Shown: positions 1-64,000 of the stretch, piece by piece
Layout of the letters: the number at the start of each line of letters is the position of its first letter
How positions within the stretch are numbered: position 1 is the stretch's first letter
Source of the DNA: Rhodanobacter sp.
GTDB taxonomy: Bacteria > Pseudomonadota > Gammaproteobacteria > Xanthomonadales > Rhodanobacteraceae
Direction of reading: 5' to 3'
Length of the DNA: 64,000 nt
Assembly (NCBI GenBank): GCA_004298015.1
Contig: SCSE01000082.1
Span: forward strand, 1-64,000
The notes under the pieces: generated by a model
What the model saw: the letters and a program-made list of their open reading frames with translations, nothing else
Database searches by the model: none
What the model was told of the DNA's origin: nothing
Made by a program: the position numbers and the translations under genes

Positions 1-117
1 ATAGACTGCGTCTCTCGTCAGGCTTGCATAGAACCACTATGCGCTCCTTCCGATACACCCATCCTATGGCGATAGCGCAATCTCGCTATCCAAAGGTTCT
101 ACGGCCCAAGCTCCTAG
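1..117 (-). repeat. Partial copy of a dispersed structured repeat element
   Basis: This is the reverse complement of most of the element at 11852-12017, with only a handful of differences over about 115 bases. It ends at 117 with the conserved terminal sequence TTCTACGG...GCTCCTAG, and its other end lies outside the window. It contains the small hairpin GATAGCG/CGCTATC (71-90) also seen in the other copy. It has no credible reading frame. It is probably a small non-autonomous mobile or structured intergenic repeat; the class is not recognised. Confidence 0.75.
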
Positions 118-827
118 CGGCATCCACGGCATCCGTGGCCCAGCGTCCGGCCGGCGAGTACGTGATTCATGCCGGGCATCCCGCCCAGACAGGGTAGGGA
201 TCGCCGCGTAGTCGGGAAAACGGAGAGCATGTCGGCAAGCGTGTAGTCGAGTCATCGTGGCTCCTGCAGGCACAGGGGCTGGCCAGCGATCTGTATCCCC
301 ATTTCGCCGTCATACCACACCGTCGTGCGCCGGCATTCCGGATATTGACCGGCAGTTTCCGATGCTGTCCGGGAAGGACGCAGGGGCATCGGCTTGATGT
401 CGGCCTGAACCACCGTGCGGTGGACGAGAAGTCAGCGGGCCAGGCGTGTACTGGATGTTGCGCCGCTTGATGCCACGCGCCGGTGCATGGGCAGTGTTTC
501 GCATTTTCGGGCGGTCCTGCTGGCAAATCGTCTGGTGGAGATCAGGATGATTTTCAGGAAATAGCGCTCCTGTAGCGGTGTTTTTACCGGCCGCATCGTG
601 GATTTTGGGGGCTGCGTCACGAATTCGGCAAGACGTGTTCAACCTTCACATCGATGCGGTCGATGTGGTTGATCGTGGTCGCAGGAAAATACGCTGCTGC
701 CGGGTCGGGACAGTTATTGCGTCCCACGGATGCTCCGGCGAAGTGACGCACGCTATGGGGCCGGACGCCGGTTAGGCATGCGGCAAGGGGATCGGGAGCA
801 CGTTCAATCGTGAACAAGGGACGAGCC
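118..827. other. Gene-poor stretch of about 700 bases
   Basis: I see no convincing gene here. Short open frames exist on both strands, but none carries a recognisable domain or an obvious ribosome binding site with GC-rich codon bias. The minus strand between about 250 and 600 holds two short frames that end and restart beside each other, which might be a decayed gene, but no family could be named. The right end must contain the promoter of the chemoreceptor gene. Confidence 0.5.
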
Positions 828-2555
828 ATGGTGTTGTCAAAGTTTTCCATCAAAGCCAGGTTATTGATCACCCTGGGTGTCACGAGTGTGATGCTGATAG
901 CGGTGAGTCTGCTGGGGATAAGGGACCTGCGGTACAGCAATCAATCACTGCACGACATCTATATCAACAAACTGGTTCCTTCCAACGCGCTGGCGATGGC
1001 GTTCGAACTGCTGGGTGGCGAGCGGGCGGCAGCTCTACGGGCGGCACATGCAGGCAGTCCCGAGAAAGCGGACGCCGCCATCGCCGTCGTGCATGACGAA
1101 CAGGCCGAACTCACTCCGCTGCTGGCGACGTTCCGGAGCGCAAAACTGTCGGAGCGAGAACGCGCGCTGGTTAAACGGTTCGAAGCGGACCGGAACGCCA
1201 TGGATGTGGCGATGGGAGAGGTGTTGCAGGCGCTGGCTGCACGTAACTTCAAGCGGGCGGTGAAGTTGCTCGATGGCGACGTCGAGGACCACTACGCTGC
1301 GGCGAGGCAGGATGTCATCCTGATCTTCAAGCTGGAAAAGGATCTCGCGCGGGAAATCTATACTCATGACGAACAGCAGGTAAGGCGCAATGCGCTCGTC
1401 GCTTACGTGGCGATGGGGGCCGGAGTGACCCTCAGTCTGCTGTTCGGCTTCCTGTTGATTCGTTCCATCACACGCTCGCTTCGAACCGCCTTGCGCGTTG
1501 CTGACAATATTGCCGAGGGAAGGCTTGGCAATACCGTCGAGATCGAGAGTCGGGACGAATTGGGTCGGTTGCTGGAGTCACTCAGAAACATGGACTGCAA
1601 GCTGACTGGGATCGTGTATGGGGTGCGCTCGAGTTCGGCCTCGGTGGGAGCCGCCGCGAAACAGATTGCGCAAGGCAACAATGACCTCAGTGAGCGCACC
1701 CAGGAACAGGCCTCCAGTCTCGAGGAAACGGCGGCGTCGATGGAGGAGATGACGGCTACGGTCAAGCAGAATGCAGGCAATGTGGCGCGGGCCAGCCAAC
1801 TGGCACACGAATCGCGCGATCAGGCGACCCGGGGTGGCGAAGTAGCGGCGCAGGCGGCGCGAGCCATGGATGAGATCAATTCCTCGAGCCGGAAGATTGC
1901 GGACATCGTCGGCTTGATCGATGAAATTGCCTTCCAGACCAACTTGCTGGCGCTCAATGCCGCGGTAGAGGCGGCTCGCGCCGGCGAGCAGGGGCGTGGT
2001 TTTGCGGTAGTGGCGGGTGAAGTGCGTAATCTGGCGCAACGTGCGGCCGGTGCAGCGCGGGAGGTCAAGGGGCTGATCGGCGATTCGATGGAGAAGGTGG
2101 TGGCTGGAACCGACCTGGTGAGCCAGTCGGGTCATGCCCTGGAAGGCATTGTGGAAAGCGTGGCAGAGGTAACTGACATCGTCGCCGAGATAGCAGCGGC
2201 CAGTCGGGAACAATCATCCGGGATCGACCAGGTCAACACTGCCGTCATCCAGATGGACGAGGTGACGCAGAAGAATGCCGCGTTGGTGGAAGAGGCGGCT
2301 GCTGCTAGCCACGCCATGCAGGAGCAGGCGCAGCTGCTGCTGCGACATGTCGCCTTTTTCCATATTGGAGACGAGCCCGATCAGGGCGTTGAACATATCC
2401 CGGTGACACCGGGCGATGCCACCCAGAAACGCGTGGCCATGCCATCCCCGGCGCCACCTCGTGCGTTGGGTAAGCCTCAGCGACAGCGCACCGCCGAGAA
2501 CGTTGCGCTTGAGGGCATGGAGCAGGTGGCCGCAGTGGAACTGGCCGTTATTTGA
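828..2555 (+). CDS. Methyl-accepting chemotaxis protein
   Basis: This is an inner-membrane chemoreceptor of about 575 residues that would signal through CheA/CheW to the flagellar or pilus motor. A first membrane segment lies at about residues 12-30. It is followed by a periplasmic four-helix-type sensor region, a second membrane segment at about 187-210, a HAMP linker and the long cytoplasmic coiled coil. The signalling tip (EIAFQTNLLALNAAVEAARAG) lies at about 365-385 and is canonical. There is no C-terminal NWETF-type pentapeptide, so CheR/CheB tethering through it is unlikely. The ATG at 828 is chosen because AAGGGA lies 8-10 bases upstream; a GTG at 810 is in frame but less well placed. 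No che genes are nearby, so it is an orphan receptor. The ligand cannot be told. Confidence 0.93.
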   Translation: MVLSKFSIKARLLITLGVTSVMLIAVSLLGIRDLRYSNQSLHDIYINKLVPSNALAMAFELLGGERAAALRAAHAGSPEKADAAIAVVHDEQAELTPLLATFRSAKLSERERALVKRFEADRNAMDVAMGEVLQALAARNFKRAVKLLDGDVEDHYAAARQDVILIFKLEKDLAREIYTHDEQQVRRNALVAYVAMGAGVTLSLLFGFLLIRSITRSLRTALRVADNIAEGRLGNTVEIESRDELGRLLESLRNMDCKLTGIVYGVRSSSASVGAAAKQIAQGNNDLSERTQEQASSLEETAASMEEMTATVKQNAGNVARASQLAHESRDQATRGGEVAAQAARAMDEINSSSRKIADIVGLIDEIAFQTNLLALNAAVEAARAGEQGRGFAVVAGEVRNLAQRAAGAAREVKGLIGDSMEKVVAGTDLVSQSGHALEGIVESVAEVTDIVAEIAAASREQSSGIDQVNTAVIQMDEVTQKNAALVEEAAAASHAMQEQAQLLLRHVAFFHIGDEPDQGVEHIPVTPGDATQKRVAMPSPAPPRALGKPQRQRTAENVALEGMEQVAAVELAVI

Positions 2556-2696
2556 TCCGGCGCAGGCCAGCGTGTCGAACACCGTCGGGATGGCCTCTTG
2601 CGGAACTCTTGCGGAGCAGACCCGATGGCATCGCGGTAGCGCGGTCCATGATGGTCGATGAAGGCTTCTCTGTGCGCCGCAGCGCGCCGGATACCG

Positions 2697-3980
2697 TCAA
2701 GCCTCCGAGCCGGCTGCAGCGCTGCCTCGGCCATGGCGCACCTGGCCGTTGCCGCGCAACACAAAGCGCTCGATGGTCAGCGATTCGGCACCCATCGGAC
2801 CGTAGGCGTGCAGACGGGTGGTGGAGATGCCGATTTCCGCGCCGAGGCCGAGTTCGCCGCCGTCACTGAATCGCGAAGAGGTATTGACCATCACCACCGC
2901 CGATCGCAGCGCATGCACGAAGCGGTTGGCGATCGCCTCGTCACGGGTAGCGATGACTTCGGTGTGATCCGAACCGTAGTGACGGATATGCGCAATGGCG
3001 GCGTCGATGTCCTCGACCACCGCGACGCTCAGCTTGAGCGCCAGGAATTCCGTGGCGTAGTCGTCGTCGGTGGCGGCCGCCATGGTGGGCACGCGTTGAC
3101 GCGAAGCCTCATCGCCGAGCAATTCCACCCCGCGCTCGACCAGTGCCGCTGCCGCTCGCGGCAGGAAGGCATCGGCGATATCCCGGTGCACCAGCAAGGT
3201 TTCCAGTGAATTGCAGGCAGAAGGACGGGTGGTCTTGCCGTCGATCAGGATATCCAGCGCGGCGTCGAGGTCGGCACTGGCATCGACGTAGAGATGGCAC
3301 ACACCCTTGTAGTGCTTGATCACCGGTACCCGGGCGTTTTCCGTGACGAAACGGATCAGGCCTTCGCCGCCGCGGGGGATGATCAGGTCGACGATGTCCG
3401 ACAGCTGCATCAGTTCGAGCATGGCCTCGCGACTGAGGTCGTCGAGCAGCATCAGCGCGTGTTCGGACAAGCCAGCGTCGCGCAGTGCACCGCGCAGGCA
3501 GCGCGCGATGGCCTGATTGGAGTTCACCGCTTCGGAGCCACCGCGCAGGATCACCCCGTTGCCGGCCTTGATGCACAGCGCCGCCGCGTCGGCGGTGACA
3601 TTGGGGCGGGCCTCGTAAATCATCGCAACCACGCCCAGCGGCACCCTCACGCGCTCGATACTGAAACCCTTGTCGGACTGGATCCGGCGGGTGACCTGTC
3701 CCACCGGGTCGGGCATGGCGGCGATTTCACGCAAGGCGTTGGCGATGCCTGCGACGCGTGACTCGTCCAGCGCAAGACGATCGAGCATGGCCTCGGAAAT
3801 GCCTTTGTCGCGAGCGCCTTGCATGTCCCTGGCGTTGGCGGCGAGCAGGTCGGTCGTGCCGGCCTCAAGGGCCTCAGCCATGGCATGCAACAAGGCGTTC
3901 TTCGCGTCCTCGGGCAGCTCGGCGATCTGGGCCGCGGCATCGCGGCACTTGAGCGCATTTTCGCGTACGGTGGTAGTCAT
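2697..3980 (-). CDS. proA: Gamma-glutamyl phosphate reductase (glutamate-5-semialdehyde dehydrogenase)
   Basis: Catalyses the NADPH-dependent reduction of glutamyl-5-phosphate to glutamate-5-semialdehyde, the second step of proline synthesis from glutamate, in the cytoplasm. The 427 residues match the usual family length. The aldehyde dehydrogenase fold is evident: a cofactor-binding segment [14 protein letters not shown] near residue 115, the catalytic cysteine in [10 protein letters not shown] (Cys256), and the C-terminal [20 protein letters not shown] signature. Its start codon overlaps the proB stop by four bases (ATGA), so it is translationally coupled to proB. The stop faces the convergent chemoreceptor gene 141 bases away; no clear terminator hairpin was seen between them. 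The tail after the conserved region is somewhat extended and glycine/alanine-rich. Confidence 0.97.
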
Positions 3981-5140
3981 GTGGATAGTCCTGTGTCCAG
4001 GGTGACGAGGTCGTCGCGATGCACCACGGCTTCACCGTAGCTGTATCCGAGCGTGGCCTCGACTTCCCGGGTGTGTGAGCCGGCAATCTGGTTGATTTCG
4101 GCAGCACCGTACTGGGTGATGCCCCGAGCCATGGAGAATCGCTGTCCCTCATCGCCAGCAATGATCTCGACCATGTCACCACGATGAAAATCGCCCTCGG
4201 CGGCGATCACGCCCTTGGGCAGCAGAGAGGCGCCTTCATCATTCAGGGCCTTGACGGCGCCGGCGTCGATCAGGATATGGCCAGGCACCGGTGGCACATG
4301 CAGCAGCCAGTACTTGCGCGCGTGCAAACGGGTGGCTGAGGTACGTACGCGTGTCCCGCGCAGCAGATCGCGCGCGAGCAGCCGCACGACTTCGCTGTCG
4401 CGACCGTTGAACAAAACCGTCTCGATGCCTGCAGCAGCGGCCTTTTCGGCGGCCACAAGCTTGCTGCGCATGCCACCGGTACCGACCGAACTGGCCGAGC
4501 CGCCTGCCATGGCCATGATCTCGGCGGTCATTTCCTCGACCACATCGATGGGTGCCGCGTCGCGGGCACTTCGTGGATCGGCGGTGTACAGGCCATCGAT
4601 GTCGGTGGCGATCAGCAACAGGTCGGCATCCATCTGCGCCGCCACAATGGCGGCGAGGTTGTCATTGTCGCCAAGGGTGAGCTCGTCCACCGCCACGGTG
4701 TCGTTTTCATTGACTACCGGCAGGATGTGGTGGTTCAGGAGTTCGCGCAGGGTGGCGCGGGCATTCAGATAACGGCGGCGATTACGCAGATCGTCGTGGG
4801 TCAGTAGCACCTGAGCCAACGGACGATCAAACAGGCGTTGCCACAGCGCGATGGTCTGGGTCTGGCCCAGCGCGGCCATGGCCTGGCGGCGCGCATTGGA
4901 TGCAACGCGTTGGTCGACATGGTCTTGCATCAACAGGCGGCCGGCAGCGACCGCACCGGAAGAAACCAGGATAATTTCCCGACCGGATACGTGGCAGGCG
5001 GTCATGAATTGCGCCAGGCCCAGGGCGTAACGGGTGCTCAGGCCACCGCCGTCAGCGGCAAGCAGGCTGCTGCCGACTTTCAGTACGGCGCGCTTCCACG
5101 GTGGGACGGATTGTTCGGTGAAGGTCTTTAGTGTCGTCAT
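3977..5140 (-). CDS. proB: Glutamate 5-kinase
   Basis: Phosphorylates L-glutamate with ATP to give glutamyl-5-phosphate, the committed and usually proline-inhibited step of proline synthesis. The amino acid kinase fold starts at [12 protein letters not shown], followed by [11 protein letters not shown] and [10 protein letters not shown], and a C-terminal PUA domain from about residue 290. From the ATG at 5140 the protein has 387 residues, close to the family norm. An in-frame GTG at 5194 would add 18 residues with no family match. A weak promoter-like pair (TGAAAA 5224-5229 and AATATA 5200-5205 on the plus strand, spacer 18) would start transcription near 5194, which also favours the shorter form. 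It shares a four-base overlap with proA, giving a proBA operon. Confidence 0.96.
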
Positions 5141-5484
5141 CAACTCGTGCGTGGTGGTTTCGAGGATGGGTGCCTGCACGCTTTCACAGTGCACAGCCGA
5201 ATATAACTGGGGGCATACAGCCCTGAAAACAAGGTGCTGTGCTCGGAGCGTGCAAGGTCGAGCGCTGATGCAAACGGCTCAGCCAAGGAGGTGCGGAAGT
5301 ACCGACCGTCATTCTGACAGATAGAGGTGACCGCGACATTGCGATGGTAGCCACGCGCGATTTCACGATGCTGAACCCAAGCTGCAGGCCAACGGCCAGC
5401 CAACAACGGAGTCACAGAGTCTCCACCGTCGCGCAGATATATCTCCCAGTGTCCGCAATCCTGCGGATGCTGCGGAGATACTCC
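5141..5484. other. Divergent intergenic region between proB and the CsbD gene
   Basis: About 340 bases with no credible gene. It must hold the promoter for proBA on the minus strand (weak candidate at 5200-5229) and the promoter for the CsbD-like gene on the plus strand, for which I see no consensus sigma-70 boxes. No strong dyad was found. Confidence 0.4.
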
Positions 5485-5676
5485 ATGGATCACAATCGTG
5501 TTGAAGGCACCAAGCATCAGGTCAAAGGTGCCACCAAGGAAGTTGTCGGCAAGGCAACCGGCAACAAGGTGAAGGAAGCCACGGGCAATGTGGAAAAAAA
5601 CGCTGGCAAGGTACAGAAAGAGGTAGGCAAGACGCTGGATAACGAACGCAAGGAAGAAAACAAGCACCGTCGCTGA
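5485..5676 (+). CDS. CsbD-like general stress protein
   Basis: A 63-residue, highly charged and hydrophilic protein. It begins MDHNRVEGTKHQVKG and carries the repeated KEATGN/VGKATGN pattern that defines the CsbD family. Members are abundant, often stress- or stationary-phase-induced small proteins of unknown biochemical role. The ATG at 5485 is chosen because GGAG lies about 8 bases upstream and the family sequence starts exactly there; the frame is open further upstream but that part has no family resemblance. It stands alone, with no operon partner in the same direction. Confidence 0.9.
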   Translation: MDHNRVEGTKHQVKGATKEVVGKATGNKVKEATGNVEKNAGKVQKEVGKTLDNERKEENKHRR

Positions 5677-5947
5677 GACGCGGTCAGCACGGTTGTTGCA
5701 GGGCGCGATCGCTCGACAGCTTGCTGAAAAGCGACCTGTCGGGGGATCGCGCGGTTCTGCTTTTGCCGTGTCCGCACGGAGGTGGGGAAAATATCGAACG
5801 CCGTAGCGAGAGCGTCGCCAGCTCCCAGATGCGTGATAGGCAAGTTCGGGGAGTTTGGCGCGCCCGATGCCCCGGGTTCGCTTTCAGTGCGCCATCGGCC
5901 CCGGCGTCTGACGGGGATCGCGGTAGGCGGCGCATTTTCACCGCCTC

Positions 5948-6529
5948 TCAGGCAGCCTGCTCCTGTTGCAACAAGTCCCGGAGATGCTGTTCTATCGCAT
6001 AGACGTGAGGGTCGTTCGCCCCGAGTCTTCGCAGGGCGGCGGCGAGATCGGTCAGATAATCGCGGTTGGCGCCGCTGGGGCCGCTCGAAGCCGCAATTTG
6101 CCGTGCGATATCCGCTTCGGGTGCCGGCCCGAGAAAGGCCGCATTGTCTTCGGTCGCGATGTAGACCAACCCTTCGGCGACGTTGCCGTCGTCCAGGTGC
6201 ATGTCGGTGACAAATCGCAGGTAACCGTTTTTTTCCCGCGTGTCCAGATGATTCAACACTTGCGGAATGACCAGATAGGCCATGCCGGTACAGACGGCGT
6301 CGGGCTCGGGGATCAGGGTGACGACCCGGCCAGGGGCATCGAGCGTGCCGCGATGATCATGCGAGCCTTGCCAGAATCGGCGCGTCCAGTGCCGGATACG
6401 GGCCGGTCGACGCTCGATGTAGGGAAAGTCGGCCTTGTAGATCAGCGAGCCGTAGCCGAATACCCAGATGCGTTCGTGGCCGCTGAAGTGATCCATCTGC
6501 TGGTTGGTGGTAATGGTATTGGTCGACAT
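5948..6529 (-). CDS. ChaC-type gamma-glutamylcyclotransferase
   Basis: Members of the ChaC family cleave glutathione into 5-oxoproline and Cys-Gly in the cytoplasm. The 193-residue protein has the diagnostic substrate-binding loop WVFGYGSLIY near residue 23, and the catalytic glutamate lies in REKNGY near residue 98. It resembles the shorter ChaC2-like form. It is the last gene of a minus-strand run: it starts 27 bases after the OhrR-like regulator, which itself follows the Old Yellow Enzyme gene. This suggests joint control by that redox-sensing regulator and links glutathione turnover to electrophile or peroxide stress. That functional link is inferred from gene order only. Confidence 0.92.
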   Translation of the reverse strand: MSTNTITTNQQMDHFSGHERIWVFGYGSLIYKADFPYIERRPARIRHWTRRFWQGSHDHRGTLDAPGRVVTLIPEPDAVCTGMAYLVIPQVLNHLDTREKNGYLRFVTDMHLDDGNVAEGLVYIATEDNAAFLGPAPEADIARQIAASSGPSGANRDYLTDLAAALRRLGANDPHVYAIEQHLRDLLQQEQAA

Positions 6530-6556
6530 GGTTCCGTTGATGTGGTGAATGCGTCG

Positions 6557-7063
6557 TCATGCCCGTGGCTTGGCCCCGGGCACGTCGACAGTAGGCTGAA
6601 TGGCGCTGAGCAATCCGTGCAGTTGCTCACGTAATGACTCCAGGCTCGCGTCGGGCAGTGCAATCCGGCAACGCATCTGTCCGGGAACATCGCCCGCCCG
6701 GTGCTTCAATGCCCGCCCCTGGGCGGATAGAGCGATGCGCACGCAACGTTCATCCGGCATGTCGCGGGTACGGGTGATCAGGCCGTTGCCTTGCATCCGT
6801 TTCAGCAGCGGTGTCAAGGTGCCCGAGTCCAGCATCAGGCGGCTGCCGATTTCGCCCACCGTGCACGACGTATGCTGCCACAGCACCAGCATCACCAGGT
6901 ATTGCGGATAGGTCAGGCCCAACTGGTCCAGCATCGGTCTTGCCAGGCGGGTGACCTGATTGCTGGCCGCATACAAGGCGAAACACAGTTGGCGTTCGAG
7001 ACATAGCGCCGAACTGTCTTCCGCGATGCTGCCGCCCGGTGATGGAGAGTGCTTGGACTTCAT
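6557..7063 (-). CDS. MarR-family regulator of the OhrR type
   Basis: A 168-residue winged-helix repressor. The OhrR hallmark QLCFALYAAS is present with the peroxide-reactive cysteine at residue 27, and a second cysteine lies at 132. The 105-residue separation matches the two-cysteine OhrR of Xanthomonas (Cys22/Cys127). The helix-turn-helix region includes TVGEIGSRLMLDSGTLTPLL. Of the two tyrosines that support the reactive cysteine in OhrR, the later one is conserved (Tyr52), while the earlier position (residue 41) is alanine. It lies between the flavin reductase gene (75 bases upstream) and chaC (27 bases downstream), rather than beside an ohr gene. It probably senses organic peroxides or electrophiles and represses its own operon. 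Confidence 0.9.
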   Translation of the reverse strand: MKSKHSPSPGGSIAEDSSALCLERQLCFALYAASNQVTRLARPMLDQLGLTYPQYLVMLVLWQHTSCTVGEIGSRLMLDSGTLTPLLKRMQGNGLITRTRDMPDERCVRIALSAQGRALKHRAGDVPGQMRCRIALPDASLESLREQLHGLLSAIQPTVDVPGAKPRA

Positions 7064-7138
7064 GCCGGCAACGCGCGCCAGGTCGGCGATGCAGACAAGC
7101 CGAAGCTGGCGCGCCGGCCTGTGCGTGCTTTCACCTGC

Positions 7139-8242
7139 TCAGTCCAGCGTCGGGTAGTCGGTATAGCCATGTTCGTCACCACCATAGAAGGTGTTCGGAT
7201 CACCCTGGTTCAGCCCGGCGTTCTCGCGCAGGCGACGGGTCAGGTCCGGATTGGCGATGAACGGCCGGCCAAACGCAATCAGGTCGGCTTGTCCGGCCCG
7301 GAGCGCCTCGATGGCCATGCTGCGGTCATAGCCATTGTTGAGCATCCATGCGCCGCGGAATGGCTTGCGCATGGCGGCGTAGTCGAACGGCTGCGGTCGA
7401 CGCTCGCCGCCGGTCTCGCCCTCGATGATATGCAGGTAAGCGAGGTCGAGGCTGGCCAGCCGCTCGACCACGTGATTGAACAATGCCTGGGGTTGACTGT
7501 CGGCGATGTCACCGAAAGAGGTCACAGGAGACAGGCGGACACCGGTGCGGCCGGCACCGATCTCGCCGGCAACAGCCGCACTGACCTCGAACAGCAAACG
7601 GCTGCGGTCGTCGATGCTGCCGCCGTAGGCGTCGGTGCGCTGGTTGGTGCTGTCGCGCAGAAACTGGTCGAGAAGGTAGCCGTTGGCCGCATGAATCTCC
7701 ACGCCATCGAAGCCGGCGGCGCGGGCATTGGCCGCTGCCTGTCGATAGCTTTCGATCAGGGCGGGGATTTCCGCCGTGGTAAGTGCACGCGGTGTGGAAA
7801 CATCGACAAAGCCTTCGGCGACAAAGGTCTTGGCGTTCGCACGAATAGCCGATGGCGCCACCGGCGCCTTGCCGTCGGGCTGCAGCGAGGTATGAGAGAT
7901 ACGCCCTACATGCCACAACTGCAGCACGATCCGACCGCCACGTTCGTGCACGGCCCCGGTGACCTGTTTCCAGCCCGCGATCTGCTCGTCAGAGTGAATG
8001 CCCGGTGTGGCAATGTAGCCTTGGCCTTCGGGGCAGATCTGGGTGGCTTCAGCGATCAGCAAACCGGCATCGGCACGTTGGGCATAATAGGTGGCATTCA
8101 TCGCGTTGGGCACGTTGCCGGCGCTGGCACGATTGCGGGTAAGAGGCGCCATCACCACACGATTGGGCAGATTCAGTTCGCCCACCTGGATCGGCTGGAA
8201 CAGGATGGTAGCGTCGGTTGCATCGGTCGCACGCTGATTCAT
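7139..8242 (-). CDS. Old Yellow Enzyme family flavin alkene reductase (NemA-like)
   Basis: An FMN-dependent reductase of activated C=C bonds such as maleimides and enones, and sometimes nitro compounds. The 367 residues fit the family. Visible landmarks are LPNRVVMAPLTRNRA near the N-terminus, the substrate-binding His184/Asn187 pair in EIHAANGYLLDQFL, RTDAYGGS, and a C-terminal FGRPFIANPDL phosphate-binding segment. The ATG at 8242 is preceded by GAGGA at good spacing; the open frame extends 30 codons further without similarity. It is the first gene of a run with the OhrR-like regulator and chaC, which points to electrophile or peroxide detoxification. The natural substrate is unknown. Confidence 0.95.
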   Translation of the reverse strand: MNQRATDATDATILFQPIQVGELNLPNRVVMAPLTRNRASAGNVPNAMNATYYAQRADAGLLIAEATQICPEGQGYIATPGIHSDEQIAGWKQVTGAVHERGGRIVLQLWHVGRISHTSLQPDGKAPVAPSAIRANAKTFVAEGFVDVSTPRALTTAEIPALIESYRQAAANARAAGFDGVEIHAANGYLLDQFLRDSTNQRTDAYGGSIDDRSRLLFEVSAAVAGEIGAGRTGVRLSPVTSFGDIADSQPQALFNHVVERLASLDLAYLHIIEGETGGERRPQPFDYAAMRKPFRGAWMLNNGYDRSMAIEALRAGQADLIAFGRPFIANPDLTRRLRENAGLNQGDPNTFYGGDEHGYTDYPTLD

Positions 8243-8618
8243 GAAGAGTCCTCGGGGGATGACGTGGTGGTGACAACAGGCAGGACAGTTTGCCGTCGGC
8301 AATCGTTTATCAAGCAATATGTTTGTGCGCAACCTATATGGTGACGTCCGGATAGACGATCAACCCGGGTATCGAGGCTGATCGGTGCGAGCTGACCAGT
8401 CACTTCGCGTCCTGCGGTTCATCAAACGGAGACCGCGGCAGGGCACAATAGGCAAACAGGCGGTCGTCGGCCGTCGCAATAGATTCGGCGTGTTGTACAT
8501 GTCGCGTCGTGAGTCGGTGGAGATTGCACGACTTCGGGGTGCACTATGGTCTGCAAGCGATGGTTTCGGCATTCCCTCGCGTCCTTCGTCACCTGTCGAC
8601 ACAGGAACACAGCAGAAG
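8243..8618. promoter_or_regulatory. Divergent control region with a 13-base dyad
   Basis: This region of about 375 bases separates the divergent flavin reductase operon and the diguanylate cyclase gene. It holds the perfect inverted repeat TTGCCG-T-CGGCAA at 8290-8302, about 50 bases before the reductase start. That is a plausible position for the operator of the OhrR-like regulator, although the sequence is not the classical AT-rich OhrR box. The remainder shows no convincing gene. Confidence 0.4.
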
Positions 8619-11123
8619 ATGACCCCAGCACAAAAGCCAGCCAACGAAAACGAACGCCTCGCCCGGTTGCGTGCTCTGGCCGTGCTGGACTCCGCTGCGG
8701 AACCACTGTTCGACGCGCTGACCCGGGCTGCGGCCCTGGTGGTCGGCGTGCCGATTGCACTGGTCAGCCTGATTGATGCCGACCGGCAGTGGTTCAAATC
8801 CAATCACGGCCTGGAAGAGGCTACCCAAACGCCGCGTGACGCAGCTTTTTGCGCTCATGCGATCCTCGGTGATGAGGTTTTCGAGGTGCCCGATACACAG
8901 CTGGATCAGCGGTTCACCGACAATCCACTGGTGGTCGGCAGTCCCGGCATACGTTTCTATGCGGGTGCGCCGATCACGCTGCGTGACGGGTTGCGGATGG
9001 GCACCTTGTGTGTGATCGACCGTGAGCCCCGCAGGCTGACCGAGCATCAACGCAAGATATTGACTGAATTGGCGCGTGTTGCCAGTGAGGCGCTGGAGCA
9101 GCGCCGGCTCGCGCGTGAACGGTCGGAGGCATTGCGCCGCGAATCCAGATTGGGTGAAATGCTGACGCACATTCTTGAGGCAACCCGGGCGGGCACTCTT
9201 GAGTGGGAGCTGGATACCGACGAGTTGCGCGTCAACAACCACTGGCGGGAGCTCAGTGGTTATCCGGAGCGCAAAGATTCCGACAGCTTTGCCATGCGCC
9301 GTGGGCGCGCGCCGTGGTTGGTGGATGTACACCCGGATCAGCTGTTGCATTTGCAGGCACTGCTCGAGCAGCACATGCGGGGGGAGAGCGCCCTCTACCA
9401 GGCCGAAGTACGCATCCGTCATGCTGACGGACACTGGTTATGGGTGCTGGACCGCGTCCGGGTCAATGCACGCGACATTCAGGGCCGACCCCGGTCGATG
9501 TTCGGCGTGCGTGTTGACATCTCGGCCCAAAAGCAGGCGGAGCAGGCGTTGACGGCTAGCGAGTCGCGTACCCGCGCACTGTACGAGAGCACGCCGGCGA
9601 TGCTGCACTCGATCGATCCGGAAGGCCACCTTCTCTCCGTAAGCAATCGCTGGCTCGATCGTCTTGGCTATGAGCGCGAGGAAGTGATCGGGAGGCGTTC
9701 CATCGAATTTCTCACCCCGGAATCGAAAGCTCACGCCCGTTCGGTGCTGGACGACTTCCACAAGACCGGCTATTGCCACCGGATCGGCTATCAAATGGTC
9801 TGCAAGAGCGGCGAAATCATCGACGTGGAACTGTCCGCCCAACTCGAGCGTGATGCTGAAGGCAGGCCGATAAGAAGTATGGCGGTGATCGAGGACGTCA
9901 CCACCCGGCTGCTGGCCCAAGGTCGGCTGCGCGCCAGCGAAGCGTTTCTGGAGCAAACCGGAAAGCTGGCCGGGGTCGGTGGCTGGGAGCTGGACCTGAT
10001 AACCAAACGCGTTGTCTGGTCCGATGAAACCTGCCGTCTCCATGAGCTGCCGCCAGGTTATGAGCCGAGCTTCGAGGAAGCGATCAATTTCTATGCACCC
10101 GAAGCGCGCGAGGTGGTGGGGGCAGCGGTGCAAAAAGCGATGGAAGACGGCAGTGGCTGGGATTTGGAGCTGCCGATGATCACCGCCAAGGGACGCGCCT
10201 TCTGGGGCCGCGCGATCGGCTCGGTGGAGTTCGAGGACGAACATCCGCGACGGCTGATCGGTGCCTTCCAGGACATCACCATACGTCGACGGGTGGTGCA
10301 GTCGCTGGAAGCCAGCGATCGCCGTTTTCGCAAGCTGTTCGAGCACAGCCTGGGCTTGATCTGCACCCATGACCTCGATGGTGTCATTCTGTCGGTGAAT
10401 CCGGCAGCGGCGAAGTCGCTCGGGTATGGACTCGCCGACCTGCTGGGCCGTGGGCTCGACGAGTTCATGAGCCCCGTATTCCGCGATAATTTTCCGCAGT
10501 ACTTGGCCCGAATCAAGGAAAAAGGGGAGGACGCCGGGCTGATGCGGCTGGTTGCCGCGGGAGGCTGCGAACGCACGTGGCAGTACCGTAACGTGCTGGA
10601 TGACGAAGGCGGTGAGCCTTATATCCTCGGCCATGCCCAGGACATCACCGAACGCCAGCAGCATGTGGAACAGCTTCGCGACTGGAGCATCCGCGACACC
10701 TTGACCGGCTGTTTCAACCGGCGTTATCTGGCCGAGTTGGCCGCAGATATGGAGCCAGGCGATGCATGGGGGTGCATCGCGATCGACCTGGACCGGTTCA
10801 AGCAGGTCAACGATACCTACGGGCATCAACGTGGCGATGAAGTGCTGGTTGCGATGAGCCGGTTTCTGGCGCGTCACGTGCGCCCGACCGATGCAGTCGT
10901 GCGCGTGGGTGGCGATGAGTTCGTGATTTTGCTCAAGGATGCCGACCTGGCGGCAACCGACAAAGCGGTGCAGCGTCTTGAGGAAGGCAGCGGCAATGCT
11001 CCCATCGCCTTTACCGTGGGTGCAGCCGTTCGTCAGCCAGGCGGCTCGCTGGATGAGCTGCTCGGCGAGGCGGACACGCGCCTGTATGCGTCGAGAGCTG
11101 GGCGTGATAAGCGTCGCCATTGA
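8619..11123 (+). CDS. Multi-sensor diguanylate cyclase (GAF-PAS-GGDEF)
   Basis: A soluble enzyme of about 834 residues that would make cyclic di-GMP from two GTP. An N-terminal GAF domain (about residues 20-165, containing PIALVSLIDADRQWFK) is followed by about four PAS/PAC units. The last part is the GGDEF domain, beginning at DTLTGCFNRRYL. The active-site GGDEF is intact at residues 764-768, and an inhibitory I-site RxxD (Arg755-Asp758) lies at the correct distance upstream, so product inhibition is expected. No transmembrane segments are evident, so it should sense cytoplasmic or diffusible signals. The ATG at 8619 is chosen because the GAF similarity starts soon after; the open frame begins 78 codons earlier. 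There is no EAL domain. Confidence 0.94.
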   Translation: MTPAQKPANENERLARLRALAVLDSAAEPLFDALTRAAALVVGVPIALVSLIDADRQWFKSNHGLEEATQTPRDAAFCAHAILGDEVFEVPDTQLDQRFTDNPLVVGSPGIRFYAGAPITLRDGLRMGTLCVIDREPRRLTEHQRKILTELARVASEALEQRRLARERSEALRRESRLGEMLTHILEATRAGTLEWELDTDELRVNNHWRELSGYPERKDSDSFAMRRGRAPWLVDVHPDQLLHLQALLEQHMRGESALYQAEVRIRHADGHWLWVLDRVRVNARDIQGRPRSMFGVRVDISAQKQAEQALTASESRTRALYESTPAMLHSIDPEGHLLSVSNRWLDRLGYEREEVIGRRSIEFLTPESKAHARSVLDDFHKTGYCHRIGYQMVCKSGEIIDVELSAQLERDAEGRPIRSMAVIEDVTTRLLAQGRLRASEAFLEQTGKLAGVGGWELDLITKRVVWSDETCRLHELPPGYEPSFEEAINFYAPEAREVVGAAVQKAMEDGSGWDLELPMITAKGRAFWGRAIGSVEFEDEHPRRLIGAFQDITIRRRVVQSLEASDRRFRKLFEHSLGLICTHDLDGVILSVNPAAAKSLGYGLADLLGRGLDEFMSPVFRDNFPQYLARIKEKGEDAGLMRLVAAGGCERTWQYRNVLDDEGGEPYILGHAQDITERQQHVEQLRDWSIRDTLTGCFNRRYLAELAADMEPGDAWGCIAIDLDRFKQVNDTYGHQRGDEVLVAMSRFLARHVRPTDAVVRVGGDEFVILLKDADLAATDKAVQRLEEGSGNAPIAFTVGAAVRQPGGSLDELLGEADTRLYASRAGRDKRRH

Positions 11124-11157
11124 ATCGGCGTCGGTGTCTTGCCACGCTCCGGCACTG

Positions 11158-11790
11158 CTACATACGCGCCTTGATGCCGGCCCGGATCAGCCAGGCGTCG
11201 ACCGGCCAGGTCGTGACAAAGCCAGCCAGCATCGCCACCTGCATCGTCAGCCAGAATACCGGCCCGGTCTTGTCCAGGCTATGGCCGAAAATCAGGAACG
11301 TGGCGATCGCCATCCAGCCGTACATGCCAGCCTGCCACGCAGTCAATGACAGCGTGTCGGCCTTGATCGCCACCATCAGCGCCTGCCTCGGCGACTTGTC
11401 GCTCATCGGGCGGATGGTGAAGTACTGGAACGCGATACCGAGCACAAAGGCGAAGATGTAGTCGAGGATCCAGCTGGTCAGCAGTTCGTTGCCGAACCAG
11501 GCCAGTGGCAACACGATCAGCAGGGATCCGGCGAGGATGTCGCCCAGGTACAGCCGCTGCCGCAGTGCGTGGCCGACAACGAGATGCTCTGGGCCAACAA
11601 GTGCTTGCAGTGGCCGCCTGCTTTGCCGTTGCTGCGGCCGAAGCTGTAGCGGCTCCGCATATAGCGCGTTGAGCGGCCATACCACGTTGGTGATTTTCAT
11701 CGGCTGCGCATGCCCGCGCAGGATGTCTTGAAGAATCCACAGGGCGCAGCCGGCTGCCAGCAGCAGTGAGCCTATGGCCAGCACGTTCAA
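11158..11790 (-). pseudogene. DUF4396 membrane protein with a double frameshift in its middle
   Basis: The open frame encodes 210 residues whose ends match the DUF4396 membrane family: ILRGHAQPMKITNVVWPLNALY near residue 35, and LGDILAGSL plus KADTLSLTAWQAGMYGW downstream. Residues 46-81 do not fit. Reading bases 11654-11547 one base out of register instead gives a coherent stretch beginning SRYSFGRSNGKAGG and ending ATHCGSGCT, which joins onto LGDIL and restores the family's cysteine motif. A change near 11655 and a one-base loss near 11547 therefore cancel each other. Because the frame reopens, a full-length but altered protein could still be made, lacking the conserved cysteines. Sequencing error is an alternative explanation. 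The function of DUF4396 is unknown. Confidence 0.75.
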
Positions 11791-11851
11791 TCAGGTTGGC
11801 ATGGTACCGCCCTGACGACAAAGCCTGGCGATGACGAGCGACCCGCGGAGT

Positions 11852-12017
11852 CTAGGAGCTTGGGCCGTAGAACCTTTGGATAGCGAGATTGCGCTATCGC
11901 CATGGATGGGTCTATCGGAAGGAGCGCATAGTGGTTCCATGCAAACCTGAGGAGAGACTCAGCCTATGGATGAGAGCACAATCGCAGCCCGAAGATTTCT
12001 ACGGCCCACGCTCCTAG
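11852..12017 (+). repeat. Complete 166-base repeat with inverted ends
   Basis: The element starts with CTAGGAGCTTGGGCCG and ends with CGGCCCACGCTCCTAG. The 21-base ends are inverted repeats of each other with a single mismatch. Inside are further small hairpins, GATAGCG/CGCTATC and CTGAG/CTCAG. A second copy, inverted and cut by the window edge, lies at 1-117. There is no reading frame of note and no obvious target duplication. The architecture resembles a MITE or a REPIN-like element, or a structured RNA; which of these cannot be decided here. Confidence 0.8.
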
Positions 12018-12137
12018 GTCCAGGCTGGGTGCAGGGCAGGTATCGGCCAACGGCGTCGGGCCGCGAAATCGCGGCCCGACGTTTGACAAGTGAGGTCGGC
12101 GTCGGCGTCCCTCCCGTCGTGTAAGGATTCCCGGGGG

Positions 12138-13736
12138 TTACTGACAGCCGGGGAACTTGAACGAGGCGATCCGCGTGTTCCAATTGAACGAACCGGTATT
12201 TTGCAGGTACTCGCTCGTATACCAGAACGTGCAGTCATCGACTGGGTCGACCGTCATTGCACTGTAGTCACCCCAGCGCGACAGGTTGTTGCCGCTTTGC
12301 GAGCCGAGACCTTCGACAATACTGTTCTCCGCTTCCATTGTGCTCAGCGGGTCACCGACCAGACGCCCGGTATAGCGGATCGCCGGGTGAATGTTGCTGC
12401 TCGATACGCTGTAACCCAACGCCATGTTGCCTTGCTTGTCCATCGCCACCGAGCCCATCCAGCGGTACTCGCTGTCCGGCGAGAAGGTGGATTGCTGGTA
12501 AACCGTCGGGGTGGTGCCCGGGTTGCGGATTTCATACCAGCGCACGCCGGTGTACGGATTCCTGCGCGAGGTGCCTACCTTCACCGAATGACTGACCACC
12601 AGCGACTCGTAGCTGCCGAAGTTGCGGTATGCCAGGCGGAACATGAGGCGGTCGGCGAGCGAATCGAGTTGCTGATGGGTGCCGGTTTGCGGAATACAGG
12701 TGCCGCCGCCGCAGGCTGCCGAGAACGAGGCGACCGGGATGTTGATCGGACCGCTCAACGTGGTATTCGCGCTGTTCGTCCAGTCGACATGGAAACGCCA
12801 CATGTTCAGTGCATTGGCGGTGTAGTTGAGCATGTAGTTCGGCGAGCCGCTCGGTGGTGCCGTGGAACCGTCGAGATCCGCTGGCAGCACGCCGCCGTAG
12901 CTGCTGGAAAGCTGGAAGCATTGTTGTGTCGCGGCAGCGCCGGTCAGCATGGCGTTGCGGTCGTATGCACAAAGTTTCGCACCGGCGAAGGTATTGCCGT
13001 TGAACATGTTGAACGTTTCGTAATAACCATCGGGCCACACGCCCATCTTCGGGTAATCGGGGAAGGTGCTGCCATAGGAAAATGCATACCGGTAGTACGC
13101 ACCGGTTGCATCGCTGGTCGCCGAGACCGCCACGCACTCAAAATACGGCGCGGCCGTGACCGCAAACTGCGAGATGATCCAGCGACCGGCGGCCTTGTCG
13201 TATACCACCGTCGCATCGCCGTCGTTGTCCGCTTCGCAAGGACCGCCGAAACCTGTCCACAGGGTATTGGTCGCGACCGGGCCGTAGGTCACTGTTTTGG
13301 TGGCCTTGTCGAATACCGCGAAGGCACTGTTGACGACTTGTACGTACTGCGTTGCTCCTACTGCACCGTTGGTATCCGGTGGTGCGCTATTGACGGTGAA
13401 GGTGCCTTGCGGGCCGCTGAAGCCCTGCCCCACGCCATCGAAGCCAGAGCCCAGTGCAGGGGCGAAGCTGCCGGTAGGGCTGCTCTGCACCGCGCCGTCA
13501 GGTGGACTGCCAGGGCCATCCAGCCACGGCAAGGGCCGGGCCGGGTGCTGATGCCCACTTTTGGAGAAGTCATCGGGCTTGGGCATGGTGCCGCGCAGGG
13601 AGTGCAGGGTATCGTGGTGTATCGCGTTGGTGACTTGTGGTCCCGTGGTGGCGTTCGACTGGGCGGCGCCGGCAACGACGAGCCCCAGCGCGGCGCACAG
13701 CGCAAGGCTGAGACCGTTCGGTTTGATGCCTGACAT
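12138..13736 (-). CDS. Secreted protein of unknown function
   Basis: The protein has 532 residues. It begins with a clear Sec signal peptide (a basic start, then a hydrophobic run LALCAALGLVVAGAA, cleavage near SNA). The mature part contains APPDTNGAVGATQYVQVVN, then repeated segments with KATKTV, DKAAGRWIISQFAV, YRYAFSYG and DKQGNMALGYSVSS. This pattern suggests a beta-propeller or sialidase-like fold, but no catalytic residues can be named. Several cysteine pairs (CGGGTC, PCEAD, ECVAV) fit an extracellular protein with disulfides. The ATG at 13736 follows AAGGGG at good spacing. It appears to be a single-gene unit. I do not recognise a defined function. Confidence 0.8.
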   Translation of the reverse strand: MSGIKPNGLSLALCAALGLVVAGAAQSNATTGPQVTNAIHHDTLHSLRGTMPKPDDFSKSGHQHPARPLPWLDGPGSPPDGAVQSSPTGSFAPALGSGFDGVGQGFSGPQGTFTVNSAPPDTNGAVGATQYVQVVNSAFAVFDKATKTVTYGPVATNTLWTGFGGPCEADNDGDATVVYDKAAGRWIISQFAVTAAPYFECVAVSATSDATGAYYRYAFSYGSTFPDYPKMGVWPDGYYETFNMFNGNTFAGAKLCAYDRNAMLTGAAATQQCFQLSSSYGGVLPADLDGSTAPPSGSPNYMLNYTANALNMWRFHVDWTNSANTTLSGPINIPVASFSAACGGGTCIPQTGTHQQLDSLADRLMFRLAYRNFGSYESLVVSHSVKVGTSRRNPYTGVRWYEIRNPGTTPTVYQQSTFSPDSEYRWMGSVAMDKQGNMALGYSVSSSNIHPAIRYTGRLVGDPLSTMEAENSIVEGLGSQSGNNLSRWGDYSAMTVDPVDDCTFWYTSEYLQNTGSFNWNTRIASFKFPGCQ

Positions 13737-14094
13737 GTGGTACCCCTTTTGAAAGACTATCGATGGATCTTTCGGGCCGGACAGGCACTCATCCCCCGCA
13801 GTGGTCCGCGAATGCGACCAGTGCGCAATGCCCATCATCGGTGTCGTGCCTTCGTACCGCAGCATCCGCTATCACGGCTCCCCACGAAGGCCTTTCGAGC
13901 ATCGTCGAGCCAATCTTTCGTCAATCTTTCAATTGCGCCGATTCGCAAAAACTTTCGCCGTGATGAGGCGCAATTGCGTACTCGGCCGTGAAATTGTTGT
14001 GCACGCCCGGGCCAGCTCTCCGTCGGCTGTTTATCCACGAGGCGAGGAGACGTTGTCGGCAACCTCGAGCCAGACGGCTTCGCCGCACCGGATA
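13737..14094. other. Intergenic region upstream of the secreted protein gene
   Basis: About 360 bases lie between the end of the short-chain dehydrogenase gene and the start of the secreted protein gene, both on the minus strand. I see no convincing gene. The sequence GAAAGATTG occurs twice in close succession on the minus strand near 13920, possibly as part of a control site. No consensus promoter was identified. Confidence 0.4.
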
Positions 14095-14895
14095 TCAGGT
14101 GTACTGCATTTTCACGGTCATTCCGCCGTCGAGCACGAACGACTGGCCCGTGACAAAGCCCGATTGGGTGGACAGCAGGTAGACCGCGAGCGCGCCCACG
14201 TCTCGCGGTGTGCCGACGCGACCTACCGGATGCTGGGCGCGATCCTGGGGTTCAAGCGCCGGGACCTTGCGTGCCTCAGGCTTGCGCCAGTCGTCGGTGG
14301 CGATCCAGCCGGGCAGGATCGCATTGACACGTACCGCCGGGCCGGTGCTGACCGCGAGTGCGTGGCTGAGCGCCAGCAAGCCACCCTTGCTGGCGGCGTA
14401 GGCTTCGGTGTCCGGTTCCGACTGCAACGCACGGGTGGAGGCAATGTTGACGATGGCACCCTGAGCGCGCGCCAACGCCGGCAAGGCATGCTTGCTGCAC
14501 AGGAACGCACCGGTGAGGTTGCTGCCAAGATAGCGGTTCCACTCGGTCAGGCTCAGCTCGGTGACGGGGCCGCGATGCGGGTCGGCGATGCCGGCATTGT
14601 TCACCAGTCCGTCGATGCGGCCGAAGCGGCGCATTGCGGCGTCGATCCAGCGTCGGACACTGGCCTCGCGGGAGACATCCAGGTGGCGAAATGCGGCGCG
14701 CTGGCCGACCTGCCATTCCCTCAGGCAGGCACGGCCGGCCGCTGCATCAAGGTCACCGATCATCACGTTGCCGCCGGCAGCCAGCACGGCCTGTGCGATA
14801 CCGCGGCCGATACCCTGGGCGCCGCCGGTAACCAACACCACGCGGTCGCGCAACGGTTGGAGGTCATGGGGGATGATCGCAGGTGGTTGCAACAT
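14095..14895 (-). CDS. Short-chain dehydrogenase/reductase (SDR)
   Basis: A 266-residue classical SDR, a cytoplasmic NAD(P)-dependent oxidoreductase. The Rossmann motif TGGAQGIGRGIA (near residue 24), the NNAG motif, the active-site serine in VNIASTRA and the YAASKGG catalytic Tyr/Lys pair are all present, so it should be active. The C-terminus FVTGQSFVLDGGMT is typical. The acidic residue in IGDLDAA after the second strand favours NAD over NADP. It starts 84 bases after the stop of the AlkB-like hydroxylase gene on the same strand, so the two may be co-transcribed and the SDR may act on an alcohol produced upstream. The substrate is otherwise unknown. Confidence 0.92.
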   Translation of the reverse strand: MLQPPAIIPHDLQPLRDRVVLVTGGAQGIGRGIAQAVLAAGGNVMIGDLDAAAGRACLREWQVGQRAAFRHLDVSREASVRRWIDAAMRRFGRIDGLVNNAGIADPHRGPVTELSLTEWNRYLGSNLTGAFLCSKHALPALARAQGAIVNIASTRALQSEPDTEAYAASKGGLLALSHALAVSTGPAVRVNAILPGWIATDDWRKPEARKVPALEPQDRAQHPVGRVGTPRDVGALAVYLLSTQSGFVTGQSFVLDGGMTVKMQYT

Positions 14896-14979
14896 GAGGT
14901 GTTCTCCGGAGCGTCGATCTGAACCCGGGATCTTGATGCAACCGTTGCATCGGTATCGTGGAGAAGGGCGCGGCGACTT

Positions 14980-16050
14980 TCATTCGGCTGATCGATGCGC
15001 CTTGGCACGCGGGTCCATCACGCTTCGCCATAACGGCGGCAACAAGGCGAGTGCGAACATGCTGGCGTAACCGGCCGGCAACTGCGGACTGTCCGCATGA
15101 TGGCGCAGCACCCGATAACGTCGGCGCGCCATCGCGTGATGGTCGGAATGACGCTGCAGGTTGAACAGCAGCCAGTTGGTGTAACGCTGGGGTGCATTCC
15201 ACGAATGATGATGGGTGACGCGCTGGTAACGATCCGCTGCGATCTCCCGACGTTCCAGGCCGTAATGCTCGATGTAGTTGAGGACCTCCAGCGTGGCGGC
15301 GGCGAGCAAGCCCTGGGCGACAAGGACCAAGGCACCGGTCGGCCCCCAGGTCAGCGCGGCGGTTCCCGGCATGAGCAACCACACCAGGCTCCAACTGACC
15401 ATCTCGTTGTGCCAGGAGTGGATCCGGTAGCCACGCTCGCGCAGCCTGCCTGCTTCCAGTCGCCAGGCATTGCGGGTGTTGTGCCACAGCACTCTTGGCA
15501 CGAATCGATACACCGATTCGCCGAGCCGGGCCGAGGATGAGTCGCGGGGCGTCGCCACGTGCCGATGATGGCCGCGAACATGCTCCACCTTGAAGCCGTG
15601 ATAGCCGACGCCGACCAGCAGGATGCCGCCAGCGATCGGTTCGATGCCGCTGGACTTGTGCACCAGCTCGTGTGCGGGATTGATCGCCAGCACCCCGCCG
15701 ATCACTCCCGTTGAAACAAGCCACCCGAGCTGGGCGGCGATCCCCCAGGGCTGGACGACAAACTGCTGCATGCACCACGCCAGGGTCGACAGCCAGATCG
15801 GCACGACCGGCAGCACCAGCACGCGAAAGTACCGCCGGTTTTCCAGCTCATCGGCCTGGGCCGGTGTCCGCCAATGGCTGCGACCCTGCCCGCACAGCAT
15901 ATCGAGCAGCGGGATCACCCCGAACATGAAGACGACTGGCAACCACGCCGCCAGGCCCGGGGGGAGGCCGTGATCGACCAGCGTGATTGCGGCGGTCGGC
16001 AGCAAGGCCGTGCTGAAGGCGAGCAGGAATCCGGTGTCGCGCAGTTTCAT
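14980..16050 (-). CDS. AlkB-type membrane fatty acid desaturase/alkane hydroxylase
   Basis: An integral-membrane non-haem di-iron enzyme of about 356 residues. The histidine clusters expected for alkane 1-monooxygenases are all visible: HELVH, HVRGHHRH, NYIEHYGLER and LQRHSDHHA, among about six hydrophobic segments. In this family the NYIEHYG box points to a hydroxylase of alkanes or related chains rather than a desaturase. No rubredoxin gene lies nearby, so electron donors must be encoded elsewhere. The ATG at 16050 is the first in-frame ATG next to the first membrane segment; the frame is open for 37 more codons upstream. The downstream SDR could oxidise the product. The real substrate cannot be deduced. 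Confidence 0.88.
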   Translation of the reverse strand: MKLRDTGFLLAFSTALLPTAAITLVDHGLPPGLAAWLPVVFMFGVIPLLDMLCGQGRSHWRTPAQADELENRRYFRVLVLPVVPIWLSTLAWCMQQFVVQPWGIAAQLGWLVSTGVIGGVLAINPAHELVHKSSGIEPIAGGILLVGVGYHGFKVEHVRGHHRHVATPRDSSSARLGESVYRFVPRVLWHNTRNAWRLEAGRLRERGYRIHSWHNEMVSWSLVWLLMPGTAALTWGPTGALVLVAQGLLAAATLEVLNYIEHYGLERREIAADRYQRVTHHHSWNAPQRYTNWLLFNLQRHSDHHAMARRRYRVLRHHADSPQLPAGYASMFALALLPPLWRSVMDPRAKAHRSAE

Positions 16051-16269
16051 GGGGACAATATGGCGCCGCCGGAAATCAAAAAACGGCAGCGTGGCGGTTT
16101 TCCGTCGAAGCTGTCCAACAGGGGATTCACGGCAGCGTCGATACGCGTTGTCGCGTAGCATGTCCTGTCCATCAACCCCATGATCGATCAGGGAGGCCGG
16201 CGTGCGGCAAGCAGAATCTGCAGTGTTAATGACCTGTAAGGCCTCAAGCGCCTGTGGCAGGCTTGCGAC

Positions 16270-18042
16270 ATGAGCTGGCAGGCATGGGCCGTGGTGGCGG
16301 TGATCGTCAGCGCGATGGGGCTGTTCGCCAGCGAGAAGGTGCGCATCGACCTGGTCGCGCTGATGGTGCTGGCCGCCCTGGTCATCCTGGGTATCGTGAC
16401 TCCAGTCGAGGCGCTTAGCGGTTTCAGCAACGAAGCCACCGTGACGGTCGCGGCGATGTTCGCCCTGAGCATGGGGATCGAGCGCTCCGGCGCGCTGGAG
16501 CCACTCAGTCAGTTACTGATGCGGATACGGCGACCGTGGGTGCTGACGCTAGCCTTGATGCTGGTGATCGCGCCGCTGGGTGCGTTCATCAAGAACATCG
16601 CGCTGGTCGCCACTTTCCTGCCGCTGGCGCTCAAGGTCTGTCAGCGTACCGGCACCTCGCCGGCGCGGGTACTGATGCCGATGGCGTTTGCGGCACAGAT
16701 GGGTGGCGTGGCCACGCTGATCGGTACTTCCTCGAACCTGCTCGCCGATACCCTGGCACGCAAGGAGGGGCTACCGGGTTTCGGGGTGTTTGAATTCACC
16801 GAGATGGGCGCCGTGCTGGCGGTGGTCGGCATCGTCTATCTGATGCTGGTCGGCCGTTGGCTGTTGCCACGCGAGGTCAATGCCGAAGTGCCGGTGAAGG
16901 CCGATATCGGCAAGTATGTCGCCGAGCTGGAAATTACCGAGCAATCGTCGTTGCTGGGCAAAAGCATTGCCGATGCGACCCTGGGCGAACGCTTCGGCGT
17001 CTACCCGCTGGAGTTGCTGCGCGGCGAACGGCGCATGTGGTCACCACGCTCGCAACTGATGGCCGTGGGCGATGTGCTGCTGATCCGTGGCGACTGGGAA
17101 AAAATCGAGGAATTTCGCCGGCAAACGCACTTGCGCAACGCCACCGATACGCCTTACGCACATCACGCCGACCGTCCGCGGGTGTTGGTCGAGATCATGG
17201 TGGCGCCGGCCAGTGCGGTCGAGGGCAAGCGCTTCGTCGAAACCGGCATCGGCTGGCGCTACGACGCAGTGGCGCTGGCGATTCATCGACGTGGTCAGCT
17301 GTTGCGAGAAAAGCTCAGCGAGGTAGCGCTGGCCGTGGGCGATGTGTTGATGGTGCTGGTGGACGAGGACGCCATGGCCAACCTGCGCGGTGACGAATCG
17401 TTCATTGTGCTCAGCGAGCGCGAGGACGCGCCCAAGACACCGCGCAAGGCGATTGTTGCGGTCGCGATCATGGCGGCAGTGGTAGTGATTTCGGGGATGC
17501 ACTGGTTGCCGATCCCGATTGCCGCAATCTGTGGTGTTGCCGCGATGGCGCTGGCCGGCTGCTTCGGCCGCAAGGACGTGTACGAAGGTATGGACTGGAA
17601 GATCATCATCCTGCTCGGCGCCATTTTGCCGTTAGGTATGGCGATCGAAAAAAGTGGCTTGTCGATAGTGGTCGTCGACGCCGGGATGGCGCTGGTCGGC
17701 AGTCACGGGCCGCTGGCGGCACTGTTGATGGTTTATCTGCTGACAGCGCTGTTGACCGAACTGATGGGGCACAACCCGTCTGTCGTATTGATGGTTGGCA
17801 TCGCCGCGTCGGTGGGGCATGCGATGCACGTCGATCCACGGCCGTTCGTGGTGGCGGTGGCGTTCGCCGCAGCGACCTCTTTCGCCACCCCGGTCGGCTA
17901 CCCGACCAATACCATGGTGTACTACGCGGGGGGGTATCGGTTCACCGATTTCATGAAGGTCGGCATCCCACTGATTGCGTTGTTCTGTGCCCTGTCGATG
18001 TGGCTGATCCCGCATTTCTGGCCATTCCAGCCGGTGCGATGA
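16270..18042 (+). CDS. SLC13/DASS-family permease with two RCK_C (TrkA-C) domains
   Basis: A membrane transporter of 590 residues. Two blocks of hydrophobic helices (about 1-210 and 390-590) flank a cytoplasmic insert carrying two TrkA-C/RCK_C domains, at about 215-285 and 305-385. Each transporter half has the re-entrant hairpin followed by a short signature: LIGTSSNLL in the first, and FATPVGYPTNTMV in the second. The pattern fits sodium-coupled dicarboxylate, sulfate or similar anion uptake, with the TrkA-C domains as regulatory modules. The substrate is not predictable from sequence. It starts 219 bases from the divergent AlkB-like gene and is followed 113 bases later by the DUF3014 gene. 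Confidence 0.92.
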   Translation: MSWQAWAVVAVIVSAMGLFASEKVRIDLVALMVLAALVILGIVTPVEALSGFSNEATVTVAAMFALSMGIERSGALEPLSQLLMRIRRPWVLTLALMLVIAPLGAFIKNIALVATFLPLALKVCQRTGTSPARVLMPMAFAAQMGGVATLIGTSSNLLADTLARKEGLPGFGVFEFTEMGAVLAVVGIVYLMLVGRWLLPREVNAEVPVKADIGKYVAELEITEQSSLLGKSIADATLGERFGVYPLELLRGERRMWSPRSQLMAVGDVLLIRGDWEKIEEFRRQTHLRNATDTPYAHHADRPRVLVEIMVAPASAVEGKRFVETGIGWRYDAVALAIHRRGQLLREKLSEVALAVGDVLMVLVDEDAMANLRGDESFIVLSEREDAPKTPRKAIVAVAIMAAVVVISGMHWLPIPIAAICGVAAMALAGCFGRKDVYEGMDWKIIILLGAILPLGMAIEKSGLSIVVVDAGMALVGSHGPLAALLMVYLLTALLTELMGHNPSVVLMVGIAASVGHAMHVDPRPFVVAVAFAAATSFATPVGYPTNTMVYYAGGYRFTDFMKVGIPLIALFCALSMWLIPHFWPFQPVR

Positions 18043-18155
18043 TGGGGGCGGGTAAACTGGCTGCGACCTGTGCGGCAAGATCACCCAGGTCGCGATGACG
18101 TGAACGAATTCCTGGCAGGCAAGTCGAACGCCATACAGGATCAGAGGAGATGGAT

Positions 18156-19007
18156 ATGAGCAGGCAATCGTCGGTGGGCAGCTGGATCGTGGCGGTAGTC
18201 GTGGTCGCGGTGGTCGTGGTTGCCGGTGTGTATCTGGCCCGGAAGGCGACCCATGAGAGCGCGCCGACGGCGGTGTCACCCCCGGCCACGTCGACATCGG
18301 TCGTCAAGCCCGCGCCCGCCGTGGTGCAACATCCGATTACCCGGGCTGAGTCCGCTCCGGCATCCGCTGCCAGCAGCGCGTTACCGACACTGGAGGGCAG
18401 TGACGCCAGTGTGACCGCCGCACTGGTTGCCTTGACCGGCGACAATGCGTTGCGGACCCTGCTGGTGCCCACCCGGATCATTCCGCATATCGTGGCCACG
18501 GTGGATGCCCTGCCACGTCGCATGGTGGGTCGTCGCGTGTTGCCGCTGCATGGTCCGAAGGGTGCCTTCGTGGTCACCTCAGTGGATGGCAAGACGGTTA
18601 TCAGCACGAAGAACGCAGCGCGCTATGCCCCCTACATGCACGCGCTGGAGGCTGCCGACACCACCCAGCTCACCGACTGGTACGTCAGTCACTATCCGTT
18701 GTTCCAGCAGGCCTATGAGCAACTCGGCTATCCCAAGGGCTACTTCAACGATCGCCTGATCGCGGTGATCGACAATCTGCTGGCGACGCCTGACCTCAGT
18801 CAGCCGCCGGCGTTGGCGCAGCCGAATGTGCTTTACACCTACGCGGATCCATCGCTCGATTCGCTGTCGGCGGGTCAAAAGATGTTGCTTCGGGTAGGTC
18901 CGGTCAATGAGGCGAAGATCAAGGCCAAGCTGCGCGCCATCCGGGCACGGCTGGTGGGGCAGAAGCTGCCGGCGACGCCGGCAGCGGCAAGCAGCGCCGG
19001 CGCTTGA
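18156..19007 (+). CDS. DUF3014 membrane-anchored protein
   Basis: The protein has 283 residues with one N-terminal membrane anchor (VGSWIVAVVVVAVVVVAG, about residues 7-25). A serine/proline/alanine-rich linker (about 30-75) precedes a periplasmic domain with LPTLEGSDASVTAAL and RIIPHIVATVDALPRR, as in DUF3014 proteins. The role of the family is unknown. The second ATG (18156) is chosen because GAGGAG lies six bases upstream of it, whereas it directly abuts the ATG at 18150. It may be cotranscribed with the SLC13 permease. Confidence 0.85.
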   Translation: MSRQSSVGSWIVAVVVVAVVVVAGVYLARKATHESAPTAVSPPATSTSVVKPAPAVVQHPITRAESAPASAASSALPTLEGSDASVTAALVALTGDNALRTLLVPTRIIPHIVATVDALPRRMVGRRVLPLHGPKGAFVVTSVDGKTVISTKNAARYAPYMHALEAADTTQLTDWYVSHYPLFQQAYEQLGYPKGYFNDRLIAVIDNLLATPDLSQPPALAQPNVLYTYADPSLDSLSAGQKMLLRVGPVNEAKIKAKLRAIRARLVGQKLPATPAAASSAGA

Positions 19008-19052
19008 TCGTCAGCGTGGCCATGCTTGTTCGTACAGGGGGAGAGACGCGAT

Positions 19053-19169
19053 ATGACCAAGCCCTGGATGGTGGGTGAGCAAGTGGCACAGTGGCTTGAT
19101 TGTGCCGCTGTCGCGACTTGGAATGGCATTTTCCTCGCGGCGTGTGGGTCGACGGTGGGCGGCGCGTGA
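19053..19169 (+). CDS. Possible 38-residue small ORF with a strong ribosome binding site
   Basis: An ATG at 19053 is preceded by GGGGGAGAG at ideal spacing and opens a 38-codon frame (MTKPWMVGEQVAQWLD...) ending in TGA at 19169. No family is recognised. It may be the surviving start of the gene whose GGDEF tail lies just downstream in another frame, or a genuine small protein. The strong Shine-Dalgarno is the only firm evidence. Confidence 0.35.
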   Translation: MTKPWMVGEQVAQWLDCAAVATWNGIFLAACGSTVGGA

Positions 19170-19597
19170 GCCCCCCGAGCGCGTACCTGGCGCTGTGGCA
19201 GGTCGGCCTGGCCGGTGATCAATCACTGGCGCGCTTCTCTACCGGCCCGGTTTATCGTGAGCTGTCGGTCGAGGTGTTGGCGCGAGACTATCCTCTGCAG
19301 CATGAGGTGATCATCCACCGGACGCCCACATTGCCGATCCAGGCGGTGAGGATTGAGTGCGTGGCACTGGGGGATTTGCCGCAGGATGATGCCGGTGTTT
19401 CGGTTACCGCAAGTTTTGGTGTCGCCGCTACCGCATGCTCCGGTTACCAGTTGCGCCCGCTGCTGATTCAGGCGGATGACGCCTTGTACCGGGCAAAGGG
19501 CGCCGGGCGGAATCGCGTCGTGGTATTCGATTGTCCAGACGACTTGGCGTCGCGGCCGCAGCGAAAGTCCCGCACCGAGATGGATGCCCCTCGCTGA
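19100..19597 (+). pseudogene. Remnant of a diguanylate cyclase (C-terminal GGDEF fragment)
   Basis: The last third of this open frame reads VTASFGVAATACSGYQ, then LIQADDALYRAKGAGRNRVV, which is the unmistakable C-terminus of a GGDEF domain. The GGDEF active-site motif, the LTGLxNRR region and the first half of the domain are missing. What precedes the fragment shows no resemblance to any sensor module. I read it as a truncated relic without catalytic ability. It is not a duplicate of the intact cyclase at 8619-11123, as the residues differ throughout. The coordinates give the whole open frame; the recognisable part starts near 19370. Confidence 0.7.
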
Positions 19598-19758
19598 AAT
19601 TGCCGAACCTGATACTTGCTAGGCTTCGCCCTGCGCTGCTAGGCAGGCAGGCGGATGTCTGCTGCCTGCGCGACGCTGCGTGGATGGCATTTTGCCATGG
19701 ACAGGTGACCCCGATAGCGTTAAAAAGAGCGCTTGTCCGTTGTCAGGGGATGTACGTG

Positions 19759-21447
19759 ATGCGTTTAGTGAATTCTGCTTTCCTTGCGGTGCTTGGCGTC
19801 CTGGCAGGTTCACTGCTGGCGGCGACCCCGGCTGCCGCCGACGCGCCTGGATCGGCTCCTCCGGTCGCCTTGGCGCCCCAGATCAACGCCAGGGATTTCG
19901 CCCGCTTCGACAAGACCTTGAGCTCGGATGCCTTCGGTGGTCGCAAGCCCGGCACACTGGGCGCGCAGCGGACCACCGACTGGCTGGTAAAGGAGTTCAA
20001 GCGGATGGGGCTGCAGCCCGGCAACCATGGCTCCTGGTACCAGACGGTGCCGGCCGACTCCACCTTGCTGCTGAACACCGATGTCGCGCTGAAGATTGCC
20101 ACGCATGGCAAGCAGGTGAGCTTCGCTTACCGCACCGACATGATGGCGCAGACCCTGCAGGCGAAAGCCACGGTCGACCTGGCGCATTCGCCGGTGGTGT
20201 TCCTGGGCTACGGCGTGGATGCCCCCGCCTGGCACTGGAACGATTACAAGGGTGTCGACGTGAAGGGCAAGACGGTGATCGTGCTGGTCAACGACCCGGG
20301 TTTCGCCACGTCCGACCCGAAGCTGTTCAACGGCCGTGCCATGACCTACTACGGCCGCTGGACCTACAAGTATGCCGAGGCCGCGCTGAAGGGTGCGGCG
20401 GCATGTTTCATCGTGCATACCAGCGATGCGGCGGCCGGATATCCGTTCAGCGTGTTGCAGAACAGCGGCAGCGGCCCGCAGCTGAGCCTGCCGTCGCGTA
20501 TCGATCCGGCACCGCGCCTGCCGGTGGCCGGGTGGTTGACCCATGCGGCTGCGCAGCGCCTGTTTGCCGCCGCCGGGATGAATTTCGACACCCTGGCGAA
20601 GGCCGCGGCCAAGCCCGGCTTCCAGCCGGTAGCGCTCGACGCCACGGCCTCGTTGACCTTGCACAACAAGATCGGCCATATCCAGTCGAAAAACGTGCTG
20701 GCGATGGTCAAGGGCAGCAGCAAGCCGGATCAGGCGGTGATCTACACTGCACACTGGGATCACCTGGGCACCGATCCCTCGCTGAAAGGGCACAAGGTCT
20801 ACAGCGGCGCGATCGACAACGGCACCGGTCTGAGCATGTTGCTGGAAATCGCCGATGCATTTGCGCACCAGAAAAAGCCGCCGCAGCGCAGCGTGCTGTT
20901 CTTCATGCCGACGCTGGAGGAGTCCGGCCTGCTTGGTTCGCAGTATTACGTCGCCAAGCCGGTGTTTGCGCTGGACAAGACCGTGGCCGACATCGCCGTC
21001 GATGCGTTGCCGATCATCGGCCGCGCCCACGACATGACGGTGATCGGCAAGGGCCAATCGCAGCTGGAGAACATGCTGGCCACGGTATTGAAGTCGCAGG
21101 GGCGGGTGATCTCACCCGAGGCCACGCCGGAAAACGGCTTCTATTTCCGCTCCGACCATTTCAACTTTGCCAGGGTCGGGGTGCCGGCGATGCTGGCCAG
21201 CTCGGGCCTGGATCTGCTCAAGGGTGGCCGCGCGGCGGGCGAGAAAGCCGCGAATGACTACACCGCGCACCGTTACCACACGCCCAACGATGTGTTCAAT
21301 CCGCACTGGGACTACGCCGGCATTCTGGAAGATACCCAGGCGTTGTACGAACTCGGTCAGCGCCTGAGTCGGGACGGTGTCTGGCCGCACTGGTATGCCA
21401 ACAGCCCGTTCAAGGCACCGCGTCAGGCCATGATGAAGCACAAGTAG
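19759..21447 (+). CDS. Secreted M28-family zinc metallopeptidase
   Basis: An exported aminopeptidase-like enzyme of 562 residues. It starts with a signal peptide (MRLVNSAFLAVLGVLAGSLL, cleavage near AAADA). A PA-like insert domain covers about residues 130-290. All di-zinc ligands of family M28 can be placed: His332 in TAHWDHLG, Asp353 in GAIDNGTG, the Glu387-Glu388 pair in TLEESG, Asp415 and His507 in YHTPND. It should therefore be active, probably releasing N-terminal residues from peptides in the periplasm or outside. The ATG at 19759 is favoured by AGGGG nine bases upstream and the signal peptide; an ATG three codons earlier is possible. Confidence 0.93.
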   Translation: MRLVNSAFLAVLGVLAGSLLAATPAAADAPGSAPPVALAPQINARDFARFDKTLSSDAFGGRKPGTLGAQRTTDWLVKEFKRMGLQPGNHGSWYQTVPADSTLLLNTDVALKIATHGKQVSFAYRTDMMAQTLQAKATVDLAHSPVVFLGYGVDAPAWHWNDYKGVDVKGKTVIVLVNDPGFATSDPKLFNGRAMTYYGRWTYKYAEAALKGAAACFIVHTSDAAAGYPFSVLQNSGSGPQLSLPSRIDPAPRLPVAGWLTHAAAQRLFAAAGMNFDTLAKAAAKPGFQPVALDATASLTLHNKIGHIQSKNVLAMVKGSSKPDQAVIYTAHWDHLGTDPSLKGHKVYSGAIDNGTGLSMLLEIADAFAHQKKPPQRSVLFFMPTLEESGLLGSQYYVAKPVFALDKTVADIAVDALPIIGRAHDMTVIGKGQSQLENMLATVLKSQGRVISPEATPENGFYFRSDHFNFARVGVPAMLASSGLDLLKGGRAAGEKAANDYTAHRYHTPNDVFNPHWDYAGILEDTQALYELGQRLSRDGVWPHWYANSPFKAPRQAMMKHK

Positions 21448-21534
21448 CCTGCCGCAGGACGGGCCGACCGGCCGGCCAAAGCCCGGGCTGCTAGGATGAG
21501 CTTGTCGATGACGCCTGTCATCGGGGAGGTTGCC

Positions 21535-22932
21535 ATGATGGCGCGTGGTTGGTGGTTGGTTGGGTGGCTGATCGCGGGAGCGCTGCTGCCGGCGGTGTGT
21601 TTCGGGTCGACTGCGGCGGCGATGCCGCGGACGGCCCCCGCAGGGAGGGTGGCGCAACTCACGCTCGATGGGCCGATCGGTCCGGCGGCAGCCGAATATT
21701 TCGACGATGCCAGCAAGCGGGCGGTGGCCGACGGCGCGGTCGCCATCGTGTTGCGACTGGATACCCCGGGCGGGCTATCCAGCTCGATGCGGCAGATCAT
21801 CAGCCGCATGCTGGCCTGCCGCGTGCCCGTATTGGTGTATGTCGCGCCGGAAGGCGCGCGGGCGGCGTCGGCAGGCACTTATATTCTCTACGCCGCCCAG
21901 ATCGCGGCGATGGCGCCGGCGACACACCTTGGTGCGGCGACGCCGGTGAGCCTTGGCGGCAGCACGCCGATGCCGTTGCCCAAGGGTACGAAGGCTCCGC
22001 CGGCCGCGGCCAGATCCTCAACCGGGCCGCTCTCCGGCGACGCGGGCGATGCCGAGTCGCACAAGGTACTGAATGACGCGATTGCCTATATCCGCTCGCT
22101 GGCACAACTGCGCGAACGCAATGCGGTCTGGGCCGAGCAGGCGGTGCGTGGTGCGGCCACGCTGACCGCCAGCGAAGCGTTGCAGCGGCATGTGATCGAC
22201 TTCGTCGCGAACGACGTTTCCGAGCTGCTGATCAAGGCCAGTGGTCGCAAGGTCGAGGTGGGCGGCCGTACGGTGACCTTGCAGTTGCAGGGCCTCACCG
22301 TGCGCGACTATGCACCGAATGCGCGTGCACGCTTCCTGGCGATCATCACCAACCCCACCATCGCCTACATGCTGTTGCTGGTCGGTGTGGTCGGACTGTT
22401 TCTCGAGGCGACCCATCCGGGCGTACTGTTACCGGGCATCGTGGGCGGCATTTGTCTGGTGATCGGGCTGTATGCGCTGCAGTTGCTGCCGGTGAATTAT
22501 GCGGGGCTGGCGTTGATGGCCCTGGGGGTCGGTTTGCTGGTGGCCGAGGTGATCCACCCGACGGTGGGCGCACTGGGCGTTGGCGGGGTGATTTCATTCG
22601 TACTTGGATCGGTGATGCTGATGAATACCGGTGTGCCGGGTTATGCGGTCAATCTCGGCGTGATCGCCGGCATCGCGACGTGTGCGGCCGGGGTGCTGGT
22701 GCTGATCCTGTGGCTGGCATTGCGCGCACGACGCTCGCGCCAGGTCACCGGCGACGAGGCCATGCTGAGCGAGACAGCCGAGCTGCTGGAGCCGGTGGCT
22801 GCGGGCGGTGAAGCGTGGGCGATCGTGCACGGCGAGCGCTGGCGGGTTCGCAGCGAGTCGGCGTTGCCCGCCGGTGCGCGTACACGCATCGTGCGGCGGC
22901 AAGGGCTGGTACTGTGGGTGGCGCCGCGTTGA
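21535..22932 (+). CDS. NfeD-family membrane serine protease (ClpP-like plus NfeD)
   Basis: A long-form NfeD protein of 465 residues. After an N-terminal signal or anchor segment comes a ClpP-class protease domain. LRLDTPGGLSSSMR and the nucleophile Ser112 in ASAGTYI are typical, and the family uses a Ser-Lys dyad. Next is a cluster of membrane helices (about 265-395) and a C-terminal OB-fold NfeD domain. In studied members, the protease cleaves the hydrophobic C-terminus of the partner stomatin. The partner slipin gene follows 113 bases downstream, giving the classic pair thought to act in membrane quality control or microdomains. GGGGAGG precedes the ATG at good spacing. Confidence 0.93.
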   Translation: MMARGWWLVGWLIAGALLPAVCFGSTAAAMPRTAPAGRVAQLTLDGPIGPAAAEYFDDASKRAVADGAVAIVLRLDTPGGLSSSMRQIISRMLACRVPVLVYVAPEGARAASAGTYILYAAQIAAMAPATHLGAATPVSLGGSTPMPLPKGTKAPPAAARSSTGPLSGDAGDAESHKVLNDAIAYIRSLAQLRERNAVWAEQAVRGAATLTASEALQRHVIDFVANDVSELLIKASGRKVEVGGRTVTLQLQGLTVRDYAPNARARFLAIITNPTIAYMLLLVGVVGLFLEATHPGVLLPGIVGGICLVIGLYALQLLPVNYAGLALMALGVGLLVAEVIHPTVGALGVGGVISFVLGSVMLMNTGVPGYAVNLGVIAGIATCAAGVLVLILWLALRARRSRQVTGDEAMLSETAELLEPVAAGGEAWAIVHGERWRVRSESALPAGARTRIVRRQGLVLWVAPR

Positions 22933-23045
22933 GTTCCACCGCGCTTAGGCAAGCCCGGCAGGCAAGCCACCACCTGCAGTACGTGGTGAGGTAACCGTTC
23001 GCGTCAGTATCGATGCGAATGCAGTGAAATTTACGGGAGCGTGTC

Positions 23046-23807
23046 ATGTTCGGATTTATTGGCGTATTGGTGATACTCGGGTTGATGCTGTTGCTCTCCT
23101 CGATCAAGGTGCTGCCGGAGTACCAGCGTGGCGTGATGCTGACGCTGGGTCGTTATACCGGTACCAAGGGCCCGGGCCTGGTGATCATGATTCCGGTGGT
23201 GCAGCGCATGGTGCGGGTCGACCTTCGCATCAGCGTGATGGATGTGCCGCCACAGGACGTGATCTCGCGCGACAATGTCTCGGTACGGGTCAATGCGGTG
23301 GTGTATTTCCGCGTACTCGAGCCGGAAAAATCGGTGTTGCAGGTCGCCGATTACTACCAGGCCACCAGCCAGCTGGCACAGACCCGTTTGCGTTCGGTGC
23401 TGGGTCAGCACGAGCTGGACGAAATTCTTTCGCAGCGCGAGTCGATCAATCGCACCTTGCAGGGCATTCTCGACGAGGCCACCGACCCGTGGGGCATCAA
23501 GATCGCCAACGTCGAGATCAAGGATGTCGATCTCAACGACACCATGGTGCGCGCGATCGCCCGTCAGGCCGAGGCCGAACGCGAACGGCGCGCCAAGGTG
23601 ATCCATGCCGAAGGCGAGATGCAGGCCGCCGAGAAGCTGCGCGATGCCGCCGCGATGCTGTCGCAGCAACCGCAGGCGCTGCAGTTGCGCTATCTGCAGA
23701 CGCTGGCGGACATGTCCAGCAACGGCAAGTCCTCGACCATCGTGTTCCCGCTACCGCTGGATCTGATCACGCCGTTGATGGACATGCTGCCGCGCAAGCC
23801 GGGTTGA
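23046..23807 (+). CDS. Slipin (stomatin/prohibitin SPFH-domain membrane protein)
   Basis: The protein has 253 residues. A single N-terminal membrane hairpin or anchor (about 3-20) precedes the SPFH/Band 7 domain: [23 protein letters not shown]-like segments, [16 protein letters not shown] coiled coil of [17 protein letters not shown] type follows, and the protein ends with an oligomerisation tail ([10 protein letters not shown]). Slipins form large membrane-bound rings. The adjacent NfeD protease is the known functional partner of this subfamily, and the C-terminal hydrophobic stretch is the expected cleavage region. It is the last gene of the unit; a hairpin follows. Confidence 0.94.
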
Positions 23808-23846
23808 TCCCACCTGGATTGCCCGAGCCGTGCACCGCCAATCTGT

Positions 23847-23867
23847 ACGGCGGGCATCGTCCGCCGT
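23847..23867. terminator. Hairpin between convergent slipin and M14 peptidase genes
   Basis: ACGGCGG and CCGCCGT form a perfect seven-base stem around a seven-base loop, in the gap between two converging genes. No strong T-tract follows on either strand. It may serve as a bidirectional terminator. Confidence 0.45.
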
Positions 23868-23949
23868 GGTGCTTGTCGTTCCTTCGCTGGCTGGCGGCGG
23901 GCGGTGCCCGCCTTGCGGCGCAGCCTGTCGAACCTGGCTCGGTGCCTTG

Positions 23950-26718
23950 TCAGTGCGTCGTCGTGCCTGAGTCCAGCGCGTTGAAATGGGTGATCGCGTT
24001 GAGTACCAGCGGGTAGCTGCCGATGGTCTCGCCACGCCAGATCGGGTTGCTGGCGAACAGCAGCACGTGACCCTTGCCGTAGCGGGCGTCGACCACGGCG
24101 GCGCGTTTGGCCATCTCGCCACCATGATCGAGCAAGCCGGCCAGCAGCAGGTGGTCGGCAGCGGCGAAGCGCAGGATCACCCGTGGCCGTTGGTCGGCCG
24201 GGATCACCCAGGGGTTGTTGCGCATCTGCTCGGCGTTCAGCGGCAGTGCCTGCCACGGCTCGGCCTTGGGCAGCGCCGGCGGCATCACCTGCGGGCGTGC
24301 TTGCGGGATGTCCATGTCGTGCGGGCCACCCCGTCCGGTCGGGCGCTGATAATCGGTTGCATTGGGCAGGCCGCGGTCGCCGGTGACCAGGTTGGAGACC
24401 ATGAACGACTGGCCTGCCTCGCTGTACAAGGCCAGATCATCGCTGCCGTAGCCGGCTGCGATCGGGCTGTTGCGATCGACGAAACGGGCCTGCAACACGC
24501 TGCCAGCCACCTTCAGCTGGTGGGTCGGGGTGATGAAGACGCCGGGCGCCAAGCCGATGTCGACGGCGAATTTTGCCGTGTCCTCGGAGGCGATCAGCAG
24601 GCCGCCAGCCCGCACGAAACGTTTCAGATGGGCCACGCCGCTGGAACCCAGGCCGGGACGGATGTCGTCGGTGCTGTCGATGCGGCCGATATTCGGGGTG
24701 AGTCGGGTGGTCTTCCACGGCATCGGGTTACCCCACATCGGCAGCCCGTCGATGATCTGCTGGTCGCTGACGCCACCGACCGGGGCGAACAGGATCACGT
24801 CGTACTTGTCGCGCAGATTGGCGATGTGCGCCACGTCCTGGGTGCTAATGTAGTCGTACGGTACGTGCAGCTGGTCCAGCGCCATGCGCCACCAGCCCTC
24901 GGTCTGCGTGTTCAGCCAGGTGTGCATCAGGGCGATGCGCGGGAACCGTGTCTTGGGCAGGTCGACAGCGGCGAGCCCTTGCGGCACCGCGACCGGCTGG
25001 GTGAGAAGCTTCATCGGTGCCTTGAGGATGCGGGTGTCGGTCACCCGCACCAGCTTCACGTCGAACAGGTCGCCCATCGACCAGCCGGTATCGTCGTAAG
25101 GGTGTTTCTGCGGATCGTTCGGCGCCCAGTATTGGCGGTCCAGCAAGGTATCGGCGATGCGCGAATACGGTTGATCCATGCGCACCACGTAACTGCCGGC
25201 GGCGAAGGTACGGCTGCGGCGCGGGCTCGCCGTGGCCTCATGCCGGCTCTTGTCCTGCGCCGGTGGCGGCAGGCTGACCGTGATGGGAGCCGTGCTGCGG
25301 CTGATCTCGACATGCTGTCGCTGCAGTATCCGCAGCAGTTGCGCGCGCGAGCCGCGACGCGTGTCGCTGGCGGGGAACACGTAGGCGGCGGGGCCGGCGT
25401 TTTGCGGTTTCTCGATCGAGCGTTTGCTCTTCAGGTAGAAGTTTTTCAGAAACAGCTGGCTGTGCCCGGAAAAATAGTGCAGCGCAGTCAGCAGGCCGGT
25501 CTGCTCGTAGTTGTTGTTGTCGCGCTGCGACCAGGTGACTTCGGGCAGCGGCGGATTCGGCTTGTACCAGGTGCGCTGGTATTCGCTCGGGTCGAGGATG
25601 CGCTTCTCGGTATCGGCGCCCCCGTTGCCGAAGGTCTCGTACAGCCGGCTGATACCGTTGTGCATGGCGGCGATGAACATCAGGTAGCCCGGGCTCCAGG
25701 TATCGAAGTTGCCGTGGGTGAACACACCGGGCATGCCGAACTTGGTCATCTCCTGCACATTGTCCCAGCCAAGCTGCTGCCACTCGCCGGTCAGGATCGG
25801 ATCGATCCACGCGTTGTACGGGCCGGCGCCGACCGTGTTGTCGTAGAAGAACGGTACCGACTCGTGCAGGTCGTGCAAAACCTGCGCATGCCAGCCGATA
25901 TAGGTATTGGCCACGTTACGGGTGAGATCCAGTGTCATCGTCATCGCATCGCGGTTGTTGTCGTGCGCCACGTAGTGACCCCAGTACATCAGTGGCGGAT
26001 AGTTCTGCCCCGGATGCGCAAGATGCCAGTTGTACAGATCCACCATGCGGTCGCGGCCATCGACTTCGACGATCGGCGTGATCAGGGTGATCACGTGCGA
26101 TCGGATCTGCTGGACATAAGGGGCGTTGTCCACCGCCAGTCGGTAGGCCAGTTCCATCAGCGCCGTCGGCGCGCCGGTTTCGGTGGAGTGGATGGTGCCG
26201 GTGATGTAATAGACCGGCGTGGATTGCGCGATCAGCCGGTCGGCGGTGGCGTCATCCATGTGGATGGTGCGCGGATCGGCCAGCTGGGCCAGGCGTGCCT
26301 TGTTGGCATCAAGCTTAGCCAGCAGGTTTTCGTCGGCGACCGCTACCGCGATCATCTCGCGGCCTTCCTCGGTCTTGCCGATGGAAAACACTTTCACCCG
26401 CGGACTGGCCGCCGCCAGCGCGCGGAAGTAGCGATAGACATCCGCGGAGTAGGGCAGGTAGTTCGGCGCACCGGCGATATGTCCCAGCACTTTTTCGGGC
26501 GTGGGCACGGTTGGCGAAGCGGGCAGGTACTCGGTCAGCGGCGAATTGAACGACGGCTCGGTGGTGAACTTGAGGATCTGCGCGGTATACGCCCGGTCGA
26601 GTGGCTGGGTCGGGTCGCGCGCATACACGATCGAGCCGTTCGGGTCGGTTGCCGCCGAGGCACCGAGGGCGACAAGCGCCAGCACGGACGCAAGAAAAAA
26701 ACGGGTGGACACGCGCAT
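23950..26718 (-). CDS. Secreted M14-family zinc carboxypeptidase-like protein
   Basis: A large exported protein of 922 residues. The signal peptide is clear (MRVSTRFFLASVLALVALGASA). An M14 carboxypeptidase domain occupies roughly residues 60-400. The zinc-binding HxxE is present as GTIHSTETGAP, and LHDLHES and DNNRDAM are other family-like segments. The long C-terminal half (about 520-920) has a Rossmann-like region with FAPVGGVSDQQI and GLLIASEDTAKF, probably a glutamine amidotransferase-like accessory domain. Proteins of this layout are commonly annotated as periplasmic M14 peptidases in Xanthomonadales. The open frame extends far upstream, but the signal peptide fixes the start. Confidence 0.9.
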   Translation of the reverse strand: MRVSTRFFLASVLALVALGASAATDPNGSIVYARDPTQPLDRAYTAQILKFTTEPSFNSPLTEYLPASPTVPTPEKVLGHIAGAPNYLPYSADVYRYFRALAAASPRVKVFSIGKTEEGREMIAVAVADENLLAKLDANKARLAQLADPRTIHMDDATADRLIAQSTPVYYITGTIHSTETGAPTALMELAYRLAVDNAPYVQQIRSHVITLITPIVEVDGRDRMVDLYNWHLAHPGQNYPPLMYWGHYVAHDNNRDAMTMTLDLTRNVANTYIGWHAQVLHDLHESVPFFYDNTVGAGPYNAWIDPILTGEWQQLGWDNVQEMTKFGMPGVFTHGNFDTWSPGYLMFIAAMHNGISRLYETFGNGGADTEKRILDPSEYQRTWYKPNPPLPEVTWSQRDNNNYEQTGLLTALHYFSGHSQLFLKNFYLKSKRSIEKPQNAGPAAYVFPASDTRRGSRAQLLRILQRQHVEISRSTAPITVSLPPPAQDKSRHEATASPRRSRTFAAGSYVVRMDQPYSRIADTLLDRQYWAPNDPQKHPYDDTGWSMGDLFDVKLVRVTDTRILKAPMKLLTQPVAVPQGLAAVDLPKTRFPRIALMHTWLNTQTEGWWRMALDQLHVPYDYISTQDVAHIANLRDKYDVILFAPVGGVSDQQIIDGLPMWGNPMPWKTTRLTPNIGRIDSTDDIRPGLGSSGVAHLKRFVRAGGLLIASEDTAKFAVDIGLAPGVFITPTHQLKVAGSVLQARFVDRNSPIAAGYGSDDLALYSEAGQSFMVSNLVTGDRGLPNATDYQRPTGRGGPHDMDIPQARPQVMPPALPKAEPWQALPLNAEQMRNNPWVIPADQRPRVILRFAAADHLLLAGLLDHGGEMAKRAAVVDARYGKGHVLLFASNPIWRGETIGSYPLVLNAITHFNALDSGTTTH

Positions 26719-26942
26719 GATGTAAGGGTTCCCCGCGCCTGAGTGGCGACGCCATGGCGTACTTTGCCAGATCCCGGGCTGCCGGGCGTAGCCCATAGGT
26801 TGGGGGGCAACCTTTCGACCTGCGCCGGATGACGTGGTAGCCGACGGTGCCGCCGTGCCTGGCCACATCAGCGCCGATTCCAACGCCGGGTTGGCGTAGG
26901 ATGGACGCAGTCCGGACCCGATCGAGGAAACCCGCGGTGAAC

Positions 26943-27140
26943 ATGTCCAACCTCCTGTGGGGCGTTCTGTTCGGTTCGATCGGATTTGGCTTTTTCCTCT
27001 ATGGCAAAAAGCAGGGTGCGCTGATTCCGCTGATGTGCGGCGTCGCACTGATGGCCTTTCCCTATTTCGTGAGTGGCACCGTATTGCTGGTCGGCATCGG
27101 CATCGTGCTGATGGCGATTCCGTATTTCGTGCGGCTGTGA
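26943..27140 (+). CDS. Small two-to-three-helix membrane protein
   Basis: A protein of 65 residues, almost wholly hydrophobic. LLWGVLFGSIGFGFFLYGKKQGA is split by a short basic loop from two further helices with LMCGVALMAFPYF and LVGIGIVLMAIPYF. Homologues are often labelled amino acid transport protein, without experimental basis as far as I know. A GTG two codons upstream (26937) lies at better spacing from GAGGAAA (26924-26930) and may be the true start. It is transcribed divergently from the M14 peptidase gene. Confidence 0.75.
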   Translation: MSNLLWGVLFGSIGFGFFLYGKKQGALIPLMCGVALMAFPYFVSGTVLLVGIGIVLMAIPYFVRL

Positions 27141-27169
27141 ACCGACACTGGCGCCCCTGAGTGGTTGGT

Positions 27170-27643
27170 GTCGTCGGAATGCCGGGTGTAGCCACTCTTC
27201 GCCGTGCACGAAGTCGATGGCGGCTCCGGCAGGGCCGTCGAGTTCAAGGTGAATAGGGGAAGTGCGCCCCGGCAGTTCGTACCCATCCCTGTGCCGGCCG
27301 TATGCATGCGCCAGCACCGCGATTACCTTGAGCCCGGCTTCGAGATAAACAGCCGGATTGTAGTCGTCCAGGGGTTGCTGCAACGATCGGCGTCACGAGC
27401 GGCAAGGACTCCGTTGACATGGAGACGGTAGCGCCCATCGGAGAATGCAAGCCACTTCGCCGACGTGACAGTGCCGCGGAGCTGTATGGTCGGGCGAAAA
27501 TAGACGTAGCGATTGGCCTCTTCACCAATTCTGCAGGCTTCCGGCACAAGAGTCGCCCCACCGAGCTGGCATGGATGCCAGATCCACTGGGTACGACGCG
27601 AGAGATTGCTCCGATATTGGCGTGCAGCATTCCTGAAGCGCAC
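27170..27643 (-). pseudogene. Frameshifted N-terminal remnant of a GH78-like (alpha-L-rhamnosidase type) glycosidase
   Basis: On the minus strand, one frame reads TQWIWHP, then NRYVYFRPTIQLRG, then FSDGRYRLHVNGVLAARDAD. This resembles the N-terminal carbohydrate-binding part of alpha-L-rhamnosidases. Near 27370 the match jumps to another frame: QQPLDDYNPAVYLEAG, then LKVIAVLAHAYG, then GYELPGRTSPIHLELDG, continuing to about 27175. The catalytic module is absent altogether. It is therefore a truncated and frameshifted relic. It begins 34 bases downstream of the alpha/beta hydrolase gene on the same strand, and so was probably once the second gene of that operon. The family assignment rests on pattern recognition and is moderately secure. 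Confidence 0.65.
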
Positions 27644-27676
27644 CAGTCCCTGCGGCGCGTGTCGTAAGTTGTGTGA

Positions 27677-28513
27677 TCAGCTTTTCGCCTGCCCGACGGC
27701 CGCGAAAGCGCGCTCGAAGAAATCTACTGTGGCCTGCCGCGATCTGGCCGCAGCGTCCAGGTTGGCTTCAAATCTCACCTCACCGCCTTGCCCGAGATGA
27801 GCAAAGGGATCGCTAACGGTTTGCGCTGGTTCGAGTCGATTGAACGCATGTTTCGCCTCGGGGTACATCGTGACCGTGACTTGACCTCGCACCGGCTCGG
27901 GCAGGCCGTTCACCAGCTCCGTGCATGAACTGGGCTCGTCATACGCGTCGCACTCTCCGCTCTGGATAAATACCGGCGCACCGGTGAGCTCGGCAAATTC
28001 GTAGCCGGGGACCCGGTTGTAGCCCCAGCACACCGGATAGAACGGGGCGTGTGCTGCGAAGCGCAGCGGGTTGGTGGCCAGGTACAACTCGCTGTACGGT
28101 CGTGTCGCCGTCAACATCGATACGACCCCGCCCCAAGAAAACCCGGTGATACCGATGCGCTGCGGATCGATTCCAGGCCGCGAGGCGAGATACAGGAGTG
28201 CGCCATAGGCGTCCGGCAGCGTTTCAGGGACGCTCTCCGGGCGCCCGCCTGGTCCCGCATCCCCATTCAGCCCGCGTGGCGACCACATGTCCAGTTCCAG
28301 CGTGGCGATACCCGCATCGTTGAGTGCCTGGGCATGGTAGCCGCCACGACTGTCCACCCCGTTGGTGCCGTGTACCACCACCACGGCGGGAGCGTTGCCG
28401 ACGCGCGTGGGGACACGCATCTGTGCGGCGATGATCAGGGGATGCTCCTGTGACGCGTTCGGGAACGTGATGTAGGACACCCGGGGCTGTGGACGAAGCT
28501 GGATCTGGGGCAT
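27677..28513 (-). CDS. Dienelactone hydrolase-like alpha/beta hydrolase
   Basis: A cytoplasmic alpha/beta hydrolase of 278 residues. The catalytic triad is visible: nucleophile serine in GFSWGG, an acid in the SGECDAYDE region and the histidine in KHAFNR. The core VVVHGTNGVDSRGG supplies the oxyanion region. Dienelactone hydrolase-like enzymes cleave lactones and esters; the substrate here is unknown. No signal peptide is evident. The gene diverges from the TonB receptor gene, and the shared 126-base gap has a lux-box-like dyad at its centre. That suggests control by the LuxR solo encoded 4 kb away. A glycosidase remnant follows it. Confidence 0.88.
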   Translation of the reverse strand: MPQIQLRPQPRVSYITFPNASQEHPLIIAAQMRVPTRVGNAPAVVVVHGTNGVDSRGGYHAQALNDAGIATLELDMWSPRGLNGDAGPGGRPESVPETLPDAYGALLYLASRPGIDPQRIGITGFSWGGVVSMLTATRPYSELYLATNPLRFAAHAPFYPVCWGYNRVPGYEFAELTGAPVFIQSGECDAYDEPSSCTELVNGLPEPVRGQVTVTMYPEAKHAFNRLEPAQTVSDPFAHLGQGGEVRFEANLDAAARSRQATVDFFERAFAAVGQAKS

Positions 28514-28565
28514 GTCGACTCTCTCTGGAATGCCTCGATGCTAGCGATTAGCTCAGTTCCTGTGT

Positions 28566-28585
28566 ACCTGTCATTTTTGACAGTT
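28566..28585. promoter_or_regulatory. Lux-box-like operator between divergent hydrolase and TonB receptor genes
   Basis: ACCTGTCATTTTTGACAGTT contains the perfect dyad CTGTCA-TTTT-TGACAG. It fits the CT-N12-AG pattern of LuxR-type binding sites and shares ACCTGT and ACAG with the Vibrio fischeri lux box. It sits centrally: 52 bases from the hydrolase ATG and 54 bases from the receptor ATG. A TTGACA (28577-28582), possibly a -35 box, overlaps its right arm; no good -10 could be assigned. A LuxR-family gene lies at 32513-33292, in the same direction as the receptor. Confidence 0.7.
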
Positions 28586-28639
28586 ATGCCGCCTGATTCA
28601 CTATGTCTATGCTGGATGTGAAGCTTCCCGGAGGGGTCC

Positions 28640-30940
28640 ATGAGCATCAAGCCGAACAGCCTGACTTTTGCCATCGTTGCAGTTCTCGCCCTCCAGTCTG
28701 CCCATGCGCAGCAGAGCGGGAAAGCGGACGCCACGACTTCCGAAACTGGAAACAGGCAGCTCACCGAAGGGCGGAGCGCACCGGTGTCGGCGCAGGCCGA
28801 GGCCGGACAGTCGAGAACTCTGGCGGCAATCACGGTCACGGCCACCAAGCGTGTCGAACTGATGCAGGATGTGCCAATTGCCATCAACGTGGTGACCGCT
28901 CAGGATATCGAGTCGGCGGGACTGACCAGTGCGGCTGACCTGTCCATGCTGGTTTCGGGGATTACCATGATCCCGGTGGCCGGACCGGCGGCATCGAACG
29001 TGGTCATACGCGGCATGTCGAGCACGATCGGCGAGCCCAACGTAAGTTTCTTCATTGACGGCGTGTATATCCCCTCGCGCAACGCGCTCAACTTCTTGCT
29101 GGCTAACAATATTGCGCGCGTCGAAGTGGCAAAGGGGCCGCAGTACGCCCTGTACGGCCGCAACAGCTTTGCTGGTGCGGTCAACTTCATCACCAAAAAG
29201 CCGAGTAACCGGCAGGAAGGCTCGATCAGCGGCGGCCTCGGCAATTATGGTCGCCGTGACGCCGAAGTCATCGCGTCCGGCCCCTTCTCCGACGGATCCT
29301 CCTACCACTATCGGGTGGGTGTGGCCCGCAGCGACTTCGGTGGCTTTTACCGCAACGAACTTACCGGGAAAAAGCTGGACAAAACGAGTGCCCGCGGCGC
29401 TTTTCTTACACTGAACGGCGCGCCTACGGACCGTCTGAACGGGAAGTTCAATGTGATCTACGACGGAATGCACCGGCGTGATTTCGCGCAGCGGTTTGTC
29501 TCGAACAATGCCGGATTCGTGCCCAATTTCAATGACAACCAGCAGTATTTCGGCGATGTGCCGTCATTGACGAATGGCTTTGCGGTCACGCCAGGGCGCT
29601 TCAACCGCGACAGCATCCTTGCATCACTGACAGTGAACTACGACATGGATTGGGCCACCTTGACGTCGGTGACCTCCTATAACCATCTCAAGCTCGATTA
29701 CAACTACGACTCGGACTACTCGGCAGCGCAGATCGCCATGGCCGGAACTCACGGGCCCGAGACGTCGATAAGCCAGGACTTTCGCCTAGTTTCGCCCGGA
29801 AGTGAGCAGTTCGACTGGCTACTTGGCCTGTACTACTACCACCTCAGCAACGACCACGTCGACGATAGCCAGTTCGTGGGCCAGGCGGCTGCCTTGGGTG
29901 GGCTCAGCAGCGACAATCGCGAGCGCACTCGCAGTGCCGCGATGTACGGTATGGCAACCTGGCACATGACCCCCAGGTGGGATCTGGGCCTGGCGATGCG
30001 CTATACCCGGGAAACCAAGTCGGTCGATGCCACCACGACCAGCCTGCCCAGCGCCCGTAATCCCGCCGGCTCAACCGCCTTGTTTGGTGCAACACGCACG
30101 TTTACACCGTTTACGCCGGGCCTGTATCTAACCTTCAAGCCCTCCCGGAACAGCACTTTTTACGCTAGCGCTGTCAAGGCTATCAAGGTCGGTGGGTTCA
30201 ACACTTTTACGGCCAACGGCGCGATTGCAGCGAACGAGCGCTCCTACAATATGGAGCGCAGCACGAACTATGAGCTTGGCGCGAAATTCAGTCTGCTTGA
30301 CGGCCGAATTTTTCTCGACATGGATGTGTACCGCATCAACTGGCGGAACCAGATCGTGCGCACCATCGGCTCGATGGGCGCTTTGCTGAACGCCAACGCC
30401 GGCCAAACCACCTCGAAAGGCGTCGAAGCCAATCTCCAATACGAGGCCAATCGGCACTGGTCGTTCAAGCTTGGCGGTACCTACAACAATGCCAAATATG
30501 ACGAGTACACGTTTCCGATCATCGCCCTTCTTGGCGGCAATCCCGACCTGTCTGGCGTGCGGCTTCAGTACTCGCCGCGCTACACCGCCAACCTGAGCGT
30601 GATCAGCCGGCAGCCGCTCAGCAACGGCTGGGCGTGGACCACCCGGTTGGACGGCCATTACCGGTCGGACATGGTTGCTATCCAGACCGGCACGGCGACC
30701 ATCCCTGCCGCGGTACTTTTCAACCTCAACAGCAGCCTCGAGATCGGTCGGTTGCGCATGTCGCTGTGGGTCGACAACATGTTCAACAACAAGGATGCCC
30801 CCGGTGCGGTATTCACTGGTGACCCGGCAACGACATTCCAGTTCGCCGCCCGGCAGCGACCCGGACTTCAGCTGTTCCAGGCATTGGTCAACGCACCCAA
30901 GCTGCGCACGTTTGGCGTCGACTTTCGCTACCGGTTCTGA
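28640..30940 (+). CDS. TonB-dependent outer membrane receptor
   Basis: The protein has 766 residues. A signal peptide ends at AHAQ (about residue 24). A variable stretch leads to the plug domain, which starts at LAAITVTATKR (a TonB-box-like segment) and contains VPIAINVVTAQDIE, NVVIRGMSS, FFIDGVYIPSR and VEVAKGPQYALYGRNSFAGAVN. The beta-barrel follows, ending in the usual aromatic C-terminus (DFRYRF). The type is that of substrate-specific receptors common in sphingomonads and xanthomonads. Together with the downstream sugar-type permease, it suggests import of a plant-derived or other organic nutrient. GGAGG lies eight bases before the ATG. It is the first gene of a run with the MFS and LuxR genes. 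Confidence 0.94.
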   Translation: MSIKPNSLTFAIVAVLALQSAHAQQSGKADATTSETGNRQLTEGRSAPVSAQAEAGQSRTLAAITVTATKRVELMQDVPIAINVVTAQDIESAGLTSAADLSMLVSGITMIPVAGPAASNVVIRGMSSTIGEPNVSFFIDGVYIPSRNALNFLLANNIARVEVAKGPQYALYGRNSFAGAVNFITKKPSNRQEGSISGGLGNYGRRDAEVIASGPFSDGSSYHYRVGVARSDFGGFYRNELTGKKLDKTSARGAFLTLNGAPTDRLNGKFNVIYDGMHRRDFAQRFVSNNAGFVPNFNDNQQYFGDVPSLTNGFAVTPGRFNRDSILASLTVNYDMDWATLTSVTSYNHLKLDYNYDSDYSAAQIAMAGTHGPETSISQDFRLVSPGSEQFDWLLGLYYYHLSNDHVDDSQFVGQAAALGGLSSDNRERTRSAAMYGMATWHMTPRWDLGLAMRYTRETKSVDATTTSLPSARNPAGSTALFGATRTFTPFTPGLYLTFKPSRNSTFYASAVKAIKVGGFNTFTANGAIAANERSYNMERSTNYELGAKFSLLDGRIFLDMDVYRINWRNQIVRTIGSMGALLNANAGQTTSKGVEANLQYEANRHWSFKLGGTYNNAKYDEYTFPIIALLGGNPDLSGVRLQYSPRYTANLSVISRQPLSNGWAWTTRLDGHYRSDMVAIQTGTATIPAAVLFNLNSSLEIGRLRMSLWVDNMFNNKDAPGAVFTGDPATTFQFAARQRPGLQLFQALVNAPKLRTFGVDFRYRF

Positions 30941-31011
30941 GTGATGAGAGTCACTTTCCGAGGTGAGGCCTGCGGATCCGGGCGCGCGTGCAATTCGACA
31001 CGGTGCCCTGG

Positions 31012-32409
31012 ATGAACGCCCCTGCGTTGAGGCCGTGGCGGCTGGCTGGCTACGGCAGCGGCAGCATGGTGCTGGCGGCCTATTATCTGGTCAGCGCCTC
31101 GTTCCTGTTCTACGCGACTGCCATCCTGCGCGTACCACCCGATATCGCGAGCCTGGTGATGGCGGCATCGACGCTGTGGGACGCGATGATCGATCTGCCA
31201 CTGGGCTGGATGTCCGATCACACGCGCTCGCAGCGCCTGGGGCGCCGCCATCCATTCCTGATCATTGGCGGGGTTGCCGTAGCCACGCTGAGCGTACTGT
31301 TGTGGTCCATCCCGGATGGCCTCGATCTGTGGGTCAGGACAACCTGGCTGGCTGTGGCGCTGGTGGGTCTGAAGACGGCCATCAGTACCTTCGTGGTACC
31401 GCATACCGCCATGGGTGGCGATCTGGTCACCACTTACGATGCACGTACTGTCGCGCAAGGCTATCGGGCCACCTTCCAGGTGCTTGGGATGGCGCTGGCA
31501 CTGGTCGGCAGCAGTGCCTGGTTCTTTCGGCCCACGTCCGCTTTTCCACAGGGCCAGCTCAACCCCGCGGTCTACGCACCGATGGGCTGGGCCTGCGCCA
31601 TCCTGGTGTTGGGAGCGACCCTGGTCACCGTGGCCAGCACCTGGCGTTTCATACCGCGGATGCGCGCCGAGCGCGACATTCCGAGACTGGACTGGCATGC
31701 GATCCGGGGCGTTCTGCGCGATCGCAACCTGCGTGCCTTGGTGTTGATGATCCTGGTAACTGAAGCGGGCGTACAGCTCACCGTGGCCTTGGGGTTTCAC
31801 ATCAACACCTTTACGTACGGCTTGTCCGGCCCGCAAATAGCCATCCTTGCCGGGGCCTTGTTGCTCTCGGCGATCGTGGCGCAACCGATATGGATTCGGG
31901 TGAGCAGGCGCTTCGACAAGAAGCCCGCGCTGTATGCCGCCATTGCCCTGGCCGTTATCGGCCTGGTCGGTGCACCGCTGACCCACGTGGCCTGGCACTG
32001 GTTCCCGCTCAAGCCATCGGCACATCTGGTCGCTACCCTGCTGCCTTTTCAGGTACTCGCAGGCCTTGGCAACGGGGCTTTCTGGTCGCTGCCCTACGCC
32101 ATGGTCACCGATTGCGCACACGCGCGCGAACGCACGAGTGGCAGCAACCTGACCGGAACCTACTCCGGGCTGTACATTTTCGCCTACAAGCTAGGCGGCA
32201 GCCTGAGCATCGCTGGAAGTGGCGCCTTGCTGGGCTTCATCGGTTACCAGAGCAGCACCTCCGTTCAGATGGCAACGACGCGCTACGATCTGGCGGTCTA
32301 TCCTGCGTTACTGATGCTGCTATTGTTGCCGGCGATAGTCTGGTTGCTTCACGCGTATCGCCTCAAGCGCGCGGATTTCGTGGAGTCCGGCAGCGATATG
32401 CCCGGGTGA
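31012..32409 (+). CDS. MFS transporter of the glycoside-pentoside-hexuronide (GPH) type
   Basis: An inner-membrane transporter of about 465 residues with some twelve hydrophobic segments. The GPH signature between helices 2 and 3 is plain: DLPLGWMSDHTRSQRLGRRHPF. A typical second-half motif is YAMVTDCAHARERTSG. Members are cation-coupled symporters of sugars, glycosides or uronides. The ATG at 31012 is used; a GTG eight codons upstream (30988) is also open, and neither has a strong ribosome binding site. It follows the TonB receptor by about 70 bases and precedes the LuxR gene by about 100, all on the same strand. Outer and inner membrane uptake of one substrate is the natural reading. Confidence 0.9.
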   Translation: MNAPALRPWRLAGYGSGSMVLAAYYLVSASFLFYATAILRVPPDIASLVMAASTLWDAMIDLPLGWMSDHTRSQRLGRRHPFLIIGGVAVATLSVLLWSIPDGLDLWVRTTWLAVALVGLKTAISTFVVPHTAMGGDLVTTYDARTVAQGYRATFQVLGMALALVGSSAWFFRPTSAFPQGQLNPAVYAPMGWACAILVLGATLVTVASTWRFIPRMRAERDIPRLDWHAIRGVLRDRNLRALVLMILVTEAGVQLTVALGFHINTFTYGLSGPQIAILAGALLLSAIVAQPIWIRVSRRFDKKPALYAAIALAVIGLVGAPLTHVAWHWFPLKPSAHLVATLLPFQVLAGLGNGAFWSLPYAMVTDCAHARERTSGSNLTGTYSGLYIFAYKLGGSLSIAGSGALLGFIGYQSSTSVQMATTRYDLAVYPALLMLLLLPAIVWLLHAYRLKRADFVESGSDMPG

Positions 32410-32512
32410 CCCGAGGCCTGTCGGGGCCATCGCATTGTTTTAGCGTGGAGGCGTCGGTTGCACGCGCCAGCACGCCGGCTGTGCTTCATCGCTTGCCGAG
32501 GACGGAAACTTC

Positions 32513-33292
32513 ATGACGCGGTCACTGATTGTCGACGAAGCAAGCAACGAACTGTGTGCCAGTGATCGCCTGCAATTGTTTGTACGGGGGGAAGAACTTC
32601 TTTCGTTGTCCAGTCGCAGCGGTTTGGCCGATTGTCTGGAGAGCCTGCGCGCATGGCTCGACCTGAGTGAAATCGTGGTGGCTACCGGCATGATCGATAC
32701 GTTGCCGGATGCGCACGTGATTGGCTCCGGATACGACCCGAAATGGATGGAGTTGTATTTGCGCGAGCAGTTTGTCCTGGTCGACCCGATAGTTCGGGCA
32801 ATCGTCAACGGCCAACGATTCCTGAGCCGGTCTCGGGCGATAGCCGAGAACAACGCGGTCGCCCGTATGGGGCGGCGCAGACATATGCTTGAGCGTTTTC
32901 TGGAGGCCGCGCAAGACCATGGTCGCCTCGGCTACGGGTTCGCCAGCGGAGTAGTGTTCAACGGTCGCATTGCTCTGTGCTCGGTGATTACCTCACGGGA
33001 TCAGGGCGATCAGCGCGCCCAACTGGCCCTGCGTGCCTTGCGCCCGATGCTGTACCAGGCAATGATGCGGGTGTCGCTATCAGCGCCGGTTTTTCCCCAT
33101 CTGAGTCAGCGCGAGGTTGCCATGCTCGAATGCCTTGCCAGCGGCTATGGTGACATTCAGATTGCCGATGCCATGTCGATTTCCGCATCGACCGTTCGCT
33201 TCCACCTGGGCAATGTGTTCGAAAAACTCGGGGCGCGCAACCGCTGTCATGCCGTCGCCATTGGCTTCCAGTCCGGCCTGCTGCAGCGCTAG
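32513..33292 (+). CDS. LuxR-family quorum-sensing type regulator (LuxR solo)
   Basis: A protein of 259 residues with an N-terminal autoinducer-binding domain and a C-terminal GerE-type helix-turn-helix. In the ligand domain, the signature residues are Trp78, Tyr82, Asp91 and Pro92 (equivalent to TraR Trp57, Tyr61, Asp70, Pro71). The position matching Trp85 holds Arg106 in an ungapped count, so the pocket may be atypical. The DNA-binding part reads LSQREVAMLECLASGYGDIQIADAM and keeps the conserved Glu, Leu and Gly. No luxI-type synthase gene is present in the window, so it is a solo. It is the last gene of the receptor-permease unit and probably acts at the lux box at 28566-28585, which would give positive feedback. 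Confidence 0.9.
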   Translation: MTRSLIVDEASNELCASDRLQLFVRGEELLSLSSRSGLADCLESLRAWLDLSEIVVATGMIDTLPDAHVIGSGYDPKWMELYLREQFVLVDPIVRAIVNGQRFLSRSRAIAENNAVARMGRRRHMLERFLEAAQDHGRLGYGFASGVVFNGRIALCSVITSRDQGDQRAQLALRALRPMLYQAMMRVSLSAPVFPHLSQREVAMLECLASGYGDIQIADAMSISASTVRFHLGNVFEKLGARNRCHAVAIGFQSGLLQR

Positions 33293-33480
33293 ACAAGTCT
33301 GGCCACGCCTGTCAGCGCCTCGCTGATCGTCGCCCCGGCACCGCTCAACGCCATACGCGCGGTGGCACAAGTCGACGTGAATTGGGTAAATCTGTGCATT
33401 ACGCCGGGGTATCCGGCACAGCTGCCTGGAACACTCGATATACTGCGATCTAATGCGTCGGCGTTGAGCCGAACGAGGCT

Positions 33481-34347
33481 TCATACCATCCCTGCCATCC
33501 TCAGCAACACGCCGGCCAGACTCTTCAGATCCTGTGCATTGTGCGCCGCTACGCGCCGGAGATTTTTCGCTGCGCCGCCGCGTAGATAGGTGAGCCACGC
33601 CGCCGGTGCCTCGGAACCGGGCAAATCGTCTTCGCGCACTACACCAAGCAATTGCCGTTCCGCCGTGGCCAGCCGGCAGTTTTCCCATTGGCCTTTCCAG
33701 TGCCGGCGCACCGGGTGTAGCAAGTCGATGTGGGCAAGCCCCAGTAGTGGATTCGCCAACCGGGCGAGGCGATACCGGGTGGCCAGCAGCGGCGCGTCGT
33801 AGCATTTGCCGTTGTAGCTGACGAGCACGCTGTCGTCGCCGACCCATGCAGCGAAGGTCCGCAGCATGGCGGCTTCGGCGGCCATGCTGGTGATGGTTAG
33901 TTGGCGGATACGGAAGCGGCCGTCGACCCAGTCGGCGGCGCCGATCATGAAAGCGCGGGTGCCGGTACCGCCGGCCAGGCCGGTGGTTTCGGTATCGAAG
34001 TGCAGCAGGCGCTGGTGATGCACTGGCTTCACTCTCGCGAAGCCGGCGTCGATGATCACCGGCGGCTTGAGCCAGTCGACGCAGGTTTCGGTGTAGCGCA
34101 GACCGGGTGACAGCTCGATGCCGGGCACGTCGCGGTCGGTCGATGCGAGGTACGCCGGTCCCCGTTTGAGGTGCGCATGCCGTTGCAGCAGGCGGCGCAC
34201 CTCGGGCGACAGCGAGGTGTTTGCAAGAGTGTGATCCTTCGCTGTCGCCACGCCGCACCCGGCGCGAGCGGTGGCGAGCGGGGAGGTGAGTTGCGGGTGT
34301 CCGGCCTGCGTGCGTAGCTGACGCAACCTGGCGTGCAACGGACTCAC
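33481..34347 (-). CDS. mrfB: MrfB-like (YprB) RNase H-fold exonuclease
   Basis: The protein has 288 residues. A DEDD-type exonuclease core starts at LLHFDTETTGLAGGTGT, with the first acidic pair Asp-Glu. It continues through LVSYNGKCYDAPLL and closes with AAHNAQDLKSL. In Bacillus subtilis, YprB (MrfB) works with the helicase YprA (MrfA) in a mitomycin C repair pathway independent of UvrABC. The start is a GTG at 34347 whose last bases form the stop of the upstream helicase gene (GTGA overlap), so the two are translationally coupled. The N-terminal 80 residues are a less conserved basic extension. Confidence 0.88.
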   Translation of the reverse strand: MSPLHARLRQLRTQAGHPQLTSPLATARAGCGVATAKDHTLANTSLSPEVRRLLQRHAHLKRGPAYLASTDRDVPGIELSPGLRYTETCVDWLKPPVIIDAGFARVKPVHHQRLLHFDTETTGLAGGTGTRAFMIGAADWVDGRFRIRQLTITSMAAEAAMLRTFAAWVGDDSVLVSYNGKCYDAPLLATRYRLARLANPLLGLAHIDLLHPVRRHWKGQWENCRLATAERQLLGVVREDDLPGSEAPAAWLTYLRGGAAKNLRRVAAHNAQDLKSLAGVLLRMAGMV

Positions 34348-36797
34348 AGTGCCACCAGCAGGGCCAGCACGCGCAACGCCAGCACCTTGGGTGTGCCGGC
34401 TTCCGCTGCTTCGTTTTGTGGGTCGGCCGAGCGCGCTTCGGCGGCATGCTCGTCGGCGGCCAGCACCGGCCCGACACAGGCAGGGCAGCCAGCGCGGCAA
34501 TCGCAGCGTTCGATCAGGCTGACCGACTGGGCGATCAGGTCCTCGCGGCGCTGGAACAGCGGCTCGCTGTGGCCGATGCCGCCGGGAAAGGCATCGTACA
34601 GATACACGGTGGGGGTGAACGGCGCATCCGCTGCCAGCGCGGCGGGTTGGCCGTCGGTACCGCGCAGCTGGCCACGGCCTTGCCTGTCGGCGCTGACGAA
34701 CCAGGCGCCGTCGCCGCTGCCAACGGATTTCTGCAGGTCGCGCGCTTCGGCCATCACGGCCACGGTGGCTACCAGGTGCAGTGCGTTGGCAGCACCGAGA
34801 AACCCGTCCAGCGCCTGCTGGCGCTGCTCGAACACGGCGTCCAGCACGGCTTGTGGCAGCTGCCACCAGACCGCGGTGGTGTGCAGCTCCTGGTCGGGCA
34901 GGTTGACCGGACCGTAGCCGATGTTTTCGTGCGAGTAGAAGCGGATCTTCTTGTAGCCGGGCACGTGGCGCACCACGTGCACCTCGCCGTGATGCGCCTC
35001 GCCGGCACCGGCGTGGGAGCTGTCGAAGCAGTCCAGCACCTTGAGCCGGGTATAGTCGATGGCGTCGGTGTAGTAGTCGACCTGGGTGCGGGTGACATAG
35101 GCCTTGCGGCCTTCCCAGTCCAGCCGCTCGACCTGGTAGGGCGTGGACTGGATCATGTGGATGGCACCCTCGTACAAGGTGACGGCCGCGGCGGAATAAT
35201 CGACTTCGGCAATGATGGTCTGGCGGCCGTCGGTGCGGTCGACCACCACAAAGTTGCCATCGGCCACCGAACGCAGCGAGACCGCGATGGCCGGGTAGCT
35301 GTCGGCGATCCACTCCCAGCGCTCGCCCTCGCGATGCAGCACGCCTTCCTCGCCCAGCACTTCGAGCCACGGCGTGGCGACTTCAGTGCCGAACATCTCG
35401 TCGCCGTTGAATGGCAGCTCGAACGCGGCGCAGCGGATGTGGTCGAGCAGGATCAGCGGTTGATCGGGCTGGATCCGCGCGTGCTCCGGCGTGGCACCCT
35501 GGAAGAATTCCGGATGGCGTACCAGGTATTGATCGAGCGGATGGGAACTGGCCACCAGCACGCCCAGCGCCGACTGCTGGCGCCGGCCGGCGCGGCCGAA
35601 GCGCTGCCAGGTGGCCGCGACCGAACCGGGGTAGCCGTTGAGTACCACCACGTCGAGGCTGCCGATATCCACGCCCAGCTCCAGCGCCGAGGTGCTGACA
35701 ATGCCGTCGATGCTGCCGGCACGCATCGCGCGTTCGGCGGCGCGGCGTTCCTTCGGCAGGTAGCCGCCGCGGTAGGCACGGATGCGCGGTGGCTTGCGCG
35801 GATCATGATCAAACACGTCCTTGAGGTATTTGGTCAGCACCTCGACCATGCTGCGCGACTGTGCGAACACTAGCGTCTTCATGCCCGATTTGATCGCCAG
35901 CCGCGCGATGCGGTTGGTCTGCGAGCGGGCCGAGGCGCGCAAGCCCAGGTCGGGATTCACCACCGGCGGGTTCCACAGCAGCACGTGCTGGTCGCCCGTC
36001 GGCGCGCCGCTCTCGGTGATCGCGGTGACGGCATCCTCGATCAACGCCTCGGCGTGTTCGTGCGGATTGCCGATGGTGGCCGAGCACAGGATGAATTGCG
36101 GGGTGACGCCATAGAACGCGCACACCCGCTTGAGCCGGCGGATCACGTTGGCGACATGCGAGCCGAACACGCCGCGGTAGGTGTGCACCTCGTCGATCAC
36201 CACGTAGCGCAGGTTCTCGAAGAACTGCGCCCACTTGGTGTGATGCGGCAGGATCGCCTGATGCAGCATGTCCGGGTTGCTCACCACGATGTCACCGTGC
36301 AGGCGGATCGCCTGGCGCGCGTCGCCCGGGGTGTCGCCGTCGAAGGTGAAGGCCTTCACCCCCAGCTCGCCGGCGTTGTTGAGTTCCAGCAGCTCGGCCA
36401 CCTGATCCTGCGCCAGCGCCTTGGTCGGAAACAGGTAAAGCGCCTTGGCGCGGTTCGCCATCGCCGCCGTGATGACGGGCAAGGTGTAGCACAGCGACTT
36501 GCCCGAGGCGGTGGGTGTGACGACGGCCACATGCTCGCCCGCCTGACTGGCGGCCCATGCCTGTGCCTGGTGGCTGTACAACTGCTCGATCCCGCGCGAG
36601 CGCAAGGCGGTGGCCAGCGCGGGCGGCAGGTCCTCCGGCAGCGGCGCGAACGAACCTTTGCGACCGGGCACCACGAAGGCGCCGGTGATCCGCGCGGCGT
36701 AGCGTTTTGACAGCCGCTGCGCCAGCGTGCGGCCATCGGATGGGGCGCGCAGCACCAGTTCGTCGGCGGTGTCATAGCGGTCAGGCAAGGCATTCAT
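34344..36797 (-). CDS. mrfA: MrfA-like (YprA) DEAD/DEAH superfamily 2 helicase with DUF1998
   Basis: An 817-residue helicase. The motifs run in order: Walker A TPTASGKSLCY (near residue 94), DEVH in VVIDEVHTYRGVFGSH, SAT in LCSATIGNP, and motif VI in WQRFGRAGRRQQ. The C-terminal DUF1998 domain has the four-cysteine cluster CDCRAGCPACVGP near residue 770, as in MrfA where a zinc-binding role is proposed. The helicase unwinds DNA, presumably at crosslinks or bulky adducts, for the coupled exonuclease encoded just downstream. Length and motif order fit the family well. It overlaps mrfB by four bases. No damage-response operator was found upstream. Confidence 0.92.
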   Translation of the reverse strand: MNALPDRYDTADELVLRAPSDGRTLAQRLSKRYAARITGAFVVPGRKGSFAPLPEDLPPALATALRSRGIEQLYSHQAQAWAASQAGEHVAVVTPTASGKSLCYTLPVITAAMANRAKALYLFPTKALAQDQVAELLELNNAGELGVKAFTFDGDTPGDARQAIRLHGDIVVSNPDMLHQAILPHHTKWAQFFENLRYVVIDEVHTYRGVFGSHVANVIRRLKRVCAFYGVTPQFILCSATIGNPHEHAEALIEDAVTAITESGAPTGDQHVLLWNPPVVNPDLGLRASARSQTNRIARLAIKSGMKTLVFAQSRSMVEVLTKYLKDVFDHDPRKPPRIRAYRGGYLPKERRAAERAMRAGSIDGIVSTSALELGVDIGSLDVVVLNGYPGSVAATWQRFGRAGRRQQSALGVLVASSHPLDQYLVRHPEFFQGATPEHARIQPDQPLILLDHIRCAAFELPFNGDEMFGTEVATPWLEVLGEEGVLHREGERWEWIADSYPAIAVSLRSVADGNFVVVDRTDGRQTIIAEVDYSAAAVTLYEGAIHMIQSTPYQVERLDWEGRKAYVTRTQVDYYTDAIDYTRLKVLDCFDSSHAGAGEAHHGEVHVVRHVPGYKKIRFYSHENIGYGPVNLPDQELHTTAVWWQLPQAVLDAVFEQRQQALDGFLGAANALHLVATVAVMAEARDLQKSVGSGDGAWFVSADRQGRGQLRGTDGQPAALAADAPFTPTVYLYDAFPGGIGHSEPLFQRREDLIAQSVSLIERCDCRAGCPACVGPVLAADEHAAEARSADPQNEAAEAGTPKVLALRVLALLVAL

Positions 36798-37031
36798 GGC
36801 GAGTGTTCCGGGGTCGTTCCGGGATTAGGCCGGTGAGCTGTCTCATGCGGTGAGATGACCGCAACCGCGGGGTCTCGGCAGCAGCGTGCATGGCATTACC
36901 GGGAGGTTGGGCGCGCGAGCGCCTGTCGGGTTGTTGGGCGCACTGAGGCCGTGGCAATGGCATGACTCGCGTCATCGGGGTTCGCTGACAGATACTCGCC
37001 GTTCCGACATGTCCACAAGCCAAGGTCGACC

Positions 37032-37616
<585 letters not shown>

Positions 37617-37805
37617 GCTGTTTTCCTGTCAGCGCTGATCTCCAGGAGTGGGGCGACCTGACACCAACTGCCGGAGCAGCCGGCGAGGCTGCCTGTCGTT
37701 CCATCGGGCCTGCCCTGGACGCGGGATCGCGCGGAAAACGCGACGTCGCCGCGGCGACGTCGCTGATTTCAGTCGTGTCCTGGCACGTCATTGCCCCGGG
37801 TTTGT

Positions 37806-38270
37806 TTATTGTCCGGCCACCGGCGGTTGCGGCGGTTGCGGCGGCATGGGAGCCGGCGGAGGCATCGGTGGACGTGGCGGCATGCTGGCGCGCTCCCAGC
37901 GGCTCATGGTCTTGTCGCTCACAATGCTGCGCAGCTTGGCGCAAGTAGCCTCGTCCTCGGCCCGGCGCTGCTTCTGTTCTGCTTCGTGCTTTTCAGCCTG
38001 TTGCTTGAACAGTTGCTGCACTTGTGCGGCCTGCAAATCGCTGACGCCGAGCGCGCTGCGCCAGGCTGGATTGGCGCTGAAGTCCGGCATGTGGCGGTGC
38101 GGCGGCGGGGGCAGGTCGCTGCGGCAACCGGGTGGCAGTGGCGGCACATGATCGTCGAATGCGCCGGGTGGCGGCATCGGTGGCGCATCTTGCGGCGGCA
38201 TGACACGTTGGGCGCTGGCGCTGCCGGCTAGCGCCAGGCCGACCAGGATGGCGATCAGGCGGGTTTTCAT
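37806..38270 (-). CDS. Periplasmic proline-rich Spy/CpxP-like protein
   Basis: An exported protein of 154 residues. The signal peptide MKTRLIAILVGLALAGSASA is followed by proline-rich segments at both ends of the mature chain (PPMPPPGAFDDHVPPLPPG, and near the C-terminus PPRPPMPPPAPMPPQPP). Between them lies a helical stretch with LQAAQVQQLFKQQAEKHEAE and LRSIVSDKTMSRWE, which resembles the LTxxQ-type helices of Spy/CpxP chaperones. It is transcribed divergently from the BaeS-like kinase gene 120 bases away. In Escherichia coli, spy is a target of BaeSR, so this protein is probably the local target and perhaps a feedback partner of the sensor. Confidence 0.75.
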   Translation of the reverse strand: MKTRLIAILVGLALAGSASAQRVMPPQDAPPMPPPGAFDDHVPPLPPGCRSDLPPPPHRHMPDFSANPAWRSALGVSDLQAAQVQQLFKQQAEKHEAEQKQRRAEDEATCAKLRSIVSDKTMSRWERASMPPRPPMPPPAPMPPQPPQPPVAGQ

Positions 38271-38390
38271 GGGGTGGTCTCCTTGGCTTGCCGGGGGATC
38301 CGACAGCGCTCACGATGACCTGCAAGTTCGCAGAGAATATGCATGAATTGTGGACGCACGGTGTGCACCGGGCGGCTATGCTGCGGCCGT

Positions 38391-39866
38391 ATGACTCGGC
38401 CACTCCCTCGACCTGCATGGCGCTTTCGTCTGCGCCTGGCACACAAACTGTTTCTGCTGCTGGCCACTGCAATCGGTCTGGCCCTGCTCGCCATGGGCGC
38501 CTTGTCCGTCTACAACCTGCGCAGCGGCTTTGTCGACTACGTGAATACCACGGACCTCGCCCGGCTCGATCCGTTGGTACAGGCGCTGGACCAGCGTGCC
38601 GATGCGACGCGGGGCTTTGCCGGCCTGCGCCGGCGTGGCCCATGGGATGCGTTGCTGCGTGACACGCTGGAGCAGGGTGAGCCGACAGCCCCACCGGCCG
38701 CGCCCCGGCCGCCGCAGCCACCCGAGCCACCACGGCCGCCAGCACCTCCACCGCCGCCACAACCACCGGGTGTTGCTCCGCCGCCGCCCCCGTTGCCACC
38801 GCGCGTGGCGCTGCTGGATGCCGGGCAGCGGCTGGTGGCGGGCAGCCCACCTCCTGCCGATGCGCTGAAACGCCCGTTGCGCCACGATGGCGTCACCATC
38901 GGCTGGCTGGTGCTGCGCCCTCTGAAGCAACCGGAGGGGCGGCGCGACAAGGCCTTCCTCGCCAGCCAGGTGCGTAACATGGCGCTGCTGGCCTCGGCGC
39001 TGCTGCTGCTGGCGATGGCGCTGGCCTGGTTTTTCGCGCGCCATCTGCTGGCGCCGTTGCGCACGGTGGAGCAGGCCGCGCGGCAGCTGTCCGATGGCAA
39101 GTATGGCGTGCAACTGGACACCTGCCGACAGGACGAACTGGGCGACCTGGTGCATCACGTGAATCGACTCAGCCTTGCGCTGCAGGCGCACGAGACGGCG
39201 CGACAGCGCTGGATGGCGGATATCTCGCACGAGTTGCGCACGCCGCTGGCGATTGTGCGTGGCGAGCTGGAAGGCATGCGCGATGGTGTGCGCATGGCCG
39301 ATGCCGCCGGACTGCAATCCCTGCATGACGAGGTGATGCGGCTGGACCATCTGGTCGGTGACCTGCATCAATGGTCGCTGGCCGATCAGGGCTCGCTTAG
39401 CTACCGGCCACAGCCACTGGATCTGGCCGAGCTGGTCGCCGACGCCTGCGCGCGCTTTGCCTCGACGGCGCGCGAGGCAGGTCTGCAGGTCGAATCAGAT
39501 CTGAGTCCGGCGCCGGTCAATGCGGACCCCGACCGTCTGCGCCAGCTTGCCGACAACCTGCTGGGCAACAGCCTGCACTACAGCGACCGCGGTGGCCGGG
39601 TACAGGTCAGCGTGTTCAACGAACATGGCGAGGCGCTCCTGCGCGTGGACGACACCCCGCCGGGCGTGCCCGAGCAGGACCTCCAGCGGCTGTTCGAACC
39701 GCTGTATCGGGGCGAGCTGTCACGCAATCGCGCCCATGGTGGCAGCGGCCTGGGGCTGGCCCTCGCACAGCGCATTGCACTGGCGCACGGCGGCCACTTG
39801 AGCGCGTCGCTCTCGCCGCTCGGCGGCCTGCGACTGGAACTGCGGCTGCCGCGGCGAGTGAGCTGA
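38391..39866 (+). CDS. BaeS-like sensor histidine kinase with a proline-rich periplasmic domain
   Basis: The protein has 491 residues. Two membrane segments (about 15-40 and 195-220) bracket a periplasmic domain with an unusual polyproline tract at about residues 100-138. Then come HAMP, the dimerisation box DISHELRTP with phospho-acceptor His280, an N box (DNLLGNSLHYSD) and the G boxes (DDTPPGVPEQDLQRLFE, GGSGLGLALAQ), as in BaeS. It should phosphorylate the response regulator whose ATG follows after one spacer base. The ATG at 38391 is chosen because the first membrane helix follows soon after; an ATG at 38343 is in frame. It lies divergent to a proline-rich Spy-like protein gene. Confidence 0.92.
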   Translation: MTRPLPRPAWRFRLRLAHKLFLLLATAIGLALLAMGALSVYNLRSGFVDYVNTTDLARLDPLVQALDQRADATRGFAGLRRRGPWDALLRDTLEQGEPTAPPAAPRPPQPPEPPRPPAPPPPPQPPGVAPPPPPLPPRVALLDAGQRLVAGSPPPADALKRPLRHDGVTIGWLVLRPLKQPEGRRDKAFLASQVRNMALLASALLLLAMALAWFFARHLLAPLRTVEQAARQLSDGKYGVQLDTCRQDELGDLVHHVNRLSLALQAHETARQRWMADISHELRTPLAIVRGELEGMRDGVRMADAAGLQSLHDEVMRLDHLVGDLHQWSLADQGSLSYRPQPLDLAELVADACARFASTAREAGLQVESDLSPAPVNADPDRLRQLADNLLGNSLHYSDRGGRVQVSVFNEHGEALLRVDDTPPGVPEQDLQRLFEPLYRGELSRNRAHGGSGLGLALAQRIALAHGGHLSASLSPLGGLRLELRLPRRVS

Positions 39867-39867
39867 G

Positions 39868-40542
39868 ATGATCGCCGCGCATATCCTGATCGCCGAAGAC
39901 GAGCCCAAAATCGCCGCACTGCTCGCCGACTATCTGCGGATGGCCGGCTATGAGTCCACGACGGTGGGTGAGGGCGATCGCGTGCTCGCTGCCATCGCCG
40001 CGCAGACACCGGACCTGCTGTTGCTGGACGTGATGCTGCCCGGCAAGGACGGGCTGCAGATACTGCGCGAGTTGCGCCAGCGCAGCACGCTGCCGGTGAT
40101 CATGCTGACCGCCCGCGCCGACGAGATCGACCGCCTGCTCGGCCTCGATCTGGGCGCGGATGACTACATCTGCAAACCGTTCAGCCCGCGCGAAGTGGTG
40201 GCGCGGGTGCGCGCCCTGCTGCGCCGGGCAGCGCCGGATGCCGCCGCCAATCCCTTCACCATCGACGAGGCCGCGCAGCGCATTTTCCTGGCCGGTCGCC
40301 CGGTCGCGCTCACCACCAGCGAATACCGTCTGTTGCATGTGCTGATGACGCATCGCGGCCGCATCTACTCACGCGATCAGCTGCTCGACCTGATGCATGG
40401 CGACCTGCGCGACGTGACCGACCGGGTCGTCGACAGCCATATCCGCAACCTGCGTCGCAAGCTGGAAGATCTGGCGCCCGGGCAGTCCTATATTCATGCC
40501 GTCTACGGCGCGGGTTACCGGTTCGAGGTTGCGGAGGGGTGA
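39868..40542 (+). CDS. BaeR-like OmpR-family response regulator
   Basis: The protein has 224 residues. The receiver domain has the acidic pocket (AEDEPK), phospho-acceptor Asp54 in LLLLDVMLPG, the conserved Thr (MLTAR) and Lys (CKPFSP). The C-terminal winged helix contains LTTSEYRLLHVLMTHRGRIYSRDQLLD and HIRNLRRKLE. It is encoded immediately after the kinase gene (one base between stop and start), so the pair forms a coupled two-component operon. Envelope stress control of the divergent Spy-like gene is the most likely job, inferred from BaeSR and from gene order. Confidence 0.94.
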   Translation: MIAAHILIAEDEPKIAALLADYLRMAGYESTTVGEGDRVLAAIAAQTPDLLLLDVMLPGKDGLQILRELRQRSTLPVIMLTARADEIDRLLGLDLGADDYICKPFSPREVVARVRALLRRAAPDAAANPFTIDEAAQRIFLAGRPVALTTSEYRLLHVLMTHRGRIYSRDQLLDLMHGDLRDVTDRVVDSHIRNLRRKLEDLAPGQSYIHAVYGAGYRFEVAEG

Positions 40543-40759
40543 GCGGCAGATGGATGAACTGGAGCCTGAGGGGATGCGAATGTTTCAGGCCCAGCAGGAG
40601 GCGGCGACTTGAATCTTCAGAGCCTGTCCTTCTATCGGCGCGACAACTGATATGACGCAGGAGGTGGCCTGAGCGGCGGAGGCGAGCGGAAATCAAGCCG
40701 GTGCTCACCTGACTTTCTCCGTCCCGGTTTCGGCTTCTGGTAAGTGAACCTCATGCCGC

Positions 40760-40788
40760 TTGAAAATCAATATTGTTAATTTTAGTAT
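40760..40788 (+). promoter_or_regulatory. Sigma-70-like promoter of the DUF2089 gene
   Basis: TTGAAA (40760-40765) and TAGTAT (40783-40788) are separated by 17 bases within a strikingly AT-rich tract (about 40760-40815) in otherwise GC-rich DNA. A short inverted repeat TCAATA/TATTGA (40767-40772, 40786-40791) overlaps it and may be an operator. The predicted leader to the ATG at 40838 is about 40 bases, and AAAAAGGAG gives a strong ribosome binding site. Confidence 0.6.
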
Positions 40789-40837
40789 TGAGTTTTTAAA
40801 TTTTATTGGCTATGTTGTTTGAAAAAGGAGCGATCCT

Positions 40838-41188
40838 ATGGATATCTCGAAAGCCATTTGTCCTGAATGCTTGGCTCCCATGCGGGTGCAGCGGCTGACT
40901 TGCCCCCAGGGCCACATCGCCATGGAGGGGCACGTTGAGGTGCCTCCCCTGGCAAGCTTGACCTTGGATGAGCAGCTCTTCGTGACGGCCTTCATGCGCT
41001 GCCACGGATCCATAAAGCGCATGGAGGACATGTTCGATATCAGCTATCCGACGGTCAAGAACCGGTTGAACAGCATCGTAGACAAGCTCGACCACGCGCT
41101 GGATGCGCCTTCCTCGAACCTCAAGATTCTAGAGCGCCTGGAACAGGGCGAGATCACGGTGAAGGAAGCGTTGGCAAGGCTCCAGTGA
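40838..41188 (+). CDS. DUF2089 putative DNA-binding protein with a zinc ribbon
   Basis: The protein has 116 residues. An N-terminal zinc-ribbon-like cluster (Cys8, Cys11, Cys22, His26 in CPECLAPMRVQRLTCPQGH) is followed by a helix-turn-helix region, FMRCHGSIKRMEDMFDISYPTVKNRLN, and a C-terminal segment ILERLEQGEITVKEALARL. This layout is DUF2089. It may regulate itself and the next gene. It is preceded by an AT-rich promoter and a strong ribosome binding site and is followed 59 bases later by the SHOCT-like gene. Such pairs recur in bacteria, but their role is not established. Base use is lower in GC than neighbouring genes, which suggests transfer. Confidence 0.85.
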   Translation: MDISKAICPECLAPMRVQRLTCPQGHIAMEGHVEVPPLASLTLDEQLFVTAFMRCHGSIKRMEDMFDISYPTVKNRLNSIVDKLDHALDAPSSNLKILERLEQGEITVKEALARLQ

Positions 41189-41247
41189 GAAACAGTAAGT
41201 TGGATTTTTGAACACTTGCACGCAAACGGCAGAAAGGGAGAACGACG

Positions 41248-41676
41248 ATGACGGCAGAACGACGCAAAGTGCTGGACATGCTCGCAGACGGCAAGATCAA
41301 ACCGGACGAAGCGGAGCAGATACTCAATCACCTGGCTTCATCAGAATCGAAAAATGCTGCCGATGGTGACGTACATACCGCTGCCGAGGACAGCAAGGGT
41401 GACAAACGCCCCCGGGATTTTCGTTATCTTCGCGTGGCCGTGGAGAGGCTAGGTCGCGACAACGTCAACATCCGGCTGCCGCTGAAACTCGTCCTGACCG
41501 GCCTCAAACTGTCGACCCTGCTGCCGGGAAAGGCCGGCATCCACCTGTCTGATCAATCCATTGACCTCTCGTACCTGGGCAAGCTCAAAGGCGAAGCACT
41601 GAACGCCGCGCTTGCTGAACTCGACATCGAGATCGAGACTGAGAAGGGCGAGAAAGTCCATATATTCTGTGAGTAA
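41248..41676 (+). CDS. SHOCT-like (YvlB/LiaX N-terminal type) protein
   Basis: The protein has 142 residues. The N-terminus ERRKVLDMLADGKIKPDEAEQILNHL is a SHOCT-like helical hairpin as found in YvlB/LiaX-type proteins. A charged linker follows, then a beta-rich part with FRYLRVAVERLGRDNVNIRLP. The C-terminal EALARL-type helix of the preceding DUF2089 protein is a related motif (an eight-turn hairpin binding element), so the two products may interact. No signal peptide or membrane segment is present. The ATG is preceded by AAAGGGAGAA. Function is unknown; membrane or antibiotic stress is a guess from LiaX relatives. Confidence 0.75.
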   Translation: MTAERRKVLDMLADGKIKPDEAEQILNHLASSESKNAADGDVHTAAEDSKGDKRPRDFRYLRVAVERLGRDNVNIRLPLKLVLTGLKLSTLLPGKAGIHLSDQSIDLSYLGKLKGEALNAALAELDIEIETEKGEKVHIFCE

Positions 41677-42108
41677 GAGAAAAGGGAGAAAAGGCGTCAG
41701 GGACAATTTGAGCGTCTCGGTGGGCGTTCGACCGGCCGCACTGTACAAATCGCCCCATCCCCGCTTGGACCCACGCGCAGACGCAATCAGATTTGTCCCA
41801 CACGCTGTCAAGCTTGCGGCTGCGTTGAAATCTTCGTCGTGTGTGCAGCTGCCTACGCCGCCCGCGGCTCCACCTGACGCATGATTTCCGTGTGCGTGGG
41901 GAGGGTCTTGAACTCGCTACCCTTGAACAGCGCCTGCATATCCTTTCAGTGGAAGCTTCTCTTTGACTGGAAATAGTACGCCGGGCGTAATACGTCAAAA
42001 GCATCAGGAAGTTGCCACAAACCACAACAGCGCCGTATCGCTACGGCGCCGCTATCGATTCCAGCAAAAGTCACTGGATGCCAGCTTCCGCTGGCATGAC
42101 GGTGAGGA
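41677..42108. other. Intergenic region with a possible gene-end fragment
   Basis: About 430 bases between the SHOCT-like gene and the convergent thiolase gene. No full gene is visible. On the minus strand, a 28-codon frame near 41860-41945 (MQALFKGSEFKTLPTHTEIMRQVE...) reads like the tail of a larger protein and may be a relic; the family is unknown. A REP-like hairpin lies at 42075-42100. Confidence 0.4.
42075..42100. repeat. REP-like palindrome at the end of the thiolase gene
   Basis: ATGCCAGC-TTCC-GCTGGCAT (42078-42097) is a perfect eight-base stem within TGGATGCCAGC...GGCATGACGG. It belongs to the widespread family of intergenic repeats with the pattern TGGATnCCAGC...GCTGGnATGAC. Related units lie at 43369-43448, at the other end of the thiolase gene. 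It lies only about 10 bases past the thiolase stop and may also act as a transcript end or stabiliser. Confidence 0.7.
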
Positions 42109-43314
42109 CTACAGCGCTTCGAAGATTCCTGCCGCGCCCATGCCGGTGCCGATGCACATGGTGACCATGCCGTACTTCTGCTTGCGACGACGCATGCCGT
42201 GCAGCAGGGTGGCGATGCGCACCGCGCCGGTGGCGCCGAGCGGATGGCCGAGCGCGATCGCACCGCCGAGCGGGTTGACCTTGGCGGGGTCGAGCTGGAG
42301 GTCGCCCATCACGGCCAGTGCCTGCGCGGCGAAGGCTTCATTGAGCTCGATCCAGTCGAGCTGATCCTGGGTGATGCCGGTCTGCTTGAGGGCCTTGGGG
42401 ATCGCTTCCTTCGGGCCGATGCCCATCACCTCGGGTTTCACGCCGGCGACGGAGAAGCCGACGAAGCGGGCCAGTGGGGTCAGATTGTATTCCTTGATTG
42501 CTTTTTCGCTGGCCAGCATCACCGCGCCGGCGCCATCAGACATCTGCGAGGAGTTGCCGGCGGTGACGGTGCCGCCGAACTGGCCGTTGCGGAACACCGT
42601 GCGCAGCTTGGCCAGCACCTCCAGCGTGGTGCCGGCGCGTGGGCCCTCATCCATGTTGATGCTGCGGCTGTCGGTGACGATGCCGCGGGTGGCGAGATCG
42701 GGGTAGTGGTCATCCAGCGCAAACGGGCTGATCTCGTCGCTGAACTCGCCGGCGGCCTGGGCGGCCAGGGCGCGGCGGTGGCTTTCGACCGCGAACGCGT
42801 CCTGTTGCTCGCGGCTGACCTTCCACTGCTTGGCCACGTTCTCGGCAGTGATGCCCATGCCGTAGGCGATGCCGATGTTCTCGTCGGAGAAGATGGCCGG
42901 ATTCATCGCGACCTTGTGGCCCATCATCGGCACCATGCTCATGCTCTCGGTGCCGCCGGCGAGCATCAGGTCGTCCTCGCCCAGACGGATGCGGTCGGCG
43001 GCCATTGCCACCGCTTGCAACCCGGAGGAGCAGAAGCGGTTGATGGTGACGCCGGGCAAGGTGTCGGGCAGGCCGGCCAGCAGCACGCCGATGCGCGCCA
43101 CGTTCATGCCTTGCTCGGCTTCGGGCATGGCGCAGCCGATGATGGCGTCGCCGATGCGGTGCGGATCGATGCCCGGGCACTGCGCCATCACGGCGCGGAT
43201 CACGTGGGCGAGCATGTCGTCCGGGCGGGTATTGCGGAACACACCGCGCGGCGCCTTGCCGACCGGGGTGCGGGTGGCGGCGACGATGTAGGCGTCTTGC
43301 ACTTGCTTGCTCAT
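42109..43314 (-). CDS. fadA: Acetyl-CoA C-acyltransferase (3-ketoacyl-CoA thiolase)
   Basis: A thiolase of 401 residues that cleaves 3-ketoacyl-CoA with CoA in the last step of beta-oxidation. The nucleophilic cysteine in NRFCSSGLQA (near residue 93), ELNEAFAAQ, GHPLGATGA and the second active-site cysteine in TMCIGTGMGAAG are all intact. It follows the FadN-like multifunctional enzyme gene on the same strand, with a gap of about 165 bases filled by a REP pair. The pair and the upstream TetR gene form a fatty acid degradation operon. The symbol follows the family naming; a fadI-like role cannot be excluded. Confidence 0.94.
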   Translation of the reverse strand: MSKQVQDAYIVAATRTPVGKAPRGVFRNTRPDDMLAHVIRAVMAQCPGIDPHRIGDAIIGCAMPEAEQGMNVARIGVLLAGLPDTLPGVTINRFCSSGLQAVAMAADRIRLGEDDLMLAGGTESMSMVPMMGHKVAMNPAIFSDENIGIAYGMGITAENVAKQWKVSREQQDAFAVESHRRALAAQAAGEFSDEISPFALDDHYPDLATRGIVTDSRSINMDEGPRAGTTLEVLAKLRTVFRNGQFGGTVTAGNSSQMSDGAGAVMLASEKAIKEYNLTPLARFVGFSVAGVKPEVMGIGPKEAIPKALKQTGITQDQLDWIELNEAFAAQALAVMGDLQLDPAKVNPLGGAIALGHPLGATGAVRIATLLHGMRRRKQKYGMVTMCIGTGMGAAGIFEAL

Positions 43315-43368
43315 TTTTTCTGCTCCGTTGCGTCGCGCTTTCAGCTGCGGCGGCTTTGGTTCTTGATC

Positions 43369-43448
43369 GTCATGCCAGCGAATGCTGGTATCCAGTGTCG
43401 TTGCAGTTGGCTTGAAGGCGCTGGGTCCCAGCTTTCGCTGGGATGACG
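43369..43448. repeat. REPIN-like pair of palindromes between fadN and the thiolase gene
   Basis: Two hairpins face each other: TGCCAGC-GAAT-GCTGGTA (43373-43390) and the perfect TCCCAGC-TTTC-GCTGGGA (43426-43443). Both carry the flanking signature ATCCAG or GGTCC and end in ATGAC. This inverted double unit is typical of REPINs. It sits inside a likely operon, where it could change the relative amounts of the two transcripts. Confidence 0.7.
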
Positions 43449-43480
43449 GCTAGGTGAAACAAGGATCGGTCGAGAACTCG

Positions 43481-45853
43481 TCAATTCCTCAACGGCTTGC
43501 CGGTAGTCATGGTGTGGGCGATGCGGGCCTGGGTTTTCTCGGTCTGCGCCAGCGCCACGAAGTGCTTGCGCTCCAGGGCCAGCAGCCACTCCTCGTCGAC
43601 GGTCGAGCCACGTTCGATCACGCCGCCGCAGAGGCAGTCGGCGATGCGGGTGGCGATGTCGATGTCATGCGGCGAGGCGAAGTAGCCAGCTTGCAGGTTG
43701 GCCAGCGAGGCCTGGAAGGTGGCGGTGCCGACGTCGCCGGCCACCGGCACGTTGCGCCCGGGCAGCGGCGGGCGGTAGCCGCTTTCGGCCAGCGAACGGG
43801 CCACCTGCTTGGCGATGTAGAGCAGTTCGAAGCTGTTGAACACGACGACGTCGCTGTCGCGCAGCAGGCCCATTTTCTTTGCCTCCAACGCACTGCTGGA
43901 AACCTTGGCCATCGCCACGGTTTCGAAGACTTTCTTCAGCTCCTCGAACGGATCGCCCGGGTTGGCCTTTGCCGCGCGCACGGCCAGTTCATGCAGGCCG
44001 CCACCGGCGGGCAGCAGGCCGACGCCGGCCTCGACCAGGCCGATGTAGCTTTCCAGCGCCGCCACGGTGCGTGCCGAGTGCATCTGGAATTCGCAGCCGC
44101 CACCGAAGGCCATGCCACGTACGGCGGAGACCACCGGCACCAGCGAAAACTTGATCGCCATGCTGGTGGCCTGGAAGTTCGCCACCATCTTCTCGAACTC
44201 GGCGATCTTGCCTTCCTTGATCAGGCCCAGCGCACCCTTGAGGTCGGCACCGGCGGAGAACGGCTCACCGGTCTGCCAGATCACCACCGCCTTGAGCTTT
44301 TCCTCGGCGATCCTGATCGCCTGCTGCACGCCGTCCAGCACGAAATCGTTGACCGTGTTCATCTTGGTCTTGAACGAGAGGATGCCGACGCCGTCGTCAC
44401 CCAACGTCCACAGCCGTACGCCCTCGTTCTCCCACACCGTGGTGCCCTGGTCGAATTTCTCGCCGAGGATCGGATCGGGGAACAACTGGCGCGCGTAGAC
44501 CGGATGCTGCGAGCGCGGCTTGTCGGTCTTGGTGCTGGCCGAGTACGAGCCGGCCTTGCCGTGCACGCCGCTGCGACCGTCGGTGACCCAGCTCGGCAGT
44601 GGCGCGTTGCTCATGGCCTTGCCGGCAGCGATGTCCTCGTCGATCCAGCCGGCAACCTGCTGCCAGCCGGCGGCCTGCCAGGTCTCGAACGGGCCGAGTT
44701 TCCAGCCGTAACCCCAGCGGATCGCGAAGTCGACGTCACGCGCAGTATCGGCGATGTCGGCCAGGTGGAAGGCGGTGTAGTGGAACAGGTCGCGGAAGGT
44801 GGCCCACAGGAACTGCGCCTGTGCGTCGCCGCTGGCGCGCAGCTTGGCAAATTTCTCGGCCGGGTCCTTGATCGCCAGGATCGCGGCGACCTCGTCGGAG
44901 GGTTTTTGCTCGGACGGGCGGAAATCACCCTTTTCCAAATCCAGCACCACGATGTCCTTGCCGACCTTCTGGTAGAAGCCGCCACGGGTTTTCTGGCCCA
45001 GCGCGCCCTTGTCGATCAGGCCCTGCAGCCATACCGGCGCCTTGAAGTACTTGTGCCAGGGGTCATCGGGCAAGGTGTCGGCCATGGTCTTGATGACGTG
45101 GGCCATGGTGTCCAGGCCCACCACATCGGCGGTGCGGTAGGTGGCGCTCTTGGGGCGACCGATGGCCGGGCCGGTAAGTGCGTCGACGGTGTCGAAGCCG
45201 AGCTTGAACTGTTCGGTATGGTGCATCGCGGCCAGCATGGAGAACACGCCGATGCGATTGCCGATGAAGTTCGGGGTGTCCTTGGCGATCACCACGCCCT
45301 TGCCGACGGTGGTGGTGAGGAAGGCCTCGAGGCCTTCGACCACGCTCTGCTCGGTGAGCCGGGTCGGAATGACTTCCACCAGATGCATGTAGCGCGGCGG
45401 GTTGAAGAAATGCACGCCGGTGAAGCGATGGCGCATTTCTTCGGGAAGTGCTTCGGCGAGACCGGTGATCGACAGCCCGGAGGTGTTGCTGGCCAGTACG
45501 GCGGTGGCGGACACGAACGGGGCGATCTTCTTGTACAGGTCGAGCTTCCAGTCCATCCGCTCGGCGATCGCCTCGATCACCAGGTCGACGTGCTTCAGTT
45601 GCTCGAGGTCCTCGTCATAGTTGGCGGGGATGATCGCGCTGACGAGGCTCTTGTCGGCAAGCGGGGCTGGCGACAGCTTGCCGAGGTTGGCAATCGCCTT
45701 GAGCGCGATGCCACTCTTCGGACCTTCCTTGGCGGGCAGGTCGAACAGGACGGTCTCGACGCCGGCGTTGGTCAGGTGCGCGGCGATCTGCGCGCCCATG
45801 ACTCCGGCGCCCAGCACGGCGGCCTTGCGGATGCGTAGGGGGATTGCGGTCAT
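43481..45853 (-). CDS. FadN-type 3-hydroxyacyl-CoA dehydrogenase/enoyl-CoA hydratase
   Basis: A multifunctional beta-oxidation enzyme of 790 residues. The dehydrogenase comes first: the NAD-binding motif AAVLGAGVMGAQIAAH at residues 9-24, NTSGLSITGLAEALP, then HFFNPPRYMHLVEVI. The hydratase-like domain is C-terminal (about 490-700), with the oxyanion segment SAGADLKGALG and the glutamate-containing GLVEAGVGLLPAGGG. This domain order is that of FadN rather than of FadB/FadJ, where the hydratase is N-terminal. It would convert enoyl-CoA to ketoacyl-CoA for the thiolase encoded downstream. No acyl-CoA dehydrogenase gene accompanies it. The ATG at 45853 follows GGAGA. Confidence 0.93.
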   Translation of the reverse strand: MTAIPLRIRKAAVLGAGVMGAQIAAHLTNAGVETVLFDLPAKEGPKSGIALKAIANLGKLSPAPLADKSLVSAIIPANYDEDLEQLKHVDLVIEAIAERMDWKLDLYKKIAPFVSATAVLASNTSGLSITGLAEALPEEMRHRFTGVHFFNPPRYMHLVEVIPTRLTEQSVVEGLEAFLTTTVGKGVVIAKDTPNFIGNRIGVFSMLAAMHHTEQFKLGFDTVDALTGPAIGRPKSATYRTADVVGLDTMAHVIKTMADTLPDDPWHKYFKAPVWLQGLIDKGALGQKTRGGFYQKVGKDIVVLDLEKGDFRPSEQKPSDEVAAILAIKDPAEKFAKLRASGDAQAQFLWATFRDLFHYTAFHLADIADTARDVDFAIRWGYGWKLGPFETWQAAGWQQVAGWIDEDIAAGKAMSNAPLPSWVTDGRSGVHGKAGSYSASTKTDKPRSQHPVYARQLFPDPILGEKFDQGTTVWENEGVRLWTLGDDGVGILSFKTKMNTVNDFVLDGVQQAIRIAEEKLKAVVIWQTGEPFSAGADLKGALGLIKEGKIAEFEKMVANFQATSMAIKFSLVPVVSAVRGMAFGGGCEFQMHSARTVAALESYIGLVEAGVGLLPAGGGLHELAVRAAKANPGDPFEELKKVFETVAMAKVSSSALEAKKMGLLRDSDVVVFNSFELLYIAKQVARSLAESGYRPPLPGRNVPVAGDVGTATFQASLANLQAGYFASPHDIDIATRIADCLCGGVIERGSTVDEEWLLALERKHFVALAQTEKTQARIAHTMTTGKPLRN

Positions 45854-45923
45854 TGGCTTCTCCAGGGGTGCGATGGCAAAAAACAAACAGGATGTAGCGG
45901 CCGTGATCGGTCAGATCGTCAAT

Positions 45924-46547
45924 TCAGGGGTGGCTGAGGCCGGCAACGGCGAAACGGATCAGGTGGTCTGCGGTCTGTTCACGATGCTGGTGCTCGCTGA
46001 CGCCGCTCTTGCGCTGGATCATGCCGAAACCGGACATCGCGTGTGTCAGCGCCCCAGTCACCAGATCGATCCGCCAGTACAGCTCTGATTTGCTCAGTTG
46101 CGGCAGCAGGCGGGCGAACTCATGGGTGAACTGGCGCATGACGTGACCGTAGTTTTCGGACAGGAACTGTCGCAGGGAGTCGTCGTGTTCAGCGAACGCC
46201 CGTGCCAGCACCCGCATGAACAGCGCGCCGTTGTCATCGTTGGAAAGATCCAGCGCGGGACGAATGTAGGCGGCGAGCACGTCTTCGAGGCGGGTTTCGT
46301 CGCGACCGTTCACTTTGGCCAGCGCTTCCAGTCGGCTGCCGTTCAGCGCGTCGAGGCGCCGCCGGAAGACCTGCTCGACCAGTTTTTCCTTCGAGCCAAA
46401 GTGGTAATTGACCGCCGCCAGGTTGACCCCGGCGGCGGCGGTGAGCTGCCGCAACGAGGCGCCATCGAAGCCACGCCGCGCAAACAGGACTTCGGCGGCG
46501 CCGAGGATGCGTTCCTTGGTCAAGGTGGAGCTGCCTGCCACGAGCAT
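45924..46547 (-). CDS. TetR-family fatty acid metabolism regulator (PsrA-like)
   Basis: A repressor of 207 residues. The helix-turn-helix region reads RILGAAEVLFARRGFDGASLRQL, then VNLAAVNYHFGSKEKL. The VNLAAVNYHFGSK part is typical of PsrA/FadR-type TetR proteins that release DNA on binding long-chain acyl groups. The ATG at 46547 is preferred over 46574, since the later start leaves the perfect CAAAC-N4-GTTTG operator just upstream of the gene instead of inside it. It heads the unit TetR-fadN-fadA and presumably represses it and itself, opening the operon when fatty acids are present. That regulatory reading is inferred from the operators and neighbours. Confidence 0.9.
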   Translation of the reverse strand: MLVAGSSTLTKERILGAAEVLFARRGFDGASLRQLTAAAGVNLAAVNYHFGSKEKLVEQVFRRRLDALNGSRLEALAKVNGRDETRLEDVLAAYIRPALDLSNDDNGALFMRVLARAFAEHDDSLRQFLSENYGHVMRQFTHEFARLLPQLSKSELYWRIDLVTGALTHAMSGFGMIQRKSGVSEHQHREQTADHLIRFAVAGLSHP

Positions 46548-46570
46548 GATCCTTGCGGTCGAAAGTGAGT

Positions 46571-46586
46571 TCAAACGATCGTTTGA
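46571..46586. promoter_or_regulatory. PsrA-type operator 1
   Basis: TCAAACGATCGTTTGA is a perfect 16-base palindrome matching the CAAAC-N4-GTTTG pattern known for PsrA-like TetR regulators. It lies 23 bases upstream of the TetR gene start, as expected for autorepression. Confidence 0.85.
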
Positions 46587-46612
46587 GCATACGCGGCCAG
46601 CTCGGTTATCGT

Positions 46613-46626
46613 CAAACAGTCGTTTG
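46613..46626. promoter_or_regulatory. PsrA-type operator 2
   Basis: CAAACAGTCGTTTG repeats the CAAAC-N4-GTTTG half-site pair 42 bases from the first operator, centre to centre, which is about four helical turns. A weaker GTTGT-AA-ACAAC dyad overlaps its right end. Two in-phase sites could hold two repressor dimers on one face of the DNA. Confidence 0.8.
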
Positions 46627-46773
46627 TTGTAAACAACGGCTTACTTGCGTCTGAGCTAGAATCTGTCAGACTTTCGTGAGCTAAATACGTAATCCTCGTC
46701 AGTTTTAGCCCGTCTCGCGGCCCACAGGGGGCACGACGACTTTCCTCAAATCCGTTTTCCGGAGCAGACCCCT

Positions 46774-47199
46774 ATGGCGCTGGAGCGCACCCTTTCCATT
46801 ATCAAGCCCGATGCTGTCGCCAAGAATGTCATCGGTGAAATCTATGCCCGTTTCGAGAAGGCCGGCCTGAAGGTCGTCGCCGCCAAGCTGAAGCAGCTTT
46901 CGCGCAAGGAAGCGGAGGGCTTTTACGCCGTGCATCGCGAGCGTCCATTCTTCAACGCGCTGGTCGAGTTCATGATTTCCGGCCCGGTGATGATCACTGC
47001 GCTGCAGGGCGACAACGCCGTACTTGCACATCGCGACCTGATGGGAGCGACCAATCCAAAAGAAGCCGCGCCGGGCACGATCCGCGCTGACTTCGCCGAA
47101 TCGATCGACGCCAATGCGGTGCACGGCTCCGATGCCGTGGAGACCGCCAAGGTCGAAATCGCCTACTTCTTCGCCGAGACGGAAGTGCTTGCGCATTAA
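46774..47199 (+). CDS. ndk: Nucleoside diphosphate kinase
   Basis: Transfers the gamma-phosphate of ATP to nucleoside diphosphates and so balances cellular NTP and dNTP pools. All 141 residues align with the family: it starts [15 protein letters not shown], carries the catalytic histidine in NAVHGSDA (near residue 117), and ends with the usual YFFAETEV. It is probably monocistronic or heads the long housekeeping run with rlmN, pilF, rodZ, yfgM, bamB and der. GGAG lies about 10 bases before the ATG. The divergent TetR operators lie more than 140 bases upstream and need not affect it. Confidence 0.97.
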
Positions 47200-47273
47200 T
47201 TTGTGCGTTCATTCTTGAACGCGAAGATCAAAAAGCGGTCATTCGTGGCCGCACTCTTCACAAGAGCCATTCC

Positions 47274-48404
47274 TTGAACCAAGTTGTCGCCAGTTCCAAC
47301 AAGATCAACCTGATGGATTTCGATCGTCAGGGGCTGCGTGATTTTTTCACGCAGATCGGCGAGAAGCCCTATCGTGCCGAACAGGTCATGAAGTGGATCT
47401 ACCACGACCTGGAAGACAACTTCGACAACATGACCGACGTGGGCAAGGCATTGCGTGCCAAGCTCACCGAGGTCTGTTACATCGGTGCGCCGAAGACGAT
47501 ACTGGACAAGGCAGCCACCGATGGCACGCACAAGTGGCTGCTGGGCATGGACAGCGGCAACGCGGTCGAGACGGTATACATCCCGGAGCCGACCCGCGGT
47601 ACCTTGTGCGTCTCCTCGCAGATTGGCTGCGCGCTGAACTGCCAGTTCTGCTCCACCGGTGCCCAGGGCTTCAACCGCAACCTTTCCACCGCCGAAATCA
47701 TCGGCCAGGTCTGGGTCGCGGCAAAATACCTCGGTAACCTGACCCATCAGAATCGCCGTATCACCAACGTGGTGATGATGGGCATGGGCGAGCCGCTGGC
47801 CAATTTCGACAACGTGGTCCGGGCCATGAAGTTGATGCGCGACGATCTGGGCTTTGGCCTGGCGGCCAAACGGGTGACCCTGTCAACCGCCGGCATGGTG
47901 CCGATGATCGATCAGCTGTCGGATACGATCGACGTCTCGCTGGCGGTGTCGCTGCACGCGGCCAACGACGAGCTGCGTACCGAACTGGTGCCACTCAACA
48001 AGCGCTATCCGATCGTTGAGCTGGTCGCGGCCTGCAAGCGTTGGGTGGCACGCAAGCCACGTACCTCGATTACCTTCGAGTACACCTTGATGAAGGGTAT
48101 CAACGACCAGGCGCTGCATGCGCGCCAGTTGATCAAGCTGATGCGCCAGCTGCCGACATGCAAGGTAAACCTGATCCCGTTCAATCCCTTTCCCGGCACC
48201 CGCTTCGAGCGCTCGGACGCGAACATGATCCGCGACTTCCAGACGCAACTGCTGAACGCCGGTGTGTTGACGATGCTGCGGCGCACTCGTGGCGACGACA
48301 TCGATGCGGCCTGTGGCCAGTTGGCCGGTCAGGTCACTGATCGCACGCGGCGCAGTGCCGACTTGCGCAAGCGGCAGGAACAAGGGGCGACCCATGCGAT
48401 TTGA
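47274..48404 (+). CDS. rlmN: Dual-specificity 23S rRNA/tRNA adenine-C2 methyltransferase RlmN
   Basis: A radical SAM enzyme of 376 residues that methylates A2503 of 23S rRNA and A37 of some tRNAs, supporting decoding fidelity. The iron-sulfur cluster cysteines are Cys119, Cys123 and Cys126 (CALNCQFC), and the two methyl-transfer cysteines are Cys112 and Cys347, at the same spacing as in Escherichia coli. The GEPL motif appears as [10 protein letters not shown]. The start is taken as TTG at 47274, since no in-frame ATG occurs before residue 14 and the family extends upstream of that. The stop overlaps the pilF start by 11 bases. Confidence 0.95.
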
Positions 48405-49188
48405 GCGAACACTTCTGATCACTCTGGCGTTGTCACTGCTGTTGACCGGCTGTGTCACCACGCAGACCGACAGCAGCTCGCTGGGCAAGAACATGCCTCA
48501 GACCAGCCGCACGGAGCGCGCGAGGGACGCGGCGCGCATCCATACCGAGCTGGCGCAGCGCTATATGGCCAGCGGCGACCTGCAGTCGGCGCTCACCAGA
48601 TTGAAGATGGCGTTGAACTTCGACCCTGACTACGCGCCGGCACATACCGTGATTGCGGTGCTGTACGAGAAGATCAACAACCTCCCCAAGGCCGAATTGC
48701 ACTACCGCAAGGCGGAAGCCCTGGAACCCACCAAGGGCGCGCCGAACAACAACCTCGGTGCATTCCTGTGCCGTACCGGCAAGGTCGAGGAGTCGCTCGG
48801 CTATTTTCGCAAGGCGGTTGCCGATCCGTTTTACCAGACCCCCGATGTGGCGTTGACGAACGCCGGCGTCTGCAACCTCAAGCTGCACCGGACGGCGGCT
48901 GCCGAAGCAAGTTTTCGTGACGCCATCGCGCGCAATCCGAAAAATGCGGAGGCACTCTTCCAGCTTGCCCATACGCTTTATGTGAACAAGGACGCATTTC
49001 GCGCGCGGGCTTTCCTGCAACGATTCGATGCATTGGGGAAGCCGAGCGCAGCCTCGCTGAAACTTGGACACGATATCGAAACCCGTTTGGGTAACCCGGA
49101 GGGTGCCCAGAACTACGCCAGGCGATTGCAAAGCCGCTTCCCGGACTCGGAACAGGCGCACGCCCTAGATACAGCCGCCAAGCCATGA
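48394..49188 (+). CDS. pilF: Type IV pilus biogenesis/stability lipoprotein PilF (PilW)
   Basis: A lipoprotein of 264 residues needed in relatives for outer membrane assembly of the PilQ secretin. The signal peptide ends in the lipobox LLLTGC with Cys20. The mature part is a series of TPR repeats ([20 protein letters not shown], then [21 protein letters not shown] and further units to about residue 240). CAAGGGGCGA precedes the ATG. It overlaps rlmN by 11 bases and rodZ by four (ATGA), so the three genes are translationally linked. No other pil genes are present here. Confidence 0.93.
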
Positions 49189-50171
49189 CCACCATGCAGC
49201 CACATCTGGATGAACATTCCGCATACCCTGTCGAGCTGCCGGCAACGATGCCGCCGACGGAGTCAGTGAGTTTCGGTAACCGCTTGCATGCGGCACGTCA
49301 GGCTCGTGGGCTGGACTTGCCGACGTGTGCGCAGACCTTGAAGCTACCGGCACGGGTGCTGCGGCAGTTGGAGCGTGACGAATACGACGGTATCGATTCG
49401 AAGATCTACCTGGTCAGCTATATCACGACTTACGGTCGCTTCCTGGGGATCAACCAGACATCGATCCAGGTGGAGCTGGACCGCGTCAAGCAGTTCGAGC
49501 CAGCCCTGGTCACCACCGGTGGCATCTCACACTCGCGTTTCCTGCTGGATCGTTACGTCACCGCGGCTACCTACGTGATACTCACCGCCGTGATCGTGGT
49601 GCCGATGATCTGGCTGGGTGTGCGTGGAACCCTCAATCGCGATCTCAGTCATCTGTCGCCGCTGGATGCCAAGCCGGTTGCCCAGCAGGATGCCACCGGC
49701 GGCCGTGATGGCAAACCGGGTCCAGTCGACGTCGTCGAATCGACCGGCGCGCAAGCGCCCAAGTCGGCGACGATGACGGCGAAACAGGACCAGCCCTTGC
49801 TGGCATCGATGGCGCCATTTCCCAACCTGGACGCTGCCGCCAGCGTGACCACAGCGCCTGCGACCACACCGGCTGTTGCGGGAGTCGTCGCTGGATCGGG
49901 CAGCCATAGCCTGAGCCTGAAACTGGCCTCGCCCAGCTGGGTCGAAGTGACAGAGCACGATGGCACCAAACTGGAGTACGGTCTGTTGCCGGCAGGCAGC
50001 AGCAAAATCTACCGCAGCGACCAGCCGCTGGATATCAGCATAGGCAATGTCAGCGGCGCCCAAGTCAGCATCGATGGCTCGGTGGTCGGTTTGAACAGTT
50101 TCCGTCGCGCCAACGTGGCGCACTTCCGCATGCAGATCCAGGACGGAAAAGCTTCCGCCACCAGCTTCTGA
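49185..50171 (+). CDS. rodZ: Cytoskeletal cell-shape protein RodZ
   Basis: The protein has 328 residues. A cytoplasmic Cro/CI-type HTH domain (about 30-100, with FGNRLHAARQARGLDLPTCA) binds MreB in known RodZ proteins. One membrane helix follows (about 125-145), then a periplasmic alanine/proline/threonine-rich linker and a C-terminal DUF4115 domain (LKLASPSWVEVTEHDG, GNVSGAQVSIDGSVV). It helps to position the elongasome and keep rod shape. The N-terminal 28 residues are a poorly conserved extension. Its ATG overlaps the pilF stop. In many relatives ispG and hisS come next, but here yfgM follows directly. Confidence 0.94.
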   Translation: MTTMQPHLDEHSAYPVELPATMPPTESVSFGNRLHAARQARGLDLPTCAQTLKLPARVLRQLERDEYDGIDSKIYLVSYITTYGRFLGINQTSIQVELDRVKQFEPALVTTGGISHSRFLLDRYVTAATYVILTAVIVVPMIWLGVRGTLNRDLSHLSPLDAKPVAQQDATGGRDGKPGPVDVVESTGAQAPKSATMTAKQDQPLLASMAPFPNLDAAASVTTAPATTPAVAGVVAGSGSHSLSLKLASPSWVEVTEHDGTKLEYGLLPAGSSKIYRSDQPLDISIGNVSGAQVSIDGSVVGLNSFRRANVAHFRMQIQDGKASATSF

Positions 50172-50326
50172 TCGAGCTCGACGGCGCTGCGGGCGGGATA
50201 TATCGGTTATGCTTGTTCATTAGGTCCATTCCTGATCGGATGGACTGGATACACCCATCTTGAATGATCGACCAATTCGGCCTTTCCTCGCGCCAGCTGA
50301 GGAGAGGCCTTCTGAATGGTGAACGC

Positions 50327-50977
50327 ATGGCAATTGACGAATACGACGATTACGAACAGAGCGAGCGGGTACAGAAGTGGCTGCGTGAAAACGGCCTCTC
50401 CATCGTGGTGGGCATCGTGCTGGGCCTGGTCGGCATTTTCGGCTGGCAACAATGGCGCAACCATCAGGCCCGCAATGAAGGCGAGGCGGCACAGCTCTAT
50501 CAGCAGTTGCAGGTCGCCACGGCGGCCGGCAACTCGAATGCCGTCGTCCAACTGGTCGGGCAGTTGATGACCGATCATGCCAAGTCGCCGTATGCGATTT
50601 TCGCCGTCACCGATCGTGCCCGGCAGCAGGTCGACGCCAACCAGTTGCAGAAGGCGGAGGCCTCGCTGGCGTGGGCTCGTCAGCACGCCACGGTCCCGGC
50701 GCTGAAGTCGTTGACCATGCTGCGCATTGCCCAGGTGGAGTTGGCCCGTGGCAATGGCAAGGCGGCATTGGCGACCCTGGCTGGTTTGCCGGCGAACAGT
50801 TTTTCGGGGCTGGCCGAGGAACTCCGTGGTGATGTGCTGGTCAAGCTTGGACGCCCGACGGATGCGCGCAAGGCCTATCAGGCGGCACTGGCGGCGTTGA
50901 GTGTGGAGGCGCCGCAACGAGGTATCTTGCAAATGAAGATCGATGATTTGGCTGTGGCCGGGAAGCAGGGTGCATGA
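50327..50977 (+). CDS. yfgM: YfgM-like membrane protein with TPR-like domain
   Basis: The protein has 216 residues. A short acidic cytoplasmic head (MAIDEYDDYEQSERVQKWL) precedes one membrane helix (SIVVGIVLGLVGIFGW, about 26-44). A periplasmic helical TPR-like domain follows, with WARQHATVPALKSLTMLRIAQVEL. In Escherichia coli YfgM associates with PpiD at the Sec translocon and helps to hand over periplasmic clients. The ATG at 50327 is chosen by comparison with the family; the frame is open 21 codons further. It overlaps bamB by four bases, a conserved arrangement. Confidence 0.92.
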   Translation: MAIDEYDDYEQSERVQKWLRENGLSIVVGIVLGLVGIFGWQQWRNHQARNEGEAAQLYQQLQVATAAGNSNAVVQLVGQLMTDHAKSPYAIFAVTDRARQQVDANQLQKAEASLAWARQHATVPALKSLTMLRIAQVELARGNGKAALATLAGLPANSFSGLAEELRGDVLVKLGRPTDARKAYQAALAALSVEAPQRGILQMKIDDLAVAGKQGA

Positions 50978-52185
50978 AGCCTGAAATGATGAAACGCGTT
51001 GTCTTGATTACGTTGGTGTCGCTGCTGGGGCTCGCCGGTTGCCACTCCTTCAAGAAAGAGAACATGCAGCCGCCGACACCGTTGGCCAAGGACTTCAAGC
51101 CTACCGTGCAGGTAACCCGGTTGTGGCATGCCAGCGTCGGTGACGGTGCCGGGCGCAGCGGTGTGCGTTTGCGCCCGACGGTGGTTGACGGCGTGCTCTA
51201 TGCCGACAGCACCGATGGCAAGCTGGCGGCGTTCGATGCCACCACCGGCAAGACCCTGTGGTCGAAAAGTTCGCGGACGCATGGCTGGTTCGGTTGGGGC
51301 GACAAGAAGCGCAAGGACGCCACCTATGCCGGCGGCCCGTCGGTCAGTGGTGACCTGCTTGCGGTGGGCACGCTCGACGGCCATGTCTATGGCGTCAACG
51401 CGAAGGACGGCAGCCCGCGCTGGGAGACCGAGCTCGACTCCGAAGTGCTCGCCTCGCCAGTCGTCGACGGCGACCTGGTGGTAGTGCGCACTGAAGATGG
51501 CCGGGTTTACGGGCTCGATGCCGCAACCGGCAAGCGTAACTGGATATATGACCAGGGCACGGTGCCCTTGCTCAGCCTGCGCGGCAATGGCGCGCTGCTG
51601 GTTGCCAATGGCGTGGTGTTCTTCGGCAGCGACGATGGCAAGCTGGTCGCGTTGCGCGCCGACAACGGCACCAAGCTGTGGGAGCAAAAGTTCAGCAATG
51701 GCGAGGGTCGTACCGAGATCGCGCGCCTGGACGACGCCGATGGCGCGATCCTGCTCGATGGCAGCACGCTCTACGGCGCGGCGTATCACGGCAACCTGAT
51801 GGCCGTGGACGGCCCCAGTGGGCGCCCGCTGTGGAGCCATCCGTTTTCCACCTATACATCGCTGGCGCTCAGCGGCAATACGATCTTCGGCGTCGATGAC
51901 CAGGGGCGGGTGTGGGCGTTCGATAAGGCTACCGGTACCGATATCTGGAAGAACAGCGCGCTGAAGTACCGCTGGTTGAGCGGTCCGTCGGTGCAGGGCA
52001 ACTACGTGGTGGTGGGCGATCGCGAGGGTTACGTACATTGGCTGCAGACCGGCGACGGTGCGCTGGCAGCACGTGAAAGGCTGTCGCACAAGGCGATCCG
52101 CGCCCAGCCACTGGTGGTGGACGGCATCGTCTATGTGGTGGACGTGAAAGGCGATATCGCCGCCTACCGCCTGGCCGGTCACTGA
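50974..52185 (+). CDS. bamB: Outer membrane assembly lipoprotein BamB
   Basis: A lipoprotein of 403 residues of the BAM complex, which inserts beta-barrel proteins into the outer membrane. The signal peptide ends with LAGC (Cys23). The mature protein is an eight-bladed beta-propeller built from PQQ-like repeats: LAAFDATTGKTLWSK, VYGVNAKDGSPRWETELDSEV, VYGLDAATGKRNWIYDQG and LVALRADNGTKLWEQ. BamB contacts BamA through loops of the propeller. The start codon overlaps the yfgM stop. A strong hairpin follows the stop, so the unit may end here before der. Confidence 0.96.
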   Translation: MKPEMMKRVVLITLVSLLGLAGCHSFKKENMQPPTPLAKDFKPTVQVTRLWHASVGDGAGRSGVRLRPTVVDGVLYADSTDGKLAAFDATTGKTLWSKSSRTHGWFGWGDKKRKDATYAGGPSVSGDLLAVGTLDGHVYGVNAKDGSPRWETELDSEVLASPVVDGDLVVVRTEDGRVYGLDAATGKRNWIYDQGTVPLLSLRGNGALLVANGVVFFGSDDGKLVALRADNGTKLWEQKFSNGEGRTEIARLDDADGAILLDGSTLYGAAYHGNLMAVDGPSGRPLWSHPFSTYTSLALSGNTIFGVDDQGRVWAFDKATGTDIWKNSALKYRWLSGPSVQGNYVVVGDREGYVHWLQTGDGALAARERLSHKAIRAQPLVVDGIVYVVDVKGDIAAYRLAGH

Positions 52186-52192
52186 TTCAGCC

Positions 52193-52215
52193 GTTCCGGG
52201 CGATCGGCCCGGAAC
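52193..52215 (+). terminator. Strong hairpin after bamB
   Basis: GTTCCGGGC-GATCG-GCCCGGAAC forms a perfect nine-base stem and five-base loop beginning seven bases after the bamB stop. There is no T-tract after it (GTCGTCGTAT), so it is either a weak or factor-assisted terminator or an mRNA-stabilising stem. Confidence 0.6.
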
Positions 52216-52471
52216 GTCGTCGTATCCGGCGCCCGATAGCGGTGTCGGGGCCAGGGCCGCCAAGATGCCGGTCGCGGTATGTGTAAACGTGCACTGCCCT
52301 GGGCGAAGCGCTACCACAGCGCGGCTGGGATGACGCGCTGCGGCACGCCAGCCTTCGGCGCTTTTTCATCCCTCAGCGGTGTATTGGCATACACTTCTGC
52401 AATCTTTTTCGTCTTGCGCGCCATCCGTTTGCGCTGCGAGCTTTTCGCTATACGGAGCCAGGCTCACCATC

Positions 52472-53875
52472 ATGTTGCCCGTCGTCGCACTAGTCGGTCG
52501 CCCCAACGTCGGTAAATCGACCCTGTTCAACGTGCTGACGCGCAGCCGTGATGCCTTGGTGGCCGACCTTCCAGGCGTAACCCGCGACCGCCACTACGGT
52601 GTTTGCCGCAGCGGCGAGCGTCCGTTCGTGGTCGTCGATACCGGTGGCTTGTCCGGGGTCGAGGAAGCGATGGACGTGCTCACCGCCCGGCAAGTACGCC
52701 TGGCCATCGAGGAGGCGAACGTGCTGGTGTTCGTCGTCGACGCCCGTGAGGGACTGTTGCCACAGGACTACGTCATCCTCAACGAGCTGCGGCGCAGTGG
52801 CAAGACCATCATCGCCGCGGTGAACAAGACCGACGGCCTGGAAGAGGACGCCGTGCTGGCGGAATTCTCGGCGTTCGGTGTCGGCAGGATTCTCCCGCTG
52901 TCTGCCGCGCACAATCGCGGTACCGGCGAGCTGATCGAGATGGTCCTGCCGCTGCTGCCGGAAGACGCGCTCGATGCGGGCGATGCGGAGGGCGAGGACG
53001 GTACCATCCGGGTGGCTATCGTCGGACGTCCGAATGCCGGCAAGTCGACGCTGATCAACCGCCTGCTGGGTGAGGAGCGGCTGATCGTCTCCGATGTGGC
53101 TGGCACCACGCGTGATCCGATCCGGGTGGCGCTGGAGCGCGACGGCAAGCGTTATACGCTGATCGACACCGCGGGAATCCGGCGCAAGGCCCGGGTCGAG
53201 GAGGCCGTCGAGAAGTTCAGCGTCATCAAGACCCTGCAGTCGATTGCCGCCGCGCAGGTGGTGGTGGTGATGATCGATGCCCGCGAAAACCTAGCCGATC
53301 AGGACCTGACCCTGATCGGCTATGCGATGGACGAGGGCAGGGCGTTGGTGATCGCCATCAACAAGTGGGACGGCCTCGATCCGTACCAGCGCGATGAATG
53401 CATGCGCGCACTCGATCGCCGCCTGGTCTTCGTCGACTGGGCAAAGCAGGTACATATCTCGGCGCTGCACGGTTCGGGCATGCGCGAGTTGATGCGTGCG
53501 GTGGTACGTGCCCACGCGTCGGCCACCAAGGTGCTGGTGTCGTCGGATCTCACCAAGACGCTGGAAAAGGCCTACGAGGGATATCAACCACCGCTGGTCC
53601 ATGGCCACGCGCCGAAGTTGCGCTTTGCCCATCCTGGCGGCAACAACCCGCCGACCATCGTGATCCACGGCACCCGGACCAAGCACATCGCGCCGGCCTA
53701 CCAGCGCTATCTGGAAAATTTCTTCCGCAAGCGCTACAAGCTCGAAGGCACGCCGGTGAGGATCAGTTTCCGCGAGGGCGAGAATCCCTACGCGGGGCGC
53801 AAGAAGGTGTTCACCAAGGAGCAGCAGCAGAAGCGCCGACGCATGGTCACTGAGTTGATCAAGCGTACGCGTTGA
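52472..53875 (+). CDS. der: Ribosome biogenesis GTPase Der (EngA)
   Basis: An essential double GTPase of 467 residues for maturation of the 50S subunit. The first G domain starts with [14 protein letters not shown] (residues 6-19) and the second with [11 protein letters not shown] near 185; both have DTxG and NKxD motifs. A C-terminal KH-like domain (about 360-450) and the basic tail ([15 protein letters not shown]) bind rRNA. The ATG at 52472 is set by the conserved start; the open frame reaches 31 codons further upstream. The gap to bamB is 286 bases, so der probably also has its own promoter. Confidence 0.97.
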
Positions 53876-53887
53876 CGCAAACCCCGA

Positions 53888-54532
53888 TCACAGGTCTGTG
53901 GGCGTTCGTCGGCCGTGGATGGCATGCGGCGCGCGGTTTGCCTGCTGAAGATCCTGCGGGATCAACGCATAGGCCTCGGCATCGTGCGGTTTTCCCTTGA
54001 TCCACAGCCGCTGGCGCAATCTGCCTTCATGCTGGGCGCCGAGCTTTTCGGCAACCCGGCGGCTAGGTCGGTTTTCAGGCATCACGATGATCTCCAGCCG
54101 GACCAATCCCAGTCTGTCGAACCCGAAACGTGCCACCATTCCGCTCGCCGCCACCGCAATGCCTTGCCGCTGATGCGACTGCCGGACCCAGTAGCCAAGA
54201 TTTGCACGGTGATGCCGTGCGTCGCGTTGATTGAGCCCGACGCCGCCCAGCAACCAGCCATCGACTGCATCGAAGATGGCGAATGCGAAATGCCCGCCGT
54301 CGCGCCAGCCAGCCCGGCAGTGGTTGATCCACGCGACGGCATCGGACCGTGCGTAGCCGGCATGGCACCAGGGCAGCCATTGGCCGACGCTGTCTCGAGA
54401 CTCGTGGGCGGCAGCCCACAGCGACTCGGCATCGGCATCGGCCCACGGCCGCAGGCGGTAACGGCCGTCGGTGAGTTCCAGCGTGGTGGGCTGCGGTCTG
54501 GCGGTTGGCATGGATATGGCGTTTGTGTGCAT
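53888..54532 (-). CDS. GNAT-family N-acetyltransferase (RimJ/RimL-like)
   Basis: A cytoplasmic acetyl-CoA-dependent transferase of about 214 residues. The GNAT fold is clear: RLRPWADADAESLWAAA at the N-terminus, GGVGLNQRDARHHRANLGYWV for strands 3-4, the acetyl-CoA loop in SHQRQGIAVAASGMV (a variant of RxxGxG/A), and ENRPSRRVAEKLGAQHEGRLR. The closest types are RimJ/RimL enzymes, which acetylate protein N-termini, but the target is unknown. Two in-frame ATGs (54532 and 54511) are possible starts, neither with a good ribosome binding site. It converges on der with a 12-base gap and diverges from folD, which starts 45 bases away. Confidence 0.85.
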   Translation of the reverse strand: MHTNAISMPTARPQPTTLELTDGRYRLRPWADADAESLWAAAHESRDSVGQWLPWCHAGYARSDAVAWINHCRAGWRDGGHFAFAIFDAVDGWLLGGVGLNQRDARHHRANLGYWVRQSHQRQGIAVAASGMVARFGFDRLGLVRLEIIVMPENRPSRRVAEKLGAQHEGRLRQRLWIKGKPHDAEAYALIPQDLQQANRAPHAIHGRRTPTDL

Positions 54533-54577
54533 TGAGCGCAGACTCGATAATGGCGCGGTCACAGGCCAGGTATCAAC

Positions 54578-55435
54578 ATGAGCGCACGCATTCTCGACGG
54601 TAAACGGATCGCCCAGGAAGTGCTGGAAAGGGTCGGCAGGCGGGTCGTCGAGCGCAAGGCGCAAGGCTTGCCGGAGCCGGGCTTGGCCGTGGTGCTGGTC
54701 GGTAACGATGCGGCCTCATCGGTGTACGTGCGGAACAAGCGCAAGGCCTGTCTCCAGGTCGGTTTCCGCTCGTTCGATTTCGATATGCCGGCACTGACCA
54801 CCCAGGTCGAGCTGTTCGCCTTGATCGATCGCCTCAATGTCGATCCGGCCGTGCACGGAATCCTGGTGCAGTCGCCGCTGCCAGCGCATATCGACGAGGA
54901 CGCCCTGGTCGACCGGATCGAGCCTGAAAAGGACGTGGACGGCTTCCAGGCGGTCAACGTAGGGCGCCTGGCACTGCGCCGGTTCGGGCTTCGACCGTGT
55001 ACGCCACGGGGGGTGATGACCCTGCTCGGGCACACCGATCGCCCGGTCCGTGGGCAGCATGCCGTCGTGGTCGGCGTGTCCAACCATGTTGGCAGGCCAT
55101 TGGCGCTGGAGTTGCTGATTGCCGGCTGCACGGTGACTTGTTGCCATCGGTTCACGCGTGACCTGGACGGCTTCGTGCGCCAGGCCGATATCGTGATTGT
55201 TGCCGTCGGCAAGCCCGGCCTGGTCAAGGGCGAGTGGATCAAGCCCGGAGCGGTCGTGATCGACGTGGGGATCAACCGACTGGAGGACGGCCGGCTGGTC
55301 GGCGATGTCGGCTTCGCCGCCGCCGCCGAACGTGCCAGCTGGATTACGCCGGTCCCCGGCGGGGTGGGGCCGATGACTGTGGCTACCCTGATCGAGAATA
55401 CGCTGGAGGCTGCCGAAGCCAGCGATGCCCATTGA
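54578..55435 (+). CDS. folD: Bifunctional methylenetetrahydrofolate dehydrogenase/cyclohydrolase
   Basis: Interconverts 5,10-methylene-, methenyl- and 10-formyl-tetrahydrofolate and so feeds purine and formyl-Met synthesis. The 285 residues match the family. The catalytic Tyr and Lys lie in [12 protein letters not shown] (about residues 49-56), QSPLP and KDVDGF are conserved, and the C-terminal [12 protein letters not shown] is typical. The cofactor loop reads [10 protein letters not shown] where GRSNIVGKP is common, a modest variation. It stands between the divergent GNAT gene and guaB. Its folate product supports the purine pathway, in keeping with guaB-guaA downstream, though they need not be cotranscribed. 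Confidence 0.95.
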
Positions 55436-55515
55436 TCGGCAAGGCAGCGACGGCGCGCGAACGAATGGCCACGCTGGTGCCGTGTGGCATCTGGCGAGCG
55501 ACACGGCAGGGCGCG

Positions 55516-57005
<1,490 letters not shown>

Positions 57006-57010
57006 GCGGG

Positions 57011-57115
57011 GCGGGGAACGGGAAACAGGGGACAGGCAGCCTCAGGCGGGCGAACAGTCCGCGCTTGGTCCGCGGTGGCAGACACCGGTCTCTCGACTCG
57101 CGTTACGTTCCCCGC
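57011..57115. repeat. Spaced inverted repeat between guaB and guaA
   Basis: GCGGGGAACG (57011-57020) and CGTTCCCCGC (57106-57115) are perfect ten-base inverted repeats 85 bases apart, starting just after the guaB stop. Further purine-rich (GGAAACAGGGGACAGG) and pyrimidine-rich stretches extend the pairing. This could be a transcript hairpin that tunes guaA expression, or simply a local repeat. Confidence 0.45.
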
Positions 57116-57147
57116 TTCTTCGTTTCCAGTTGCCCACCTGAGACCTC

Positions 57148-58740
57148 ATGACCAATATCCATTCCGACAAGCTGCTGATTCTCGATTTCGGCGCGCAATA
57201 CACGCAGCTGATCGCGCGGCGGATCCGCGAACTTGGCGTGTACTGCGAAATCTGGGCGTGGGACCACGAGCCGGCCGAGATCGCCGCGTTCGGCGCCCGG
57301 GGCATCATTCTTTCGGGCGGCCCGGAGTCGACCACGCTGGAACAGGCGCCGCGGGCACCGCAGGAAGTGTTCGATGCCGGCGTGCCGATTCTCGGTATCT
57401 GCTACGGCATGCAGACCCTGGCGGCGCAACTCGGCGGTACCACCGAAGCGGCCGATGCCCGTGAATTCGGTCATGCCCAGGTGGATATCGTGGCGCCCGG
57501 ACGCCTGTTTGACGGTCTAAGCGATCACCCGGACAGCCATCAGCTGGAAGTCTGGATGAGTCACGGCGACCACGTCACCTTGGCCCCACCGGGATTTGTC
57601 GTCACCGGTCGCACCGAGCGCATACCGGTGGCGGTGATGGAGAATGAGAGCCGGCACTGGTACGGCGTGCAGTTCCATCCAGAGGTGACGCATACGCGTC
57701 AGGGCGGCGCACTGCTGAAGCGCTTTGCCACCGAGATCTGCGGCTGCGCTACCTTGTGGACCGCCGCCAACATCATCGATGACCAGATCGCTCGTGTACA
57801 CGAACAGGTCGGTGGCGACCACGTCTTGCTGGGCCTGTCCGGCGGCGTCGACTCCTCGGTGGTGGCGGCGTTGCTGCACCGGGCGATCGGCGACCGGCTC
57901 ACCTGCGTCTTCGTCGACACCGGCCTGCTGCGCTGGCAGGAGGGCGATCAGGTGATGGCAATGTTTGCCGCCGAGGCCGAAAGCGGCGGCATGGGCATCA
58001 AGGTGATTCGCGTCGACGCGGCCGACCGCTACTTCAAGGCACTTGAAGGCGTCGCCGACCCGGAAGCCAAACGCAAGATCATCGGTGGCCTGTTCGTGGA
58101 GATCTTCGACGAGGAATCGGAGAAGCTGATTGCCGCCGGTGGCGACGTGAAATGGCTGGCGCAGGGCACCATCTACCCCGATGTAATCGAGTCGGCTGGC
58201 AGCAAGACCGGCAAGGCGCACGTGATCAAGAGCCACCACAATGTCGGTGGTCTGCCGGCGCACATGAAGCTGAAGCTGGTCGAGCCATTGCGCGAATTGT
58301 TCAAGGACGAGGTTCGCCGGATCGGCGTTGAGCTCGGCCTGCCGCAGGCGATGGTCTACCGCCATCCGTTCCCGGGGCCGGGGCTTGGCGTGCGTATCCT
58401 CGGCGCGGTAAAGCCGGAGTACGCCGAACTGCTGGCGAAGGCTGACGCGATCTTCATCGACGAATTGCGCAAGGCGGACCTCTACGACAAGACCAGCCAG
58501 GCGTTCGCGGTGTTCCTGCCGGTGAAATCGGTGGGTGTGGTCGGTGATGCGCGTGCCTACGAATGGGTGATCGCGCTGCGCGCGGTGGAGACTGTCGACT
58601 TCATGACCGCTCACTGGGCGCACTTGCCATATGAGTTTCTTGGCAAGGTTTCAAATAGAATTATCAATGAATTACGCGGCATTTCTCGTGTCGTTTATGA
58701 CATCAGTGGCAAGCCACCGGCGACGATCGAGTGGGAGTAG
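57148..58740 (+). CDS. guaA: GMP synthase (glutamine-hydrolysing)
   Basis: Aminates XMP to GMP using glutamine and ATP. The protein has 530 residues. The class I glutaminase domain has Cys85 in GICYGMQ and the His-Glu pair in QFHPEV. The ATP pyrophosphatase domain has the P-loop [14 protein letters not shown] near residue 229, and the C-terminal dimerisation domain ends PPATIEWE. All active residues are intact. An oddity is that the last 40 codons, from about 58628, switch to AT-rich, locally rare codons (for example TCAAATAGAATTATC), unlike the rest of the gene, although the protein sequence stays normal. The guaA 3' end is a known insertion site of genomic islands. Confidence 0.97.
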
Positions 58741-58764
58741 CAAAATCAGTCACTTGCGTTGTGA

Positions 58765-59307
<543 letters not shown>

Positions 59308-59358
59308 CCTTCGGCAAACGTCAGCGACGGTGCTTTCAAACCTGGCCGCACCGCGGGC

Positions 59359-59910
59359 TCAGGGATTTTTTTCCGGCCATTGCTGCGGCACCTTGCGCAT
59401 GCCCGACATGTCGTAACCGAGCTTTTTGACGCGCCCCATCAGGGCGTCGTAATCGGCTGGGGACAGGGTCGGCGTGCGCGCCATTACCCAGACGTAGTCG
59501 CGCTTGTCGCGGGCGATGATGGTCTGGCTGTAATCCTTATTCAGGTAAGCCACGAGGTATTGGGCCTTGATCGGCCAGATGATCTGTATGCCCCAGACCG
59601 CATTGCCGGTGTCGGGGCGGACGAAGCCGGTGGAGTGAATCGTCTTGACCGGGTTGCTGAAGGCGTTGTTGTGGTAGCGAAAGGTGGTGGCAATCGTGCC
59701 CTTCGGCGTGATCCGGTAGGTTTCGGTGGCGTTGTAGGCCTCGTTCTCCAGAAACGAGGGGATCGACGCGATTACATACCAGCGCCCCATGAAGCGGTTG
59801 AGGTCGACCTTGGCCACCGGCTGGATCGGCTTCAGATTACTGCTGGCGCAGCCGCTGAGCGTGATCAGCGACACGCTCAGCGCCAGCAGGCACAGTCGGG
59901 ACAGGCGCAT
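59359..59910 (-). CDS. blc: Outer membrane lipocalin (Blc-like lipoprotein)
   Basis: A lipoprotein of 183 residues with a signal peptide ending in the lipobox LSGC (Cys21). The lipocalin signature is present: NRFMGRWYVIASIPSFLEN near residue 40, then TYRITPKGTIATTFRYH and DYVWVMARTPTLS. Bacterial lipocalins bind lysophospholipids or fatty acids, and Blc is induced by envelope stress. AGGAG lies eight bases before the ATG. It is the last gene of the minus-strand lipid modification unit, about 50 bases after the second CFA-type methyltransferase. That suggests a role in handling the modified lipids. Confidence 0.93.
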   Translation of the reverse strand: MRLSRLCLLALSVSLITLSGCASSNLKPIQPVAKVDLNRFMGRWYVIASIPSFLENEAYNATETYRITPKGTIATTFRYHNNAFSNPVKTIHSTGFVRPDTGNAVWGIQIIWPIKAQYLVAYLNKDYSQTIIARDKRDYVWVMARTPTLSPADYDALMGRVKKLGYDMSGMRKVPQQWPEKNP

Positions 59911-59963
59911 GGGATTCTCCTGGGAAGGTCTGGGTTCAAGGTTGCGGATCGTGGGATATCTGA

Positions 59964-61046
59964 TTACGGCCGGACAAAACGGTAGTGCGCCACCAGCCAT
60001 TCCTGGCCGTCGGCGTAGCCGAACAGCTCGGCACAGGACATCCAGAACATCCGCCAGCGCTGGAACCAGAGCGGTGCCGATCGGGTGCCGTATGCCGCGA
60101 TCAGCGTGGCCATGACCTGATCGCGGCGGTGGTCCTGGTTGGCCAGCCATTGATTGGCGGTGCGCTGGTAGTGCGTGCCATCGAGATGCCAGCGCTGCTC
60201 GATGTTCAGTTCGCGCTGGAACCACAGCAGCGTGTCCGAGGCCGGCATCAGACCACCGGTGAAAAAGTGCCGGCCCATCCAGTTGTCGTCGCCGCTGGTC
60301 TCGAACGGGTACATCAGGGTCTTGTGCGCAAAGATGTGCACGAACAGCTTGCCGCCCGGTCGCAGCCAGCTGCCGATGCGCCCGAGCAACACCTCGTAAT
60401 TGCGCATGTGCTCGAACATCTCGATCGACACGCAGCGGTCGAACTGCGCCGGTTCCAGTTGCAGCTGATTCACGTCCTGGGTGATGACCCGCAGGTTGAA
60501 CAGGCCACGCTTGTGGCACTGCGCCTCGATGTGCGCGCGCTGCTGGTGCGAGTTGGACACGGCGGTGATCCGCGCGTTCGGATAGCGTTCGGCCATCCAC
60601 AGCGTCAGCGAACCCCAGCCGCAGCCGAGTTCGAGAATCTGCTGGCCATCGGCCAGTTCGGCGCGTTGGCCGTACAGCGCCAGCATGGCGTCCTCGGCCT
60701 GCTCCAGCGATTCGTCGCCGCGCGGGTAATAGCAACTCGAATACTTCAACTGCCGACCCAGGCATTGCTGGAAGAACGCTGGCGGCAACTCGTAGTGCTG
60801 GGTATTGGCCGCATCGGTGTGGATGGCCACCGGGCTGTGACGCAGCATCTCGATGCGCTCGGCGAAGCGGGCGGCTTGCGCATCCAGCCCGCCTTCCTGC
60901 TCCTCGCGCAGGCGTTGCGCACACAGGCGGCGAATCCCCTGACGCAGCAACGCATCGGGGATATGCCCGCGTTCGGCCATGCCCAGCAGGCCCGTGGCCG
61001 GTTTTTCCGCGGGCAGTTCGGTGGTGGCTATGGCGGCAATATTCAT
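59964..61046 (-). CDS. SAM-dependent methyltransferase of the CFA synthase family (second copy)
   Basis: The protein has 360 residues. The SAM-binding motif ILELGCGWGSLTLWMA (about 136-150) is followed by SNSHQQRAHIE, EMFEHMRNYEVLL and KLFVHIFAHKTLMYPFE. This is the mycolic/cyclopropane fatty acid methyltransferase fold, but with a histidine-containing IFAHKT and DNWMGRHFF in place of parts of the usual CFA active site. A typical bicarbonate-binding CFA tail is not obvious. It resembles the second, shorter methyltransferase regularly found in these operons. Its ATG overlaps the stop of the DUF1295 gene. The substrate is likely to be unsaturated phospholipid acyl chains, by analogy. Confidence 0.88.
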   Translation of the reverse strand: MNIAAIATTELPAEKPATGLLGMAERGHIPDALLRQGIRRLCAQRLREEQEGGLDAQAARFAERIEMLRHSPVAIHTDAANTQHYELPPAFFQQCLGRQLKYSSCYYPRGDESLEQAEDAMLALYGQRAELADGQQILELGCGWGSLTLWMAERYPNARITAVSNSHQQRAHIEAQCHKRGLFNLRVITQDVNQLQLEPAQFDRCVSIEMFEHMRNYEVLLGRIGSWLRPGGKLFVHIFAHKTLMYPFETSGDDNWMGRHFFTGGLMPASDTLLWFQRELNIEQRWHLDGTHYQRTANQWLANQDHRRDQVMATLIAAYGTRSAPLWFQRWRMFWMSCAELFGYADGQEWLVAHYRFVRP

Positions 61047-61825
61047 CGTTCAGTCCTCTTGGGAAACCATGGAAACAGCATTGGCGTGCTGCGCTGGTAG
61101 GCGCGATAGTCGTCGCCGCGCGTGCGCAGCGCCTGCATTTCGGTAAAGGGAATGCCGCTGATCCAGCGCAGAAACACGTACATCACCAACGGGCCGGCCC
61201 AGGCCAGCCACGCCAGCGGCGACCCCAGCGCCAGACAGACATAGGCGAACCAGTGCAGCCACTCGAAGAAGTAATTGGGGTGTCGCGAATAGCGCCATAA
61301 CCCGCTGCGGCAAGTCAGGGCCCGGTTCGCCGGGTTGCTGCGAAACCGGGCGAGCTGGCGATCGGCAACCGATTCACCGAGCACGCTGAGCAGCCAGATG
61401 GCAGCACCGATGAACATCCACGGGCCCAGTGCATCGGGGTTGCGCGACACCGCCAGAAACGGCAACGCGAACAGCACGATCAGCAGGGCCTGAAACTGGA
61501 AGAACAGGAAAAACTTCAGCTGGCTACCCTGCCAATGAGTGCGCAGGTTGCGGTAGCGGCCATCCTCCGGCTCATCGCGTACCCGGCTCCACAGGTAGCG
61601 CGCCAGCCGCATTCCCCACAGACCGCCGAGTACTGCCAGAAAAAGCCGTGGCCACGGCGCGCCATCGCCGATCAGCGCGAACAGCACCGCGCTGCCACCC
61701 AGGCCGCTGGCCCAGAGCACGTCGACGATGCCGGCGTTCGCGCGCGGTCGCTGCCAGCGCCAGCCGAAGCTCATCATGCTGGCCGCCAGCAACCACACCA
61801 TCAGCAAGGACCAGCACGCATTCAT
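61043..61825 (-). CDS. DUF1295 membrane protein (steroid 5-alpha-reductase-like)
   Basis: An integral membrane protein of 260 residues with about six or seven helices. It has the ICMT/5-alpha-reductase-like C-terminal signature: GLWRYSRHPNYFFEWLHWFAY, then RWISGIPFTEMQALRTRGDDYRAYQRSTPMLFPW. Family members are NAD(P)H-dependent reductases or methyltransferases acting on hydrophobic substrates. The exact reaction is unknown. Start and stop each overlap the neighbouring genes by four bases (ATGA), so translation is tightly coupled within the lipid operon. Confidence 0.9.
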   Translation of the reverse strand: MNACWSLLMVWLLAASMMSFGWRWQRPRANAGIVDVLWASGLGGSAVLFALIGDGAPWPRLFLAVLGGLWGMRLARYLWSRVRDEPEDGRYRNLRTHWQGSQLKFFLFFQFQALLIVLFALPFLAVSRNPDALGPWMFIGAAIWLLSVLGESVADRQLARFRSNPANRALTCRSGLWRYSRHPNYFFEWLHWFAYVCLALGSPLAWLAWAGPLVMYVFLRWISGIPFTEMQALRTRGDDYRAYQRSTPMLFPWFPKRTER

Positions 61826-62373
61826 GAGCCGTGTCCTTGCAGGGAAACCGGCGTCGAAGCGGGGTGACCGGGACGGTGCCGGGCCAGCCGGGCCAGTAGC
61901 GGGGTGGCCAGGCCCCAGCCGATCGCCAGCCACAGCAGTGCCGGCCAGACTGGCTGGGCAAAACTCACCACATGCCAGCCGCGGGCGGCACCCTGGTAGG
62001 CCAGCGGGCCACCGATGCTGCCCAGCAGTGCGGCCAGCCAGAGTTTGTTCTGCAGGTAGCTCAGCGACTGGGTGAAGGTCAGCGCAAAGGTGGCCCACAA
62101 CGCGAGAATCCAGGCCGGTGGAGCCGGCGCGACCCACGACGCGGCGTAGCTGGCCAGGCCCAGGTGCAACAGTCCGCCGTCCAGCAGCAAGCCCATGACC
62201 AATGCCGCGGCGATCAGCCTGAGGTCGGTCGAGCGCCGGTCCGAGACGCGAAACTGCCACGTCGCATACAGCAGCATACCGAGTACGCCCGGCCATGCCA
62301 GGCCATGTCCGGCCCCGATCACCGCGGCGAACCAGACAGCCTGGTAGCCGATCAGGCTGATCCAGAATTTCAT
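61822..62373 (-). CDS. DUF2878 membrane protein
   Basis: The protein has 183 residues and about five or six hydrophobic helices. It starts MKFWISLIGYQAVWFAAVIGAG, and contains LVMGLLLDGGLLHLGLA and WILALWATFALTFTQSLSYL, as in DUF2878 proteins. Function is unknown. It occurs almost only in operons with DUF1365, CFA-type methyltransferases and DUF1295, so it probably assists the same lipid modification. It has four-base overlaps at both ends. The ATG at 62373 is fixed by the overlap with the upstream stop and by family similarity. Confidence 0.88.
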   Translation of the reverse strand: MKFWISLIGYQAVWFAAVIGAGHGLAWPGVLGMLLYATWQFRVSDRRSTDLRLIAAALVMGLLLDGGLLHLGLASYAASWVAPAPPAWILALWATFALTFTQSLSYLQNKLWLAALLGSIGGPLAYQGAARGWHVVSFAQPVWPALLWLAIGWGLATPLLARLARHRPGHPASTPVSLQGHGS

Positions 62374-63665
62374 CCCGTCAGGCCCTGCATGCGGGGGATC
62401 TCCGGCAGCGGCGCGGTGCGGCGGTTGCCGGGCCGGGCCAGCAGCAAATGGGCCACGCCGATCGAGCGCTCGCGGAAGCCGCCCTCGCAATAGGCCAGGT
62501 AGAACTCCCACATGCGGATGAAGCGTTCATCGAAACCCTGCGCCCGTACTCGCGGCAGGCAGGCAAGAAAGCGTTCGCGCCAGGCTTTCAACGTCAACGC
62601 GTAGGAGCTGCCGAAATCCTCCAGATGGGTCAGCGCCAGATCACTGGCACGGGTCTTGGCGGCCAGCAGGGCGTTGATTGACGGGATGAAGCTGCCCGGA
62701 AACACGTGACGCTTGATGAAGTCGACCGAGTTCAATGCCTGGACATAGCGGTGATCCTCGATCGTGATCGCCTGTACCAGCGCCAGTCCATCGGGCTTGA
62801 GCAGGGCGCCGAGCTGGCTGAAATAGGTATCCAGGTAACTGGCGCCGATCGCCTCGACCATCTCGATCGATACCAGCTTGTCGTACTGGCCGTGCAGGTC
62901 GCGGTAATCCTCCAGCAGCAGCTCGACCCGCCCACCGAGGCCGGCAGCTGCCACCTTGGCGCTGGCCAACGCATGCTGCTCGCGCGAGATCGTGGTGGTG
63001 GTGACATGGCAGCCGTAGTGTTGGGCGGCATAGAGCGCGAAACCGCCCCAGCCGGTGCCGATCTCGACGACCCGGTCGCCCGGCTGCAGGTCGAGTTTGC
63101 GGCAGATCCGTTCCAGCTTGCGTGCCGAGGCTTGTTCGAGGGTATCCGATGCGTGCTCCCAGATCGCCGAGGAGTACATCAGGTCGCCGGACAGGAACAG
63201 GCCGAAGAATTCGTTGCCGAGGTCGTAATGCGCCGCAATATTGCGGCGGCTGCCATCGCGCGTGTTGCGGCGCATCGCGTGCCAGCCGCGCATCGCCATC
63301 CCGCCGAGTCGGGCCAGACCGCTTTCCATGCCGTCGAGCAAGTCGCGATTGCGCACCAGCAACTGGATCAGGCCGACCAGGTTGTCGCAGCGCCACAGGC
63401 CATCCATATAGGCCTCGCCGGCGCCGACGCTGCCATTGCCGGCGATCGCGCGGTAAAAGTCGGCATCGAGCACTTCCAGGTGTATCTGCAGGTCCGGGTG
63501 GGATGCAGCCGGTTCGCCCAGTTCAAGCGTGCCGCAGGCGTCGTCGAGTACCAGTCGGCCGTGCTTCAGCCCGGCCATCTGGCCAGCCAGTTGTTGACGC
63601 AGGAAGCGGTCCAGCGCGCCGAAAGCCCGCTTTTCACAAGTGACGGTGTTGGCGATGTCATTCAT
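62370..63665 (-). CDS. Cyclopropane-fatty-acyl-phospholipid synthase family methyltransferase (first copy)
   Basis: The protein has 431 residues. An N-terminal lipid-binding region (about 1-115, with VGAGEAYMDGLW) precedes the methyltransferase fold: NIAAHYDLGNEFFGLFLSGDLMYSSAIW, then VVEIGTGWGGFALYAA, then SIEMVEAIGASYLDTYF. DFIKRHVFPGSFIPS is close to the classic CFA synthase sequence, and the C-terminal MWEFYLAYCEGGFRERSIG is typical of the family. It would transfer a methylene from SAM to acyl-chain double bonds, making cyclopropane or methylated derivatives. Its ATG overlaps the stop of the DUF1365 gene by one base. Confidence 0.92.
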   Translation of the reverse strand: MNDIANTVTCEKRAFGALDRFLRQQLAGQMAGLKHGRLVLDDACGTLELGEPAASHPDLQIHLEVLDADFYRAIAGNGSVGAGEAYMDGLWRCDNLVGLIQLLVRNRDLLDGMESGLARLGGMAMRGWHAMRRNTRDGSRRNIAAHYDLGNEFFGLFLSGDLMYSSAIWEHASDTLEQASARKLERICRKLDLQPGDRVVEIGTGWGGFALYAAQHYGCHVTTTTISREQHALASAKVAAAGLGGRVELLLEDYRDLHGQYDKLVSIEMVEAIGASYLDTYFSQLGALLKPDGLALVQAITIEDHRYVQALNSVDFIKRHVFPGSFIPSINALLAAKTRASDLALTHLEDFGSSYALTLKAWRERFLACLPRVRAQGFDERFIRMWEFYLAYCEGGFRERSIGVAHLLLARPGNRRTAPLPEIPRMQGLTG

Positions 63666-64000
63666 CAGGAACCTCGGGATGTATCGGGGTGATCGTGGAC
63701 GGGATTGCCTTTGAGCCAGAGGCGCAGCGCCTGCCAGTGGATCGCGCCGACGACCTGGGTGGTCATCAGTGGGTAGCGCCACAGCACGCGGGCGAGCGAG
63801 GCGCGGCTCAGTGGGCGTCGTTGCAGGGTCAGTGTCGCGTCGAACTCGCGCTGGTCGTCGCGCAGCACATCCATGTGCACCAGCAGGTCGGACGCCGGCG
63901 TGGTGAAACGCCAGTCGTATTCGCGATCCATCGGCATGAACGGCGAGACGTGAAAGGTCTTGGGGAAACGCCAATGCAGGGCGCGGCCATGGTGTTGCGC
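63665..64000 (-). CDS. DUF1365 protein, C-terminal part (cut by the window edge)
   Basis: The last 112 codons are inside the window and the start is not. HWRFPKTFHVSPFMPMDREY and the following YDWRFTTPASDLLVHMDV are diagnostic of DUF1365. The family is found beside FAD-dependent amine oxidase-like desaturases and CFA-type methyltransferases, often under ECF sigma/ChrR control. Its reaction is unproven, though a lipid-related role is generally assumed. It lies upstream of the first methyltransferase gene and shares one base with it (TGATG). Confidence 0.9.
   Translation of the reverse strand, partial: AQHHGRALHWRFPKTFHVSPFMPMDREYDWRFTTPASDLLVHMDVLRDDQREFDATLTLQRRPLSRASLARVLWRYPLMTTQVVGAIHWQALRLWLKGNPVHDHPDTSRGS

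Follow-up and report, generated by a model that had tools for sequence, protein, structure and literature searches.

A probable LuxR-solo-controlled scavenging module in Rhodanobacter with a lux-type box between divergent uptake and hydrolase genes

The question raised by a locus of Rhodanobacter sp. is what a quorum-sensing-type LuxR regulator might be doing among uptake and hydrolase genes. The locus lies in the window, the whole 64,000-nucleotide stretch of DNA that was analysed, and its features are collected in Table 1. Many LuxR solos still lack an assigned ligand or target. Judged from sequence, the locus is probably a scavenging module under the control of a LuxR solo, and the compound taken up would contain an ester or lactone and would originally have been rhamnosylated. 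A sequence-only reading of this DNA had proposed a switch here, and of that proposal the LuxR solo, the box common to divergent uptake and hydrolase units, its retention in relatives and the place of luxR within the presumed regulated unit have stood.

Table 1. Features of the locus in the window
Feature	Position	Strand	Remarks
GH78 alpha-L-rhamnosidase gene remnant	27189..27620	-	Frameshift and about 525-base deletion; intact gene at same place in L039 and L040
DLH-family (dienelactone-hydrolase) alpha/beta hydrolase	27677..28513	-	GFSWGG nucleophile motif; no signal peptide evident on reading
-10-like hexamer TAGCAT	28538..28543	-	22 bases past box, putatively serving hydrolase; TAGCAT/TAAAGT/TAGAAT at gap 21-22 in 5/5 loci
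Lux-type box ACCTGTCATTTTTGACAGTT	28566..28585	.	Between divergent units; same sequence in G167 and G175, still recognisable in G011 and in G002
-10-like hexamer TATGCT	28608..28613	+	22 bases past box, putatively serving TonB-GPH-LuxR unit; TATGCT/TACGCT at gap 21-22 in 5/5 loci
TonB-dependent outer-membrane receptor	28640..30940	+	Pfam Plug and barrel
GPH-type MFS symporter (MFS_2)	30988..32409	+	Pfam
LuxR solo, Autoind_bind and GerE HTH	32513..33292	+	Pfam domains
Abhydrolase_3 esterase gene remnant (3' end)	33300..33451	-	Convergent with luxR; intact gene in L039 and L040

The gene identities given earlier were confirmed by Pfam. The LuxR matched Autoind_bind at 44 bits and GerE at 65 bits, both above the Pfam cut-off, while the symporter scored 107 bits to the NCBIfam gph subfamily, under the cut-off of 231. 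It had been claimed that no synthase gene is present and luxI was indeed absent from the own genome (99.6% complete) in searches that can be said to work, since they recovered luxI in 17 of 233 genomes family-wide, the first control genomes having been silent. A luxI elsewhere with its own paired regulator had been named as potential counter-evidence; the own genome was found to hold neither luxI nor a second autoinducer-binding LuxR, this LuxR being the one Autoind_bind protein found there. With an autoinducer-binding domain, a LuxR HTH and no cognate luxI in its own genome the protein is a LuxR solo. One carrier genome, G002, has luxI elsewhere, adjacent to a gene that on reading is luxR-like.

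Numbered from the CviR alignment and spacing, eight of the nine key residues of TraR are kept in all five LuxR orthologues, the loss being that of W85, and none of the five has a W between the P71 and G113 positions. The best solved-structure match of the LuxR was CviR, relative to which there are about five extra residues in the region of the lost W85. The positions of W57 and Y61 hold W and Y in 5/5 orthologues. The plant-responsive OryR-type solos carry the signature W57M/Y61W in the available part of PMC10134790; as this is absent in 5/5, the LuxR was rejected as a member of that group. LuxR solos can respond to neighbouring AHLs or plant compounds; for the present one the pocket residues speak against the OryR subfamily that responds to plants. 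The hydrolase was also considered as a UilS AHL lactonase and rejected (32.3 bits against an NCBIfam cut-off of 400, with only about 110 residues aligned). AlphaFold models of the LuxR and the hydrolase (mean pLDDT 44 and 32) were too poor for use.

The position claimed earlier for the box proved exact, as did its distances to the start codons on either side, 52 bases for the hydrolase and 54 bases for the TonB receptor/GPH symporter/LuxR unit. Its supposedly perfect arms hold for the inner 16 bases (CTGTCA-N4-TGACAG), with one of the two outer base pairs mismatched. By frequency the motif is unexceptional: in the window CT-N12-AG alone was found 153 times against 151 expected and CTGTCA-N4-TGACAG with up to two mismatches three times against 2.1, both at chance level, and ACCTG-N10-CAGNT occurred once against 0.41 expected and was present in 29 of 100 shuffles. 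The motif by itself is therefore weak proof, and position and conservation carry the case. No further site within three mismatches of the box was found in the own genome (3.93 Mb). In an alignment of the intergenic gaps of the window, L039, L040 and L041, the most conserved 20 bases were those of the box, tied with 28567-28586, and invariant columns made up 14/20 of the box stretch vs 27/100 outside it (Fisher p = 4e-4). Comparison of gene order and box across relatives, a check named earlier, found a recognisable box in 4/4 relatives that keep the locus, a conservation that spans only about three well-separated lineages. The CT-N12-AG form holds in 5/5 loci, with imperfect arms in L040 (ACCTGAAGATTTCGACAGTT) and L041, and two congeners, at synonymous distances of 0.3-0.7 from the window, have exactly the same box as the window.

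On both sides of the box there are -10-like hexamers. TAnnnT was found 21-22 bases from the box, a spacing picked post hoc after inspection, on 10/10 sides across the five loci, whereas shuffled flanks of the window, L040 and L041 had it on at most 3/6 sides in 20000 trials. The TTGACA that can be read inside the window's box and the -10 hexamer are 25 bases apart, more than an activator-free sigma-70 promoter allows. A generic promoter scan of the gap found no sigma-70 promoter, a result that counts against the reading. Box and hexamers together appear to be arranged as in a lux-type promoter that works in both directions.

Purifying selection acts on all four core genes, those of the hydrolase, the TonB receptor, the GPH symporter and the LuxR, with dN/dS of 0.09-0.27 between the window and two congeners (0.13-0.16 for the hydrolase, about 0.1 for the symporter). 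Full-length LuxR and DLH orthologues co-occur in the same 5/233 family genomes, the G011 assembly being 81% complete, and in all five carriers the gene order is identical and the gap holds a box. The hydrolase family is not confined to the module; a 49% identical protein is present in G816 in an unrelated context and there were two further weak matches, in G863 and G613. The searches at order and at phylum level each took in 398 genomes, with up to six candidates scored per genome, and a scan of named genomes used six peptide patterns. Nothing came from the contexts of a distant LuxR relative in G848, of the G816 DLH or of the three best Deinococcus plasmid DLHs (66 plasmid records), and nothing relevant from plasmid LuxRs among the matches listed or from viral contigs. 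The module may occur more widely, beyond the genomes searched.

As regards the surroundings, no clean empty site was found; the DNA downstream of yprB in the window was set against that at 18 yprB loci besides the own one, without a match (the comparison drew on 30 loci, leaving out L091-L101). The downstream ORFs read at four of these loci differ from those of the window, and the DNA beside yprB is variable among congeners. In 3-kb bins the locus has a GC of 0.607 and 0.612, low within the 0.607-0.662 spanned by the window as a whole, and this was rejected as a sign of import.

In relatives the system is larger than was claimed earlier, with a rhamnosidase, an acyl-CoA-ligase-like enzyme and a second esterase added, and one relative's cluster also includes a second glycosidase. 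The rhamnosidase-type glycosidase described on the hydrolase arm is real as a remnant and dead in the window as a functional part. Bac_rhamnosid domains, which we take to be GH78, were above cut-off in L038, L039 and L040, with the remnant only in the window and no rhamnosidase at the L041 locus. The AMP-ligase (acyl-CoA/ACP-ligase-like) is present at L038, L039 and L041. The ligase scores 610-615 bits to its closest structure, an acyl-ACP synthetase, vs 176 bits to a feruloyl-CoA synthetase. No such ligase was found in the window or in L040; the AMP-ligase at the contig end of L040 is another one and is oppositely oriented. The full added set is intact in L039 only. The esterase remnant and the end of luxR share 80% DNA identity with L038 over 262 columns. 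The L038 copy carries deletions. A second match to PF17389 is present in the own genome. The catabolic genes have undergone decay in the window, as have some of them in G167, and so a substrate deduced from these genes is not necessarily that of the window.

Direct observation covers the gene content and its synteny, the geometry of the box and the -10 hexamers, selection and the remnants; binding, activation, ligand, substrate and the cellular place of the enzymes we infer. In the proposed mechanism the LuxR, with an external ligand, would bind the box and activate two back-to-back promoters. That on the plus side would drive the TonB receptor, the GPH symporter and luxR itself, giving positive feedback, and that on the minus side the DLH hydrolase, presumably cytoplasmic. 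An external small compound would pass through the TonB receptor in the outer membrane and the GPH symporter in the inner one, and would be hydrolysed inside the cell by the DLH hydrolase. Where relatives have a fuller cluster, the rhamnosidase might remove rhamnose, and the second esterase might free an acyl group for activation by the ligase. Of this set the window retains sensor, uptake and first hydrolase; its rhamnosidase and second esterase are lost.

Alternatives to this scavenging module concern both the site and the locus. It is unlikely that the box serves some other regulator, that its dyad arose by chance or that the LuxR represses from it; the chance-level frequency of CT-N12-AG and the loose dyad, and a LuxR-box binding that is only putative, leave room for this, but the conservation of the box, its match to the lux-box form, the symmetric -10 geometry and the presence of luxR within the unit speak against it. 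A view of the window's locus as a relic in decay, with no present function, would agree with its two remnants and the variable DNA beside yprB; it is distinctly unlikely, given that all four core genes are open and constrained and that the box has stayed identical to those of two congeners over the distances noted.

The nature of the inducer is less settled. There is a real chance, somewhat short of even, that induction comes from the substrate itself or from a plant glycoside and not from an AHL, and that the LuxR is an ordinary catabolic regulator. Rhamnosides are common in plants. The loss of W85, the extra residues there and the tight linkage of the sensor to a single uptake/hydrolase set favour this, against which the W57M/Y61W signature of plant-responsive solos is absent. 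Rhamnolipid producers use AHL control, and the LuxR might sense foreign AHLs while the module imports and digests rhamnolipid, the rhamnosidase removing rhamnose, the esterases cutting the hydroxyacyl ester and the ligase activating the 3-hydroxy acid. The retained AHL-receptor residues, the closeness to CviR and the combination of GH78, two esterase-type hydrolases and an acyl-ACP-synthetase-like ligase fit such eavesdropping, which nevertheless seems improbable, as W85 is lost in all orthologues (as in some CepR2-group proteins, in the accessible part of PMC4338825), a GPH symporter would be an unusual carrier for so amphiphilic a molecule and there was no precedent in the literature among the matches listed. 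A little more doubtful is the proposal that bacteria making no AHLs hear those of rhamnolipid producers and then import and dismantle rhamnolipids through one two-way lux promoter. The DLH protein might instead be an AHL lactonase, with AHLs both ligand and food in a form of quorum quenching; it has a weak NCBIfam similarity to UilS, the LuxR has AHL-type pocket residues and the freed acid could be taken by the CoA ligase. This is very unlikely given how far the UilS match lies below its cut-off and how little of it aligns, and it would leave the rhamnosidase unexplained. No amidase was noticed among the cluster genes read. If the ligand were an AHL, the locus would offer a direct example of quorum-sensing signals serving as a food cue. 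In any case the sensor, the DNA site, the uptake genes and the degrading enzymes lie within one constrained module, so that ligand and substrate can be searched for together.

The proposed scavenging module has likenesses to several known systems. A lux-type box is present at pip. In the OryR/XccR-pip solos of plant-associated bacteria a LuxR solo adjoins a hydrolase (peptidase) gene, as here, and the ligand is external, as is proposed here (PMC4338825, PMC10134790, as far as available), but positions 57 and 61 are M and W there and W and Y here; the present locus has no pip gene but TonB/GPH uptake genes and a putative two-way promoter. The AHL-responding solos SdiA and QscR, and likewise CviR, share the autoinducer domain, HTH and most key residues, whereas here W85 is lost, the gene lies within a catabolic/uptake unit and the own genome has no luxI. 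CepR2 of Burkholderia cenocepacia is also a solo, with W85A in some members of its group, yet it has another gene context, and the G113 and E178 changes of that group, reported in the same part of PMC4338825, are not shared here. LuxR402 of Novosphingobium sp. HR1a, likened by description and not by sequence, is a self-regulating solo that responds to N-(3-hydroxyoctanoyl)-homoserine lactone, and the genes affected in its mutant include sugar-uptake genes and a TonB receptor; its described role is the regulation of cell envelope and flocculation, and the accessible text of PMC10413115 has no box shared with a divergent TonB/GPH/hydrolase unit such as that seen here. Among the matches listed in the literature search no paper joined a quorum-sensing-type LuxR with a TonB-type utilisation locus and a rhamnosidase; PMC13273656 was rejected as a precedent, concerning an IclR regulator in the portion available. 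Apart from these stands the overall type of the locus. TonB receptor, GPH symporter, glycosidase, esterase and ligase are typical of TonB-receptor loci for carbohydrate or aromatic utilisation, and the present module differs from these in that its regulator is a LuxR of the quorum-sensing type.

Full-length orthologues of the LuxR protein were found in four further genomes among the 233 family genomes searched, at 85 and 83% identity in the congeners G167 and G175 and 64 and 53% in G011 and G002 of a second genus (loci L038 to L041, in that order). The next match among those listed scored 48 bits against 255, and most of those listed cover the HTH only. A search with the DLH-family hydrolase (E <= 1e-15) returned exactly the same five genomes. 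The sequence-only reading had proposed comparing the gene order and the box across relatives, and both the order hydrolase, box, TonB receptor, GPH symporter, LuxR and the box itself are kept in all five carriers. Comparison of the window with its two congeners gave dN/dS values of 0.13-0.16 for the hydrolase, 0.15-0.18 for the receptor, 0.09-0.11 for the symporter and 0.15-0.27 for LuxR. The divergent start codons are separated by 126 bases, and the distances of 52 and 54 bases from the box to the two start codons reported earlier were reproduced.

Features of the LuxR-solo locus in the window
Feature	Position	Strand	Details
Rhamnosidase gene remnant	27189-27620		Frameshift and ~525 bases missing
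Hydrolase, 278 residues	27677-28513	-	Pfam DLH, 54 bits
Box	28566-28585		20-base lux-type dyad
TonB-dependent receptor	28640-30940	+	
GPH-type symporter	30988-32409	+	MFS_2
LuxR protein, 259 residues	32513-33292	+	Autoind_bind and GerE domains
Helicase-yprB pair	33484-36797		

The window and its two congeners have the same box, letter for letter; that of G011 reads ACCTGAAGATTTCGACAGTT and that of G002 ACCTGTCGATTTCGATAGTT. When the gaps of the window, L039, L040 and L041 were aligned (L038 being omitted as too close), 14 of 20 columns were invariant in the box vs 27 of 100 outside; no 20-base stretch outscores it and one neighbouring stretch ties. In the window, bare CT-N12-AG is worthless as evidence because 153 occurrences were observed vs 151 expected, and CTGTCA-N4-TGACAG with two mismatches allowed is at chance (3 vs 2.1). 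For the stricter ACCTG-N10-CAGNT there is a single occurrence in the 64 kb vs 0.41 expected, with a chance of ~0.001, by post hoc arithmetic, of landing inside the gap. No second site within three mismatches of the box was found across the whole genome of the window. A degenerate pattern derived from the loci, scanned over the five carrier genomes with the reversed pattern as control, gave ten sites vs six for the control. Half of the ten are the locus sites, with 0-1 mismatch, and the remaining five have 2 mismatches; in the window's own genome there were two non-locus sites vs zero control sites. These counts do not indicate a wider box regulon beyond the locus.

A TAnnnT hexamer lies 21-22 bases past each box end in all five loci (10/10 sides), as TATGCT in four and TACGCT in the remaining one on the receptor side, whose counterpart towards the hydrolase is TAGCAT in three loci and TAAAGT or TAGAAT in the others. 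Spacing windows of 20-21 and 22-23 take in five of the ten sides through overlap with 21-22, and any other from 3 to 38 fewer than three. Shuffled flanks of the window, L040 and L041 carried TAnnnT on at most 3/6 sides in 20000 trials, and those of all five loci on at most 3/10, figures that serve as a guide and not a probability because the loci share ancestry and the spacing was picked post hoc. In luxI-type promoters the activator layout has the lux box centred ~42-45 bases before the start, replacing the -35 region; here the box would be centred near -44 in either direction. A generic scan found no sigma-70 promoter in the gap, as expected if the promoters are activator-dependent and also compatible with there being no promoter.

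The picture differs for the flanking enzymes. The rhamnosidase gene after the hydrolase is open and full-domain in L039 and L040 and was not found at L041; in L038 (7779-10106) it has an in-frame deletion of ~60 codons and its C-terminal domain is unmatched. The remnant of this type claimed earlier for the window held up. The sole PF17389 match in the window's own genome, partial at 34.5 bits vs a cut-off of 24.5, is on another contig inside a 757-codon frame (G000:C81:41395-41745, +). An AMP-ligase is intact in L039 and L041 and shortened in L038 (10043-11506), with ~260 bases missing near the start and a frame change; that of L040 differs, being ~26-27% identical, in opposite orientation and at a contig end. 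The L041 and shortened L038 ligases both pass the threshold for an acyl-CoA ligase subfamily that NCBIfam labels long-chain. Against solved structures, those of L039 and L041 score 615 and 610 bits with an acyl-acyl carrier protein synthetase, by far their closest match, vs 176 bits for L039 with feruloyl-CoA synthetase. An Abhydrolase_3 esterase is intact in L039 and L040, frameshifted in L038 (1162-2091), not seen at L041 and reduced to ~150 bases beside luxR in the window. L039 also carries a GHL6/alpha-L-fucosidase-like glycosidase gene directly after luxR (3214-5346, -), not found within the examined stretches of the other four loci. Because the window and L038 lost different pieces, their enzyme loss is, judged by these remains, independent, with core and box retained. 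We take the core to be the functional unit and the flanking enzymes to be a variable set of tools.

In the window the locus follows a helicase-yprB pair; yprB was found in 28/45 genomes of the genus, adjoining the helicase gene in 30/30 loci examined. In 18 other loci the DNA that follows yprB has no match to the window, and this region is possibly a variable site. In G167 and G175 the pair and the solo locus are on different contigs, an arrangement compatible with linkage but showing no adjacency. The ligase end in G175 and G002, two genera, is followed by genes that on reading look like HPPD and homogentisate dioxygenase (L039 16608-19001; L041 14419-16819), which may be plain neighbourhood or a hint of an aromatic product. 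Sporadic occurrence (3/45 genomes in the genus) and differing neighbours suggest that the module was transferred or moved as a unit.

The earlier claim that no synthase gene is present extends to the whole genome of the window, where neither luxI, and hence no luxI with its own paired regulator to account for the box, nor a second Autoind_bind protein was found. Ten of the 45 genomes of the genus have luxI, the three carriers not among them, so the ligand is most likely external in at least these three. Among the five carriers luxI is found only in G002, on a different contig from the solo locus, its absence from G011 being less sure at 81% completeness. The G002 gene forms a divergent pair with a luxR-like gene (L106 1813-3752).

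Whether that ligand would be an AHL was considered from the sensor residues. The best solved match of the LuxR profile is CviR (E 2e-20). All five orthologues share the residues at TraR positions W57, Y61, D70, P71, E178, L182 and G188 as well as the two glycines that are candidates for G113; none has a counterpart of W85. PMC4338825 describes W85A in some CepR2-group proteins and takes the loss of key residues to suggest non-AHL ligands. According to PMC10134790, plant-responsive solos of the OryR subfamily carry W57M/Y61W; this signature is absent from the five orthologues, which places LuxR outside that subfamily. On these grounds an AHL and a non-AHL ligand are both possible.

In the most probable mechanism, LuxR together with an external ligand would activate both promoters, and sensing and uptake would thereby reinforce themselves by positive feedback. 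Once imported, the compound would be hydrolysed in the cytoplasm, since no signal peptide is evident on the enzymes by reading. The enzyme set of the fuller clusters fits a compound bearing rhamnose and an acyl group, and a rhamnolipid would fit well. The usual makers of rhamnolipid use AHLs.

No literature joining LuxR or LuxR solos to a rhamnosidase was found in the open library. The parts read of the gene-context tables in PMC4338825 show no TonB/GPH/DLH group, and its main text lacks the words TonB and Rhodanobacter. By the features tested the protein is a LuxR solo, not of the OryR subfamily, with one AHL-receptor residue missing, and it would work like a solo whose target is adjacent. 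The nearest described case among the literature examined is LuxR402 of Novosphingobium, which according to PMC10413115 regulates itself, responds to a 3-hydroxy-C8 AHL and has effects on sugar uptake, although its setting differs.
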